Origin: a virus
IMG/VR virus record: IMGVR_UViG_3300023109_000040
Location: 1-44,805 of that record
Direction: 5' to 3' (one strand)
Length of the DNA stretch: 44,805 nucleotides
Shown here: positions 1-44,805 of the stretch, in pieces
Layout: each line of letters begins with the position of its first letter
Position numbering within the stretch: the first letter of the stretch is position 1
Notes under the pieces: generated by a model
What the model was told of the DNA's origin: nothing
Database searches by the model: none
Seen by the model: the letters and a program-made list of their open reading frames with translations, nothing else
Position numbers and translations under genes: made by a program

Positions 1-1
1 T

Positions 2-778
2 AAAATACAGGGCGGTTTAGCTAATCAAATCTTTCAGTGGGCTTACGGTTATTCCCTAAGTATAGATTATGGGCTGGACCTATACCTGGATGATTCTTTT
101 TTTAGAGGTGGCTGCAAGGGCTGCACCCCAAGGACATTTGATCTTCAAAACTTTAAAAAAATAAAAATAGATAGATTCGAAGGCCAAATCATGGATGACT
201 TTTTCAGCAAAAAAGTTTACAAAATTAGTGATGAAAATTTCTATAACCACCTAGATTTAAGTACCCTTAATGGAAACCTATTACTCGACGGCTTCTGGCA
301 ATCAGAGAAATACTTCAAGCATCATAGGGAGGATATTATTAATTTATTAGACTTTGGAGAAAACCCCAAGTTTACCAACTTCGACTTCCTTGGATCCTGC
401 TCTATACATGTAAGACGTACAGATTATTTAAATGCCCCTAAGTACCACTTAAATTTAAGTGCTGATTATTACAATAAAGCTCTTGAAGAAATCAACCCCA
501 GTGGTAGTATATTCGTATTCTCAGACGATATACAGTGGTGCAAAAATTCATTAAAATATCCCAATATAATATTCATGGAAGGTAACTCCAACCTAGAGGA
601 CCTTAAGATCATGAGTTGTTGCGAAAATAATATCATTGCAAATAGTAGTTTCAGCTGGTGGGCTGCATGGTTAAATCAAAATAAACAAAAGAAAATTATC
701 GCACCATCTAAATGGTTTGGGCCAGAAGGTCCTGGTTATCGAGATATAGTCCCCGAAGGATGGATACAAATGTTATGA
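2..778 (+). CDS. GT11-type fucosyltransferase, 5' end missing
   Basis: The reading frame is already open at base 2, so the true start lies before the window. The visible part is 258 residues. It opens with a GGLANQIFQWAYG stretch, which matches the N-terminal GGLGNQMFQYA donor-site motif of glycosyltransferase family 11 (alpha-1,2-fucosyltransferases). It then has the family's HxRRxDY motif as HVRRTDY and ends with a typical SSFSWWAAWL...IAPSKWF region. Known members transfer fucose from GDP-fucose to a glycan. The next gene makes the GDP-fucose precursor and overlaps this one by 4 bases, which supports the assignment. I infer a role in decorating virion proteins or the host surface glycan. 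The acceptor cannot be read from the sequence. Confidence 0.85.
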   Translation, partial: KIQGGLANQIFQWAYGYSLSIDYGLDLYLDDSFFRGGCKGCTPRTFDLQNFKKIKIDRFEGQIMDDFFSKKVYKISDENFYNHLDLSTLNGNLLLDGFWQSEKYFKHHREDIINLLDFGENPKFTNFDFLGSCSIHVRRTDYLNAPKYHLNLSADYYNKALEEINPSGSIFVFSDDIQWCKNSLKYPNIIFMEGNSNLEDLKIMSCCENNIIANSSFSWWAAWLNQNKQKKIIAPSKWFGPEGPGYRDIVPEGWIQML

Positions 779-1806
779 AAAAAATTATAGTCACAGGAGT
801 TACAGGTCAGGACGGAAGCCACATGGTTGATTACCTTTTAGCTAATACCAAGGACATGATATACGGAACAGCGAGAAGGTTGAGTGTCAAAAACCACGGC
901 AACATCCTCCACCTAGAAAAAGAGCCCAGGTTTAAATTACTAAACATGGACCTAAACGATGCTCATAGCATCAGGGATGTTATTATTGACATACAGCCAG
1001 ATTACTTTATTAACTTTGCAGCGCAGTCATTTGTTGCTGGGAGCTGGGATTACCCCATACAAACATGGGAGACAGACTCAAACTCAGTTCTACATATTCT
1101 AGAGTCCATAAGAAGGTTTTCACCACATTGTAATTTTTATAATGCTGGATCGTCTGAAGAGTTTGGAGATGTAGAGTATACACCTCAAAACGAGTCCCAT
1201 CCATTAAACCCCCAATCCCCCTACGGGGCAGCTAAATGTGCAGCAAGGCACATCGTTAGGGTTTATAAAGAATCTTACGGCCTATACGCCGTGCAAGGCT
1301 GGCTCTTCAACCATGAGGGGTCTAGGAGAGGTTTGGATTTTGTTACCAGGAAGATCTCCCACTCAATAGCTAAACTCAAAAAAGCAATAAACTCAAACGC
1401 AGACGAACTACCCCTACTTAAATTAGGCAACATAGAAGCTAAAAGAGATTGGAGTGATGCAGAAGATTTTATGGAGGGTGTGTGGTTAATGTTAAATCAA
1501 GATTCCCCAAAAAATTATATTTTAGCCAGCGGGCAGATGCACTCTGTTAGACAATTCTTAGAGCTTAGTCTTGCCTATGCAGATATACCATTCATTTCCA
1601 AAGGAGAAGGTGTTAATGAAAAATATTTCACCCCCGACGGAAAATTATTCTTCGAAGTTGACCCCAATTTTTACAGGCCAGCAGAAGTACATAAGCTCTG
1701 CGGAGACCCCTCTATGGCTGAAACAGAGTTAGGCTGGGTAAGAAAAACAAACTTCAATAAATTGGTAGAAAAGATGTACCAAAACGATTTTGTTAACAAC
1801 TCTTGA
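775..1806 (+). CDS. gmd: GDP-mannose 4,6-dehydratase
   Basis: This 343-residue short-chain dehydrogenase (extended SDR) converts GDP-D-mannose to GDP-4-keto-6-deoxy-D-mannose, the first step to GDP-L-fucose. The N-terminus has the NAD(P) Rossmann motif GVTGQDGS. The active site is visible as the NAGSSEEFG segment (catalytic Ser/Glu) and YGAAK (YxxxK). The segment LFNHEGSRRG closely matches the family's NHESPRRG signature. I chose the ATG at 775 because it overlaps the upstream stop as ATGA and puts the Rossmann strand at residue 2; an upstream ATG at 712 only adds sequence lying within the previous gene. Length is normal for the family. No GDP-fucose synthase gene is in the window; it could lie upstream or be supplied by the host. 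Confidence 0.93.
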   Translation: MKKIIVTGVTGQDGSHMVDYLLANTKDMIYGTARRLSVKNHGNILHLEKEPRFKLLNMDLNDAHSIRDVIIDIQPDYFINFAAQSFVAGSWDYPIQTWETDSNSVLHILESIRRFSPHCNFYNAGSSEEFGDVEYTPQNESHPLNPQSPYGAAKCAARHIVRVYKESYGLYAVQGWLFNHEGSRRGLDFVTRKISHSIAKLKKAINSNADELPLLKLGNIEAKRDWSDAEDFMEGVWLMLNQDSPKNYILASGQMHSVRQFLELSLAYADIPFISKGEGVNEKYFTPDGKLFFEVDPNFYRPAEVHKLCGDPSMAETELGWVRKTNFNKLVEKMYQNDFVNNS

Positions 1807-1815
1807 ATTATAGTC

Positions 1816-1844
1816 TTGTCATACACGCAAAAATGTGCTAATCT
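1816..1844 (+). promoter_or_regulatory. Possible sigma70-like promoter upstream of nrdA
   Basis: TTGTCA and TAATCT are separated by exactly 17 bases. The -10 is poor, and the site lies 64 bases before the nrdA start, so it would give an ordinary leader. It contains a TGTGCTAATCT segment that resembles the GTGTAAT box seen at other genes. Confidence 0.35.
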
Positions 1845-1893
1845 ATAAAAGATAACAATTTAATTGTATTTTTTTAAAACCCCACACAAGATC

Positions 1894-1908
1894 GTGTAAA
1901 TTACTTTC
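1894..1908 (+). promoter_or_regulatory. GTGTA box before nrdA
   Basis: GTGTAAATTACTTTC sits directly before the ATG at 1909. It is a member of the recurring GTGTAAT-like set with the modal 15-base distance to the start codon. No Shine-Dalgarno sequence is present. Confidence 0.5.
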
Positions 1909-4407
1909 ATGGATATAAAAGTTAAGAAAAGAAACGGAAGATTAGAAGACTTTACTGTAGAAAAAATTAATGCCAGCGCTCAAAGAGCATGCGAAGGTAT
2001 TGAAGATGTATCAGCTAGCGAGATAGTGCTAGACGCACAGCTTCAGCTATTTGATAAAATTACTACAAGAGAGATAGATCAAGCTCTCATTTTTTCAGCA
2101 AGAGAAAAGATAGAGAAAGAACCAAACTACTCCTACGCCGCAGCAGGGTTATTACTTAATACCTTGTATAAAGAAGTATTTAAAGAAAGCGCGGATTCGG
2201 ATGCGTTCAAGCTCCAGTACAGGAAAAGCTTCATTCAGAATACTAAAAAATTAGTAAAAGAAGAAAGATTGGATAGTAAGTTGCTCGACTTCGATCTCTC
2301 TAAATTGTCAGAAGCAATTTCTATTAGAAGGGACAGGAACTTAAAGTATCTCGGCATACAAATTTTGTACGACAGGTACTTCATAAGGCTTGATAACAAA
2401 GTGATGGAAGCTCCACAATCTTTCTACATGAGGGTTGCTATGGGTTTAGCCTTAAACGAAAAAGATAAAAACGAAAAAGCTATAGAGTTTTACAATCTAA
2501 TAAGTCAACAACTTTACACATCCTCAACGCCGACTTTATTCAATAGTGGTACCACACACTCTCAACTTAGCTCTTGCTACTTAAATACCTTTGACGACAG
2601 TATTGATGGGATTTTTGATGGGGCTTGGCAGGAAGCTCGTAAATCAAAATTTGCAGGAGGTTTAGGTTTTGATGTTACTCCGTTTCGCTCTGCTGGTTCT
2701 CACATCAAGGGTACGAATGGCATATCTGGGGGCTTAATACCTTGGTTAAAAATATACAATGATCTTCTGGTTGCAGTTAACCAGGGAGGCAAAAGACCTG
2801 GAGCAGGCTGTGCTTATTTAGAGCCCTGGCATTTGGATTACGAAGATTTCCTCAACTTAAGAAGAAACACTGGAGATGACAGATTACGTTGTCACGACAT
2901 GAATACCGCGTCTTGGATTCCAGACGAGTTCATGAGGAGAGTGCAAAACGAAGATATGTGGTATTTCTTTGACCCCACAGAAGCCGACTTGCACGATTGT
3001 TTTGGTTCTGAGTTTGATGAAAAATATAATGAATTATGTGATAAGGCAGAAGAAGGCTTATTAAAGAATTACAGAGTAACCCCAGCAAAAGAATTGTGGA
3101 AAAAAATGTTGAAGGTTTTATTCGAAACCTCTCACCCATGGAGTACATTCAAAGACCCCTGCAACATTCGTTACACCAACCAACATGAAGGGGTAGTTCA
3201 TAGCAGTAATCTTTGTACAGAAATAACCCTCCACACAAAAGCCTCAAAGTATCACAAAGGGGAAAAGACAGAGATAGGCGAAACTGCTGTTTGTAATTTA
3301 GGCTCCATTAATCTACTTAATCATGTCAAAGAAAAGATGACTCATGGTAAAAGTAGTTATGTTTTTGATTACGAAAAATTAAAACAATCAATACATACAG
3401 CAATAAGAATGTTGGATAATGTTATTGATATTAATTTTTACCCAACAAAAGAGTCTAGTAACTCTAACCTTAAGAACAGACCGATAGGCTTGGGTGTTAT
3501 GGGTGTTCATGATGTATTACATGTAATGAATATTAATATCGATAGCGACGAAGCGGTTAAATGGAACGATTCTTTCTTTGAGTTTTTCAGTAAACAAGCT
3601 ATCCTCGCTAGCTCCCAACTAGCAAAAGAAAGAGGTTCTTACGAAACTTACGAAGGTTCTCTGTGGAGTCAAAACATACTCCCTATAGATTCCTACAATA
3701 ATCTAATGGCGTATAGGAGTAAGACATACCAATACAATGATAAATCCCAAGAGAAAAAATTCCCACCAAAAGGTAAGGGTGAATCTCTTGATGACTGGAA
3801 AACTGTCAGGGATCACATCGCTGAATTTGGTATGAGGAACTCTAATGTTATGGCTATTGCACCTACCGCAACAATAGGTTATATTAATGGTGTAGAACAA
3901 AGCATTGAGCCAAACTTTTCCGTTTTATTTGTTTACGAAAATAAGAGTGGAAATTTTTATATCACAAACCCTCATTTCGTTCAAGATATGAAGGACATGG
4001 GCTTATGGAATAGTGAAATGGCAGCTTTAGTTAAAAGTTGCGATGGAGACTTGTCCCTACTTAATGGATCCATACCTGATCATATTCAGGAAAAATATAA
4101 AACAGCTTTCGACAGGGATATGATTAAGTTGATTGAATGTAATGCTTCTAGGCAAAAATGGTTTGATCAATCGATTAGCTTCAATCTGTACAATAAGGGG
4201 ACATCCCTCAAGTACTTAAATGACATATATATGAAGTCATGGGAAGATGGTTTAAAAACAACCTATTACTTGAGGAATAGAGCTGCTAGTAAAATTGAAA
4301 AATCTACCCCTTCTTCGCCCCAAGAAGAATCCAAGGAAACTACTGAAGCCTCTGCTTGCAGTATTGAAGCCATGAAAAACGGAGAAATCTGTGAAAGTTG
4401 CCAGTAA
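1909..4407 (+). CDS. nrdA: Class I ribonucleotide reductase alpha subunit (NrdA)
   Basis: This 832-residue catalytic subunit reduces ribonucleotides to deoxyribonucleotides in the cytoplasm together with NrdB (5636-6652). Residues about 1-95 form an N-terminal ATP-cone (allosteric activity site; VKKRNG start). The active-site residues are all visible: C223 (SQLSSC) and C462 (VCNLGS) as the redox pair, and N434, C436, E438 in SNLCTEI for the thiyl radical and substrate. Radical-transfer tyrosines are Y786-Y787. The C-terminal swinging arm ends with CESC (C828, C831) for thioredoxin/glutaredoxin turnover. Length and motif order match a full-length enzyme. It is the head of its unit, with a GTGTA box before it. 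The partner gene is not adjacent: a Nudix gene and small membrane ORFs lie between. Confidence 0.97.
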   Translation: MDIKVKKRNGRLEDFTVEKINASAQRACEGIEDVSASEIVLDAQLQLFDKITTREIDQALIFSAREKIEKEPNYSYAAAGLLLNTLYKEVFKESADSDAFKLQYRKSFIQNTKKLVKEERLDSKLLDFDLSKLSEAISIRRDRNLKYLGIQILYDRYFIRLDNKVMEAPQSFYMRVAMGLALNEKDKNEKAIEFYNLISQQLYTSSTPTLFNSGTTHSQLSSCYLNTFDDSIDGIFDGAWQEARKSKFAGGLGFDVTPFRSAGSHIKGTNGISGGLIPWLKIYNDLLVAVNQGGKRPGAGCAYLEPWHLDYEDFLNLRRNTGDDRLRCHDMNTASWIPDEFMRRVQNEDMWYFFDPTEADLHDCFGSEFDEKYNELCDKAEEGLLKNYRVTPAKELWKKMLKVLFETSHPWSTFKDPCNIRYTNQHEGVVHSSNLCTEITLHTKASKYHKGEKTEIGETAVCNLGSINLLNHVKEKMTHGKSSYVFDYEKLKQSIHTAIRMLDNVIDINFYPTKESSNSNLKNRPIGLGVMGVHDVLHVMNINIDSDEAVKWNDSFFEFFSKQAILASSQLAKERGSYETYEGSLWSQNILPIDSYNNLMAYRSKTYQYNDKSQEKKFPPKGKGESLDDWKTVRDHIAEFGMRNSNVMAIAPTATIGYINGVEQSIEPNFSVLFVYENKSGNFYITNPHFVQDMKDMGLWNSEMAALVKSCDGDLSLLNGSIPDHIQEKYKTAFDRDMIKLIECNASRQKWFDQSISFNLYNKGTSLKYLNDIYMKSWEDGLKTTYYLRNRAASKIEKSTPSSPQEESKETTEASACSIEAMKNGEICESCQ

Positions 4408-4411
4408 TTAG

Positions 4412-4426
4412 GTGTACATATTAGCA
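4412..4426 (+). promoter_or_regulatory. GTGTA box before the Nudix gene
   Basis: GTGTACATATTAGCA lies 15 bases before a GTG at 4427. The same bases could be read as a GTG start with five extra codons, but the match to the box set favours starting at 4427. Confidence 0.45.
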
Positions 4427-4813
4427 GTGAGTGCTGCTGGTTGTATTATATATAATAACTCCTTAGTCCTTTTAGCTAGACGCATAGAAGGGCCAGAGGT
4501 CGCCTACAGTGGGTACTGGAGTATATTCGCAGGCTCAAGAGAGCCTCCTGGAGAGTCTCCTAGGGTTTGTGCTAGTAGAGAACTGGATGAAGAAACAGGT
4601 ATAAAAATATCTCCAATTGATCTCGTTTTCTGCAAAACTATATATAAAGGCTCACATACTTTCGACATATTCAAATACAACTTCGACGAAATACCCAACG
4701 TTGACTTAAACGAAGAGCACACGGAGTACGGTTGGTTTAAAGTTGAAGAGCTGGATAGGTTCCCGTACTTAATAGACACTAAGATAGTAAAAATTATAAA
4801 ATCGAACTGCTAG
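4427..4813 (+). CDS. Nudix hydrolase
   Basis: This protein of about 128 residues belongs to the Nudix family, which cleaves nucleoside diphosphates linked to another moiety. The Nudix box is readable as REPPGE, seven residues, then RELDEETGI, which supplies the metal-binding glutamates (REUxEExGU). The first glycine position of the box is Ser in place of the usual second Gly. The start is a choice between GTG at 4412 and GTG at 4427. I prefer 4427 because the intervening bases form the GTGTA box and because the protein then begins at the first beta strand (SAAGCIIYNN). Position between nrdA and nrdB suggests nucleotide-pool work, such as hydrolysing an unwanted dNTP, but the substrate cannot be inferred. 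Other phage Nudix proteins act on dinucleotides or sugar nucleotides. Confidence 0.88.
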   Translation: MSAAGCIIYNNSLVLLARRIEGPEVAYSGYWSIFAGSREPPGESPRVCASRELDEETGIKISPIDLVFCKTIYKGSHTFDIFKYNFDEIPNVDLNEEHTEYGWFKVEELDRFPYLIDTKIVKIIKSNC

Positions 4814-4823
4814 TTTTTTTTGT

Positions 4824-4837
4824 GTGTATTATTATGC
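4824..4837 (+). promoter_or_regulatory. GTGTA box before the gene at 4838
   Basis: GTGTATTATTATGC lies 14 bases before the ATG at 4838 and follows a run of eight T. It belongs to the GTGTA box set. The T run could help end transcription of the Nudix gene, but no good stem precedes it. Confidence 0.45.
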
Positions 4838-5143
4838 ATGAAATTAATTATAGATTCGGCTTTATCTGAGCCTCCTAGCGAAGTTTCATGTTTTAGGGAT
4901 GTTACACTGTATGCGAAAGTGTATTGTTGCGAAGATGTTTTACTTCGCTGCAAGAATGGAACTCGCAGTATATATTGGGATTGGTTAAAAAGACATGGGG
5001 CGCATGATTTTATATCATACTTACTAACGGAAGACGAAACCGAATGCGGATTTACCATTTCAACTACAAAAGGAAACCTTAATATACCAAAAATACATGC
5101 TGGGAACTTAGCTTTTATAATTAATTCATTGCGCTCTATATAA
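4838..5143 (+). CDS. Hypothetical protein, 101 aa
   Basis: I do not recognise this protein. It is 101 residues, probably soluble, with no signal peptide or membrane segment. It has five cysteines, including a CC pair, in a MKLIIDSALSEPP...YCCEDVLLRCKNG context, and a Trp-rich IYWDWLKRHG segment. The cysteines are not arranged as an obvious zinc finger. I chose the ATG at 4838 because a GTGTA box ends directly before it; an in-frame TTG at 4820 would start inside that box. It sits between nrdA and nrdB, followed two bases later by the lipoprotein gene. Confidence 0.6.
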   Translation: MKLIIDSALSEPPSEVSCFRDVTLYAKVYCCEDVLLRCKNGTRSIYWDWLKRHGAHDFISYLLTEDETECGFTISTTKGNLNIPKIHAGNLAFIINSLRSI

Positions 5144-5144
5144 A

Positions 5145-5534
5145 ATGAATATAAATTATGAAAGACAAAATAGCTCTTTTGGTATCAGTAATATTATGTT
5201 TATCAAGTTTCTTAACTTACTATCTCACCGTATATGGCTACTTGGCCTTTATGTCTTATTTACTCTCGGATTAAGCTCTTGCTCCACAAAGGTTGTTAGT
5301 AAACTAAAAACATTACAACAACCGACCAAAACAATAAAACCTATAATTAAATCGGATGAATTAAACATCACTAAAGAAATGGACTACCCACTATCTTCCA
5401 TCACTCCCGATGGTATATCTAATTCTGCGTTTACTTTTTTATTTATTATAGGTTGTTGCTTGATTTTTACATTCCCAGGGTTAATATTATATTTTTACAA
5501 TTATGTCAAAGGGATACTTAAACGAAAAAAGTAA
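5145..5534 (+). CDS. Lipoprotein with C-terminal TM segment, u-spanin candidate
   Basis: The product is 129 residues with two membrane signals. Residues 29-46 form a signal peptide ending in the lipobox L-S-S-C (C46), with Ser at +2, which points to outer-membrane sorting. A linker of about 48 polar residues follows, then a transmembrane helix at about 95-118 and a basic tail KRKK. A lipoylated N-terminus plus one C-terminal TM helix is the layout of unimolecular spanins such as T1 gp11, which join the inner and outer membranes to finish lysis. The linker is shorter than in T1 gp11, so the role is inferred. The start is uncertain: ATG 5145 gives a long n-region, while the in-frame ATG 5196 gives a standard signal peptide. 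No endolysin is seen nearby. Confidence 0.6.
   Translation: MNINYERQNSSFGISNIMFIKFLNLLSHRIWLLGLYVLFTLGLSSCSTKVVSKLKTLQQPTKTIKPIIKSDELNITKEMDYPLSSITPDGISNSAFTFLFIIGCCLIFTFPGLILYFYNYVKGILKRKK
5158..5274 (+). CDS. Possible 38-aa membrane protein overlapping the lipoprotein gene
   Basis: In the frame +1 to the lipoprotein gene, an ATG at 5158 opens a 38-residue ORF starting MKDKIALLVSVILCL and ending with a TAA at 5272. Almost all of it after residue 5 is hydrophobic (one long or two short TM segments). If it is real, the lipoprotein would more naturally start at 5196, giving overlapping membrane genes as often seen in lysis cassettes. No Shine-Dalgarno sequence is visible. The hydrophobicity may be a by-product of frame-shifting a T-rich signal-peptide region, so confidence is low. 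Confidence 0.25.
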   Translation: MKDKIALLVSVILCLSSFLTYYLTVYGYLAFMSYLLSD

Positions 5535-5589
5535 TTGGGGGCTTATTTTACTATGTATTATAGTTCTTATTTTAACTTCGTGGAAATAA
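5503..5589 (+). CDS. Possible 28-aa single-TM peptide
   Basis: An ATG at 5503, inside the 3' end of the lipoprotein gene but in another frame, opens a 28-residue ORF. It has a polar charged head (MSKGYLNEKSN), a single hydrophobic helix of about 16 residues (WGLILLCIIVLIL region) and a short SWK tail. It fills most of the space before the nrdB promoter. The layout is that of a small single-span membrane peptide such as a pinholin-like or regulatory peptide, but no family match is claimed. Confidence 0.3.
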   Translation: MSKGYLNEKSNWGLILLCIIVLILTSWK

Positions 5590-5597
5590 AATTGATC

Positions 5598-5626
5598 TTG
5601 ACATCAGTTTAGTTTCGTTATATAAT
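5598..5626 (+). promoter_or_regulatory. Consensus sigma70 promoter of nrdB
   Basis: TTGACA (5598-5603), a 17-base spacer and TATAAT (5621-5626) form a perfect consensus promoter. The ATG of nrdB begins only 9 bases after the -10 hexamer, so a start site about 7 bases downstream of the -10 would give an mRNA with almost no leader. Confidence 0.85.
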
Positions 5627-5635
5627 CATCACACT

Positions 5636-6652
5636 ATGAATACTAATAAGACAGGACAACTCTTAACTGAAAATATTGCTGGCGTCAACAGGATCCTTCC
5701 GCATAAACACAAATATGCTTGGGACTTGTTCTTAAAAAGTTGCGCAAACAACTGGATGCCTACCGAGATATCAATGCAGAATGATATTAAGCAATGGAAA
5801 GGTGACGAAATCACGGAAGATGAAAAACTTTTAGTCAAAAGATGTTTAGGTTTCTTTGCTGGGTCTGAATCTTTAGTGGGCAATAATTTATTATTATCTG
5901 CGTTTAAATATATCACAGATGCGGAATGCAGGCAGTACATCTTAAGGCAGGCTTTTGAAGAGAGTTTACATAATTTAACCGTAGTCTATATTTGCGATAG
6001 TCTAGACTTAGATATAGATGAAGTTTACACAGCCTACGAAACTATACCTAGCATCAAGGCTAAAGACGACTTCTTAATGAGTATTACTAATGATTTAACC
6101 AGAAATGATTTTAGTACTTCCACCGTAGAAGGCAAGCAAGAGTTGTTGAGAAATTTCTTAACCTACTGGATTGTTTGTGAGGGTACATTTTTCTTCAGCG
6201 GCTTCGCAATGCTTCTAGCTCTTGGTCGCCAGAATAAACTCCAAGGGGTCTCTGACCAAATTAAATATACCTTGAGAGATGAAAGTTCCCACATAGCTTT
6301 CGGGACATATTTAATCAATACATTGATCGAGCAAAATCCAGAAATTTGGACCAAAGAAATCCAAGATGAATTTGTTAACCATATCAAGAAAGCTGTAGAG
6401 CTTGAAATAGCCTATGCTCATGATGTTTTACCAACAGGTATCTTGGGCTTGAATGCGGAAATGTTCGTTGACTACATGCATTATATAGGCAATAGGAGAT
6501 TAGAAGGAATCGGTTTAGATTTTCGTTTCCCTAGTGACAAAAACCCATTCCCTTGGTTGGGTGAGGTTGTAGATGTGCAAGCTATGGGCAATTTCTTTGA
6601 GCGTAGAGTTAGAGAATACCAACAGGCAGGATCATTAGAAGACGACTTTTAA
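5636..6652 (+). CDS. nrdB: Class I ribonucleotide reductase beta subunit (NrdB), tyrosine-less type
   Basis: This 338-residue ferritin-like dimetal protein generates the oxidant that starts catalysis in NrdA. The six metal ligands are visible: E78 (AGSES), E109 and H112 (EESLH), E182 (VCEGTF), E216 and H219 (DESSH). Two features differ from the E. coli type. The first ligand is Glu, not Asp, and the radical tyrosine position, four residues after H112, is V116. Loss of this Tyr is known from the Chlamydia (Ic, Phe) and Id subclasses, which use Mn/Fe or Mn/Mn cofactors instead of a tyrosyl radical; the context QAFEE...YIC resembles the Chlamydia protein. The C-terminus ends LEDDF, the usual acidic tail for NrdA docking. 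A consensus sigma70 promoter abuts the start. Confidence 0.95.
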   Translation: MNTNKTGQLLTENIAGVNRILPHKHKYAWDLFLKSCANNWMPTEISMQNDIKQWKGDEITEDEKLLVKRCLGFFAGSESLVGNNLLLSAFKYITDAECRQYILRQAFEESLHNLTVVYICDSLDLDIDEVYTAYETIPSIKAKDDFLMSITNDLTRNDFSTSTVEGKQELLRNFLTYWIVCEGTFFFSGFAMLLALGRQNKLQGVSDQIKYTLRDESSHIAFGTYLINTLIEQNPEIWTKEIQDEFVNHIKKAVELEIAYAHDVLPTGILGLNAEMFVDYMHYIGNRRLEGIGLDFRFPSDKNPFPWLGEVVDVQAMGNFFERRVREYQQAGSLEDDF

Positions 6653-6653
6653 T

Positions 6654-7184
6654 GTGGATGGGTATAAAAAAACTTTAATCAGAAGGTTAAAGTTTAAAAG
6701 CAAGGAGATAAAAGAAGAGCTTTCGCTTTGTAAGGAAATTTACGAACAATCTGTTCCTTTATTCTGCTCCGCTGTTCACGAATATTGCTCTAAGAATAAT
6801 TTAAAAGACCCCTTTCAAAACCTCAAAAAAGAAGAGAGTCAAAAAAAAGAGCCTCTCCCAAAAAATCTTAAAAGTATTTTTAGGAAAATAGCTACACAAA
6901 CCCATACAGATATAACTAAAGATGACTCCACTAGGGGCCTACTAGAAGAAGCTGTTCAAGCCAAAAAAGAAAACAAATCCTATGATTTGATCTCTATAGC
7001 TAAAAAATTAAAAATAGACACATCAGATATAGATTACAAAAGTATAAGGCATTTAGAACAATCCATAAGTGATGCAGAAAAAGAAGTAAATTCAATACAT
7101 TGCAGCTATCCCTGGGTATGGTTTTACTCTGACTCGATTAAAAAAACTTCAATAATTAAACTATTTGTTTCCATAAAAGTGTAA
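6654..7184 (+). CDS. Hypothetical protein, charged and helical, 176 aa
   Basis: I do not recognise this protein. It starts at a GTG one base after the nrdB stop and has 176 residues. It is highly charged: residues 1-60 look like a helical hairpin (YKKTLIRRLKFKSKEIKEEL, then an EIYEQSVPLF segment), residues 60-90 are lysine-rich, and residues 100-150 look like a second helical part, followed by a Trp-containing end (SYPWVWFYS). No enzyme motif or membrane segment is visible. It is probably co-transcribed with nrdB. A GTGTA box for the next gene overlaps its last Val-stop codons. Confidence 0.7.
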   Translation: MDGYKKTLIRRLKFKSKEIKEELSLCKEIYEQSVPLFCSAVHEYCSKNNLKDPFQNLKKEESQKKEPLPKNLKSIFRKIATQTHTDITKDDSTRGLLEEAVQAKKENKSYDLISIAKKLKIDTSDIDYKSIRHLEQSISDAEKEVNSIHCSYPWVWFYSDSIKKTSIIKLFVSIKV

Positions 7185-7193
7185 TATACCTTT
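7179..7193 (+). promoter_or_regulatory. GTGTA box before the membrane protein gene
   Basis: GTGTAATATACCTTT ends directly before the ATG at 7194. Its GTGTAA also encodes the last codon and stop of the upstream gene. Confidence 0.5.
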
Positions 7194-7628
7194 ATGGGTC
7201 CCATATTAAATACTATTTTAGGTGCTGGCATCAAGATTGGATGTAACCTAATTAATGCCTGGCTCGAACAAAAGAGGCAGGATCAAATGTTACTTGCAGC
7301 AAGAGATAATGAAATGCTTAATGCGTTAATATCCAACCAAGACAAGAGGGCTGATGACCCATTTGTTAAAGTAACACGCAGGGTTTTATTTATGAGTATA
7401 ACTTTTACAATGTGCTACATGATGATTTATTATGCCCATAACCCCAACATCACTTATGACCTAATAGTACCCAAAGGTGATTCAGCTAAATGGGGTTTAT
7501 TTAGTTGGGTTTTTGGTGGTAAAGATTGGGAAGTTGTGACATTAACTGGGGGTCTAATGTTGTCAGCATTTATGGATTTATGTTTTATGGTTGTGGGTTT
7601 TTATGCAGTCCCAAACAAAAGGAGATGA
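7194..7628 (+). CDS. Phage membrane protein with two TM segments, holin-like layout
   Basis: The product is 144 residues. Residues 2-24 form a glycine-containing, moderately hydrophobic helix, followed by a charged amphipathic stretch (EQKRQDQ...SNQDKRADDPF). Two clear membrane helices follow at about 64-82 and 114-139, and the tail is basic (NKRR). This amphipathic head plus paired TM helices recalls small phage holins of the GTA/3-TM type, but I see no diagnostic motif and the label is only a guess. The next gene is 3 bases downstream with a Shine-Dalgarno sequence overlapping this gene's end, so the two are translated together, linking it to the virion-type proteins that follow. Confidence 0.65.
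   Translation: MGPILNTILGAGIKIGCNLINAWLEQKRQDQMLLAARDNEMLNALISNQDKRADDPFVKVTRRVLFMSITFTMCYMMIYYAHNPNITYDLIVPKGDSAKWGLFSWVFGGKDWEVVTLTGGLMLSAFMDLCFMVVGFYAVPNKRR
7620..7625 (+). promoter_or_regulatory. Shine-Dalgarno AGGAGA for the gene at 7632
   Basis: AGGAGA lies 6 bases before the ATG at 7632 and overlaps the end of the upstream gene. It is one of only two clear ribosome binding sites in the window, both at internal operon genes. Confidence 0.7.
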
Positions 7629-7631
7629 TCA

Positions 7632-7895
7632 ATGCCCCTATCGCAATCTATACCAAGCAAGTTAAATCTTGACCCAACTGTATCTATCGGTAATAACCCC
7701 AATTTATCTTGGCCACCTAGTGCTGATTGGACCCGCAGTCAATACGATAATATATATATTACAGCTGTACTATACTCTGGCCCTATAGTTATAGACGGAG
7801 AAGAGTCTGATTTCTCAGCATTAAGTTTTGCCTCACCTTTAGAATGTAAATCTTTTACTGCGGGTTTAGCTCAGGTTGCGTATTACACACAATGA
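7632..7895 (+). CDS. Small virion-type protein, paralogue of the next gene
   Basis: This 87-residue protein has no known domain that I can name. Its C-terminal half (QYDNIYITAVLYSGPIVIDG... LSFASPLECKSF) aligns with the next protein (GEYIHLTSILNAGTIVIDD... ISFFSPIKCKKI), with a shared beta pattern and a shared Cys-Lys. It overlaps the next gene by 4 bases (ATGA). The short beta-rich fold with no enzyme motif, placed ahead of a giant repeat protein, suggests a small structural or fibre-attachment protein. This role is inference from context. Confidence 0.65.
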   Translation: MPLSQSIPSKLNLDPTVSIGNNPNLSWPPSADWTRSQYDNIYITAVLYSGPIVIDGEESDFSALSFASPLECKSFTAGLAQVAYYTQ

Positions 7896-8185
7896 TTACA
7901 TCAAAGATAGTATCTTCATCCTCAGTTTTAACTCCTTATGCTAACACTATGCAGGCTGATGGCGAGTACATACATCTTACTTCTATTTTAAATGCTGGAA
8001 CCATCGTCATTGATGATGTAGCTATTGATGTTGAGCCTATATCCTTTTTTTCTCCTATTAAATGTAAAAAAATAGGAACCCCTGGAGTTGCTTTTTTGTT
8101 TTATGTTACCCAGTCTGGGATCACCTCGAGGTTCATTGATTATCCAGCTTTTCTACCAGGAACATTACCAATGATATTACAATAA
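7892..8185 (+). CDS. Small virion-type protein, paralogue of the previous gene
   Basis: This 97-residue protein shares the core pattern YI-x-TSILNAGTIVID, about 10 residues, then SPIKCKK with its upstream neighbour, which indicates tandem duplication. It extends further at the C-terminus (FLFYVTQSGITSRFIDYPAFLPG). It overlaps both neighbours: 4 bases upstream, and 1 base downstream, where its stop TAA shares an A with the next ATG. No signal peptide or enzyme motif is visible. A structural role is inferred from context only. Confidence 0.65.
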   Translation: MITSKIVSSSSVLTPYANTMQADGEYIHLTSILNAGTIVIDDVAIDVEPISFFSPIKCKKIGTPGVAFLFYVTQSGITSRFIDYPAFLPGTLPMILQ

Positions 8186-8424
8186 TGAATAAAATAACTT
8201 TTGCAAATAAAAATAGCGGAGATAAATTATTAGCAGTAAATGTTAATGAAATCAAAACAACAGTCAACACAAATGCTGACCTCACTCCAGGCATTGCTAG
8301 TGGCGATACGCCACCATCTAATCCTGCCGACAATGACCTTTGGTTTGATACGGTTTACGGCAAACTCAGAATCTACTATAATGACGGAACAAATTCTCAG
8401 TGGGTTGATGCAGTCATATCTTAA
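8185..8424 (+). CDS. Small virion-type protein with DLWF/KLRIYY module
   Basis: This 79-residue protein ends with a module (NDLWFDTVYGKLRIYYNDG then QWVDAV) that reappears at the N-terminus of the fibre protein at 33157 (GDLWWESDAGKLKIYYGDG, QWVDAF). Such DLWxD-x-KLxIYYxDG-xxWVDA segments are common in phage fibre and appendage proteins, where they are usually short beta modules at one end. Here the module is almost the whole C-terminal half of a stand-alone protein, after a 40-residue N-terminal part (MNKITFANKNSGDKLLAVNVNEIK). It probably forms part of the attachment apparatus with the next gene. Confidence 0.7.
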   Translation: MNKITFANKNSGDKLLAVNVNEIKTTVNTNADLTPGIASGDTPPSNPADNDLWFDTVYGKLRIYYNDGTNSQWVDAVIS

Positions 8425-8430
8425 TTTTTA

Positions 8431-8445
8431 GTGTAACTATTATTT
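8431..8445 (+). promoter_or_regulatory. GTGTA box before the giant repeat protein
   Basis: GTGTAACTATTATTT ends directly before the ATG at 8446. It is intergenic, close to the set consensus GTGTAAT-N-TATTATT. Confidence 0.55.
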
Positions 8446-11400
8446 ATGTCATACGATCTTCGCCACCGAATACATGCCCTTAGAAATTCAGGGAAACTTT
8501 CGAGTAAACATAATACTCTCGAAGTTGAAATTCAGGAATATTTAAAAAACGGGGGAGAGTTCGCAAAAGATTATTATATCAACCATATTGGTAGGGAATT
8601 TAACAAAAGATTAAAAACAGCTGAATTAGATCATTTATTGCAAGATACATTTGACGGTTCATTTAGGCCAGATGACTTAGCTGAAATATCAACATTTATT
8701 ATAGAAACTGAAGGTGACAATGGTATAGAAACTGGGGCGGGAGCATTTCCAATAGGTACCTCTATCCCAATATCCTCAACACCTAATCCTGGCTATTTAT
8801 TTAAAAGCTGGAAAGTTATCGGCCCAGGTTCAGTTTCCCAAAAAACCTCCCCCTCAACACAATTTACAGTAGGTACATTTCACTCTAAAGTTCAAGCTAA
8901 CTACACAGCTATCGACTACGATATAGATGTTTCTGGGGCCAATGGTTCCGAAAAAGGTTCAGGGGTATACAATATCACCAACATAGTTAATATATCAGCA
9001 AAACCATTTTTAGGATATAGGTTCAAACAGTGGAGCTTCACTGGTCCAGGAACTATAGCTGACCCTTCCTCATCATCTACTAACTTTAAAGTCGGAGCAG
9101 GCAATGCAAATATAGTAGCTAATTACCAAGCTATAGATTATAATATAAAAGTATCTGGACCAGGTCCTCAAGCAGAAGGTGGCATATACAATATTAGTGA
9201 TACATTTTCTATTTCCGCTGCACCTGTGTCTGGTTATGAATTTACAGAATGGGGATTATCTGGACCTGGCAATCTGGAAAATAAATCCTCATTAACCACA
9301 AATTTTACGGTCGGTGCTGGATCTTGCGAAATTATAGCTAAATATAAAAAGAGCATTATCCTACTAAACCTTACAGGTGGCAACGGGATAGAGGCTGGCT
9401 CTGGTCAATACAAAACAGGAGACACTGTTAACATTTCATCTCTACCAAATGCAGGTTACAAGTTTAAAACATGGGTAATTAATTCTGGCGCAGGATCTAT
9501 TAAAAATAATAAATCCTCAAATACTGTTTTCACTATGGGTGACTCAAGCGTTGATTTGACAGCTACCTACGAAGCTATAGATTACAATATCGTAACCTCA
9601 AAGCGAAGAGAGTCTGACAATACCCCAGTAAATGATTACACCACCAAAACAGTATCTAACATAGGTGACACTATAAATATTTCGGCTGACTCCTTGGTTG
9701 GTCTTAACTTTAATAAATGGATAGTAAAAGGAGATGGTACAGTATCATCCCCAACTTCCCAAATCACAACATTCGTAGTTGGTGCTGGCAACTCTGAGGT
9801 ATATCCCTCGTACTCGAAAATATTATATAATATAACATTGTCTGGGTCTAATGGAACTGAGACTGGGGCTGGATCCTTTGAGTATTTAAGCACTCCTGGG
9901 CTTACAGCTACCCCTGACCCTGGCTATGAATTCTTCAACTGGTCTAGTTCGGGTGCAGGAACAATAACGCAACCTAACTCTCCATCGACCACCTTCCAAG
10001 TATCTTCGTCCGATGCATTAATCACAGCAAATTACGAAGCAATTGATTACACATTATCATTAACAGGATCTAACGGAAGCTCAACGGGAGCTGGGGTTTA
10101 CAATATTAACAATGTGGTTAATGTTACAGCCACACCCAACCCTGGTTATTTATTTAAAAATTGGTCACTAACTGGGCCTGGAAGTCTCATAAGTCCAACC
10201 TCAAGAAGTACATCTATTGTTATCGGTAATGGCAACTGTACTATAGAGGCCATCTATGAAGCTATTGATTACACAATATCTACAGACGGATCGAATGGGG
10301 TAGAAACAGGTGGAGGCGTCCACAATATAGGTGGTGTTATAGACATAACAGCTAAGCCAGAACTTGGATATGAATTCACCTCTTGGTCTTCCTCTGCCCC
10401 AGGAACCATACTTTCAGCCGCCTCTCTCCAAACTAAATTTACAGTAGGTGCAGGAGATGCATTAATTAGTGCTAATTACACCGCCATAGACTATAACATA
10501 TCAATTACTGGGCCAAATGGTAGTCAGTCTGGTTCAGGCATTTACAATATCGGTGATGCAATCTCATTAACCGCCAATCCAGACCCTGGATATAAATTTA
10601 TTTCCTGGTCTAAATCTGGCCCAGGATCAATTTCTAACACAGCTGTATCATCAACGACATTTATTGTGGGTGCAGGGCATGCTACAATTACGGCTATTTA
10701 CGAATTAATTGATTACACAATTACTATTGAAGGTTCAAACGGTACTGAAACAGGTTCAGGAATTTACAATATAAATAATACAATCAACATTACTTCGATC
10801 CCAGATCCTGGTTATGAATTTACTTCTTGGTCTTTAACAGGGCAAGGTTCTTTAGATTCGATAACCTCTCCTAATACAAAACTTACAGTAGGTGCAGGTA
10901 ATTGTACGGTTAAAGCTATTTACACTTTAATAGACTATTCCATCAGCACAGATGGCTCCAATGGAACAGAAACGCCAGGTTCAGGGATCAATAATATAGG
11001 CAACATCATCGATATAACAGCCACACCTGATCTTGGTTACTTATTTTCCAATTGGTCCACAAACGGAGATGGTTCAATTACTAACTCCAGCTTAAATAAT
11101 ACTAGTTATGTTGTCAATACCAGCGATGCAGTGCTTACTGCAAATTATAAAGCTATAGATTATTTAATTAACTTTAATAGTACCAATGGAATAGTTAATA
11201 GCCCAGGTATATATAACATTAACAATAATATTAATTTATTATCAACTCCAGACCTAGGTTATGAATTTGTATCTTGGTCTAAATCTGGAGCTGGCACTAT
11301 AGCTAATACATCTTCCGCATCAACACAATTCACGGTAGGAAATGGCGACTGCGATATATCAGCAACATATAATGCTATCGATTATAATATAATTGTAAAC

Positions 11401-13824
11401 GGAGACAATGGGACAGAAAGCTTGGGAGGTATTTATAATATAAATAATATTGTATCCTTAACAGCTAACCCCGACCCTGGCTACAAATTTTCTCATTGGT
11501 CTTTATCTGGATCTGGAGTTATACAAAATAGCTCTATCACTAACACTAGCTTTATAGTTGGTGCTGGAGACGCAACAATAACAGCTAATTATGTAGCAAT
11601 ACCCTACACGATATCTATTCGTGGCCAGAACGGAGTTGAAACCGCAGGGGGTAGCCACATCATTAACGATAACTTCACTATTCAAGCTATCCCAAACTCT
11701 GGTTATGAGTTTGTAAACTGGACTAAGTCAGGTTCTGGAACTATTTCTAATCCTAATTCAGCTTCAACTAGTTTTACAGTTGGAGAGGGGCACGCTACCC
11801 TTACAGCAAATTACCTAGCTATTGATTACAATATTTCAGTACAAGGTAACAATGGTACTGAAACTGGATCTGGTATATATAATATAAACAACACCTTCTC
11901 TATTGAGGCTACAGGTAATACTGGATACGAGTTCAGTCATTGGAGCGTAACTGGTACTGGATCTTTATTTGACGCTTTCAATAAACGTACAACTTTTACT
12001 GTTGGTGCGGGCGATGCTACAATAGAAGGTACTTACACATTAATAGATTATGAACTAACCGTACAATCCTTCACGGGCTTAACTGCTGGTTCTGGTTCAT
12101 TTAATTACCAAGAAGTTGTAAGCATTTCAGCCACACCTAACCTCGGTTACGAATTTAGTCACTGGGGTATAAGCGGGCCTGGCTCAGTAGGAAACATAAA
12201 TTCTGCATCAACCACTTTTACTGGCGGTGCTGGGAATACTTTCTTAGAGGCGGTCTTCATACCAATCGATTACACAATTACAATCAATGGTTCTAACACT
12301 AGTTCAACTGGAGGTGGGGTTTATAATATTGGTGATGTAGTTACCATATCCTCACTTCCTGATTCTGGCTATGAATTTGAATCATGGTCTCTTTCTGGTG
12401 CTGGCCAAATTGGACCAAGCACTCCTAGTACAACTTTTACGGTTGGGGCTGGAAATGCTACTATTAATTTATCTGTTAAATTAACTAGGTACACTATCAC
12501 AGTTTCAGGCAATCAAGGCTCCCAGAACGGGGATGGAATTAATAACCTATCCAAGGTAATGGATTCTACAATCACACTATCAGCCTCACCTAACAATGGG
12601 TATCTTTTTGCCAAATGGGTTACTGATGGCCCTGGAACTTTTGCGGACCCGATTGACCCGAACACTGAGTTCACTACTTCTACTGGCAATGATAATATAA
12701 GAGCCTTATACATGGTAGGTTCTATAGGTTCTCCTTCTTTATTTTCTGGTAATGTGACTGCGTCAGACGAAAGTCAGGCCAGTGTTTCATTAACTAGTGG
12801 TACCAACAGTTCGTTTTTTAATGGGTTCACATTTAGTGGGGACGGAATAAAAACTATAACCGAGTTCGCTAATGACTGGAACGACTCTAATGATCCCGAT
12901 ATTATTATAAACCAAGGTGGTTCTGTGGTTTTAAACCTAGGAGAAACCTTTCAAATGAATGGTGGAACTAACCCAATCATCCCCCAGGGTGAAGAGCAAT
13001 TCACATCTGATGGTACATATACATTTATAGTACCAAATAACGTTGACTCTATATCGGCCTTAGCGGTTGGTGCTGGTGGAGGGGCTGCTGGATGTTTTGG
13101 TAATAGTACAGATTCTGGCACTGGAGGAGGCGGAGGAGCACTGTCTTACACATCTTCCCTGTCAGTAAATCCAGGTGATGAGATAACTATTGTGGTTGGC
13201 AAAGGCGGTAGCGGAGGAGCTGGTAATACAAAAGCATCTGGGACCGACGGAGGCAACACTGTAATTAAACTTAACAACTCAACCATTTTAGAAGCAGGCG
13301 GTGGTAAAGGTGGATTGTACGGAAGCAATAACCCCACTCCTGGGGGCTCTCATATTACTGGCCCAAATGGTTTCTCTGGAGGATACGGAGCACACTCTCA
13401 ACGCAACAACGGTGGCGGTGGTGGTGGTGGAGCTGCTGGCTATTCTGGTAGAGGAGGTCAAGGTGCATCAGGAAATTACAGAAATGGATACCCTGGTTCT
13501 GGTGGCGGCGGAGGAGGTGGAGCAGGCCAAACACAAGGTGGCACTCAATCTAATGGGGGTGGTGGAGTCGGCATTTATGGCGCTGGTAGCGATGGTTACG
13601 GAGGATCTAAATACGGCCCAACAGGAGGCAGGGGTGGTTCTGGAGGGAGCGATGGCACACCTAGCGGACACGGAGGAAATTTCGGTGGCGGCGGTGGTGG
13701 CGCAGAAGACGATACCCTCGCTGACGGAGGCTCAGGTGGAGTTGGTGCGGCGAGATTGATTTGGGGCACATCAAGATCCTACCCTTCTAGTAATACATCT
13801 TTTACATCAAATAGTTATTCATAA
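8446..13824 (+). CDS. Giant repeat protein: 18 InlB-like beta repeats and a glycine-rich tip, likely adhesin fibre
   Basis: The product is 1792 residues. Residues 1-80 are a charged helical head (MSYDLRHRIHALRNSGK). Residues about 81-1424 are 18 divergent repeats of about 73-81 residues with the pattern IDYxIxxxGxNGxETGxGxYNI, then PDPGYxFxxWSxSGxGxI and TxFTVGAGxATITANYxA. This is the pattern of the bacterial InlB-B/Flg_new-type beta repeat found in surface adhesins. Residues about 1425-1525 are a linker. The last part, about 1525-1775, is glycine-rich: it begins with a TSDGTYTFIVPNNVDSI strand as in Gly-rich phage fibre tips, then many GGGGGG runs that suggest a polyglycine-II fold. I infer a long host-recognition fibre or surface adhesin. 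The repeats differ at DNA level, so the array is old. Confidence 0.85.
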   Translation: MSYDLRHRIHALRNSGKLSSKHNTLEVEIQEYLKNGGEFAKDYYINHIGREFNKRLKTAELDHLLQDTFDGSFRPDDLAEISTFIIETEGDNGIETGAGAFPIGTSIPISSTPNPGYLFKSWKVIGPGSVSQKTSPSTQFTVGTFHSKVQANYTAIDYDIDVSGANGSEKGSGVYNITNIVNISAKPFLGYRFKQWSFTGPGTIADPSSSSTNFKVGAGNANIVANYQAIDYNIKVSGPGPQAEGGIYNISDTFSISAAPVSGYEFTEWGLSGPGNLENKSSLTTNFTVGAGSCEIIAKYKKSIILLNLTGGNGIEAGSGQYKTGDTVNISSLPNAGYKFKTWVINSGAGSIKNNKSSNTVFTMGDSSVDLTATYEAIDYNIVTSKRRESDNTPVNDYTTKTVSNIGDTINISADSLVGLNFNKWIVKGDGTVSSPTSQITTFVVGAGNSEVYPSYSKILYNITLSGSNGTETGAGSFEYLSTPGLTATPDPGYEFFNWSSSGAGTITQPNSPSTTFQVSSSDALITANYEAIDYTLSLTGSNGSSTGAGVYNINNVVNVTATPNPGYLFKNWSLTGPGSLISPTSRSTSIVIGNGNCTIEAIYEAIDYTISTDGSNGVETGGGVHNIGGVIDITAKPELGYEFTSWSSSAPGTILSAASLQTKFTVGAGDALISANYTAIDYNISITGPNGSQSGSGIYNIGDAISLTANPDPGYKFISWSKSGPGSISNTAVSSTTFIVGAGHATITAIYELIDYTITIEGSNGTETGSGIYNINNTINITSIPDPGYEFTSWSLTGQGSLDSITSPNTKLTVGAGNCTVKAIYTLIDYSISTDGSNGTETPGSGINNIGNIIDITATPDLGYLFSNWSTNGDGSITNSSLNNTSYVVNTSDAVLTANYKAIDYLINFNSTNGIVNSPGIYNINNNINLLSTPDLGYEFVSWSKSGAGTIANTSSASTQFTVGNGDCDISATYNAIDYNIIVNGDNGTESLGGIYNINNIVSLTANPDPGYKFSHWSLSGSGVIQNSSITNTSFIVGAGDATITANYVAIPYTISIRGQNGVETAGGSHIINDNFTIQAIPNSGYEFVNWTKSGSGTISNPNSASTSFTVGEGHATLTANYLAIDYNISVQGNNGTETGSGIYNINNTFSIEATGNTGYEFSHWSVTGTGSLFDAFNKRTTFTVGAGDATIEGTYTLIDYELTVQSFTGLTAGSGSFNYQEVVSISATPNLGYEFSHWGISGPGSVGNINSASTTFTGGAGNTFLEAVFIPIDYTITINGSNTSSTGGGVYNIGDVVTISSLPDSGYEFESWSLSGAGQIGPSTPSTTFTVGAGNATINLSVKLTRYTITVSGNQGSQNGDGINNLSKVMDSTITLSASPNNGYLFAKWVTDGPGTFADPIDPNTEFTTSTGNDNIRALYMVGSIGSPSLFSGNVTASDESQASVSLTSGTNSSFFNGFTFSGDGIKTITEFANDWNDSNDPDIIINQGGSVVLNLGETFQMNGGTNPIIPQGEEQFTSDGTYTFIVPNNVDSISALAVGAGGGAAGCFGNSTDSGTGGGGGALSYTSSLSVNPGDEITIVVGKGGSGGAGNTKASGTDGGNTVIKLNNSTILEAGGGKGGLYGSNNPTPGGSHITGPNGFSGGYGAHSQRNNGGGGGGGAAGYSGRGGQGASGNYRNGYPGSGGGGGGGAGQTQGGTQSNGGGGVGIYGAGSDGYGGSKYGPTGGRGGSGGSDGTPSGHGGNFGGGGGGAEDDTLADGGSGGVGAARLIWGTSRSYPSSNTSFTSNSYS
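8686..12717 (+). repeat. 18 tandem InlB-like protein repeats, about 73-81 codons each
   Basis: Boundaries are set by the recurring IDY at the start and GYxFxxW in the middle. Units 3, 4 and 15 are the most divergent, and unit 17 starts TRYTITVSG. Similarity is mainly at protein level, so the repeats should not be prone to slippage. Confidence 0.85.
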
Positions 13825-13830
13825 TTATAC

Positions 13831-13859
13831 TTGACTTTACCGAAGTCTTTTGGTATTAT
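13831..13859 (+). promoter_or_regulatory. Sigma70-like promoter at head of replication module
   Basis: TTGACT (13831-13836), a 17-base spacer and TATTAT (13854-13859) precede the GTG at 13866 by only 6 bases. Transcription is predicted to begin at or beside the start codon. It marks the switch from the structural gene to replication genes. Confidence 0.75.
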
Positions 13860-13865
13860 GGTCGG

Positions 13866-14201
13866 GTGAGGCATTCAGACAAGAAAATAATTATTGAATC
13901 TTTGGTAGATGTTCCTGCAAAAGGTAAAAGACCTTTCTGGGCAAGAGAAATCAAAACGCTCAATATTTTATTAGAAAAATATCCATCCAAATTATTCTGG
14001 AAAAACATTAGGTTTCCAGATAAAGTAGAAACATTAATTGTGTTTAGGTCAGGCTTCTATGCTAAAGAGCTTGAAAAAAAATACAAAAGGTTTCATTATA
14101 AAATCCCACAGAAGCAAACAATAGAACTTGGAGAGGTTTGTGGCGATAATATTTTAAATAAAAAATCTACAAAAACTATCAAATCATTCCTTTATGAGTA
14201 A
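13866..14201 (+). CDS. Hypothetical protein at head of recombination/replication operon
   Basis: This 111-residue basic protein is not one I recognise. It starts at GTG 13866 directly after a sigma70-like promoter. It is rich in Lys and aromatic residues (GKRPFWAREIKTLNILLEKYP, then FWKNIRFPDKVETLIVF), with alternating alpha/beta character and no membrane segment, enzyme motif or cysteine pairs. It overlaps the RecA-like gene by 8 bases, so the two are translated together. A DNA-binding or recombination-accessory role is plausible from its charge and position, but this is inference. Confidence 0.7.
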   Translation: MRHSDKKIIIESLVDVPAKGKRPFWAREIKTLNILLEKYPSKLFWKNIRFPDKVETLIVFRSGFYAKELEKKYKRFHYKIPQKQTIELGEVCGDNILNKKSTKTIKSFLYE

Positions 14202-15309
14202 AACGCAGGATTTATCAGGACAACAAGCTTTAAAAATATTTTTAAAACAAAACGAAGACCACCATTACAACTTCGAAAAAGAAGTAGATTACAAAGTTTC
14301 TTCTGGCAGTTTAAAGGTTGACTTTGAATTAGATGGGGGTCTAGGTCCAGGATTACATCGCTTTACGGGAATGAATGAAGGGGGCAAGAGCTCTGAAGCC
14401 TTAGAAGTAGCGAAAAATTTCCTCAAAATGCCTAACTCAAAAGCAGTTTATATAAAAGCTGAAGGCAGGCTTTCTAAAGAAATGAAGAAAAGGTGCGGTA
14501 TAAACTTTGTCACAGAAGAGAGTGACTGGGAACAAGGCACATGCTTCATCTTTGATTGTAATATATATGAAACCGTACTAGATCTAATGAGAGTTTTAGT
14601 CGCCAAAAACCCAGATGAAACAAAGTATTGTTTTGTCTTGGATTCCTTAGATGGCTTGATAATGAAGGATGACTTAGAAAAAGACTTTAAGGACGCTCAT
14701 AAGGTTGCAGGAGGAGCTTTATTGGGAGCTAAGTTCATGCAGAAAATGAGTATAGCTTTAGCTAAAAGAGGTCACATGGCTATTTTCATCTCGCAAGTTC
14801 GTGCGGATATTAAACTTGACCCCTACAGTAAAGCCCCTATAAGACAAACAACAGCGACGGGAGGTAATGCTTTACTACACTTTGCTAATTACATACTCGA
14901 GTTCGAGCCTAGATTCAAAAAAGATCTCATCTTAGAGAACCAAACTCAACCGATAGATCAACAAAAAAATAAAATACTTGGACACATAGCTAAAATGACG
15001 GTTAAGAAATCTCCAATTGAAAAAACCAATTATACCCTCGAGTACCCAATCAAGTATGGCAGAACTGATGGTAATTCTATATGGGTTGAGAGAGAAATCA
15101 TAGACATGCTTTATATGTGGGGCTACATCAATAGGAAAGGGGCCTGGATATCCTGCGAAGAAGATTTTATATCAACCTTAAAGCAAAATAAATTTGAGTT
15201 CCCAGACAAGATACAAGGAGAATCTAATCTAAACAAAGAACTAGAAGCTAACCCAGAGTTGGTTGATTTTTTAATTAAACATTTCAAAAACTTAATCTGT
15301 AAAGCATGA
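14194..15309 (+). CDS. RecA/UvsX-like recombinase
   Basis: This 371-residue protein is a RecA-fold ATPase expected to form filaments on ssDNA and promote strand exchange in phage recombination and recombination-dependent replication. The Walker A motif is G59-MNEGG-K65-S66 and Walker B is FVLD150. After them comes ISQVRADIKLDPY, matching the RecA NQIR/loop region, then TATGGNALLHFANYILEF, which matches the conserved GG-AL-FYAS region of RecA/UvsX. The glycine pattern of the P-loop (GMNEGGKS) is closer to UvsX-type proteins than to bacterial RecA (GPESSGKT). It overlaps both neighbours by 8 and 4 bases. I leave the gene symbol blank because uvsX and recA cannot be separated by eye. Confidence 0.88.
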   Translation: MSKTQDLSGQQALKIFLKQNEDHHYNFEKEVDYKVSSGSLKVDFELDGGLGPGLHRFTGMNEGGKSSEALEVAKNFLKMPNSKAVYIKAEGRLSKEMKKRCGINFVTEESDWEQGTCFIFDCNIYETVLDLMRVLVAKNPDETKYCFVLDSLDGLIMKDDLEKDFKDAHKVAGGALLGAKFMQKMSIALAKRGHMAIFISQVRADIKLDPYSKAPIRQTTATGGNALLHFANYILEFEPRFKKDLILENQTQPIDQQKNKILGHIAKMTVKKSPIEKTNYTLEYPIKYGRTDGNSIWVEREIIDMLYMWGYINRKGAWISCEEDFISTLKQNKFEFPDKIQGESNLNKELEANPELVDFLIKHFKNLICKA

Positions 15310-15716
15310 TTTTTAAAACCCTCACAGGCGGCAGCAAAAGATTAAGCAAGCCAAAAAAATATTTAATTGATTGGGAAAAACCAAGCAGAAGTAAAAGGCA
15401 ATTCTTTGTGAAACAATTTATAAAAAAGTACTGGTCTTCAGATTTTGTTTTTGAGGAAATGCCCGTGGTTGGCACTAGAATGTCTTTTGATTTCTACAAC
15501 GCTAGTCACTCAATAGCCATAGAAGTCCAAGGAGAGCAACACTTAAAATATACTCCATTTTTTCACGGCAAAGCTAAGTCAAATTTCATTAGTCAAATCA
15601 GACGTGATAACAGCAAAGAAGAATATTGTAAACTCAACAACATTAAGTTCGTAGAGGTATACCCTAAGGACGATTTACCTAAAACTTTATTAAAATCCTT
15701 AGGGATAGATGTGTAA
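15306..15716 (+). CDS. Small PD-(D/E)XK-type endonuclease
   Basis: This 136-residue nuclease-like protein has the core D62-FYNASHSIAI-E73-V-Q75-GEQH, a D...ExQ variant of the PD-(D/E)XK active site. QIRRDNSKEEYC and then FVEVYP follow, as in small restriction-like and Vsr-like endonucleases where a strand leads to an Arg/Asp-Lys helix. The N-terminus is basic (KRLSKPKKYLIDW). Its stop codon begins the next GTGTA box, and it overlaps the recombinase by 4 bases. Placement beside the recombinase suggests Holliday-junction or branched-DNA cleavage, but a homing-type or repair nuclease is also possible. Confidence 0.72.
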   Translation: MIFKTLTGGSKRLSKPKKYLIDWEKPSRSKRQFFVKQFIKKYWSSDFVFEEMPVVGTRMSFDFYNASHSIAIEVQGEQHLKYTPFFHGKAKSNFISQIRRDNSKEEYCKLNNIKFVEVYPKDDLPKTLLKSLGIDV

Positions 15717-15725
15717 TATATTATT
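15711..15725 (+). promoter_or_regulatory. GTGTA box before the gene at 15726
   Basis: GTGTAATATATTATT is the best example of the set. It ends directly before the ATG, and its GTGTAA also encodes the last Val and stop of the nuclease gene. Confidence 0.55.
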
Positions 15726-15998
15726 ATGTCAGATATAAATCCAGACGACTTAAATAAATTTGAAATGCCAGAATCATTGCTTGATACAATTTTTGAATTA
15801 AGCGGGGAAGGAAACCAACACAAAGGTTTCATATTAGCTTTTGTAACCCAAGAGGGAAAGCCTCTTGTTTATACAAGGGCTCAAAACCAAATCATAGAAA
15901 TGGGATTACGCAAATCTTTGGAAAAATACCTCACCAACTTAGAAGAATCTGAATCCATGTTTGGCTTCGGAGATATAGACCCAGGGGATTCCAACTGA
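15726..15998 (+). CDS. Hypothetical acidic protein, 90 aa
   Basis: This 90-residue acidic protein has no family I can name. It has a proline/Asp-rich start (MSDINPDDLNKFEMPESLL), a middle beta segment (KGFILAFVTQEGKPLVYTRA) and a helical end with a Glu/Phe-rich tail (ESESMFGFGDIDPGDSN). The acidic C-terminal tail with aromatic residues recalls ssDNA-binding-protein tails, but no OB fold is evident and I do not claim it. It heads the helicase-primase cluster, 10 bases before the helicase gene. Confidence 0.65.
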   Translation: MSDINPDDLNKFEMPESLLDTIFELSGEGNQHKGFILAFVTQEGKPLVYTRAQNQIIEMGLRKSLEKYLTNLEESESMFGFGDIDPGDSN

Positions 15999-16008
15999 TA
16001 AATAAAAT

Positions 16009-17511
16009 ATGCATTCATTTGAACTCGAACAGCAATTAATTGCTGGATTATTATCTCACCCTTCTTCTTACAGTCAGGTAGCTCCGTTTTTTTGCTCCAA
16101 CGATTTTGTCTCGGATATTAATAAAACCATTTACTCATTCCTTTCTAATAGTTATGAAAAGTCTGAGTCTTTGGATGCCTACGTTTTGGCGGAAAAAATA
16201 TCCTTGTCAGGAATATCTTTTGAGGATAACGTTGATATAGGCGACTACTTGCATGCTCTCACCTTGCGTAAATGCTCTGAAGCGAGCACTGTGTTAGCAG
16301 CTAAAGAAGTCAAGAAACTATCTATACGCAGAGAGATTCAGCAGGTGGGTGTAAAACTCTCATCCTCTATGGAGAAGATGAGTACTAATAAATCCTATAC
16401 GGATATTGTAAATACTGCTGATGAAATTTTCAATAAGACAATTAGTTCTTATGAAAACCAAGCAGATGCTCCAAAGAATATTTTCTCAGAAATGTCTGAG
16501 TTGATAGAAGAGAGAGGTAATAATCCAATAAAAGATTTTGGTCCAGTAGGTCCACATCCTAGGTTGCACCAAGTTTTAGGTTCACTACTTAGGCCTGGTA
16601 ATATTACAACCGTTGTAGCTCGCTCTGGTGTTGGAAAAACTCAATTCGTTATGGATTTCTGCACAAAAGTATCTTTAAAATATAAAATACCAGTCTTACA
16701 TTTAGATAACGGAGAAATGAGTAAAGAAGAACTTATCATGCGTCAGTGCTCTGCATTGTCTGGCGTACCAATTCGTCTTCTCGAAACTGGCCAATGGAGG
16801 CAAGCTGGTGATGAAGTGGTAACAAAGGTAAGAGATGTATGGAACCAAGTAAAAAACTATCAATTCTTCTATGAGAATGTGGGGGGGTTGCCAGTCGATG
16901 CGATGATACAAAAAGTTAAGCATTTCTATTTTTCTAACGTCGGTAGAGGCAACCCAATGATACTTAGCTTTGATTATATAAAAACCACATCAGAAAGTAT
17001 GCAGAATAAATCTGAGTGGCAAGTAGTGGGTGAAATGGTAGACAAACTCAAAAGATTAATACAAAAAGATTTGGTATTTGACGATAAGCCTGCATTAGCA
17101 TTAATAACCAGTGTACAAAGTAACAGAACAGGGATAACAAATAACAGGAGGTCAGATAGTTTAGTTGAAGATGAAAGTATTGTTTCTTTATCGGATAGAA
17201 TTACTCAGTTCAGTTCTCACTTATTAAGTTTAAGGCAAAAAACTACTGATGAGCTAGCTTCGGAAGAAGGTTTTGGAACCCATAAGTTAAGCTGGTTTAA
17301 ATGTAGGCACTTAGGTGAAGATGTGCATAGGGCTATGGTTCCAGTAAGAATGCACGACGGTGAATTAAAACGCAATTGCATTAATCTGGAAATCGCAAAT
17401 TTTGCGGTCAGTGAAGTTGGGGACTTGCAGGACATGGTTGATGCTCAAACAGCTGCGGAATTAAATGTTAATAACCCAGGTGGTACAGATTTATTCGACC
17501 CCGAACTTTAA
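16009..17511 (+). CDS. DnaB-type replicative helicase
   Basis: This 500-residue protein resembles bacterial DnaB, the hexameric helicase that unwinds DNA at the fork. Residues 1-100 match the DnaB N-terminal domain (SFELEQQLIAGLLSHPSSY, YLHALTLRK). The RecA-like ATPase domain has Walker A A204-RSGVG-K210-T211, then HLDNGEMSKEELIMRQC, matching the SLEMS helix of DnaB. A Walker B-like strand ILSFDYIK and the SLSDRITQFSSHLLSLRQK and WFKCRHLG segments follow. The primase gene starts on the A of its stop codon, so the two are translated together, as expected for a helicase-primase pair. Confidence 0.9.
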   Translation: MHSFELEQQLIAGLLSHPSSYSQVAPFFCSNDFVSDINKTIYSFLSNSYEKSESLDAYVLAEKISLSGISFEDNVDIGDYLHALTLRKCSEASTVLAAKEVKKLSIRREIQQVGVKLSSSMEKMSTNKSYTDIVNTADEIFNKTISSYENQADAPKNIFSEMSELIEERGNNPIKDFGPVGPHPRLHQVLGSLLRPGNITTVVARSGVGKTQFVMDFCTKVSLKYKIPVLHLDNGEMSKEELIMRQCSALSGVPIRLLETGQWRQAGDEVVTKVRDVWNQVKNYQFFYENVGGLPVDAMIQKVKHFYFSNVGRGNPMILSFDYIKTTSESMQNKSEWQVVGEMVDKLKRLIQKDLVFDDKPALALITSVQSNRTGITNNRRSDSLVEDESIVSLSDRITQFSSHLLSLRQKTTDELASEEGFGTHKLSWFKCRHLGEDVHRAMVPVRMHDGELKRNCINLEIANFAVSEVGDLQDMVDAQTAAELNVNNPGGTDLFDPEL

Positions 17512-18545
17512 TGAATCAAGAAGTTATTAAATCAAGCCTTACGAAAATGGGCTACTCTTTGCAGGATTGCGGTAACCACTGGAGGACTAACGCTTTGTAC
17601 AGGGGAGGCAGTAACCCTACAGCTTTAATGATTTATAAAGATACTGGGGTTTGGACAGATTTTGTCAAGAACACCCCTAGGATGCCTTTTAAAGACTTGG
17701 TTTGTGCAACAATCAAAACCACAGACGAAAGTCAGATTAGTGAATTTTTAGAAAATCTTTCTACTCAACCTGTACAACAACAGAAACCTAAAATGTCTTC
17801 TGAAAAAATATACGACAAATCCATTCTGCAAAAATTAATGCCTCACTATATTTTTTATACCAACAAGGGGGTTAGTGAAGATGTTTTAGTTAATTTAAAA
17901 GGGGGGCTCGCTACAGAGGGGGCTATGTATCAAAGGTTTGTCTTCCCGATTTACAATGAAACTGGTCAGATACATGGTTTCAGTGGAAGGGATATGAATA
18001 GTAAATCCTCTAATAGGCCCAAATGGAAACATGTCGGCAAAAAAACCAATTGGGTATACCCAGCTTTTGTTCCTGTTGATGGTGAAAATATATTCCTAAA
18101 TTCAATCAAAGAAAACAGATGTATATATCTAGTTGAAAGCATAGGAGATGTACTATCACTTCATTCGGCAGGTATATATAATGCCATATGCACTTTTGGC
18201 ACATCTATATCTTCAAAAGTTCTATGTTTTTTATTAAGCATTGATGCTGAATGTATTCACATTTGCCTCAACAATGATGAAGGAAAAGAAAAAAATAGAG
18301 GCAAAATAGGATCTCTAGGAGTTTACTGCAAGCTTTTGAATTATTTCTCTCGATCAAGGATAGCTATTAACCCTCCAACCCTTAATGATTTCGGAGACAT
18401 GAACGAAGATCAGATAGAAGTCTGGTCATCAAACCTTTTTGAGCCAGGCTCAAACCTAGAACAAATAGATAGTGATATAAAATCTTACAATGAATCTGGT
18501 GATATATCTAAATCCTCCTACCAATCATTCAAAAAACACATTTAA
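17511..18545 (+). CDS. DnaG-type primase with degenerate zinc domain
   Basis: This 344-residue protein has a DnaG layout. Residues 1-65 match the CHC2 zinc-binding domain in shape, but the zinc cysteines and histidine are absent: CPFH is replaced by ALYR, and the CFxCG turn is a WTDFVKN-type segment. A linker and a core (VFPIYNETGQIHGFSGRDM) follow, with a TOPRIM fold: E209 and D213 in LVESIGDVLS, and the second acidic motif as NND256-E257-GKEKNRG in place of DxD. It should make RNA primers for the helicase-coupled fork, if the catalytic metal site is still functional. It overlaps the helicase and the next gene by one base each (TAATG). Confidence 0.85.
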   Translation: MNQEVIKSSLTKMGYSLQDCGNHWRTNALYRGGSNPTALMIYKDTGVWTDFVKNTPRMPFKDLVCATIKTTDESQISEFLENLSTQPVQQQKPKMSSEKIYDKSILQKLMPHYIFYTNKGVSEDVLVNLKGGLATEGAMYQRFVFPIYNETGQIHGFSGRDMNSKSSNRPKWKHVGKKTNWVYPAFVPVDGENIFLNSIKENRCIYLVESIGDVLSLHSAGIYNAICTFGTSISSKVLCFLLSIDAECIHICLNNDEGKEKNRGKIGSLGVYCKLLNYFSRSRIAINPPTLNDFGDMNEDQIEVWSSNLFEPGSNLEQIDSDIKSYNESGDISKSSYQSFKKHI

Positions 18546-19615
18546 TGAAAAAAGAACTCACCCCACTATCAGCTAGTAAAATTAAAAAAGCCCAAAGTTG
18601 CTCTTGGAGTTATTGGGCTACATACCATTTAAAAGTTCCAGACAAAAGTAATGATGGCGCAAGCAGGGGCTGGATATGCCACTTAATCTTTGAGTTATTG
18701 GGGGAAGAGAAACACAAAAAAATATATGACGAAATCATTCTTAAAGATTCTATATTTGCGTGCGCCCCAATTAAAAGGCTAGTTCAGTATCATGCTAAAA
18801 AATTAAATGTAAACGATGTAGACAATTTAAAAATGATTGACGACATGACTCTTGCGGGCCTACACTTTGATTTCTTTGGGGATAATCATAACGGGACACC
18901 CGACCAAGCTATATCTGAGCAATCTTTTGATATCACCGTTGATGAAGCAGGAAAACTTTACCGACTTAGAGGTTTTATTGATAAATTATTCCTGTATAAA
19001 GAAAAAAGCACCGCTATCATCAGGGACTTTAAGAGTAGTAAGCAAATTTTTAAAGGTAAAGAAGTCACAGATAATCTACAAGATTTTCTTTATACTCTCG
19101 CTGTTAAAAAAATGTTTCCTAATTTCACTAAACGTCAAGTTGAGTTCTTGTTTTTAAAGTTTGATTTAAATTCGAATGGAAATTTGAAAATGAAAAATTT
19201 ATCAGACGAAGAGCTGGAGGGGGTAGAGCTCCACTTAACCGACATACAATCCTTCTTAGATACCTTTGATGAGCAAGACGCAGTAGCTAACTTTGCTGGG
19301 TCACAAGGTTATCCTCAAGACGGAACCTTTGGCGGTCCATTAATGTGCGGGAAGGATGGTTATAAAATATCTAAAGGTAGTCCTCTTTTAGATAAAAACG
19401 GTGAGCCTATTGTGGCGTATATATGTTCTTACAGGAAGCCGTTAACTTATTATGTTATCAAAAATGAATCTGGTAAAATTATCAAGTCAGTCTTTAAAGA
19501 AGCTAAAAATATACTTACACCTGACGAATCTAAAGGGGAATATGTGGAAAAAATGGAATATAAAGGCTGCCCTTATTGGAATAAACCTGCTGTAGAAATT
19601 GATGATTTTTTGTAA
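18545..19615 (+). CDS. Cas4/RecB-like PD-(D/E)XK exonuclease
   Basis: This 356-residue protein opens with LSASKIKKAQSCSWSYW, the SxSxxxxxxxCP-type start of the PDDEXK_1 (Cas4/AddB/RecB nuclease) family. H46 (GWICH), D146 (FIDK), D161-F-K163 (RDFKSSK) and Q-x-x-x-Y (LQDFLYTL) complete the RecB-type active site. Cysteines C19, C268, C294 and C342 (GCPYW) could hold an Fe-S cluster as in Cas4/AddB, though their spacing is not the standard one. Known relatives are 5'-3' or dual-polarity DNA exonucleases. In this operon it probably processes ends for the recombinase at 14194, or it may degrade host DNA. There is no CRISPR array in the window. Confidence 0.85.
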   Translation: MKKELTPLSASKIKKAQSCSWSYWATYHLKVPDKSNDGASRGWICHLIFELLGEEKHKKIYDEIILKDSIFACAPIKRLVQYHAKKLNVNDVDNLKMIDDMTLAGLHFDFFGDNHNGTPDQAISEQSFDITVDEAGKLYRLRGFIDKLFLYKEKSTAIIRDFKSSKQIFKGKEVTDNLQDFLYTLAVKKMFPNFTKRQVEFLFLKFDLNSNGNLKMKNLSDEELEGVELHLTDIQSFLDTFDEQDAVANFAGSQGYPQDGTFGGPLMCGKDGYKISKGSPLLDKNGEPIVAYICSYRKPLTYYVIKNESGKIIKSVFKEAKNILTPDESKGEYVEKMEYKGCPYWNKPAVEIDDFL

Positions 19616-19621
19616 TTTGTA

Positions 19622-19637
19622 GTGTACATTATTATGA
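19622..19637 (+). promoter_or_regulatory. GTGTA box before the gene at 19638
   Basis: GTGTACATTATTATGA lies directly before the ATG at 19638, a 16-base distance. A weak TTGATG lies 18 bases upstream of the TGTACA. Confidence 0.45.
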
Positions 19638-19898
19638 ATGAATACTACAATAGAAAATATTTGCTATGAATATGCGGACGATGTCATGTTCTCTCAAGAT
19701 ATTGATGATAAAGGCAATCCTTTAAAAATCATAATATATGTACAAGATAAATACTTAGTCGATTTATCTCGTTTCCTTAAAAACTACAATTATTCTATTA
19801 CTCATAAAAAAGTTATGGGTAGGCATTTTGTTTTGATTACTTTTTGTACATATCAAAATAATAAAATTAAAAAAAGAGGACTAACGGAGGATATCTAA
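19638..19898 (+). CDS. Hypothetical protein, 86 aa
   Basis: This 86-residue protein is not recognised. It has alternating beta and alpha segments (NPLKIIIYVQDKYLVDLSRFL, then MGRHFVLITFCTYQNNK) and a basic tail (KIKKRGLTEDI). The size and beta-alpha-beta order could suit a small regulatory or RNA/DNA-binding protein, but there is no specific motif. Its end carries the Shine-Dalgarno sequence of the membrane protein that follows directly, so the two are co-expressed. Confidence 0.6.
   Translation: MNTTIENICYEYADDVMFSQDIDDKGNPLKIIIYVQDKYLVDLSRFLKNYNYSITHKKVMGRHFVLITFCTYQNNKIKKRGLTEDI
19886..19890 (+). promoter_or_regulatory. Shine-Dalgarno GGAGG for the membrane coiled-coil gene
   Basis: GGAGG lies 8 bases before the ATG at 19899 and inside the end of the upstream gene. 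It is the strongest ribosome binding site in the window. Confidence 0.75.
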
Positions 19899-21053
19899 AT
19901 GTTTTTTGCAGGGCTAGTTTTTGTTTCTGCCGTGTCTATTTCTTTGACGGCAGCTTATTTTAGTGTTATAGGTTTGGCTACTATGTTTCCAGGCTCAAGG
20001 GAAGCTATCATCATTATGGGTGGGGTACTGGAGATTGGAAAACTTATTGCTTCCGTATGGCTGCACCATAATTGGAATAATGCATTTAAGTTCCTTAAAC
20101 GCTATCTTTTATTTTCTGTTGTTGTTTTAAGTTTGATAACCAGTATGGGTATTTTTGGCTTCCTATCAAGATCCCACGTGGAGCACCATGCATCTATGGA
20201 AAAAGAACAAGCAATCATTCAGCAGATAGATGGTAAAATCAATAGAGAATTAAAATTTATAGAAAGAAAAGAGTTAGAGTTTAAATCCTTAAATCAATCC
20301 ATGCAGTCCGCTCAAGAAAATTCAAGCGATACTGTGGCGGTATTAGAGTCTAGGGTTGAATTATTAAAAGAAGAAAAGTCTTCCTCTATATCCGTGCAAG
20401 AGAAAATTATAACAAATATATCAGGAAGGCTCTTAGAGTTAGAGTTAGAATTAAAAAACGCAAAACCAAGCGGTCTTTTTGGGAGTCAAAAAAAATACGA
20501 CCAACTAGTCGATGCTCAAAAAAAAGAAAAAGAAAGCTTAGCTTCGCAGCGCTTATCTATTGAGCAAGAAATTCAATCCATTTCTTCAAGTTTTGATGAT
20601 AAAATAAAAGACTCAAGAGATAAAATTGATACCATTTTAATAGGCACCTCCACTACTCCAAAAGAAACAGGTACCCCAAGGACTGTCATAGAAGAAGCTT
20701 ACGACAGAATAGATGTCATGGAGTCAGAAAAATTTGAGTATGGATCCAAATTAAGAGCTCTAGAAGTAGAGATAGGACCAATCTTATATATAGCTAACAT
20801 GTTAAACGAATGGGGAGGCATGTCTATTGACACCAATCAAGCTATCCGCGTAGTTATAATAACTCTTATATTCGTATTTGATCCTCTAGCCATCCTACTT
20901 CTTATAGCAGCTACGATGACTTTCGCAGCCCACAAGAAGGAAGAGCTACCACCAGATGTAAAAGCTATTAGGAATAAATTATTAGAAGAGTTACAGGAGT
21001 ACATAGACGAGGGTGGTTTGGCCGACCACTTTATTGAGAGAGCTAAAAAATAG
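19899..21053 (+). CDS. Four-TM membrane protein with long coiled coil
   Basis: The product is 384 residues. Three hydrophobic helices lie at about 2-27, 34-55 and 66-92. A charged heptad-like coiled coil runs over about 95-305 (EKEQAIIQQIDGKINREL, then KLRALEVEIG). A fourth TM helix at about 317-343 (VVIITLIFVFDPLAILLLIA) and a charged tail follow. The coiled coil lies between TM3 and TM4, so it should sit on one face of the inner membrane. I do not recognise a named family; similar membrane/coiled-coil proteins occur in large marine phages with no known function. It lies between the nuclease-hypothetical pair and the polymerase genes. A role as membrane anchor for replication or as an infection-compartment scaffold is inference only. 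Confidence 0.75.
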   Translation: MFFAGLVFVSAVSISLTAAYFSVIGLATMFPGSREAIIIMGGVLEIGKLIASVWLHHNWNNAFKFLKRYLLFSVVVLSLITSMGIFGFLSRSHVEHHASMEKEQAIIQQIDGKINRELKFIERKELEFKSLNQSMQSAQENSSDTVAVLESRVELLKEEKSSSISVQEKIITNISGRLLELELELKNAKPSGLFGSQKKYDQLVDAQKKEKESLASQRLSIEQEIQSISSSFDDKIKDSRDKIDTILIGTSTTPKETGTPRTVIEEAYDRIDVMESEKFEYGSKLRALEVEIGPILYIANMLNEWGGMSIDTNQAIRVVIITLIFVFDPLAILLLIAATMTFAAHKKEELPPDVKAIRNKLLEELQEYIDEGGLADHFIERAKK

Positions 21054-21055
21054 CC

Positions 21056-21084
21056 TTGACTTCGAGCCTGTTTATTGCTATGAT
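21056..21084 (+). promoter_or_regulatory. Sigma70-like promoter of the split polymerase module
   Basis: TTGACT (21056-21061), a 17-base spacer and TATGAT (21079-21084) precede the ATG at 21093 by 8 bases. Transcription is predicted to begin at or next to the start codon. Confidence 0.75.
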
Positions 21085-21092
21085 GCTTAGCG

Positions 21093-21851
21093 ATGACACC
21101 ACTATTCAAAAGCCACTATTCTATTGGTAAATCTATCTTAACATTAAACGAACCTTCGGAGCCGAATGGTTCCTCAGATTCTGTATTTGATATAGTTAAA
21201 GAAAACAATCTTACAGAAGTAGTAATGGTTGAAGATAGCTTTATGGGTTTCCTTCAAGCCAACAAAGTAGCCAAGGCTATGGATGTTAATTTTAGATTCG
21301 GTTTAAGGATAGATATAGTGGACGAATCTTTTGACCCAGAAGACAAAAAAATCCCGAAACACAAGTTAATTGTATTCAGCAAGAACTCCGAAGGGTGCAA
21401 GTGTTTATTTAAAATTTATAGTAAAGTAAAGTCGGACGACATAAACGCCATCACCTTAACCGACTTGGCTTCGTATTGGGACTCAGACCATCTAGATTTA
21501 GCTGTCCCATTTTATGATTCTTTTTTATTTTGTAATTTATTTTTATTTAATTCATTTGTTGTGGATCTATCTAGTTTTAGTCCCCATTTCTTTCTGGAAG
21601 ACAATGGTTTACCCTTTGATTTTATGTTGGAAAATAATATTAAAAACTATACATTGAATCATTCTTACCTAACCCATAAAACTAAATCTATTTTTTATAA
21701 AAATCGTGAAGATTTCGAAGCATTCTTAACATATAAACTTATATGCTCCAGGAGCTCTTTTGCGTCCAGGAAAAGCTCTCTAGAAAAACCTAACTTAGAC
21801 CACATGGGTAGTAAAGAATTTTGCTATGAGAGTCTCTTAGAACAATCCTAA
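21093..21851 (+). CDS. DNA polymerase III alpha, separate PHP-like N-terminal domain
   Basis: This 252-residue protein corresponds to the N-terminal PHP region of bacterial DnaE but stands alone. The order of segments matches: a start strand ending YS (LFKSHYSIG), then SVFDIVKENNLTEVVMVEDSF where DnaE has the A-x-TDHGN turn, MGFLQANKVAKAMDVNFRFGLRIDI where DnaE has the GIxPIxGxE strand, and a C-terminal end (LDHMGSKEFCYESLLE) like the DnaE YYLKSxEEM link to the palm. The metal-binding residues of an active PHP site are gone: the HxH at the start is replaced (K6, H8), and TDH is V46-E47-D48. It is probably a structural half that reassembles with the catalytic piece at 22847, with proofreading left to the exonuclease at 22025. 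Confidence 0.72.
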   Translation: MTPLFKSHYSIGKSILTLNEPSEPNGSSDSVFDIVKENNLTEVVMVEDSFMGFLQANKVAKAMDVNFRFGLRIDIVDESFDPEDKKIPKHKLIVFSKNSEGCKCLFKIYSKVKSDDINAITLTDLASYWDSDHLDLAVPFYDSFLFCNLFLFNSFVVDLSSFSPHFFLEDNGLPFDFMLENNIKNYTLNHSYLTHKTKSIFYKNREDFEAFLTYKLICSRSSFASRKSSLEKPNLDHMGSKEFCYESLLEQS

Positions 21852-21861
21852 ATATAAAATT

Positions 21862-22032
21862 ATGAACTCCAGTACTGTTAAAAAAATAAAATCTATCATA
21901 AATTATGACAGCTCTATACCAGAACACAAAAGAATGCTTAAAGCATTAAAGAGGCAGTATAACTCCTTGCCTAGTAACGAAAAGCATGCTTTAATTAATA
22001 ATTTAAAAAACCTCTCAAGTGATAATGGATAA
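21862..22032 (+). CDS. Small hypothetical protein, 56 aa, between polymerase pieces
   Basis: An ATG at 21862, 10 bases after the PHP-domain gene, opens a 56-residue basic helical ORF (MNSSTVKKIKSIINYDSS, then MLKALKRQYNSLPSNEKH). It overlaps the start of the exonuclease gene, as expected in a tight phage operon. It fills what would otherwise be a 170-base gap, which supports it being real. Helical, lysine-rich and without a motif, it could be an adaptor for the split polymerase, but this is a guess. Confidence 0.5.
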   Translation: MNSSTVKKIKSIINYDSSIPEHKRMLKALKRQYNSLPSNEKHALINNLKNLSSDNG

Positions 22033-22666
22033 CGAACTTTTAAGGTTTAAAAAAGATCAAAAATATCTCATCTTTGATTTCGAAACCTGTAATCTTAATT
22101 TGGCATCAGAAGATAACAAGCCCTGGCAGTTAGCATTCATTATTGCCGAAGGGACAAAGGTTATTTCTAAGCATGATTATTATATAAAATGGGACGACTT
22201 AAAAATATCCAAAGACGCAGAAAAGATTACTGGTTTTTCTAGAAAAGTATATAATGCTAGAGGTGAAGACCCCTCTTTTATCTTAGACCACTTTGAAACC
22301 TACTTGTATAATCCAGAGTACATAAACTTGGGGCACAATATATTTGGTTTTGATATATATATACATAACATATTCAGGCAGTGCTTGGGCAGGAAGACTG
22401 ACTACAGTTATCTTAAAAGATCTATTGATACATTATCAATCGGCAAAGCTATACAAAAAGAAATACCATATAACAAAAAAGAAGATTTATCCGTTTTTCA
22501 ATTAAAATTAAATTCCTTTAGGGAGAGAGGTATGAGTTTAAACCTAGCCTCTTGTTGTAAAAAGTACGATATAAGTTTTGATCCCGCAAAACTACATGAC
22601 GCACTTTATGATATAACTAAGAATTTTGAAGTTTTTAATAAAATGATTTGGAATATTTCAATATGA
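22025..22666 (+). CDS. DnaQ-like DEDDh 3'-5' exonuclease
   Basis: This 213-residue exonuclease carries the three Exo motifs of the DEDDh family: Exo I D18-F-E20 (IFDFET), Exo II D110 (GHNIFGFD) and Exo III H191-D192...D196 (LHDALYD), with the five metal and catalytic residues in place. It is the likely proofreading subunit (epsilon equivalent) for the split polymerase III genes on both sides. The start is ATG 22025; a GTG at 22019 adds two residues. It overlaps the 56-aa ORF before it, and the gene after it starts at the overlapping ATGA (22663). A Cas4-like nuclease is elsewhere, so this one is specifically linked to the polymerase. Confidence 0.88.
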   Translation: MDNELLRFKKDQKYLIFDFETCNLNLASEDNKPWQLAFIIAEGTKVISKHDYYIKWDDLKISKDAEKITGFSRKVYNARGEDPSFILDHFETYLYNPEYINLGHNIFGFDIYIHNIFRQCLGRKTDYSYLKRSIDTLSIGKAIQKEIPYNKKEDLSVFQLKLNSFRERGMSLNLASCCKKYDISFDPAKLHDALYDITKNFEVFNKMIWNISI

Positions 22667-22854
22667 ATAATACTATTACATACCAATACTTAAAAGACAC
22701 ATTACTCAAGAACAAAGCCAATCAACACTTAGCTGATCTAATTGAATTTTTCCTATCACAGCCTCCAGAATATTGGAACACAAGACCAGATGAAGTATAT
22801 GCCGTCTATACAGATTTACTTGAAATAGAAAACACCTTACAGAGTAATGTTTGA
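22663..22854 (+). CDS. Small hypothetical protein, 63 aa, coupled to polymerase
   Basis: The gene starts at ATG 22663, which overlaps the exonuclease stop as ATGA, and ends 8 bases inside the catalytic polymerase gene. The product is 63 residues, acidic and helical (YQYLKDTLLKNKANQHLADLIEFFL, then PDEVYAVYTDLLEIE). No domain is recognised. The coupling at both ends suggests it is made in step with the polymerase and exonuclease, so a small accessory subunit is possible, but no sequence evidence shows binding. An in-frame TTG at 22648 is a less likely start. Confidence 0.6.
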   Translation: MNNTITYQYLKDTLLKNKANQHLADLIEFFLSQPPEYWNTRPDEVYAVYTDLLEIENTLQSNV

Positions 22855-25423
22855 TTCTTACACAAGCTATGAAGAATGCATCCCTGCAGGAGTGCTCCTT
22901 CCTACTATCAACATCTCTAAAGAACAGTACGAGTCTGTTGGCTTGAAGGACGGGGCATCTAATTTCATGTTTCTAAAAAAGATTTGTGAATCTGGGGCCA
23001 AACTAAAAGGAATTGATTTACTAAAAGATAAACTTGGGTACAGGGACAGACTATCTAGCGAGCTATCAATTTTAAAAAGATTAGGGTTCATAGATTATAT
23101 ATTATTAAATTGGGATATATTAAATTTTTGCCATGAAAACGACATACCTACTGGGCCAGGTCGTGGTTCTGCCGCTGGTTCTCTAGTTTTATTCTTCATT
23201 GGCGTTACAAAGATCGATCCAATCAAGTATGACTTATTTTTTGAGAGGTTTGTGAGTGAGAGTCGAGCAAAAAAGATTAAGAAAGATGGAGTAACATATC
23301 TTGATGGAAGTTTGCTGGCTGATATTGATAATGATATTTCTTATGAACATAGGGACAGGGTTGTTTCTTACATAGAAAATCGTTACCCCAATAGAACTGC
23401 TAAAATTCTAACATTGAATACCCTCAGCAGTAAACTCTGCATTAGGGAGTGCGGAAAAATAGTAGGTAATTTTATAGAGCAAGATATAAATCATATTACA
23501 TCATTTATACCTAAGAATTTTGGGAAGGTAGCATCTATAGATAAATCCTTAGAGGAGAGTACTAAATTTAAAGAGTGGTCTGAAGATAACACGAGGGTGG
23601 TAGATATTTCAAGGAAGCTCGAGGGTTTAAACAAAAACTCAGGAGTTCACCCGTCTGGCATAGCTATTTCCTGCGATGCAATCGAAGAGATATGCCCCGT
23701 TCAAAAAACTAATGACGGCTCTCTTGTTACTGGCTACGATATGAATTGGGTGTCAGAACTTATGGTTAAGTTTGATATTCTTGGGTTGCGTACATTAAGT
23801 GTGATTTACAACACCTGCAACTCAATAGGCATTGACCCAACAGAGATACCTCTGGATGAAGATAAGACTTATTATCCCTTCTCCGAACTAGATTCTCCAC
23901 ATGGTTTATTTCAAATAGAGGCTCATACTAATTTCTCTGTTTGCAGAAAAGTAAAACCCAGAAGTCTTGAAGAGCTTAGTGCTGTTATAGCCTTAGCTAG
24001 GCCAGGGGCATTAGATTTTGTGGATAAGTATTCTGACTATATTAGGTCTGGAGATGCTCAGGTAGTTCATAATTTCTTCGAAGAGGAGCTTTCGTATACT
24101 GGGGGTATACCATTATACCAAGAGCAGTTAATGAAGATGGCAGTAAGATTAGGATTCACCCTTGACGAGTCAGAGCAATTAAGAAGAATTGTAGGCAAGA
24201 AAAAGGTAGACAAAATGCCAGAGTGGAAAAGTAAGATCGAAGGCAAAATACAAGAACAAAATCTCGAAGAGGCTATTGGTGATATTTTATGGAAGGTGGC
24301 TGAAGATAGTGCGAACTATTCATTTAACAAAAGCCACTCTATCAGTTATGCTACATTAGCGGCATGGACCGTTTATTTAAAATTCAATCACCCAAAAGAG
24401 TTCTTTCTTGCGTTATTAAAAATGACAAACTTTGAGCCAAACCCACAGCTTGAAGTCTCTAATATAAGCAAAGAGCTACCAAATTTTGATATAAAACTAT
24501 TACCACCAAATTTAGTTAAGTCTGATTTTGATTATTGTGTCGAAGAGGGAAACATAAGGTATGGCTTGTCTAGTATAAAGGGCATAAGCGATAAAACTTT
24601 ACATGCTATACAGTTGTTTAAGGAAGAAAAGTTTGTTAATAAATTTGAAGTATTCATAGCAGCCAAGCATTCTGGCCTCAATATAGGCACATTATCATCC
24701 TTAATACAGGCGGGTGCTCTTAGTGATTCTCAAAACGAAGATAGAGCGAAACAAGTACTAGAGGCTCAATTATTTAATATCCTTACCGACAGAGAAAAAA
24801 GAAATTTCATATCAATACATGAGAAAGAAGATAAAGATGTGTTTGAGATATTTAATTCAGCAAAAACTTCTGGTTTTAAATACTCAGGGGACGACGGTAA
24901 GCCATTAATTAAAGAATCCAGATATGAAACTATTAAGAAAAAATACTTACCACAAAAAGAAATATACTACAAAAACAGTAAGAATCAAAAATTTGCTAAC
25001 TGGTACTTCGAGCGCAGCTTACTTGGGTTCAGTTACTCAACTAGATTAAAAGATGTATTTCGTAGTTCCCACTCGGAGTTAAAGGACTCTAAGTTTTTTA
25101 AAGAGTGCGAAGCTGGTACTGTTGCTAAATATTTGTTGGTCGTTAAATTTGCAAAAAAAGAAAAATCCAGAAACGGTAATCTTTACATCAAACTAGAACT
25201 CGAAGATGAGGTCGGTAATGTCGATGGTATATTAGTGGATACAGCTAGGTTTAAAAAATGCACAGAATATCTAAAGGACAATAAGGTTCCTGCAGAAGGG
25301 AATATAGTTGTTGTTTATGGGGAAAAAAATAGGTCTGGAGACGCATTATTTTTAAATCGAATAAGGATCATTGATGAAATGATTTACATGAAACTTTCCG
25401 ACTTTAAGAACGATTCTGTGTAA
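22847..25423 (+). CDS. DNA polymerase III alpha, catalytic part (C family)
   Basis: This 858-residue protein holds the palm-fingers and later domains of DnaE without the PHP region. It begins with LLPTINIS, the segment following PHP in DnaE. GPGRGSAAGS (103-112) and the palm acidic triad D159-I-D161 (ADIDND) with D310 (KFDILGLRTL) are present, as are HPSGIAIS, ARPGALD, EQLMKMAVRLGF and FNKSHSISYA, all hallmark C-family segments. C-terminal helix-hairpin-helix (SIKGISDKT) and an OB-like region (AKYLLVVKFAKKEK) follow. It would carry out processive replication with the PHP part at 21093 and the exonuclease at 22025. Full DnaE is about 1160 residues, so the two halves add up to 1110. Confidence 0.92.
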   Translation: MFDSYTSYEECIPAGVLLPTINISKEQYESVGLKDGASNFMFLKKICESGAKLKGIDLLKDKLGYRDRLSSELSILKRLGFIDYILLNWDILNFCHENDIPTGPGRGSAAGSLVLFFIGVTKIDPIKYDLFFERFVSESRAKKIKKDGVTYLDGSLLADIDNDISYEHRDRVVSYIENRYPNRTAKILTLNTLSSKLCIRECGKIVGNFIEQDINHITSFIPKNFGKVASIDKSLEESTKFKEWSEDNTRVVDISRKLEGLNKNSGVHPSGIAISCDAIEEICPVQKTNDGSLVTGYDMNWVSELMVKFDILGLRTLSVIYNTCNSIGIDPTEIPLDEDKTYYPFSELDSPHGLFQIEAHTNFSVCRKVKPRSLEELSAVIALARPGALDFVDKYSDYIRSGDAQVVHNFFEEELSYTGGIPLYQEQLMKMAVRLGFTLDESEQLRRIVGKKKVDKMPEWKSKIEGKIQEQNLEEAIGDILWKVAEDSANYSFNKSHSISYATLAAWTVYLKFNHPKEFFLALLKMTNFEPNPQLEVSNISKELPNFDIKLLPPNLVKSDFDYCVEEGNIRYGLSSIKGISDKTLHAIQLFKEEKFVNKFEVFIAAKHSGLNIGTLSSLIQAGALSDSQNEDRAKQVLEAQLFNILTDREKRNFISIHEKEDKDVFEIFNSAKTSGFKYSGDDGKPLIKESRYETIKKKYLPQKEIYYKNSKNQKFANWYFERSLLGFSYSTRLKDVFRSSHSELKDSKFFKECEAGTVAKYLLVVKFAKKEKSRNGNLYIKLELEDEVGNVDGILVDTARFKKCTEYLKDNKVPAEGNIVVVYGEKNRSGDALFLNRIRIIDEMIYMKLSDFKNDSV

Positions 25424-25434
25424 TAATATTATAT
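25418..25434 (+). promoter_or_regulatory. GTGTA box before the Clp gene
   Basis: GTGTAATAATATTATAT ends directly before the ATG at 25435 (17 bases). Its GTGTAA overlaps the last Val-stop of the polymerase gene. Confidence 0.5.
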
Positions 25435-27849
25435 ATGTCACAAGGCCCAAACTTTTCACCAAAGTCCCAGTATTTTATAACCAAATCTAAAGAACTTGCA
25501 TTTTCTCTTGGTCATTTGTCTGTGAGAGAAGAGCATTTGTTAATTCTTTTATTAGAATCTGAAGATGATTTTATAGATCTATTCTTACGTAAACAAAAAA
25601 TATCTAAAAATGAATTCGTATCTTTTGTAACAACCTTTGGCTCCCTGAACAAGAAGGGGGAATCAGACCTTAGTCTTACAGATGTCGCGTATAATGATGA
25701 TTTTAAAACTGCCTTAAACGAAGCCCATAAGCTTTCTGAGAAGTGCCAAGACCATTACATAGGTGCAGAACACTTATTTTTTGCCTTATTAAATAGGAAA
25801 GGAGGGGTAGGTTGTATGTTCCTAACCTCCATAGATAAAGAGCCAAACAAGGTCATGTTAGACTTCTTGAATTTATTGAAATTTAAAAATCTTACATTTG
25901 ATATTCCTGGCAACCAAGGCAACCCAGGCAGTTTCCCTAAAACTCCAACAGAGATTCCTAGCAATACTGAAGGTAGCAGTCTAGAAAATTTCTGCGTTAA
26001 TTTAAATGAAATGTCATCGAAGGGCAAGATTGATAAAGTTATAGGTCGTGACTCTGAAGTTAATAGAATTTTCCAAATTCTAGGCAGAAAAAATAAAAAC
26101 AATCCCATTTTAATTGGTGACCCTGGCGTAGGTAAAACGGCGTGTGTGGAGGGTCTAGCTAGTCTAATTATGGCTAAACGTTGTCCATCCTTCTTGCATA
26201 ATTTTGAAGTTTATGCTGTTGATATAGCCTCAATGGTTGCTGGTACTAAATACAGAGGTCAATTCGAGCAAAGATTAAAAAACTTAATTTCAGAGGTTTC
26301 TGATTGTAATATCATTTTATTTATCGACGAAGCTCACACCTTAATTGGTGCGGGGAGTGCGGAGGGGGCGTTGGATGCTGCTAACATATTAAAGCCAGCT
26401 CTCGCTAGGGGTCAAATTAAACTAATCACCGCCACCACATATCCAGAGTATAAAAAAAGCATAGAAAAAGATATGGCTTTAAACAGAAGGCTTGAACCCG
26501 TGTTCGTTGATGAACCCAACAAAAGCGAGTGCCTAGAAATACTTAATGGAATTAAAAAATCATACGAAAAATTCCATGATGTAAAATACTCCAAAACATG
26601 CTTGAAGAAAATTGTAGATTTGGCTGAAGAGTTTTTGCCAACTAAATATTTTCCTGACAAAGCTATCGACTTAATGGATGAGGCTGGCTCTTGCTTAAAA
26701 ATATCTAACCTAACCGAACCTTCCTCTTTATCTAAAATAGAATCCCAGCTCTACGATTTAAGCTACGAGCCTGAAACTGATGCTAAATTAGAGGAAAGCT
26801 TACTGGATAGATACGAAGATGAATACAAAAAATGGGAAAAATCTATAGACAGAACTATATCAATAGACCTGATTGAATCTATAGTGGCTAAAAAAACAAA
26901 GGTACCAGTAGATCATATCAACAAATCATCTTCGTTTAATTTAAATAATTTAAAACGTTCCCTAAAATCTCAAGTTATAGGCCAACCATCTGCTATTGAT
27001 TCCATAGTGGATAGTATAGGTAGGTCAAAATTAGGCATTAAGGATAGCCATAAACCAATATCTTCATTTCTGTTTTTAGGCTTAACAGGTACTGGTAAAA
27101 CTTATACTGGCAAAGTTTTAGCTGAAAAGTTTTTCGGGGATTCTAAAAAAGTTGTCAGACTAGATATGTCTGAGTACTCTGAAAAAATATCCTCATCAAA
27201 GCTTATAGGCTCTTCTCCTGGTTATGTGGGTTATGAAGAGGGGGGATTCTTAATAGAGAAAGTTAAAAAAACCCCACACTGTGTTTTAATTTTTGATGAA
27301 ATAGAGAAAGCTCATAGAGATGTCCAGCAATTATTATTACAAATCCTAGAGGAAGGTGAGATAGAAGATCAGTTTGGCGGCAAAGCATATTTTAAAGATT
27401 GCGTTATTATATTAACTAGTAATATAGGTGCTCACCTACTAACTAAAACCAGTCTTGGATTTGGCCAGTCAAATAATACAAAAGAAGAAGAAGTCAGAGG
27501 GGAAGCTATAAAATTGTTAAGCCCAGAACTTTGCAATAGGCTTGATGAGATTATTCTATTCGAGAATTTACCGCAAGAATCTTTTGTTAAAATATTAAAT
27601 GGCAAAATCTCTTCCCTAAAAAAGAAACTCAAAAAAAGAGATATATCCCTATCCTTAGATCAAGATTCAGCACAATATATATGTGAATTAGCAAGAAAAG
27701 AAAACATGGGAGCTAGGCCGCTAGACAGAATAATTAAGAAAAATATAGAGTCTCCACTATCTTCTTATGTTTTAAATAAAAATATAAATACATCTATAAA
27801 TTTTGATTTCTACCTATCTAATTCTGAAATAAAATTTAAAGTATCATAA
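25435..27849 (+). CDS. ClpA/ClpC-type AAA+ unfoldase
   Basis: This 804-residue Hsp100 protein has two ATPase domains. Residues about 5-150 resemble the Clp N-terminal repeat domain. AAA-1 has Walker A GDPGVGKT (228-235) and Walker B ILFIDEAH (D298-E299). The middle region is short, as in ClpA/ClpC rather than ClpB. AAA-2 has Walker A GLTGTGKT (about 549-556), Walker B IFDEIEKAH (about 620), the sensor SNIGAHLL and the C-terminal GARPLDRIIKK. Between them lies SLGFGQ (673-678), placed where the ClpP-binding IGF/LGF loop lies in ClpA and ClpC. This suggests that it can feed a ClpP protease, phage or host. No clpP is in the window. It could degrade host factors or remodel virion assembly; the role is not shown. 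Confidence 0.93.
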   Translation: MSQGPNFSPKSQYFITKSKELAFSLGHLSVREEHLLILLLESEDDFIDLFLRKQKISKNEFVSFVTTFGSLNKKGESDLSLTDVAYNDDFKTALNEAHKLSEKCQDHYIGAEHLFFALLNRKGGVGCMFLTSIDKEPNKVMLDFLNLLKFKNLTFDIPGNQGNPGSFPKTPTEIPSNTEGSSLENFCVNLNEMSSKGKIDKVIGRDSEVNRIFQILGRKNKNNPILIGDPGVGKTACVEGLASLIMAKRCPSFLHNFEVYAVDIASMVAGTKYRGQFEQRLKNLISEVSDCNIILFIDEAHTLIGAGSAEGALDAANILKPALARGQIKLITATTYPEYKKSIEKDMALNRRLEPVFVDEPNKSECLEILNGIKKSYEKFHDVKYSKTCLKKIVDLAEEFLPTKYFPDKAIDLMDEAGSCLKISNLTEPSSLSKIESQLYDLSYEPETDAKLEESLLDRYEDEYKKWEKSIDRTISIDLIESIVAKKTKVPVDHINKSSSFNLNNLKRSLKSQVIGQPSAIDSIVDSIGRSKLGIKDSHKPISSFLFLGLTGTGKTYTGKVLAEKFFGDSKKVVRLDMSEYSEKISSSKLIGSSPGYVGYEEGGFLIEKVKKTPHCVLIFDEIEKAHRDVQQLLLQILEEGEIEDQFGGKAYFKDCVIILTSNIGAHLLTKTSLGFGQSNNTKEEEVRGEAIKLLSPELCNRLDEIILFENLPQESFVKILNGKISSLKKKLKKRDISLSLDQDSAQYICELARKENMGARPLDRIIKKNIESPLSSYVLNKNINTSINFDFYLSNSEIKFKVS

Positions 27850-27875
27850 TTAGTTTAAAACTTTTTGCCAATTAT

Positions 27876-27893
27876 GTGTAATGAATACTTGAT
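27876..27893 (+). promoter_or_regulatory. GTGTA box before the S74 fibre gene
   Basis: GTGTAATGAATACTTGAT ends directly before the ATG at 27894, at 18 bases, one of the longer distances in the set. Confidence 0.45.
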
Positions 27894-30461
27894 ATGGCAG
27901 ATAAAAAAATTAGTCAGTTTGAAGATTTTTACGGTTCAGGAGATTCTCATACTTATTTTGTAGTAGCTAGCGGGGTTAGTTCTGACGTTAATGCAAGGAA
28001 CTATAAATGGGATTTTAAGCGTCTTTCGGTTGACCTAAAAGACGAAATGTTCGGGGGCTTATACCCTTTTTCTGGAAATGATGAGGCATTACATGTAGGT
28101 ATCTTTGACCCCACAGACGCAAGAGATTTAAAATTCGACATAGGTGGTGACACCAAAATGTATATAGCTTCAGGAGAAGGCATGTACATAAAAGACAACC
28201 TAAGGGTTAGTGGTGATACATATTTATTAGAAAATACTTATGTTGATGAGATTTTTGGCAATAGTGGGACATTTACATTATTAACCTCAGATCATTCTAT
28301 TGCAAAAAATTTAAAATCAGTAACAGGATGTTTTTCCGACTCTATTATTGTTGGTGGATCCCACTTCAATGATTACAAGAGTTCTTGCAATCACTATAAT
28401 TATAGACAATACATTAATGCTGCATTAAATGGTAGCCATTCTGGTTTGTATATAGATGCTAGAACCAGGGATGGTGGAGAACAAAATGTACCACTAATAA
28501 GATTAGATGCGGGGCTAGCTTCAGCTAATGAAACATTTTTTTGGGCTAATTCTGCTGGTAATATACATATGGGTTCAGGCGCAGCACCTACAGGTAAGTT
28601 AAATATTAGTTACGAAGATGGAATACAATTTTTAATTGACGACTTTCAATCTGGCCAATTTATAGTTAAAGATGGCTTAGTAGGGATTCATACAGAAGAA
28701 CCATCAACCCAGCTCCACGTTTATGCTGGAGACAATGCTCCAATTTTTATTCAAAAACCTAGTTCTATTGAAGAAGACATGGTTGGGGTTTCTTTCAATT
28801 TTGGAAATTCATCTAACTCTGAAGCTAATAAGCCATACGCTTTTATTGGTGGAGCCATCGAAACAAACACAAATAATGCCGAAGATGGTGCATTAGTTTT
28901 TCATACTACTTTAAATAATTCCAGTGCAGGCATTGATGGGGCCACAGAGAGGGCTCGTATCACGAGCTTAGGTAAACTTGGGTTAAATGACAATAATCCT
29001 AGTTCCTGGATTGACTCAACAGTTAATGACGGGGGTATAGATGGTGGGAATGGTTTGAGAATTAAAAATTCATCTACACAATTAAAAGTAGAGATCGGAG
29101 ATTTTAATGACTCATATATAGGAACAACTACTTCGTCTTATTTTCATATTTCAACTACTGATTCCCCTAGGATATCTATAGATTCCACTGGCAATGTATC
29201 AGTTGGAGATATTGTTGCGGGCACCACACCAATTGGTGCATCCAAATTTAAAGTAATCGGTGGCTTTTCTTTCATGCAAGATCTGCTATGTATTGACGGA
29301 GTTTCAAATACACCCTCGCTTTATTTAAGAGGCACTAACTCTGGAGCATCCGCTGCCGCTATCGCTTCAGATTTAAACCAAATAGCTATTGGAACAACAA
29401 CTGATAATGGAGCGACATTACCAAACCCACTTGCTGTTGATAACTTAGGCAACATAGCTTTTGGTCAGACTAACACAAATATTTCTCCTGGTAATATTAT
29501 TTCAAGTATAGGGAGAGTGGATGGTAAAGATATCACACTAAGGAACAGAGAAGGTAGTTCTTGGCAGCAATTCACCCTTGTCGATGGACCCTTTAATACT
29601 AATGCAGGCTTTTCTTTTGAAACCAGTGGTGACAGCGGATCAAATTGGTCTGAAGTTTTTAAGGTTACAACTACTGATTTATTATGGAACGGTAGTCAAG
29701 TAGCTTTACTTTCTGATATTAAGGACGGAACATTAACAGTCAACAACCAAAGTGGCACATCACTCGGGACATTCACTGCTAACCAAAATGGTGACTCAGT
29801 TATCACAGTGCCTGACACCCCCAATGACGGGACATTGAGTATAGCAACAAATTCTGGCACAGTACTAGGTAGCTTTACAGCAAACCAATCGACTAACACA
29901 ACGATCACCGTCCCAGATCCTCCTGCCCCTAACAATGGAACACTAAAATTTATTGATGGATTAGGAGCTCAAGTTGGAACTTTTACAGCCGACCAAGCAT
30001 CAGACACCGAAATAACTCTGGCTGCCAGTGTTGCAGTCGCAACAGCTGCTGCAGTAGGCACAGTCAAACCAGGCAATGGTCTTTCTGTTGCAGCGGACGG
30101 AACTCTATCTATAACCAATTGGAACGCAGGGACTGAACCTAGTTTATTCACATCTGATAAGAGATTAAAATCTAATTTAAAGTTTCTAACCAATGCTATA
30201 GATAAAGTCTCTAAAATTTCTGGCTACGAATTTGTATGGACCGAAGATGCTCCCTTAGATCTTGCGGGTAAAAAAGATATAGGTGTTATTGCTCAAGATG
30301 TCCAATCAGTTTTTCCTGATGCAGTAGGCAATGATTCCGAAGGTAATCTAGCTGTTTCTTATCATAAATTAATACCCGTTTTAATAGAGGCTCTTAAAGA
30401 CCAACAAAGGGAAATAAACTCTCTTAAAAGGCAAGTAGAAACAATTAAAAACAGATCCTAG
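27894..30461 (+). CDS. Tail fibre protein with S74 intramolecular chaperone
   Basis: The product is 855 residues. The N-terminus has a KISQFEDFYGSGDSHTYFVV segment like that at 30464. Residues about 50-600 are beta-rich with repeated VSGDTY/IGT patterns. Residues about 611-716 are three repeats of about 36 residues with the pattern NGTL-x5-SGT-x-LGxFTANQ-x4-TITVPD. The C-terminal 103 residues are an S74 endosialidase-type chaperone: S754-D-K-R (the autocleavage SD motif), GYEFVW, KKDIGVIAQDVQSVFPD, then YHKLIPVLIEALK and a coiled coil. In known cases this chaperone trimerises the fibre, then cleaves itself. It is likely part of the host-recognition fibre. It lies 2 bases before the next gene. 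Confidence 0.85.
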   Translation: MADKKISQFEDFYGSGDSHTYFVVASGVSSDVNARNYKWDFKRLSVDLKDEMFGGLYPFSGNDEALHVGIFDPTDARDLKFDIGGDTKMYIASGEGMYIKDNLRVSGDTYLLENTYVDEIFGNSGTFTLLTSDHSIAKNLKSVTGCFSDSIIVGGSHFNDYKSSCNHYNYRQYINAALNGSHSGLYIDARTRDGGEQNVPLIRLDAGLASANETFFWANSAGNIHMGSGAAPTGKLNISYEDGIQFLIDDFQSGQFIVKDGLVGIHTEEPSTQLHVYAGDNAPIFIQKPSSIEEDMVGVSFNFGNSSNSEANKPYAFIGGAIETNTNNAEDGALVFHTTLNNSSAGIDGATERARITSLGKLGLNDNNPSSWIDSTVNDGGIDGGNGLRIKNSSTQLKVEIGDFNDSYIGTTTSSYFHISTTDSPRISIDSTGNVSVGDIVAGTTPIGASKFKVIGGFSFMQDLLCIDGVSNTPSLYLRGTNSGASAAAIASDLNQIAIGTTTDNGATLPNPLAVDNLGNIAFGQTNTNISPGNIISSIGRVDGKDITLRNREGSSWQQFTLVDGPFNTNAGFSFETSGDSGSNWSEVFKVTTTDLLWNGSQVALLSDIKDGTLTVNNQSGTSLGTFTANQNGDSVITVPDTPNDGTLSIATNSGTVLGSFTANQSTNTTITVPDPPAPNNGTLKFIDGLGAQVGTFTADQASDTEITLAASVAVATAAAVGTVKPGNGLSVAADGTLSITNWNAGTEPSLFTSDKRLKSNLKFLTNAIDKVSKISGYEFVWTEDAPLDLAGKKDIGVIAQDVQSVFPDAVGNDSEGNLAVSYHKLIPVLIEALKDQQREINSLKRQVETIKNRS

Positions 30462-30463
30462 TC

Positions 30464-33157
30464 ATGGCTACTCCTAATAGGAAAATCACAGATCTTCCAT
30501 TAACGGAACCCATTGGAGATCACAGGTTTGTTGTAGCCACTCAGGCTAATAATTACCAAATCCCATATTCTGGTGTCATTGGTCCAATCACTGGTCTAAT
30601 CGATGACCTATCTGGACAGTTAATTGCTACAGGACAACTCTTAGAAAATAAAATCGATATCGTTAGCGGTATCGCTATGGATAATCGCGCTGAATTCAGG
30701 TCTGGATTCGCAGCCATACAACAGACACATTACTTTATATGTGATGTAGTTAATGACCAAGGGCCAATCATACCAATTTATCACGACCATACCCCAACAC
30801 CAAACACTATTTTATCGGGAGTTTATGTGAATACAGCAAACTCACTACAAGTCTCTTCTAGATGGGACGGGACATTTAGCGATTATATTGGTACAGGTTA
30901 TATACAAGAAACAATTATTCCACTATCAAACATAGCGGAGCTTGGCGAGATGTCTAGGAGATTCGAAGGCACTATCAATGGCATCAATGGCTCATCCAGT
31001 GACCCATTTTACCCCAGAACAGGTATGATTAGTGGAAGAAATCAAGTCGCATGGGATGCTGATAATGGAAGAGACCCATATATTTTAATATCCTCTGGAT
31101 CAATTGACGTAATTGAAATGGGGCCTGGACCAACCGCATCAAATATTTTTATAGATGATATAATCCTTGCAACGCCAAAGCCTGGGGAAAACCTAGGGGA
31201 ATCTGCATTGAAACACGGAGATATTATAAATGTTTTTGTAGATTATGATTTTAATTTATACCACGATGTGCTTCAAGAACCTTCGGGTATAGAAGTTTTT
31301 GACGAAGGCCTAGCCGAGCACATAGATTTTACCTCTTACCCCTTGATAGATATGGGTGCGGGGATAAAAAGGGCGACTATACCAGTGACGGTTTCGGACA
31401 GGGTTGGGGATCTTGGTGTTTCAATTAGGTCAATTAGCAACCTTGGAACTACAGGCACTAACCAATCTACAGCTGACAATTTTCCAGGGGTAAATTCAAC
31501 TCGCTTACTAGATCAACTGTATCCTGATATTATATTCCAACCAATTACTGATTACAACGGAAGATCAGACGGCCTAAGGGAAGGTGAAAATGTTGATGTA
31601 GTTCACTCTATATCAAACTGGGACTCAAACAATGGTGATACTGTAGAATATTTAAATCTACAAGTTAATGCTACTGATATATTAGTTTTAGGCTTAGATA
31701 TATATGAAGACCCTAAAACAGTTTCTTACTCAGCTGGTATATTTAATGAATCTCCCAATCTGAGATTATCTTCAGCGAGACGGTCTAATGGAGCTACGGA
31801 CTCTAAAGAAACAACCGTAAAAATAGCTAACGGTCCATCTGTTATTGATTGTGAAATCACTCTACCAGCAGTGCAATCGGTGAGTCCACACTTAGTGGGT
31901 ACCGCAGATCTTAAGGCTGGAGATACGGTACATGTATTCACTATTATAGATACCCAAGGGGTTGATATAGACTCTATCCAAATCTCCGTTGAGGACAGCG
32001 GTATTTCTGACGGTAGCCAAACAGCTTTTACCAACAGTTATACTTCTGACCCAACACTAGTTACTGATAATGGCAATGACGTATATGTAGTTAATGTACC
32101 TGTAACTGTTTCTTCTACTAGAACTGGGGAACAGTCTGTAACTATAGTTGCTAAAAATATTCACAATACACTTTCAGATGTAACAACATCAAGTAATACC
32201 GCCAATCTAGATCAAATTGGCCCATCTTTTACATTAAATAATATATCCTACATTTTACCTAATCTTGCTTTAGGGCCAGGTGATAGCTGTGCTATCAATG
32301 TTTTAACATCTAATTTCGATGATATTTTATATACATCTATTGATGGGGATTTAGATATTCCTGACCCAAGTATAGACTTCAACTTAAAAGTTATTAATTG
32401 CATTAACCCTTCTACTTACAATATAAGCACACCAAATGTTAAGGTTTTATTAACTAAAACAACTAATGGTTTGGTTCTAGAAGATTCTTTCGTAGTTAAT
32501 ATCGCCTCCAAACCTATAGAGTTTTCCATTAACCTACCAAGTGCCCTAGTAAGCTCGCCAAATGGTGAAAATTATACCTTCTCGTTGGAATCAGACCAAG
32601 AAATGTATGAAAATCCCTCACTGGAATTAAGTCTAGATCAATCCCCTCAATCAATTTTAATTCAAAAATCTCAAGGAACATCCCTAATTGATAATAATTT
32701 TGAAATACTTGTTAAAGATTCAGACCTTAAAGGTGTTTTTGATTTTACAGCAAGCGGAAAAAACTTAGCTGGAGTAGAAACTTTCACTTCCACACCAACC
32801 TCTTATCAAATTTCTGGATTCACACAGAGAAAAGTCTCAGTACATCCACATTCCTTACTTCAAGGATTGGGCGACATAGGGACGACAGTCACAAACCCCC
32901 TGAATGTATCAATGGAAAACTTAAGTGAAGCTGGGGCGGGATTAAATGGGGGAACGGACTATTACTACAGAGATCCGTCACAAACTATTGGCCCTGAAAT
33001 TTCAATTAGAATGGATATTGATGATGGATTTACTATTTGCTCTGGAGATGGTTTGATATCTAGCACAGGATCATTCTTTTTCAACCTTGATTTTTTATCG
33101 AGGGCAGCAAATGCTGACACCAGTACACCAGCAAAATACTTAATATCTGAATTATAA
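30464..33157 (+). CDS. Fibre/appendage protein with Ig-like beta domains
   Basis: The product is 897 residues. The N-terminus (NRKITDLPLTEPIGDHRFVV then NNYQIPYS) resembles the start of the previous gene, a likely attachment tag. Residues about 240-760 are beta-sandwich-like repeats of about 115 residues. Each begins with a glycine-Asp/Glu turn: KHGDIINVFVDYD at about 250, REGENVDVVHSIS at about 372, KAGDTVHVFTIID at about 484, and GPGDSCAINVLT at about 603. These look like Ig-like or cadherin-like domains. The last part ends in an unrelated compact domain. No enzyme motif is visible. Its stop overlaps the next start by one base (TAATG), so it belongs to a co-translated fibre set. Confidence 0.75.
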   Translation: MATPNRKITDLPLTEPIGDHRFVVATQANNYQIPYSGVIGPITGLIDDLSGQLIATGQLLENKIDIVSGIAMDNRAEFRSGFAAIQQTHYFICDVVNDQGPIIPIYHDHTPTPNTILSGVYVNTANSLQVSSRWDGTFSDYIGTGYIQETIIPLSNIAELGEMSRRFEGTINGINGSSSDPFYPRTGMISGRNQVAWDADNGRDPYILISSGSIDVIEMGPGPTASNIFIDDIILATPKPGENLGESALKHGDIINVFVDYDFNLYHDVLQEPSGIEVFDEGLAEHIDFTSYPLIDMGAGIKRATIPVTVSDRVGDLGVSIRSISNLGTTGTNQSTADNFPGVNSTRLLDQLYPDIIFQPITDYNGRSDGLREGENVDVVHSISNWDSNNGDTVEYLNLQVNATDILVLGLDIYEDPKTVSYSAGIFNESPNLRLSSARRSNGATDSKETTVKIANGPSVIDCEITLPAVQSVSPHLVGTADLKAGDTVHVFTIIDTQGVDIDSIQISVEDSGISDGSQTAFTNSYTSDPTLVTDNGNDVYVVNVPVTVSSTRTGEQSVTIVAKNIHNTLSDVTTSSNTANLDQIGPSFTLNNISYILPNLALGPGDSCAINVLTSNFDDILYTSIDGDLDIPDPSIDFNLKVINCINPSTYNISTPNVKVLLTKTTNGLVLEDSFVVNIASKPIEFSINLPSALVSSPNGENYTFSLESDQEMYENPSLELSLDQSPQSILIQKSQGTSLIDNNFEILVKDSDLKGVFDFTASGKNLAGVETFTSTPTSYQISGFTQRKVSVHPHSLLQGLGDIGTTVTNPLNVSMENLSEAGAGLNGGTDYYYRDPSQTIGPEISIRMDIDDGFTICSGDGLISSTGSFFFNLDFLSRAANADTSTPAKYLISEL

Positions 33158-34641
33158 TGGCTATTTCTATTCAAGATGATGCACCCCTAACTCCCCAAAC
33201 AGGAGATCTTTGGTGGGAGAGTGACGCTGGTAAACTAAAAATATATTACGGTGACGGCAATAGCGAACAATGGGTGGATGCTTTTCCAGCAGGTAGCCCA
33301 TCTATTAACTCCATCAACCAAATAGGTAATGTAGATGCACTTAATGCCTCTCCTGGGGAAGTCTTAGTTTTCGATGGCTCTAAATGGGTAAACACAACAA
33401 TTCAAGTTGGTCAAGGAGGCGGAGGTGGCGGTGCTAATTTACCTTTTGAAGATTTTGTTAGTGCTAACTTAGGTAATAGAAAACCCCTTATTTGGGATTT
33501 CGCCCCCCCTACTGGCGTAGGAAAAAGCAATAAGGCTGCAGGTATTAGAGGGGCACATTTTTTGGATCTATCCACAAGCGATATCTACGAAAAAACAGGT
33601 GACAATAATGATACTGACTGGCTACAAATCGCATACTTGGGTCAACCCCGTGATTATGCCGCAGGCGAAGATTACCATGTTCAATTCAATAGTGGTGACA
33701 GATTAGCTGGCGTACCTAATTATATCTACAACTATGATTTAGGAATCACAAGTGGTGCTAGTGGAAAGTTTGACGAGTTTTATGCTGAAAATGTTTATAT
33801 TTCTGGAGACTTATATGTAACAGGTAAAACTCATGTAACGGAAGTTCTAGATTACACAGTCCAAGGAGATATAAGCGGTAAAGAATTTTACGCAGACAAT
33901 GTATATATTAAAAACGATCTTGGTGAATATATTGATATTGACGATGCTTTTTACTACTTAAGCGGTAGAACGGTTTCTACATTTGGGCTACTTCAAAATG
34001 ACGTATACGATTTAGACAATAATCTAGATTCTTTAAGCGGTAGATCAGTAGCTTCTTTTGGTAAATTAATTGGAGACATCTACGAGATAGATAATAATCT
34101 CGAAAATTTCAGCGGTAGAACACTAGCTACTTTTGGTCAAATTTTAGACCAACAGTATGGAATGGAATCAGGACTAGATTCTCTTAGTGGTAGGTCTGTG
34201 GCTAGCATAGCTTCATTATCTAATAGTTTGGATGCACTATCGGGGGCTGTTTCTGATGGAAGTATTGGGGCCGCTACATCCGATCTCATTAATGTGAGTG
34301 GGGAAGCTTTAGCTAATTTCATAGCTTTATCAGACGATTTGCAGCAGTTATCAGACTCGATAGTCGATGGGACTATTGGTGCAGCTGCCGATGATTTAAT
34401 AACGGTTAGTGGAGAATCTTTAGCTAATTTTATATCTCTGTCTGACGATATTACTTTGTTGCAAGATGAAATTACAACAGTATCTACCCCTCTTGTTTAT
34501 AACAAATTAGATTTACCCACTTCTTTTCAAGATGGAGCCTTAGCTCTAGTCACAGACGGTTCCACTACAAATACGCAGGCGATGGCATACCATTATAACG
34601 GCTCTTGGTACAGGACTACAGATAATTCTCAGATAACTTAG
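33157..34641 (+). CDS. Fibre protein with 27-residue LSGR repeats
   Basis: The product is 494 residues. The N-terminus has the DLWW-x4-GKLKIYYGDG-x-QWVDA module shared with the 79-residue protein at 8185. A glycine-rich hinge (QGGGGGGA) follows, then beta segments (YISGDLYVTGK, YIKNDLGEYID). Residues about 264-360 carry four copies of a 27-residue repeat L-S-G-R-x-V-A-S-F-G...DNNLDS, then two copies of an approximately 40-residue repeat with IGAA-x-DLI-x-VSGE-x-LANFI. These look like helical or stalk-forming trimer repeats. The C-terminus has the common phage fibre module NKLDLPTSFQDGALALVTDG...YHYNGSWYRT. No enzyme motif is visible; it is a structural appendage. Confidence 0.75.
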   Translation: MAISIQDDAPLTPQTGDLWWESDAGKLKIYYGDGNSEQWVDAFPAGSPSINSINQIGNVDALNASPGEVLVFDGSKWVNTTIQVGQGGGGGGANLPFEDFVSANLGNRKPLIWDFAPPTGVGKSNKAAGIRGAHFLDLSTSDIYEKTGDNNDTDWLQIAYLGQPRDYAAGEDYHVQFNSGDRLAGVPNYIYNYDLGITSGASGKFDEFYAENVYISGDLYVTGKTHVTEVLDYTVQGDISGKEFYADNVYIKNDLGEYIDIDDAFYYLSGRTVSTFGLLQNDVYDLDNNLDSLSGRSVASFGKLIGDIYEIDNNLENFSGRTLATFGQILDQQYGMESGLDSLSGRSVASIASLSNSLDALSGAVSDGSIGAATSDLINVSGEALANFIALSDDLQQLSDSIVDGTIGAAADDLITVSGESLANFISLSDDITLLQDEITTVSTPLVYNKLDLPTSFQDGALALVTDGSTTNTQAMAYHYNGSWYRTTDNSQIT

Positions 34642-34669
34642 AACTATTAATATAAAAACAATTAAATAA

Positions 34670-34684
34670 GTGTAATCTATAACA
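34670..34684 (+). promoter_or_regulatory. GTGTA box before the gene at 34685
   Basis: GTGTAATCTATAACA ends directly before the ATG at 34685. It is intergenic, in a 43-base gap. Confidence 0.5.
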
Positions 34685-35488
34685 ATGGCTATACAATTTC
34701 CATCAAACCCATCTTTAAATGATACTGTAAGTCAAGCAGGAAGGAATTATATCTGGAACGGTACTAGTTGGGATGCTGTGCCTGACACTGTTTCCTTCAA
34801 TGACCTCGCCTCTATACCAAATACTTTAATAGGCTATGGAATTTCAAATGCTGATATTGGTGGATATCTTTCCGCTCAGGGTCAGTCTTATTTTAATGGC
34901 GATGTGCAATTAAATAATGATCTGTATGTTACTGGTGATGCTTATTTTAGTCCAGACACCATACATATAGGAGATAGTAGTATATCCGATGACCCTACTT
35001 CTGGTATCACGATTGGGGGAGCTGGGCTTGCTGTTGAAGGAGATTTAAGAGTACAAGGAGTAACTATAGCTAATTATATTACAAATGAAATATCTCAATC
35101 ATCCGAAGCTGATACTGCATTTACCCATGATGGCTCGCTGTACCCTGGCCACATCAAAACTAAAGATGATGCATTAGAATATGTTTTGTTTTCAGCTCAA
35201 TCTCTTGATAATAGAATGATTGAGCATTTTAATGACGGCATAACAGGTCATCAGTTTGAGTACGAGTTTAGACTGGTTGCTACCGCAAGAAAAGGCGGAC
35301 TCGCATCAGTCTCAGACTCATCAAATCTTTACCTTAGTGGTACTACAGCTAACATATCTGCCTCTGCCTTGCCTGGATACTCATTCGACCATTGGTCTGG
35401 GGAAAATCTAGCAGACTCATTCTCTTCAACAACAACTGTAACTATGCATGGTGAAAGATTAGTGACGGCATACTTTACAAAAACATAA
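34685..35488 (+). CDS. Fibre protein with C-terminal InlB-like module
   Basis: The product is 267 residues. The N-terminus is a common phage appendage module (NPSLNDTVSQAGRNYIWNGTSWDAVP). Then come beta segments (LYVTGDAYFSPDTIHIGDSSI, then VEGDLRVQG) and a helical part. Residues about 190-267 form one InlB-like beta repeat ending in ALPGYSFDHWSGENLADSF...VTAYF, the same module that is repeated 18 times in the giant protein at 8446. A -10-like TATAAT follows, leading to the next gene. The role is structural; the end domain is likely receptor-facing. Confidence 0.75.
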   Translation: MAIQFPSNPSLNDTVSQAGRNYIWNGTSWDAVPDTVSFNDLASIPNTLIGYGISNADIGGYLSAQGQSYFNGDVQLNNDLYVTGDAYFSPDTIHIGDSSISDDPTSGITIGGAGLAVEGDLRVQGVTIANYITNEISQSSEADTAFTHDGSLYPGHIKTKDDALEYVLFSAQSLDNRMIEHFNDGITGHQFEYEFRLVATARKGGLASVSDSSNLYLSGTTANISASALPGYSFDHWSGENLADSFSSTTTVTMHGERLVTAYFTKT

Positions 35489-35501
35489 TTAATATTATAA
35501 T
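35474..35501 (+). promoter_or_regulatory. Possible sigma70-like promoter of the gene at 35508
   Basis: TTTACA (35474-35479), 16 bases and TATAAT (35496-35501) precede the ATG at 35508 by 6 bases. The -35 lies inside the end of the upstream gene, and this has the same start-adjacent geometry as nrdB. Confidence 0.5.
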
Positions 35502-35507
35502 ATACTG

Positions 35508-36338
35508 ATGCCAAATCCAGATACAGATTCTATTTTTTATAAAATTGGCGAACTAACTAAGCAAAAAATCGCTACCGAGCTTGCAAATATTAATGTTGGC
35601 GGTGGCGGTGGCACAGCAGGTCTCCCTACAGATGCTACGGTTTCGGTTGATATATACCCACTAGTAGACACTACAGATATTACTGTTCTAACAATTACAG
35701 TTGCTGGTAACTTTCTTGCTTCCGTTGATGCTAGTGATAATACTCAAAATATTAGTGTTACAAAGTTTGATATAGTTGACGAAACAGAAGCTGCCGCATT
35801 AACTCGAGTCGCTAGTGCTAGCGATAATCCTGCTGCTAATGAGTTCCTCGTTCATGATAATATATTGTACTATGTAACTGATGAAATTGAGCCTAACTCT
35901 ATTCCAAGTGCGGCTGCGGGTGCCACCCTTTATACAGACTATAACTATTCCACACCCCAACTAGTTAATTTCTCTTCAGTTAATTTAACTGTATCAGAGG
36001 AGGGTAGCAGTAGTTCTGCCATTCTCAAATTGCATCTACCCAATGGCCCCACTCGCTTTAGTGAGCCAGGTACTAATTTAATTGATCTTGATTATAAATC
36101 CCGCTTATCTACATATTACCACGAAATTTCATATACTGTTGATGGCGACATAGACACTATAGATATTTGGTTAAACAACACCAAAACTACAAAACTTTTT
36201 ACCAAAGCATTTACATATACCAGTGGCGATCTAACACAAATATTAATCACCGATTTTGTAACAGGTGTTACATTGACAAAAGCATTATCATACGATGTCA
36301 ATGGTAACCTCAAAACAATTACTAGAACATACTCATAA
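35508..36338 (+). CDS. Appendage protein with NPDT-SIFYKIG tag
   Basis: The product is 276 residues. It begins with PNPDTDSIFYKIGELTKQKI, a tag shared with the protein at 41637 (ANPDTASIFYKIGQLTNDKI). A glycine hinge (VGGGGGTAG) follows, then a beta-rich body with regular alternation (PTDATVSVDIYPLVDTTDITVL and later VSEEGSSSSAILKLHL). No enzyme motif is visible. The next gene starts one base inside its stop (TAATG). It is probably an adapter between the tail and the next two paralogous proteins. Confidence 0.7.
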   Translation: MPNPDTDSIFYKIGELTKQKIATELANINVGGGGGTAGLPTDATVSVDIYPLVDTTDITVLTITVAGNFLASVDASDNTQNISVTKFDIVDETEAAALTRVASASDNPAANEFLVHDNILYYVTDEIEPNSIPSAAAGATLYTDYNYSTPQLVNFSSVNLTVSEEGSSSSAILKLHLPNGPTRFSEPGTNLIDLDYKSRLSTYYHEISYTVDGDIDTIDIWLNNTKTTKLFTKAFTYTSGDLTQILITDFVTGVTLTKALSYDVNGNLKTITRTYS

Positions 36339-38593
36339 TGAGTTTTTCAGAATTAAATGGAACAATTACACAGACTGGCACCGACACCAATCTAAGTGGA
36401 TTAAGTGGTGTCTTAGGAGTTGTTGTGGTTGATAATGGTAGCCACAAAACTTATCACCTTGATGGTAAAAAATTAAGAATTAATGGCACTTTAACTATTG
36501 ACCCACAGGTGGAATGCTTACTTTTTGAGCAACAAGACCTAGACATATATGGCACATTGAATTTTGGTGTAACCTCGCTAGTCGGTGGGGCTACTAGGTA
36601 CTCTCGTGCTATTGGTTTAATATCTCACGATATTGGATATGGGCATCAGGATGTGACAGGGTTCTTGATACAAAGCGGAGGCACTTTAAATTGGAACGGA
36701 GGTGCAATGAAGTTGCGCGGTGGTTGTGACTTCAAGAATGGATCAACTGTAAGCATTACCAATGGTATAATAATTGCCACCAACTCTGCTGGTCAAAGAC
36801 TGCGGATGAACACTGCCAATTGCTCAGTGGACGGACTCTCCATTGACGGCAATCTCCGCTTTGATGTTTTTAAAACATTTGTAAGTTTTAATAGGTACAA
36901 TCCTAGTTTCACTGATAAGGGTGCAATTCAAAAAGTGGGAAGCAGTCATAGTGGAACTGATGACCCTCTTGTACTTACAGATTTTGATGCCCAAGGAATA
37001 CAAGCACAGAATGGTGACTTCATTGGAAGTAGTTATCGAGCGACTAAAATTGAGTTCGTTAACATGGGGTTCACAGGAGACTTCAATATTGCCCACGATA
37101 GCACAGGTGGGGCATCTGCCGTCACCACACTTTACAAAGATATTAAGCTGAAAATCGTGGATACCAATATCTCAAATATTGAAGGGGTAAAATATTGGAC
37201 TACGGATAAAGATAATGGCAATAGGTTTTCTGGAACTGCAAGTTGGCTCGGCTCGCAGAATGCAGATGAAACATTTTCTTCGGACAGAGTCTACACAGGA
37301 TTAACTGACTCAAGTGGTGAAGCGACAGAACGATTGCTGACTCGTGCGTGTTACGGGGGGTTATCGACAAATGGTGTTTATAATGGCAGCACAACAATAG
37401 ATTATCGTGGTGAAACTACTGACAATACCGATGTTTTTAATTTTTATTTAGCTTCTTACGGACATACATTAAATAGCACCTCCCCATTGTGTATAGGCAC
37501 AGGAGTGCTTGAGCAACAGGTGGTGTTGTTTGCTGATGTATTTTTGACGGAGTCTGATAAAGCCATCGTGGACAACTACAACGTGATTGAAACTCCAGAA
37601 ATGCTTTACGACAGAGCCAAGGCTTACTTGGTGGATAACTATGCAGGAGAGTCTAATACCTTGGTTTCCCGTGATGGTAATACCATTGATGCGGGCTCTT
37701 ATGATGTGGTGGTGGATGCTACAGCAAGTTTAGTATTTGCGATTAGTGGTAATACTTTAACCATTAAAGCTACCAAATTTGTGGGCAATATTAGCACAAC
37801 TGGAACCACTACTTTATCTAATGGTGCAGAAGTTATTGGCACATTTGGATCCACCACGGTTCTCCCCTGGGAAGTAAAAAACATAGAGGGCACATCACGG
37901 GTACAGATCTATAACGTAACCAAGGACGCAGAAGTTGTTAATACCCAGTACTCATCAGCTGATCCATTTATTGACGTCTCAGGGACATATGCATCATCGC
38001 AGATCGCAGTAGGAGATACTGTCAGACTTCGTGTAACATGTGTAGTGGGGGCAACAGCCTTATTACCCTTTGTTCAGACTGTGGTGGCAACAGCGGCAGG
38101 AATTATATTCCAAGTAGATCAAAAGCCTGACACTGTATATAATACGAACGGCATTGATGCAACTCAGATAACTACATTCACCGCTGATTACACTAATACC
38201 CCTATGGGCATCGACCTAAGTGAGACGGATGGTAATGCTACAGTCCAGGAGATTTATTCATTCCTAGTATACTCACAAACCTCATCAGATGGAATAGATA
38301 AATGGTTCGGTCTAATACAGGCGATTGATGGAAGTAATTTCCAAATAGATCAAAGTATTGCGGATGTCAGAATTCAAAACGTTGGAAACGTGGCGGTAAA
38401 TATATCTGGCGGTAGATTATTTCGAAAGGATGGGTCAAGTGTATTGTATGGAGCACAAGGAGACAAGCCTTTATCTCTAGACACTGGATCTTTAGTTGAC
38501 AATATCCGACCTCAAGTCGAAAGCTCGTTAAATTCCAACACAAAAATCGAGTCAATAAATAAAAGTTCTAAATTAATCCCTGGATTATTTTAA
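36338..38593 (+). CDS. Large fibre protein, paralogue of 38636
   Basis: The product is 751 residues. The N-terminal 65 residues (MSFSELNGTITQTGTDTNLSG then a beta strand set) match the start of the protein at 38636, a probable tag. Residues about 65-330 are beta-rich and unlike the paralogue, with a beta-helix-like pattern. From about residue 410 (ETPEMLYDRAKAYLVDNYAG) to the end, identity to 38636 is high, ending in SKLIPGLF. The shared DNA is almost identical over 38101-38400 (4 differences in 300 bases against 41056-41355). It overlaps the previous gene by one base, and no enzyme motif is visible. I infer an assembly in which the middle domain gives specificity. Confidence 0.75.
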   Translation: MSFSELNGTITQTGTDTNLSGLSGVLGVVVVDNGSHKTYHLDGKKLRINGTLTIDPQVECLLFEQQDLDIYGTLNFGVTSLVGGATRYSRAIGLISHDIGYGHQDVTGFLIQSGGTLNWNGGAMKLRGGCDFKNGSTVSITNGIIIATNSAGQRLRMNTANCSVDGLSIDGNLRFDVFKTFVSFNRYNPSFTDKGAIQKVGSSHSGTDDPLVLTDFDAQGIQAQNGDFIGSSYRATKIEFVNMGFTGDFNIAHDSTGGASAVTTLYKDIKLKIVDTNISNIEGVKYWTTDKDNGNRFSGTASWLGSQNADETFSSDRVYTGLTDSSGEATERLLTRACYGGLSTNGVYNGSTTIDYRGETTDNTDVFNFYLASYGHTLNSTSPLCIGTGVLEQQVVLFADVFLTESDKAIVDNYNVIETPEMLYDRAKAYLVDNYAGESNTLVSRDGNTIDAGSYDVVVDATASLVFAISGNTLTIKATKFVGNISTTGTTTLSNGAEVIGTFGSTTVLPWEVKNIEGTSRVQIYNVTKDAEVVNTQYSSADPFIDVSGTYASSQIAVGDTVRLRVTCVVGATALLPFVQTVVATAAGIIFQVDQKPDTVYNTNGIDATQITTFTADYTNTPMGIDLSETDGNATVQEIYSFLVYSQTSSDGIDKWFGLIQAIDGSNFQIDQSIADVRIQNVGNVAVNISGGRLFRKDGSSVLYGAQGDKPLSLDTGSLVDNIRPQVESSLNSNTKIESINKSSKLIPGLF
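37781..38430 (+). repeat. Near-identical duplicated block, copy 1
   Basis: The pair partner is 40736-41385, at a constant offset of 2955 bases. The most similar 300 bases differ at four positions. Confidence 0.85.
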
Positions 38594-38635
38594 TTGATCA
38601 TGAATTTAATTTTTAAAACAATAGCATAATTACGC

Positions 38636-41548
38636 ATGAGTTTTTCAGAGCCAAGTAGTGGTGTAATAACACAAACAGGTAGTGACTTAAATTTGTCTGG
38701 TCTAACAGGCAATAGTGGCGTGACTATAACCGTTGACCAAGGTCTGACTTATTATGACTTTGGTGTGAATAGACTTTCTATAAAGGGTGGACTTAAACTA
38801 GACCCAGAGTCTGAAGTTGCAATTTTTCAACATGACCAAAATGTTAATGGGGATGGGGCTGCCCTTTCTATTTCTGGCACACAAATTACTAGCTGGAAAT
38901 ACGGATTTACAATCGCATATAATTCTGACGGTAATGCGGTACTTACTTTTACCTCCGATACAGTCTATGAGGCAGGACAAAGTCTTTTCTTCCAGAATGT
39001 TACAGGTGATTCTTCAGATTCATTAAGAAAATTTAATAATTTACCGCATCTTATAAGAAGTATTTCCTCAGATACTAGGGAAGTTACATTAGATTACAAA
39101 GACATCGGTGATACATTAGTAACCAATGGGCAAAGTAGAATTGCAAGTTATGCTGGTTTTGAATATGGGGGAGAGTATACAGGTTACGGCAAAACAAGAA
39201 CATCCCGTGGGGTAGGTATTTTTATTACGGGTCAAACTAACAGCAATTGGCATCCAAGTGGTTATGGTATGTCTGGTGGTTCCAGAACTAAGTTCCTAGC
39301 TAATGGTGGAACAATAGTAATAACTAAGCCTTGGAGTTTTGGTTCTCATGTAGAATGGAAAGATTTAAAAATGGTAAACCCAATAGCTGGTTGGAGTCCA
39401 GAGGCAAGGGGTATGGCAACAGGATATATAACAAATGTTGAACTTGTTAATATGTCTATCGGGAACTTCAGCAGTCTTTACACGAAAGAATTTAATCTTG
39501 TAAATGCGTCTTTCTTTAGAACTTTCGGGAGTACCTATGAACTACCTTTGTTTAATGTAGACACCAGTCAAAATACCAATGGTTATGATTTTGGTGAAGC
39601 TTCAGGGACGGGTCATGGACACACGCTTGTCAAGGCATACAATCCTTCTGCTGGCTCAAGCTTTAGGTCTATGTGGAGAAGCACTACAGGAAGTACAAAC
39701 CAGAGTAATGTCACAGAAACATACAAAAATGTTAGCATAAATATTACGGATATTGCGAATAATCCATTGCCTGATGTTAAGGTTCATGTAAAAGACAATC
39801 CTTCCACGTATGCAAAACATACAGCATTAAGAAATAAAAGCGGTGGTAGTAATTCTTATTCTGTAAGTATATCTGCCGCAACTCCTGCCGTAGTGACATT
39901 TACTAGTCATGGATTTGCTACTGGAGATTGTGTGGCAATATATAGTTTTCCTGATGCGTCAGGCGTAAGCGGAGCAGATGTAGTTAATGGTAGAAAAAAA
40001 ATCACAGTTATCGACGCTGATTCCTTTAGTTTGCAAGATTTTGATGGCAGTGATGTTGTTGGAACTATTAACCATGCCGTCGGTGCGGGAACACTAGCTA
40101 CCGCAATAGAGTATAACAACCTGAGTGCAAAAGAATACCTTAACACTTCCGATTCTAATGGGGAAATATCTGAATTTTCAATTCTAACTGGTGCTCAAAT
40201 CAAAGAATATAGCACCAATGAGCGGGCAGCACTCCAATTATTTGGAGGCCCTTATGCAATTGATGACTACACGAGTGCATGGAAAGACAATGCAGAAAAT
40301 CGCGGGGTTTCATACGTCGATTGGGACACAGATAAGTTTGGTGGATTTTACAAAGTAGACAGAAGAGGCGAGGGGAATACTACAGAAGATATTTTTAATT
40401 TCAATTTTTGCGCCTACGACAAGATGCTAGGAACTAGTGCAAGGTCATTACTGGGAACACAAACCTTGGTTTTTGATTGGCTTCTTTTTGATGACACCCT
40501 AGTTACCGACACGCGAGCAACCACAGATGCATACACAGTAATTAATACGCCAGAAAAATTCTACAACAGGGCAAAAGCACACCTAGTAGATAATTATGCA
40601 GGTGAAACCTCCACTATTGTTTCCCGTAATGGTAATAATATTGACGCAGGTTCTTATGATGTAGTGGTTGATGCTTCAGCATCTTCAGTATTTGCGGTCA
40701 GTGGAAATATATTAACTATTAAGGCGACCACATTTGTGGGCAATATTAACACAACTGGAGCCACTACTTTATCTAATGGTGCAGAGGTTATTGGTGTATT
40801 TGGTTCGACCACGGTTCTGCCCTGGGAGGTAAAAAATATAGAGGGTACATCACGGGTACAAATCTATAATGTAACCAAGGACGCAGAAGTTGTTAATACC
40901 AAGTACTCATCAGCTGATCCATTTATTGACGTCTCAGGGACATATGCATCATCGCAGATAGCAGTAGGAGATACCGTTAGACTTCGTGTGACATGTGTAG
41001 TGGGGGCAACAGCTCTATTACCCTTTATTCAGACTATAGTGGCAACAACGACAGGAATTATATTCCAAGTAGATCAAAAGCCTGACACTGTATATAATGC
41101 GAACGGCATTGATGCAACTCAGATAACTACATTCAGCGCTGATTACACTAATACCCCTATGGGCATCGACCTAAGTGAGACGGATGGTAATGCTACAGTC
41201 CAGGAGATTTATTCATTCCTAGTATACTCACAAACCTCATCAGATGGAATAGATAAATGGTTCGGTCTAGTACAGGCGATTGATGGAAGTAATTTCCAAA
41301 TAGATCAAAGTATTGCGGATGTCAGAATTCAAAACGTCGGAAACGTGGCGGTAAATATATCTGGCGGTAGACTATTCAGGAAGGACGGAGGTAGCGTACT
41401 TTATGGGGTAACAGGAGACTACCCCATCTCCTTAGACACTGGATCCTTGGTTACAAACATTCAGCCTCAAATCGAAAGCTCATTAAATGCGAACACAAAA
41501 ATTAACTCTATCAAAAAGAAAACAAATTTAATTCCAGGACTTTTATAA
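38636..41548 (+). CDS. Large fibre protein, paralogue of 36338 with inserted domain
   Basis: The product is 970 residues. The N-terminus (MSFSEPSSGVITQTGSDLNLSG, VDQGLTYYDFG) matches 36338, and the C-terminal half from about residue 640 (INTPEKFYNRAKAHLVDNYAG to NLIPGLL) is highly similar to it. The middle differs: residues about 410-490 hold an extra module with HGFATGDCVAIYSF...GRKKITVIDADSFSLQDF, a pattern seen in many phage fibre proteins and absent from 36338. It is likely structural, perhaps with a glycan-binding or beta-helix core. A 42-base gap precedes it, with only a weak CATAAT before the ATG. I see no catalytic residues. Confidence 0.75.
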   Translation: MSFSEPSSGVITQTGSDLNLSGLTGNSGVTITVDQGLTYYDFGVNRLSIKGGLKLDPESEVAIFQHDQNVNGDGAALSISGTQITSWKYGFTIAYNSDGNAVLTFTSDTVYEAGQSLFFQNVTGDSSDSLRKFNNLPHLIRSISSDTREVTLDYKDIGDTLVTNGQSRIASYAGFEYGGEYTGYGKTRTSRGVGIFITGQTNSNWHPSGYGMSGGSRTKFLANGGTIVITKPWSFGSHVEWKDLKMVNPIAGWSPEARGMATGYITNVELVNMSIGNFSSLYTKEFNLVNASFFRTFGSTYELPLFNVDTSQNTNGYDFGEASGTGHGHTLVKAYNPSAGSSFRSMWRSTTGSTNQSNVTETYKNVSINITDIANNPLPDVKVHVKDNPSTYAKHTALRNKSGGSNSYSVSISAATPAVVTFTSHGFATGDCVAIYSFPDASGVSGADVVNGRKKITVIDADSFSLQDFDGSDVVGTINHAVGAGTLATAIEYNNLSAKEYLNTSDSNGEISEFSILTGAQIKEYSTNERAALQLFGGPYAIDDYTSAWKDNAENRGVSYVDWDTDKFGGFYKVDRRGEGNTTEDIFNFNFCAYDKMLGTSARSLLGTQTLVFDWLLFDDTLVTDTRATTDAYTVINTPEKFYNRAKAHLVDNYAGETSTIVSRNGNNIDAGSYDVVVDASASSVFAVSGNILTIKATTFVGNINTTGATTLSNGAEVIGVFGSTTVLPWEVKNIEGTSRVQIYNVTKDAEVVNTKYSSADPFIDVSGTYASSQIAVGDTVRLRVTCVVGATALLPFIQTIVATTTGIIFQVDQKPDTVYNANGIDATQITTFSADYTNTPMGIDLSETDGNATVQEIYSFLVYSQTSSDGIDKWFGLVQAIDGSNFQIDQSIADVRIQNVGNVAVNISGGRLFRKDGGSVLYGVTGDYPISLDTGSLVTNIQPQIESSLNANTKINSIKKKTNLIPGLL
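40736..41385 (+). repeat. Near-identical duplicated block, copy 2
   Basis: This is the partner of 37781-38430 in the previous paralogue. Similarity falls away on both sides, so the block is younger than the paralogy of the full genes. Confidence 0.85.
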
Positions 41549-41575
41549 AATAAAAAGAAAAAAAATAAAAATTTT

Positions 41576-41590
41576 GTGTATCTATTATTA
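41576..41590 (+). promoter_or_regulatory. GTGTA box upstream of the gene at 41637
   Basis: GTGTATCTATTATTA matches the box, but it lies 61 bases before the start codon, so this gene would have a leader of about 50 bases. The 88-base gap holds no gene and is A/T-rich. Confidence 0.4.
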
Positions 41591-41636
41591 ACTAACCATT
41601 TCTTAACAAACAAAAAAATTTAACTAATCAATTATC

Positions 41637-42317
41637 ATGGCTAACCCAGACACCGCTTCAATCTTTTACAAGATTGGTCAATTAACGAACGATAAAATTT
41701 CCACAGAAATTACTGATGCTATTAATAATAATAATAGCTCTATTTTTACTACGGAAAATACCTTTTCTGCTGGTCAAACATTCTCTGCAGGCTTAACTGG
41801 AACCCTTATTGAATCAGCAAGTTTTAAAGATACATCCTTAGATGCAGATGGAGGAATCGTTTTTACAACTGGTAATAGCCTTAAGACTGATTCTTCCAGT
41901 TTTAGTTATGATGCTGGAACACTTTATGTCGGCGCTGCAAATGTAACGAATGACATTGTTATTGGGGGCAACCTTACAGTTAATGGTACAACTACTACAT
42001 TATCTACAACCAACTCCTCGATTGAAGATAATGTTATAGAGCTTTCAGATGGAGCTGGAGCTAGCTACACCAATGATGCTGGTTTCTTTTTCAACAGAGG
42101 TTCTTCCTTTGACAACCAAGTTTTTATCTGGGATCATTCTGATTCTAAATTTATCGTTGGTTCCGCTGATAGTTCTGACACAGCAAGTTCTACTACTTTT
42201 ACAGTTACTCCTGGCGAAATCAAAGTCAGTGGAGTTCATCTTTACGATGACAGTGATGTGGCTGGGTATAAAAATCTTGGCGATATTGCCGATTTTAGCG
42301 GAGCTTTATACGCCTAA
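41637..42317 (+). CDS. Tail fibre protein with NPDT-SIFYKIG tag
   Basis: The product is 226 residues. It shares its N-terminal tag (NPDTASIFYKIGQLTNDKI) with the protein at 35508. The body holds a common phage appendage module: IGGNLTVNGTTTTLSTTNSS, then IEDNVIELSDGAG, TNDAGFFFNRG and FIWDHSDSKFIVG. The last strands end with a YDDSDVAGYKNLGDIADFSGALYA tail. No enzymatic motif is visible. It is followed by the only strong terminator in the window, so it ends a transcription unit. Confidence 0.75.
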   Translation: MANPDTASIFYKIGQLTNDKISTEITDAINNNNSSIFTTENTFSAGQTFSAGLTGTLIESASFKDTSLDADGGIVFTTGNSLKTDSSSFSYDAGTLYVGAANVTNDIVIGGNLTVNGTTTTLSTTNSSIEDNVIELSDGAGASYTNDAGFFFNRGSSFDNQVFIWDHSDSKFIVGSADSSDTASSTTFTVTPGEIKVSGVHLYDDSDVAGYKNLGDIADFSGALYA

Positions 42318-42342
42318 TCCCGTTTAACACAAACGAATTAAT

Positions 42343-42370
42343 AAAAAGCCTCCTAAGGGAGGCTTTTTGT
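42343..42370 (+). terminator. Strong intrinsic terminator
   Basis: A perfect 11-base inverted repeat (42343-42353 and 42358-42368, core GCCTCC/GGAGGC) with a 4-base loop and a T-rich end. It ends the fibre unit after 42317. The A/T arms make it partly symmetrical, so it could also act on the other strand. Confidence 0.92.
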
Positions 42371-42405
42371 TTTATTAAAATAATTGCAGTTTCGCCGCAA
42401 AACAA

Positions 42406-42419
42406 GTGTATAAATAAAT
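42406..42419 (+). promoter_or_regulatory. GTGTA box after the terminator, before the gene at 42420
   Basis: GTGTATAAATAAAT ends directly before the ATG at 42420. TTGCAG lies 17 bases upstream of TGTATA. The segment also contains TATAAATA, the T4-like late promoter sequence, so the class of promoter is uncertain. Its place just after a terminator supports a real transcription start. Confidence 0.55.
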
Positions 42420-43856
42420 ATGGCCACTATTTATAAAGTTTCTCAATTTCCACAAGGAGATATACAGGATGGGGTAATATATTATAATAGGAGCACTAGA
42501 GAGGTTTTATTAAATACTCCCTCTGGAAAACAAAAATTTCAAGCGGTTTATGTCCCCAAAGAAGTTGATGTTATTTCTATAGCAGGCTACTACCCTTTAC
42601 TTACTTCTGAATTACTAGCTAAACAAAAGTCGCCCTCAGGTACGGCTACAGCTTATGGACTGGCCGAATTAGGCCCACCACCTCCTGGGGTAACTTACCC
42701 TGTTTGGATGCCTGATGGGCTAACTAACAGTTACTTAGGTAACTACATTGATCCGATAGGTGATTCAGACGGAGACGGCATACTCAACTTTAGAGATCCA
42801 GATTTATTGGGCATAGCTGCTTTGCCTACCGTAGGATATTCTCCTCCCGCTCCTTATATAACTAGTGGGGGTGTATCGGTTGATATTGATTCCCTACTTG
42901 ATAATCCTGATTCAGGTACATTAAATAATACAAATGACCCTATTACTGTATTCGTTCATTCTTCAGGGATAATTATTGGGCCGAACGGAGAAATCAAATA
43001 TTTTATTGGTCCAGGGGCCGCGTCCATACCTCCTGGTTGGGTCTTATTTCAAGACTCAGGGAAAACATCATCTCCATTACCCCAACCAAATCCCGCCTAT
43101 ACATCTGACCCTTTCATTACAGCTGGAGGTAGTTCTGTCAATATCACTTCCTTGATATCTAATCCAGATAGTGGTTCTTTTAATGGTGGAGGTTCTCCAA
43201 TTAATATAGAAACAGTGGACTCTGGAATTATTGTTTGTGACGATGGATCTATAACTTATTTTATGCCAGGAAAGGTGACCATTAACCCAGGTTGCACTAT
43301 GTTTAGAGATGTAGGTAATTCAACATCTCCTCTTGGTCAGCCAACCCCTGCATATACATCAGATCCCTTCACTACATCGAGCGGTGCTTCTGTAAATATT
43401 AAAGATTACCTATCTGACCCTGATGGCGGATCAATTAATGACACTGGGTTTCCAATCTCTATTCAACTTTCGGAACCTTCTATTTTAGTGGGTCCAGATG
43501 GATCAGTAACAGTTTTGGCACCAATACCTGGTTCCCATACTATTCCTCCTGGATTTGTTTTATTCACAAATAAATCTACTTTCGTTAATGTTGCTAACAC
43601 TAGTTTAGGGGTAACCCCAACACCACCATCTCCAACATCTTCATCTTCCATACAATGGTTTGAGGATCTAAATGGTAGTCTCGCCTTAAGGACTGTATCT
43701 TTTACTGATAATACTGGCTTACAATTCTGGGAGGAATCTGGATCTGACTCCTACATGCCAAGAGATGGTGCTTACAGTTCTACTTCTGACAGCTATCAGT
43801 ATTTTGAAGAAGACTCTAATGGAGACATTATCCCTAAAAACAATCCAATAATTTAA
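42420..43856 (+). CDS. Appendage protein with three 82-residue repeats
   Basis: The product is 478 residues. The N-terminus (ATIYKVSQFPQGDIQDGVIYYNRST) is a short phage structural start. A DSDGDGILNFRDPD segment at about 120-133 looks like a calcium-binding thrombospondin-3-like loop. Residues about 142-392 are three repeats of about 82 residues (YTSDPFITAGGSSVNI, then NPDSG, IIVCDDGSITYF, PPGWVLF-like end). The last 70 residues hold three short Trp/Phe-rich repeats (QWFEDLNGSLALR, QFWEESGSDSYMPRDG, QYFEEDSNGDIIPKN). It starts a new unit after the terminator. No enzyme is evident; it is a likely fibre or receptor-facing protein. Confidence 0.75.
   Translation: MATIYKVSQFPQGDIQDGVIYYNRSTREVLLNTPSGKQKFQAVYVPKEVDVISIAGYYPLLTSELLAKQKSPSGTATAYGLAELGPPPPGVTYPVWMPDGLTNSYLGNYIDPIGDSDGDGILNFRDPDLLGIAALPTVGYSPPAPYITSGGVSVDIDSLLDNPDSGTLNNTNDPITVFVHSSGIIIGPNGEIKYFIGPGAASIPPGWVLFQDSGKTSSPLPQPNPAYTSDPFITAGGSSVNITSLISNPDSGSFNGGGSPINIETVDSGIIVCDDGSITYFMPGKVTINPGCTMFRDVGNSTSPLGQPTPAYTSDPFTTSSGASVNIKDYLSDPDGGSINDTGFPISIQLSEPSILVGPDGSVTVLAPIPGSHTIPPGFVLFTNKSTFVNVANTSLGVTPTPPSPTSSSSIQWFEDLNGSLALRTVSFTDNTGLQFWEESGSDSYMPRDGAYSSTSDSYQYFEEDSNGDIIPKNNPII
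42846..43595 (+). repeat. Three tandem protein repeats, about 82 codons each
   Basis: Each unit runs from YT/ITSxxxFxT through NPDSG and G-x-IxxF to a PPGxxLF-like end (CTMFRD in unit 2). The units are divergent at DNA level. They lie in the protein at 42420. Confidence 0.7.
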
Positions 43857-43864
43857 AATATAAA

Positions 43865-43879
43865 GTGTAATAAAATAAA
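43865..43879 (+). promoter_or_regulatory. GTGTA box before the last gene
   Basis: GTGTAATAAAATAAA begins 27 bases before the ATG at 43892, further than most of the set. Confidence 0.4.
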
Positions 43880-43891
43880 ACTTCAATAACT

Positions 43892-44805
43892 ATGGCTACT
43901 AAAAATTTAATACCAAGATCAGACGGAGAGGGAGGCATAGGTATCCCTACTCAGGCATGGGGCGACGCTTATTTCAAAAGTGGTCACTTCTCAGAAGACT
44001 TAACCCTAGAAGGCAACCCAGTACTAACTGGTGAGGTCAATGATCTATCTACCAATGTGACATGGGTAAATGTTCCAGACGTCAACATTTCAGCTTCTTC
44101 CGTAACCCAACACCAAGGATCTCTGAGCTTAACCTCTAGTCAAATTAATGACCTTGGATCGCAAGGTTTCTTGACATCCTTTACTGAGGTTAACGATCTA
44201 TCTACTAATGTGACATGGGCAAATGTTCCAGACGTCAACATTTCATCTTCTTCCGTAACCCAACACCAAGGATCTTTGAGCTTGACCTCTAGTCAAATTA
44301 GTAATTTTCAAAGTGCAGCAGAAGCTTTGAGTGGTAATTATAAAATAGATTCTAATCAATTAACCTTTAATAATTCTATTCTGCCTGAGTTAGATGCAAC
44401 ATATGATATTGGCAGTGCAAACAATAGGGTTAGAGATTTGTACCTCACAAACAACTCCTTGCACCTTGGTGATGCCACACTAAGTTCTGATGGATCCACT
44501 GTTAATTTTCCATCAGGTATTGTTCTTGGTGGCACAGAGAGTATATCTTTAGATACTGATGAAAATGGTAGGTTATTACTTGGTCCTTCTGGCCTTAAAG
44601 TTGGAGAAGTCGAATTAAAACCAGATCCAGATAACCCTAAATCTTTGTTTTTTAACGAAATTCCACAAGTAAAAGATGCGGAAGGTAATGCTGTTACAGT
44701 TTTAACTGCCGATAAATTAGGATTAGGTACATCCAACGTTCTGACAGGCATAGATCAAGATCTAGTTTTCAAGCTCTTAACTGACGAACAACGTTTTGTT
44801 ATTGG
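43892..44805 (+). CDS. Fibre/appendage protein, 3' end beyond window
   Basis: This frame is open from ATG 43892 to the window edge (304 codons seen, no stop), so the true end is outside. The start is ATKNLIPRSDGEGGIGIPTQAWGDAYFKSGHF. Two copies of a 51-residue repeat (EVNDLSTNVTW then VPDVNIS and SVTQHQGSLSLTSSQI) follow at 44033 and 44186, nearly identical at DNA level. Then comes a widespread phage fibre module, LPELDATYDIGSANNRVRDLYL and LHLGDATLSSDG. The remainder is beta-rich. It lies in the fibre region and is likely structural. No catalytic motif is seen in the visible part. Confidence 0.8.
   Translation, partial: MATKNLIPRSDGEGGIGIPTQAWGDAYFKSGHFSEDLTLEGNPVLTGEVNDLSTNVTWVNVPDVNISASSVTQHQGSLSLTSSQINDLGSQGFLTSFTEVNDLSTNVTWANVPDVNISSSSVTQHQGSLSLTSSQISNFQSAAEALSGNYKIDSNQLTFNNSILPELDATYDIGSANNRVRDLYLTNNSLHLGDATLSSDGSTVNFPSGIVLGGTESISLDTDENGRLLLGPSGLKVGEVELKPDPDNPKSLFFNEIPQVKDAEGNAVTVLTADKLGLGTSNVLTGIDQDLVFKLLTDEQRFVI
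44033..44308 (+). repeat. 51-codon tandem repeat in the last gene
   Basis: Two copies start at 44033 and 44186 (period 153 bases). They differ at only about eleven positions over 120 bases by eye, so the duplication is fairly recent. Confidence 0.8.

What the first reader, a model, noticed from the sequence alone, without database searches (positions are those of the whole stretch)
21093..25423. Polymerase III alpha split into PHP and catalytic genes with an exonuclease gene between them
The DnaE-like PHP domain is a gene of its own (21093), followed by a 56-aa ORF (21862), a DEDDh exonuclease (22025), a 63-aa ORF (22663) and the palm/fingers gene (22847), tightly packed and with no second promoter evident. 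The two polymerase parts add up to 1110 residues, near full DnaE length. It looks like a phage replicase built from separate polypeptides, including its own proofreader.
Basis: partly seen in the sequence, partly recalled or inferred. Interest (0 to 1): 0.78.

Follow-up and report, generated by a model that had tools for sequence, protein, structure and literature searches.

The report
Phage DNA polymerase split into subunits
A large family of uncultivated phages copies its DNA with a bacterial-type replicase (DNA polymerase III alpha) whose normally built-in PHP domain is a separate protein encoded just before the phage's own proofreading exonuclease, a natural exception to the rule that PHP is always part of this polymerase.

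Summary
The window encodes, in order, an inactivated DnaE-type PHP domain as its own gene (21093-21851), a 56-aa ORF, a DEDDh exonuclease with all catalytic residues (22025-22666), a 63-aa ORF, and a family C polymerase that starts at the palm (22847-25423). The order PHP, exonuclease, polymerase occurs in 110 of 110 distinct IMG/VR loci that hold all three, down to 30-40% identity. No ORF matches two of the three. The two small ORFs are variable; the three large genes are the core. Assembly error, pseudogene, intron and intein joining are excluded or very unlikely. Twelve relatives' contigs (108-211 kb) carry no other recognised polymerase. AlphaFold gives the PHP gene a DnaE-PHP fold, and a read-through chain aligns to whole DnaE across PHP plus polymerase, consistent with docking in the usual place. 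The closest cultured phages have one-chain DnaE. Best explanation: a replicase of separate PHP, proofreader and polymerase polypeptides, PHP being a non-catalytic scaffold. The nearest published precedent is a differently split, PHP-less minimal Pol III of some jumbo phages. Physical association is untested, and no sliding clamp or clamp-binding motif was found.

The parts
21093..21851 (+). Separate PHP protein (252 aa), DnaE-type PHP domain with metal-binding site lost
21862..22032 (+). s1: 56-aa helical ORF, real (dN/dS 0.055 vs L001) but present only in a subset of relatives, sometimes elsewhere in the locus
22025..22666 (+). DEDDh 3'-5' exonuclease (213 aa), catalytic D18 E20 D110 H191 D196 invariant in 51 relatives; start lies inside s1; no epsilon-like C-terminal tail
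22663..22854 (+). s2: 63-aa ORF (ATGA overlap with the exonuclease stop), found only in close relatives
22847..25423 (+). Family C polymerase without PHP (858 aa): palm, thumb, fingers, HhH, probable OB; D159, D161, D310 invariant
25435..27849 (+). ClpA/ClpB-type AAA+ protein, next gene downstream in most relatives
16009..17511 (+). DnaB-type replicative helicase, same replication block
17511..18545 (+). Toprim primase
18545..19615 (+). PD-(D/E)XK nuclease
14194..15309 (+). UvsX-like recombinase

Best explanation
This is the replicase operon of a large tailed phage whose DNA polymerase III alpha is made as two chains. The palm-thumb-fingers-HhH-OB chain does synthesis. The PHP chain has lost its metal site and serves as a non-catalytic scaffold that sits where PHP sits in DnaE and links the polymerase to the phage's own DEDDh exonuclease, which proofreads. 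Shown: the genes, their order, their conservation, the intact polymerase and exonuclease active sites, the lost PHP active site, the PHP fold (predicted). Inferred: that the three assemble, that PHP docks canonically, that the exonuclease proofreads this polymerase, and that this is the phage's main replicase (no other recognised polymerase in 12 large relatives).
For: Order PHP-exo-pol in 110/110 distinct loci, no fusion in 173. Exo and pol overlap or abut within 15 nt in 92/110 loci, 59 by exactly 19 nt, suggesting coupled translation. Strong purifying selection on all three. DEDDh and polymerase aspartates invariant. PHP family has no invariant histidine, so the HHDHEH[C/H]DH metal motif described for active PHP (PMC12926913) is lost. 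PHP-alone model matches DnaE PHP, TM up to 0.75 of query. Read-through PHP-linker-pol model aligns to DnaE over both parts. One family C polymerase and no PolA/PolB in 12/12 contigs. In E. coli the isolated PHP fragment 1-270 is well behaved and keeps full exonuclease binding (PMC3642679). The family is one clade with full support, apart from all bacterial and isolate-phage DnaE sampled.
Against: No direct evidence of a complex; AlphaFold knows DnaE, and the chain was artificially tethered by an out-of-frame linker, with no negative control. TM-scores are moderate with rmsd 7.6-11 A, so exact docking is unsettled. The exonuclease lacks the epsilon tail that wraps PHP in E. coli, so its attachment must differ. 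No clamp gene and no conserved Q-type clamp-binding motif after the HhH region, so processivity is unexplained. In one relative (L069) the polymerase lies 4.4 kb from PHP-exo.
Confidence: 0.72

Rival explanations
1. The PHP protein has left the polymerase: it is now an accessory or regulatory protein (for example binding only the exonuclease or another partner) and the polymerase works without any PHP.
For: PHP is the least conserved of the three (30-53% identity, versus 38-70% for pol); it lies over 700 nt from the exonuclease in 24/110 loci; its catalytic site is lost.
Against: Never absent where the locus is complete; always upstream on the same strand; fold closest to DnaE PHP, not to other PHP phosphoesterases; read-through model consistent with DnaE-like docking.
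Confidence: 0.17
2. The polymerase is a repair or accessory enzyme and the host replicase copies the phage genome.
For: No sliding clamp or clamp-binding motif found.
Against: Sits in a block with helicase, primase and UvsX; is the only recognised polymerase in 12 contigs of 108-211 kb; carried with its own exonuclease.
Confidence: 0.07
3. The two parts are rejoined after expression, by split intein, intron splicing or recoding.
For: Relatives do carry intein-like and split-intein-like inserts inside the polymerase gene at a different site.
Against: The PHP gene ends and the polymerase gene begins at normal domain borders without recognisable intein sequence; no Rfam intron match; the interval holds a conserved exonuclease gene and reaches several kb in some relatives.
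Confidence: 0.02
4. Assembly error, frameshift or decaying gene.
For: None found.
Against: Independent contigs from many samples show the same split; dN/dS 0.01-0.05.
Confidence: 0.01

Closest known systems
Bacterial DnaE (Pol III alpha) with DnaQ/epsilon
   Same: Same polymerase fold, catalytic aspartates, PHP fold, DEDDh proofreader
   Different: PHP is on the polymerase chain in DnaE; here it is a separate gene. The exonuclease lacks the epsilon tail and is encoded between the two alpha parts.
One-chain DnaE of cultured phages (Annadreamy, Hydra, Finch, Stormageddon, Sundance, MA9V-3, MTATph1)
   Same: Phage-encoded family C polymerase, about 26-33% identical
   Different: All are single genes of about 1063-1185 codons including PHP.
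Split minimal Pol III alpha of group 2.2 jumbo phages (Iyer et al. 2021, PMC7824862)
   Same: A phage Pol III alpha encoded as separate proteins
   Different: That one is split inside the catalytic region into distantly located genes, has no other Pol III domain such as PHP, and coexists with a family B polymerase; here the break is at the PHP/palm border and no family B polymerase was found.
PolC of Gram-positive bacteria
   Same: PHP, exonuclease and polymerase in one functional unit; the exonuclease profile's best PDB match is a PolC exonuclease
   Different: PolC is one chain with the exonuclease inside PHP (family knowledge); here three genes, and the polymerase is DnaE-like.
Intein-split DnaE of cyanobacteria
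   Same: DnaE encoded in two genes
   Different: Split by an intein and rejoined by trans-splicing (PMC3919608, and family knowledge); no intein at this break.

Membership tests
Family C DNA polymerase, DnaE type | DNA_pol3_alpha, finger and HhH domains | tested here: met
   E 3e-60, 1.7e-31, 4e-14; profile to Taq DnaE E 3e-121
Family C DNA polymerase, DnaE type | Three catalytic aspartates | tested here: met
   D159, D161, D310 invariant in 45 relatives; first two align with the DnaE PDIDTD motif, third lies in the conserved KxDxLGLRT segment
Family C DNA polymerase, DnaE type | N-terminal PHP domain on the same polypeptide (called universal in PMC12926913) | tested here: not met
   0 of 173 loci fused; so it is filed as a split variant, not a standard DnaE
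Active PHP exonuclease | HHDHEH[C/H]DH metal ligands | tested here: not met
   No invariant histidine in 56 PHP proteins
Family C DNA polymerase, DnaE type | Internal clamp-binding motif after HhH | tested here: inconclusive
   No conserved Q-type motif there; other motifs possible
DnaQ/epsilon proofreader | DEDDh active site | tested here: met
   D18 E20 D110 H191 D196 invariant in 51
DnaQ/epsilon proofreader | C-terminal tail that wraps PHP | tested here: not met
   213 aa, exonuclease domain reaches residue 204; E. coli tail from PMC3642679
Split minimal Pol III of group 2.2 jumbo phages | No PHP, split within catalytic region, family B polymerase present | tested here: not met
   PHP present, catalytic chain whole, no DNA_pol_B in 12 contigs; definition
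Intein-split DnaE | Intein halves at the break | tested here: not met
   Products begin and end at domain borders
Pol III core complex | Physical alpha-PHP-exonuclease association | not testable with these tools
   Only a tethered single-chain prediction was possible

The most novel reading that the evidence does not exclude
The split reflects an old, pre-fusion form of Pol III: PHP and exonuclease began as separate accessory subunits, and bacterial DnaE and PolC arose by fusing them. The family lies on its own long, fully supported branch outside all bacterial and isolate-phage DnaE sampled, which does not exclude this; secondary gene fission is the simpler reading.
Probability: 0.1. Interest if true: 0.88.

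Novelty: new variant of a known kind. Interest (0 to 1): 0.62.

Why it matters
Why bacterial replicases keep a PHP domain that is often catalytically dead is an open question. Here nature has separated it: a family of phages keeps an inactivated PHP as an obligate separate protein beside the proofreader. That makes PHP's scaffold role directly testable by leaving it out of a reconstituted enzyme, gives a polymerase chain that naturally lacks PHP, and adds a three-gene replicase module to the known phage replication systems.

Tried and rejected
Looked for a fused PHP-pol ORF in all relatives: none. Three bacterial loci seemed to lack PHP on the chain away from a contig edge (L136, L153, L161); tblastn found PHP directly upstream, so likely frameshifts. 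Alicyclobacillus phage KKP_3916 looked like a separate PHP gene, but PHP there is attached to the start of the palm and the rest of DnaE is in further pieces. Rossellomorea phage phiT1 is split inside the catalytic region. A first mixed PHP/pol alignment was misaligned and discarded. Phage PaBG, suggested by the tail sheath, uses a family A polymerase. Intron search negative. Clamp searches negative. Promoter scan uninformative. Two NCBIfam calls failed on my coordinates and were not needed.

Full report
What is there. The window is a 44.8-kb fragment of a tailed-phage genome held as a virus record, with ribonucleotide reductase, UvsX, DnaB-type helicase, Toprim primase, a PD-(D/E)XK nuclease, a tail sheath and tail proteins. 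The reported ORFs are present at the stated places. The polymerase gene has the family C palm/thumb, finger and HhH domains and a weak OB match; its profile matches Taq DnaE from residue 383 and E. coli DnaE from residue 313, i.e. it begins after PHP. The exonuclease is RNase_T/DnaQ-like.

The PHP assignment. This copy is weak in Pfam (E 0.018) but 39 of 56 relatives match Pfam PHP, the best at 9e-13. The family profile aligns residues 50-242 with Taq DnaE 49-250. AlphaFold of the window PHP on 56 relatives gives pLDDT 91 and pTM 0.89; the twenty best PDB matches are all DnaE or PolC, followed only then by other PHP phosphoesterases. The family has no invariant histidine, so the metal-binding motif is gone.

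Conservation. Four scans of IMG/VR gave loci sharing 30-98% identity. Of 110 loci distinct by protein sequence, all have PHP, exonuclease, polymerase in that order and on one strand; PHP and exo overlap or abut within 15 nt in 60, exo and pol in 92, with a 19-nt overlap in 59. No ORF matches two of the three profiles in 173 loci. Loci with only one or two of the three are cut by contig ends, as judged from their coordinates. The last scan reported 510 relatives, of which 80 were kept. The two small ORFs vary: s1 was found in 18 fetched loci and sometimes lies downstream of the Clp gene, s2 only in close relatives. Against near relative L001, dN/dS is 0.047 PHP, 0.055 s1, 0.010 exo, 0.14 s2, 0.034 pol.

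Comparators. Tblastn of the window PHP found nothing in 50,697 phage records, and the annotated or inspected hits of a divergent family PHP were DnaE genes, whole or fragmented. Seven cultured phages with close polymerases have single DnaE genes of about 1063-1185 codons. In bacterial and phage comparator loci the ORF extends a median of 260 residues upstream of the polymerase start; the short cases are contig edges or have PHP directly upstream in another frame. In a tree of 61 polymerases the split family is one side of a branch with SH-aLRT 100; the program warns that long branches meet, so its placement relative to other phages is unsure.

Assembly test. In some relatives PHP and polymerase share a frame, so the locus DNA read through stops, with the out-of-frame exonuclease region as a 200-residue linker, gave one chain (A5). 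AlphaFold gave pTM 0.68 with the linker disordered. The polymerase part is 740 of 1194 residues, so about 0.62 would be the ceiling if PHP and linker were unplaced; PHP therefore appears to be placed at least partly. Foldseek aligns the chain to DnaE over 1157-1208 columns, TM 0.72 by target for 2hnh and 5lew, but rmsd 7.6-11 A. This is consistent with, not proof of, canonical docking; AlphaFold has seen DnaE and the chain is tethered.

Mechanism. In E. coli the exonuclease binds the PHP domain, and residues 1-270 alone suffice (PMC3642679). By analogy the phage PHP protein is a scaffold between polymerase and proofreader. The phage exonuclease lacks the epsilon tail, so contacts must differ. 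No DnaN or gp45-type clamp was found in 12 large contigs, nor a conserved Q-type clamp motif; records may be incomplete. These contigs have exactly one family C polymerase and no family A or B polymerase, so the module is probably the replicase.

Known context. [quoted passage not shown] A 2021 survey describes a PHP-less minimal Pol III split within its catalytic part in group 2.2 jumbo phages alongside a family B polymerase (PMC7824862). I found no report of a separate PHP gene, though only open-licence papers were searchable. I therefore call it a new variant of a known kind.

Limits. The host is unknown, and the habitat is not given by the tools. All structure claims are predictions. The membership of the small ORFs s1 and s2 in the complex is not supported by their patchy distribution.

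Noticed in passing
L244, L248, L252, L261 (pol ORFs from about 6.4-6.7 kb): The polymerase gene is broken again at the conserved FN|KSHS site, with extra residues on both halves and a free-standing endonuclease-like ORF between: looks like a split-intein 'fractured gene'; in L252 the endonuclease is truncated.
   Followed up: partly
L075 / L076, 5935-9416: Intein-like insert at the same site (ends HNFYANGIVVSNS), with two overlapping ORFs.
   Followed up: partly
window 25435-27849 and most relatives: A ClpA/ClpB-type AAA+ gene directly follows the polymerase in most of the family; why it is tied to the replicase is unknown.
   Followed up: no
12 contigs behind L001, L005, L020, L028, L034, L039, L069, L072, L073, L075, L094, L095: No DnaN or gp45-type sliding clamp found beside a family C polymerase.
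   Followed up: partly
L019 5233-6000, L253: About 250 residues of unknown type fused in front of the polymerase.
   Followed up: no
L110: A 35-kb contig in a MAG labelled Lokiarchaeota carries the same three genes (58% identity); probably a mis-binned phage contig, but the host is open.
   Followed up: no
L106 (OQ846916) and L107 (PV767480): Alicyclobacillus phage KKP_3916 has DnaE in at least four pieces, Rossellomorea phage phiT1 in two: other, independent breaks of phage DnaE.
   Followed up: partly
window 19899-21053: Membrane/coiled-coil-like protein (384 aa) just upstream of PHP, conserved in a subset of relatives.
   Followed up: no
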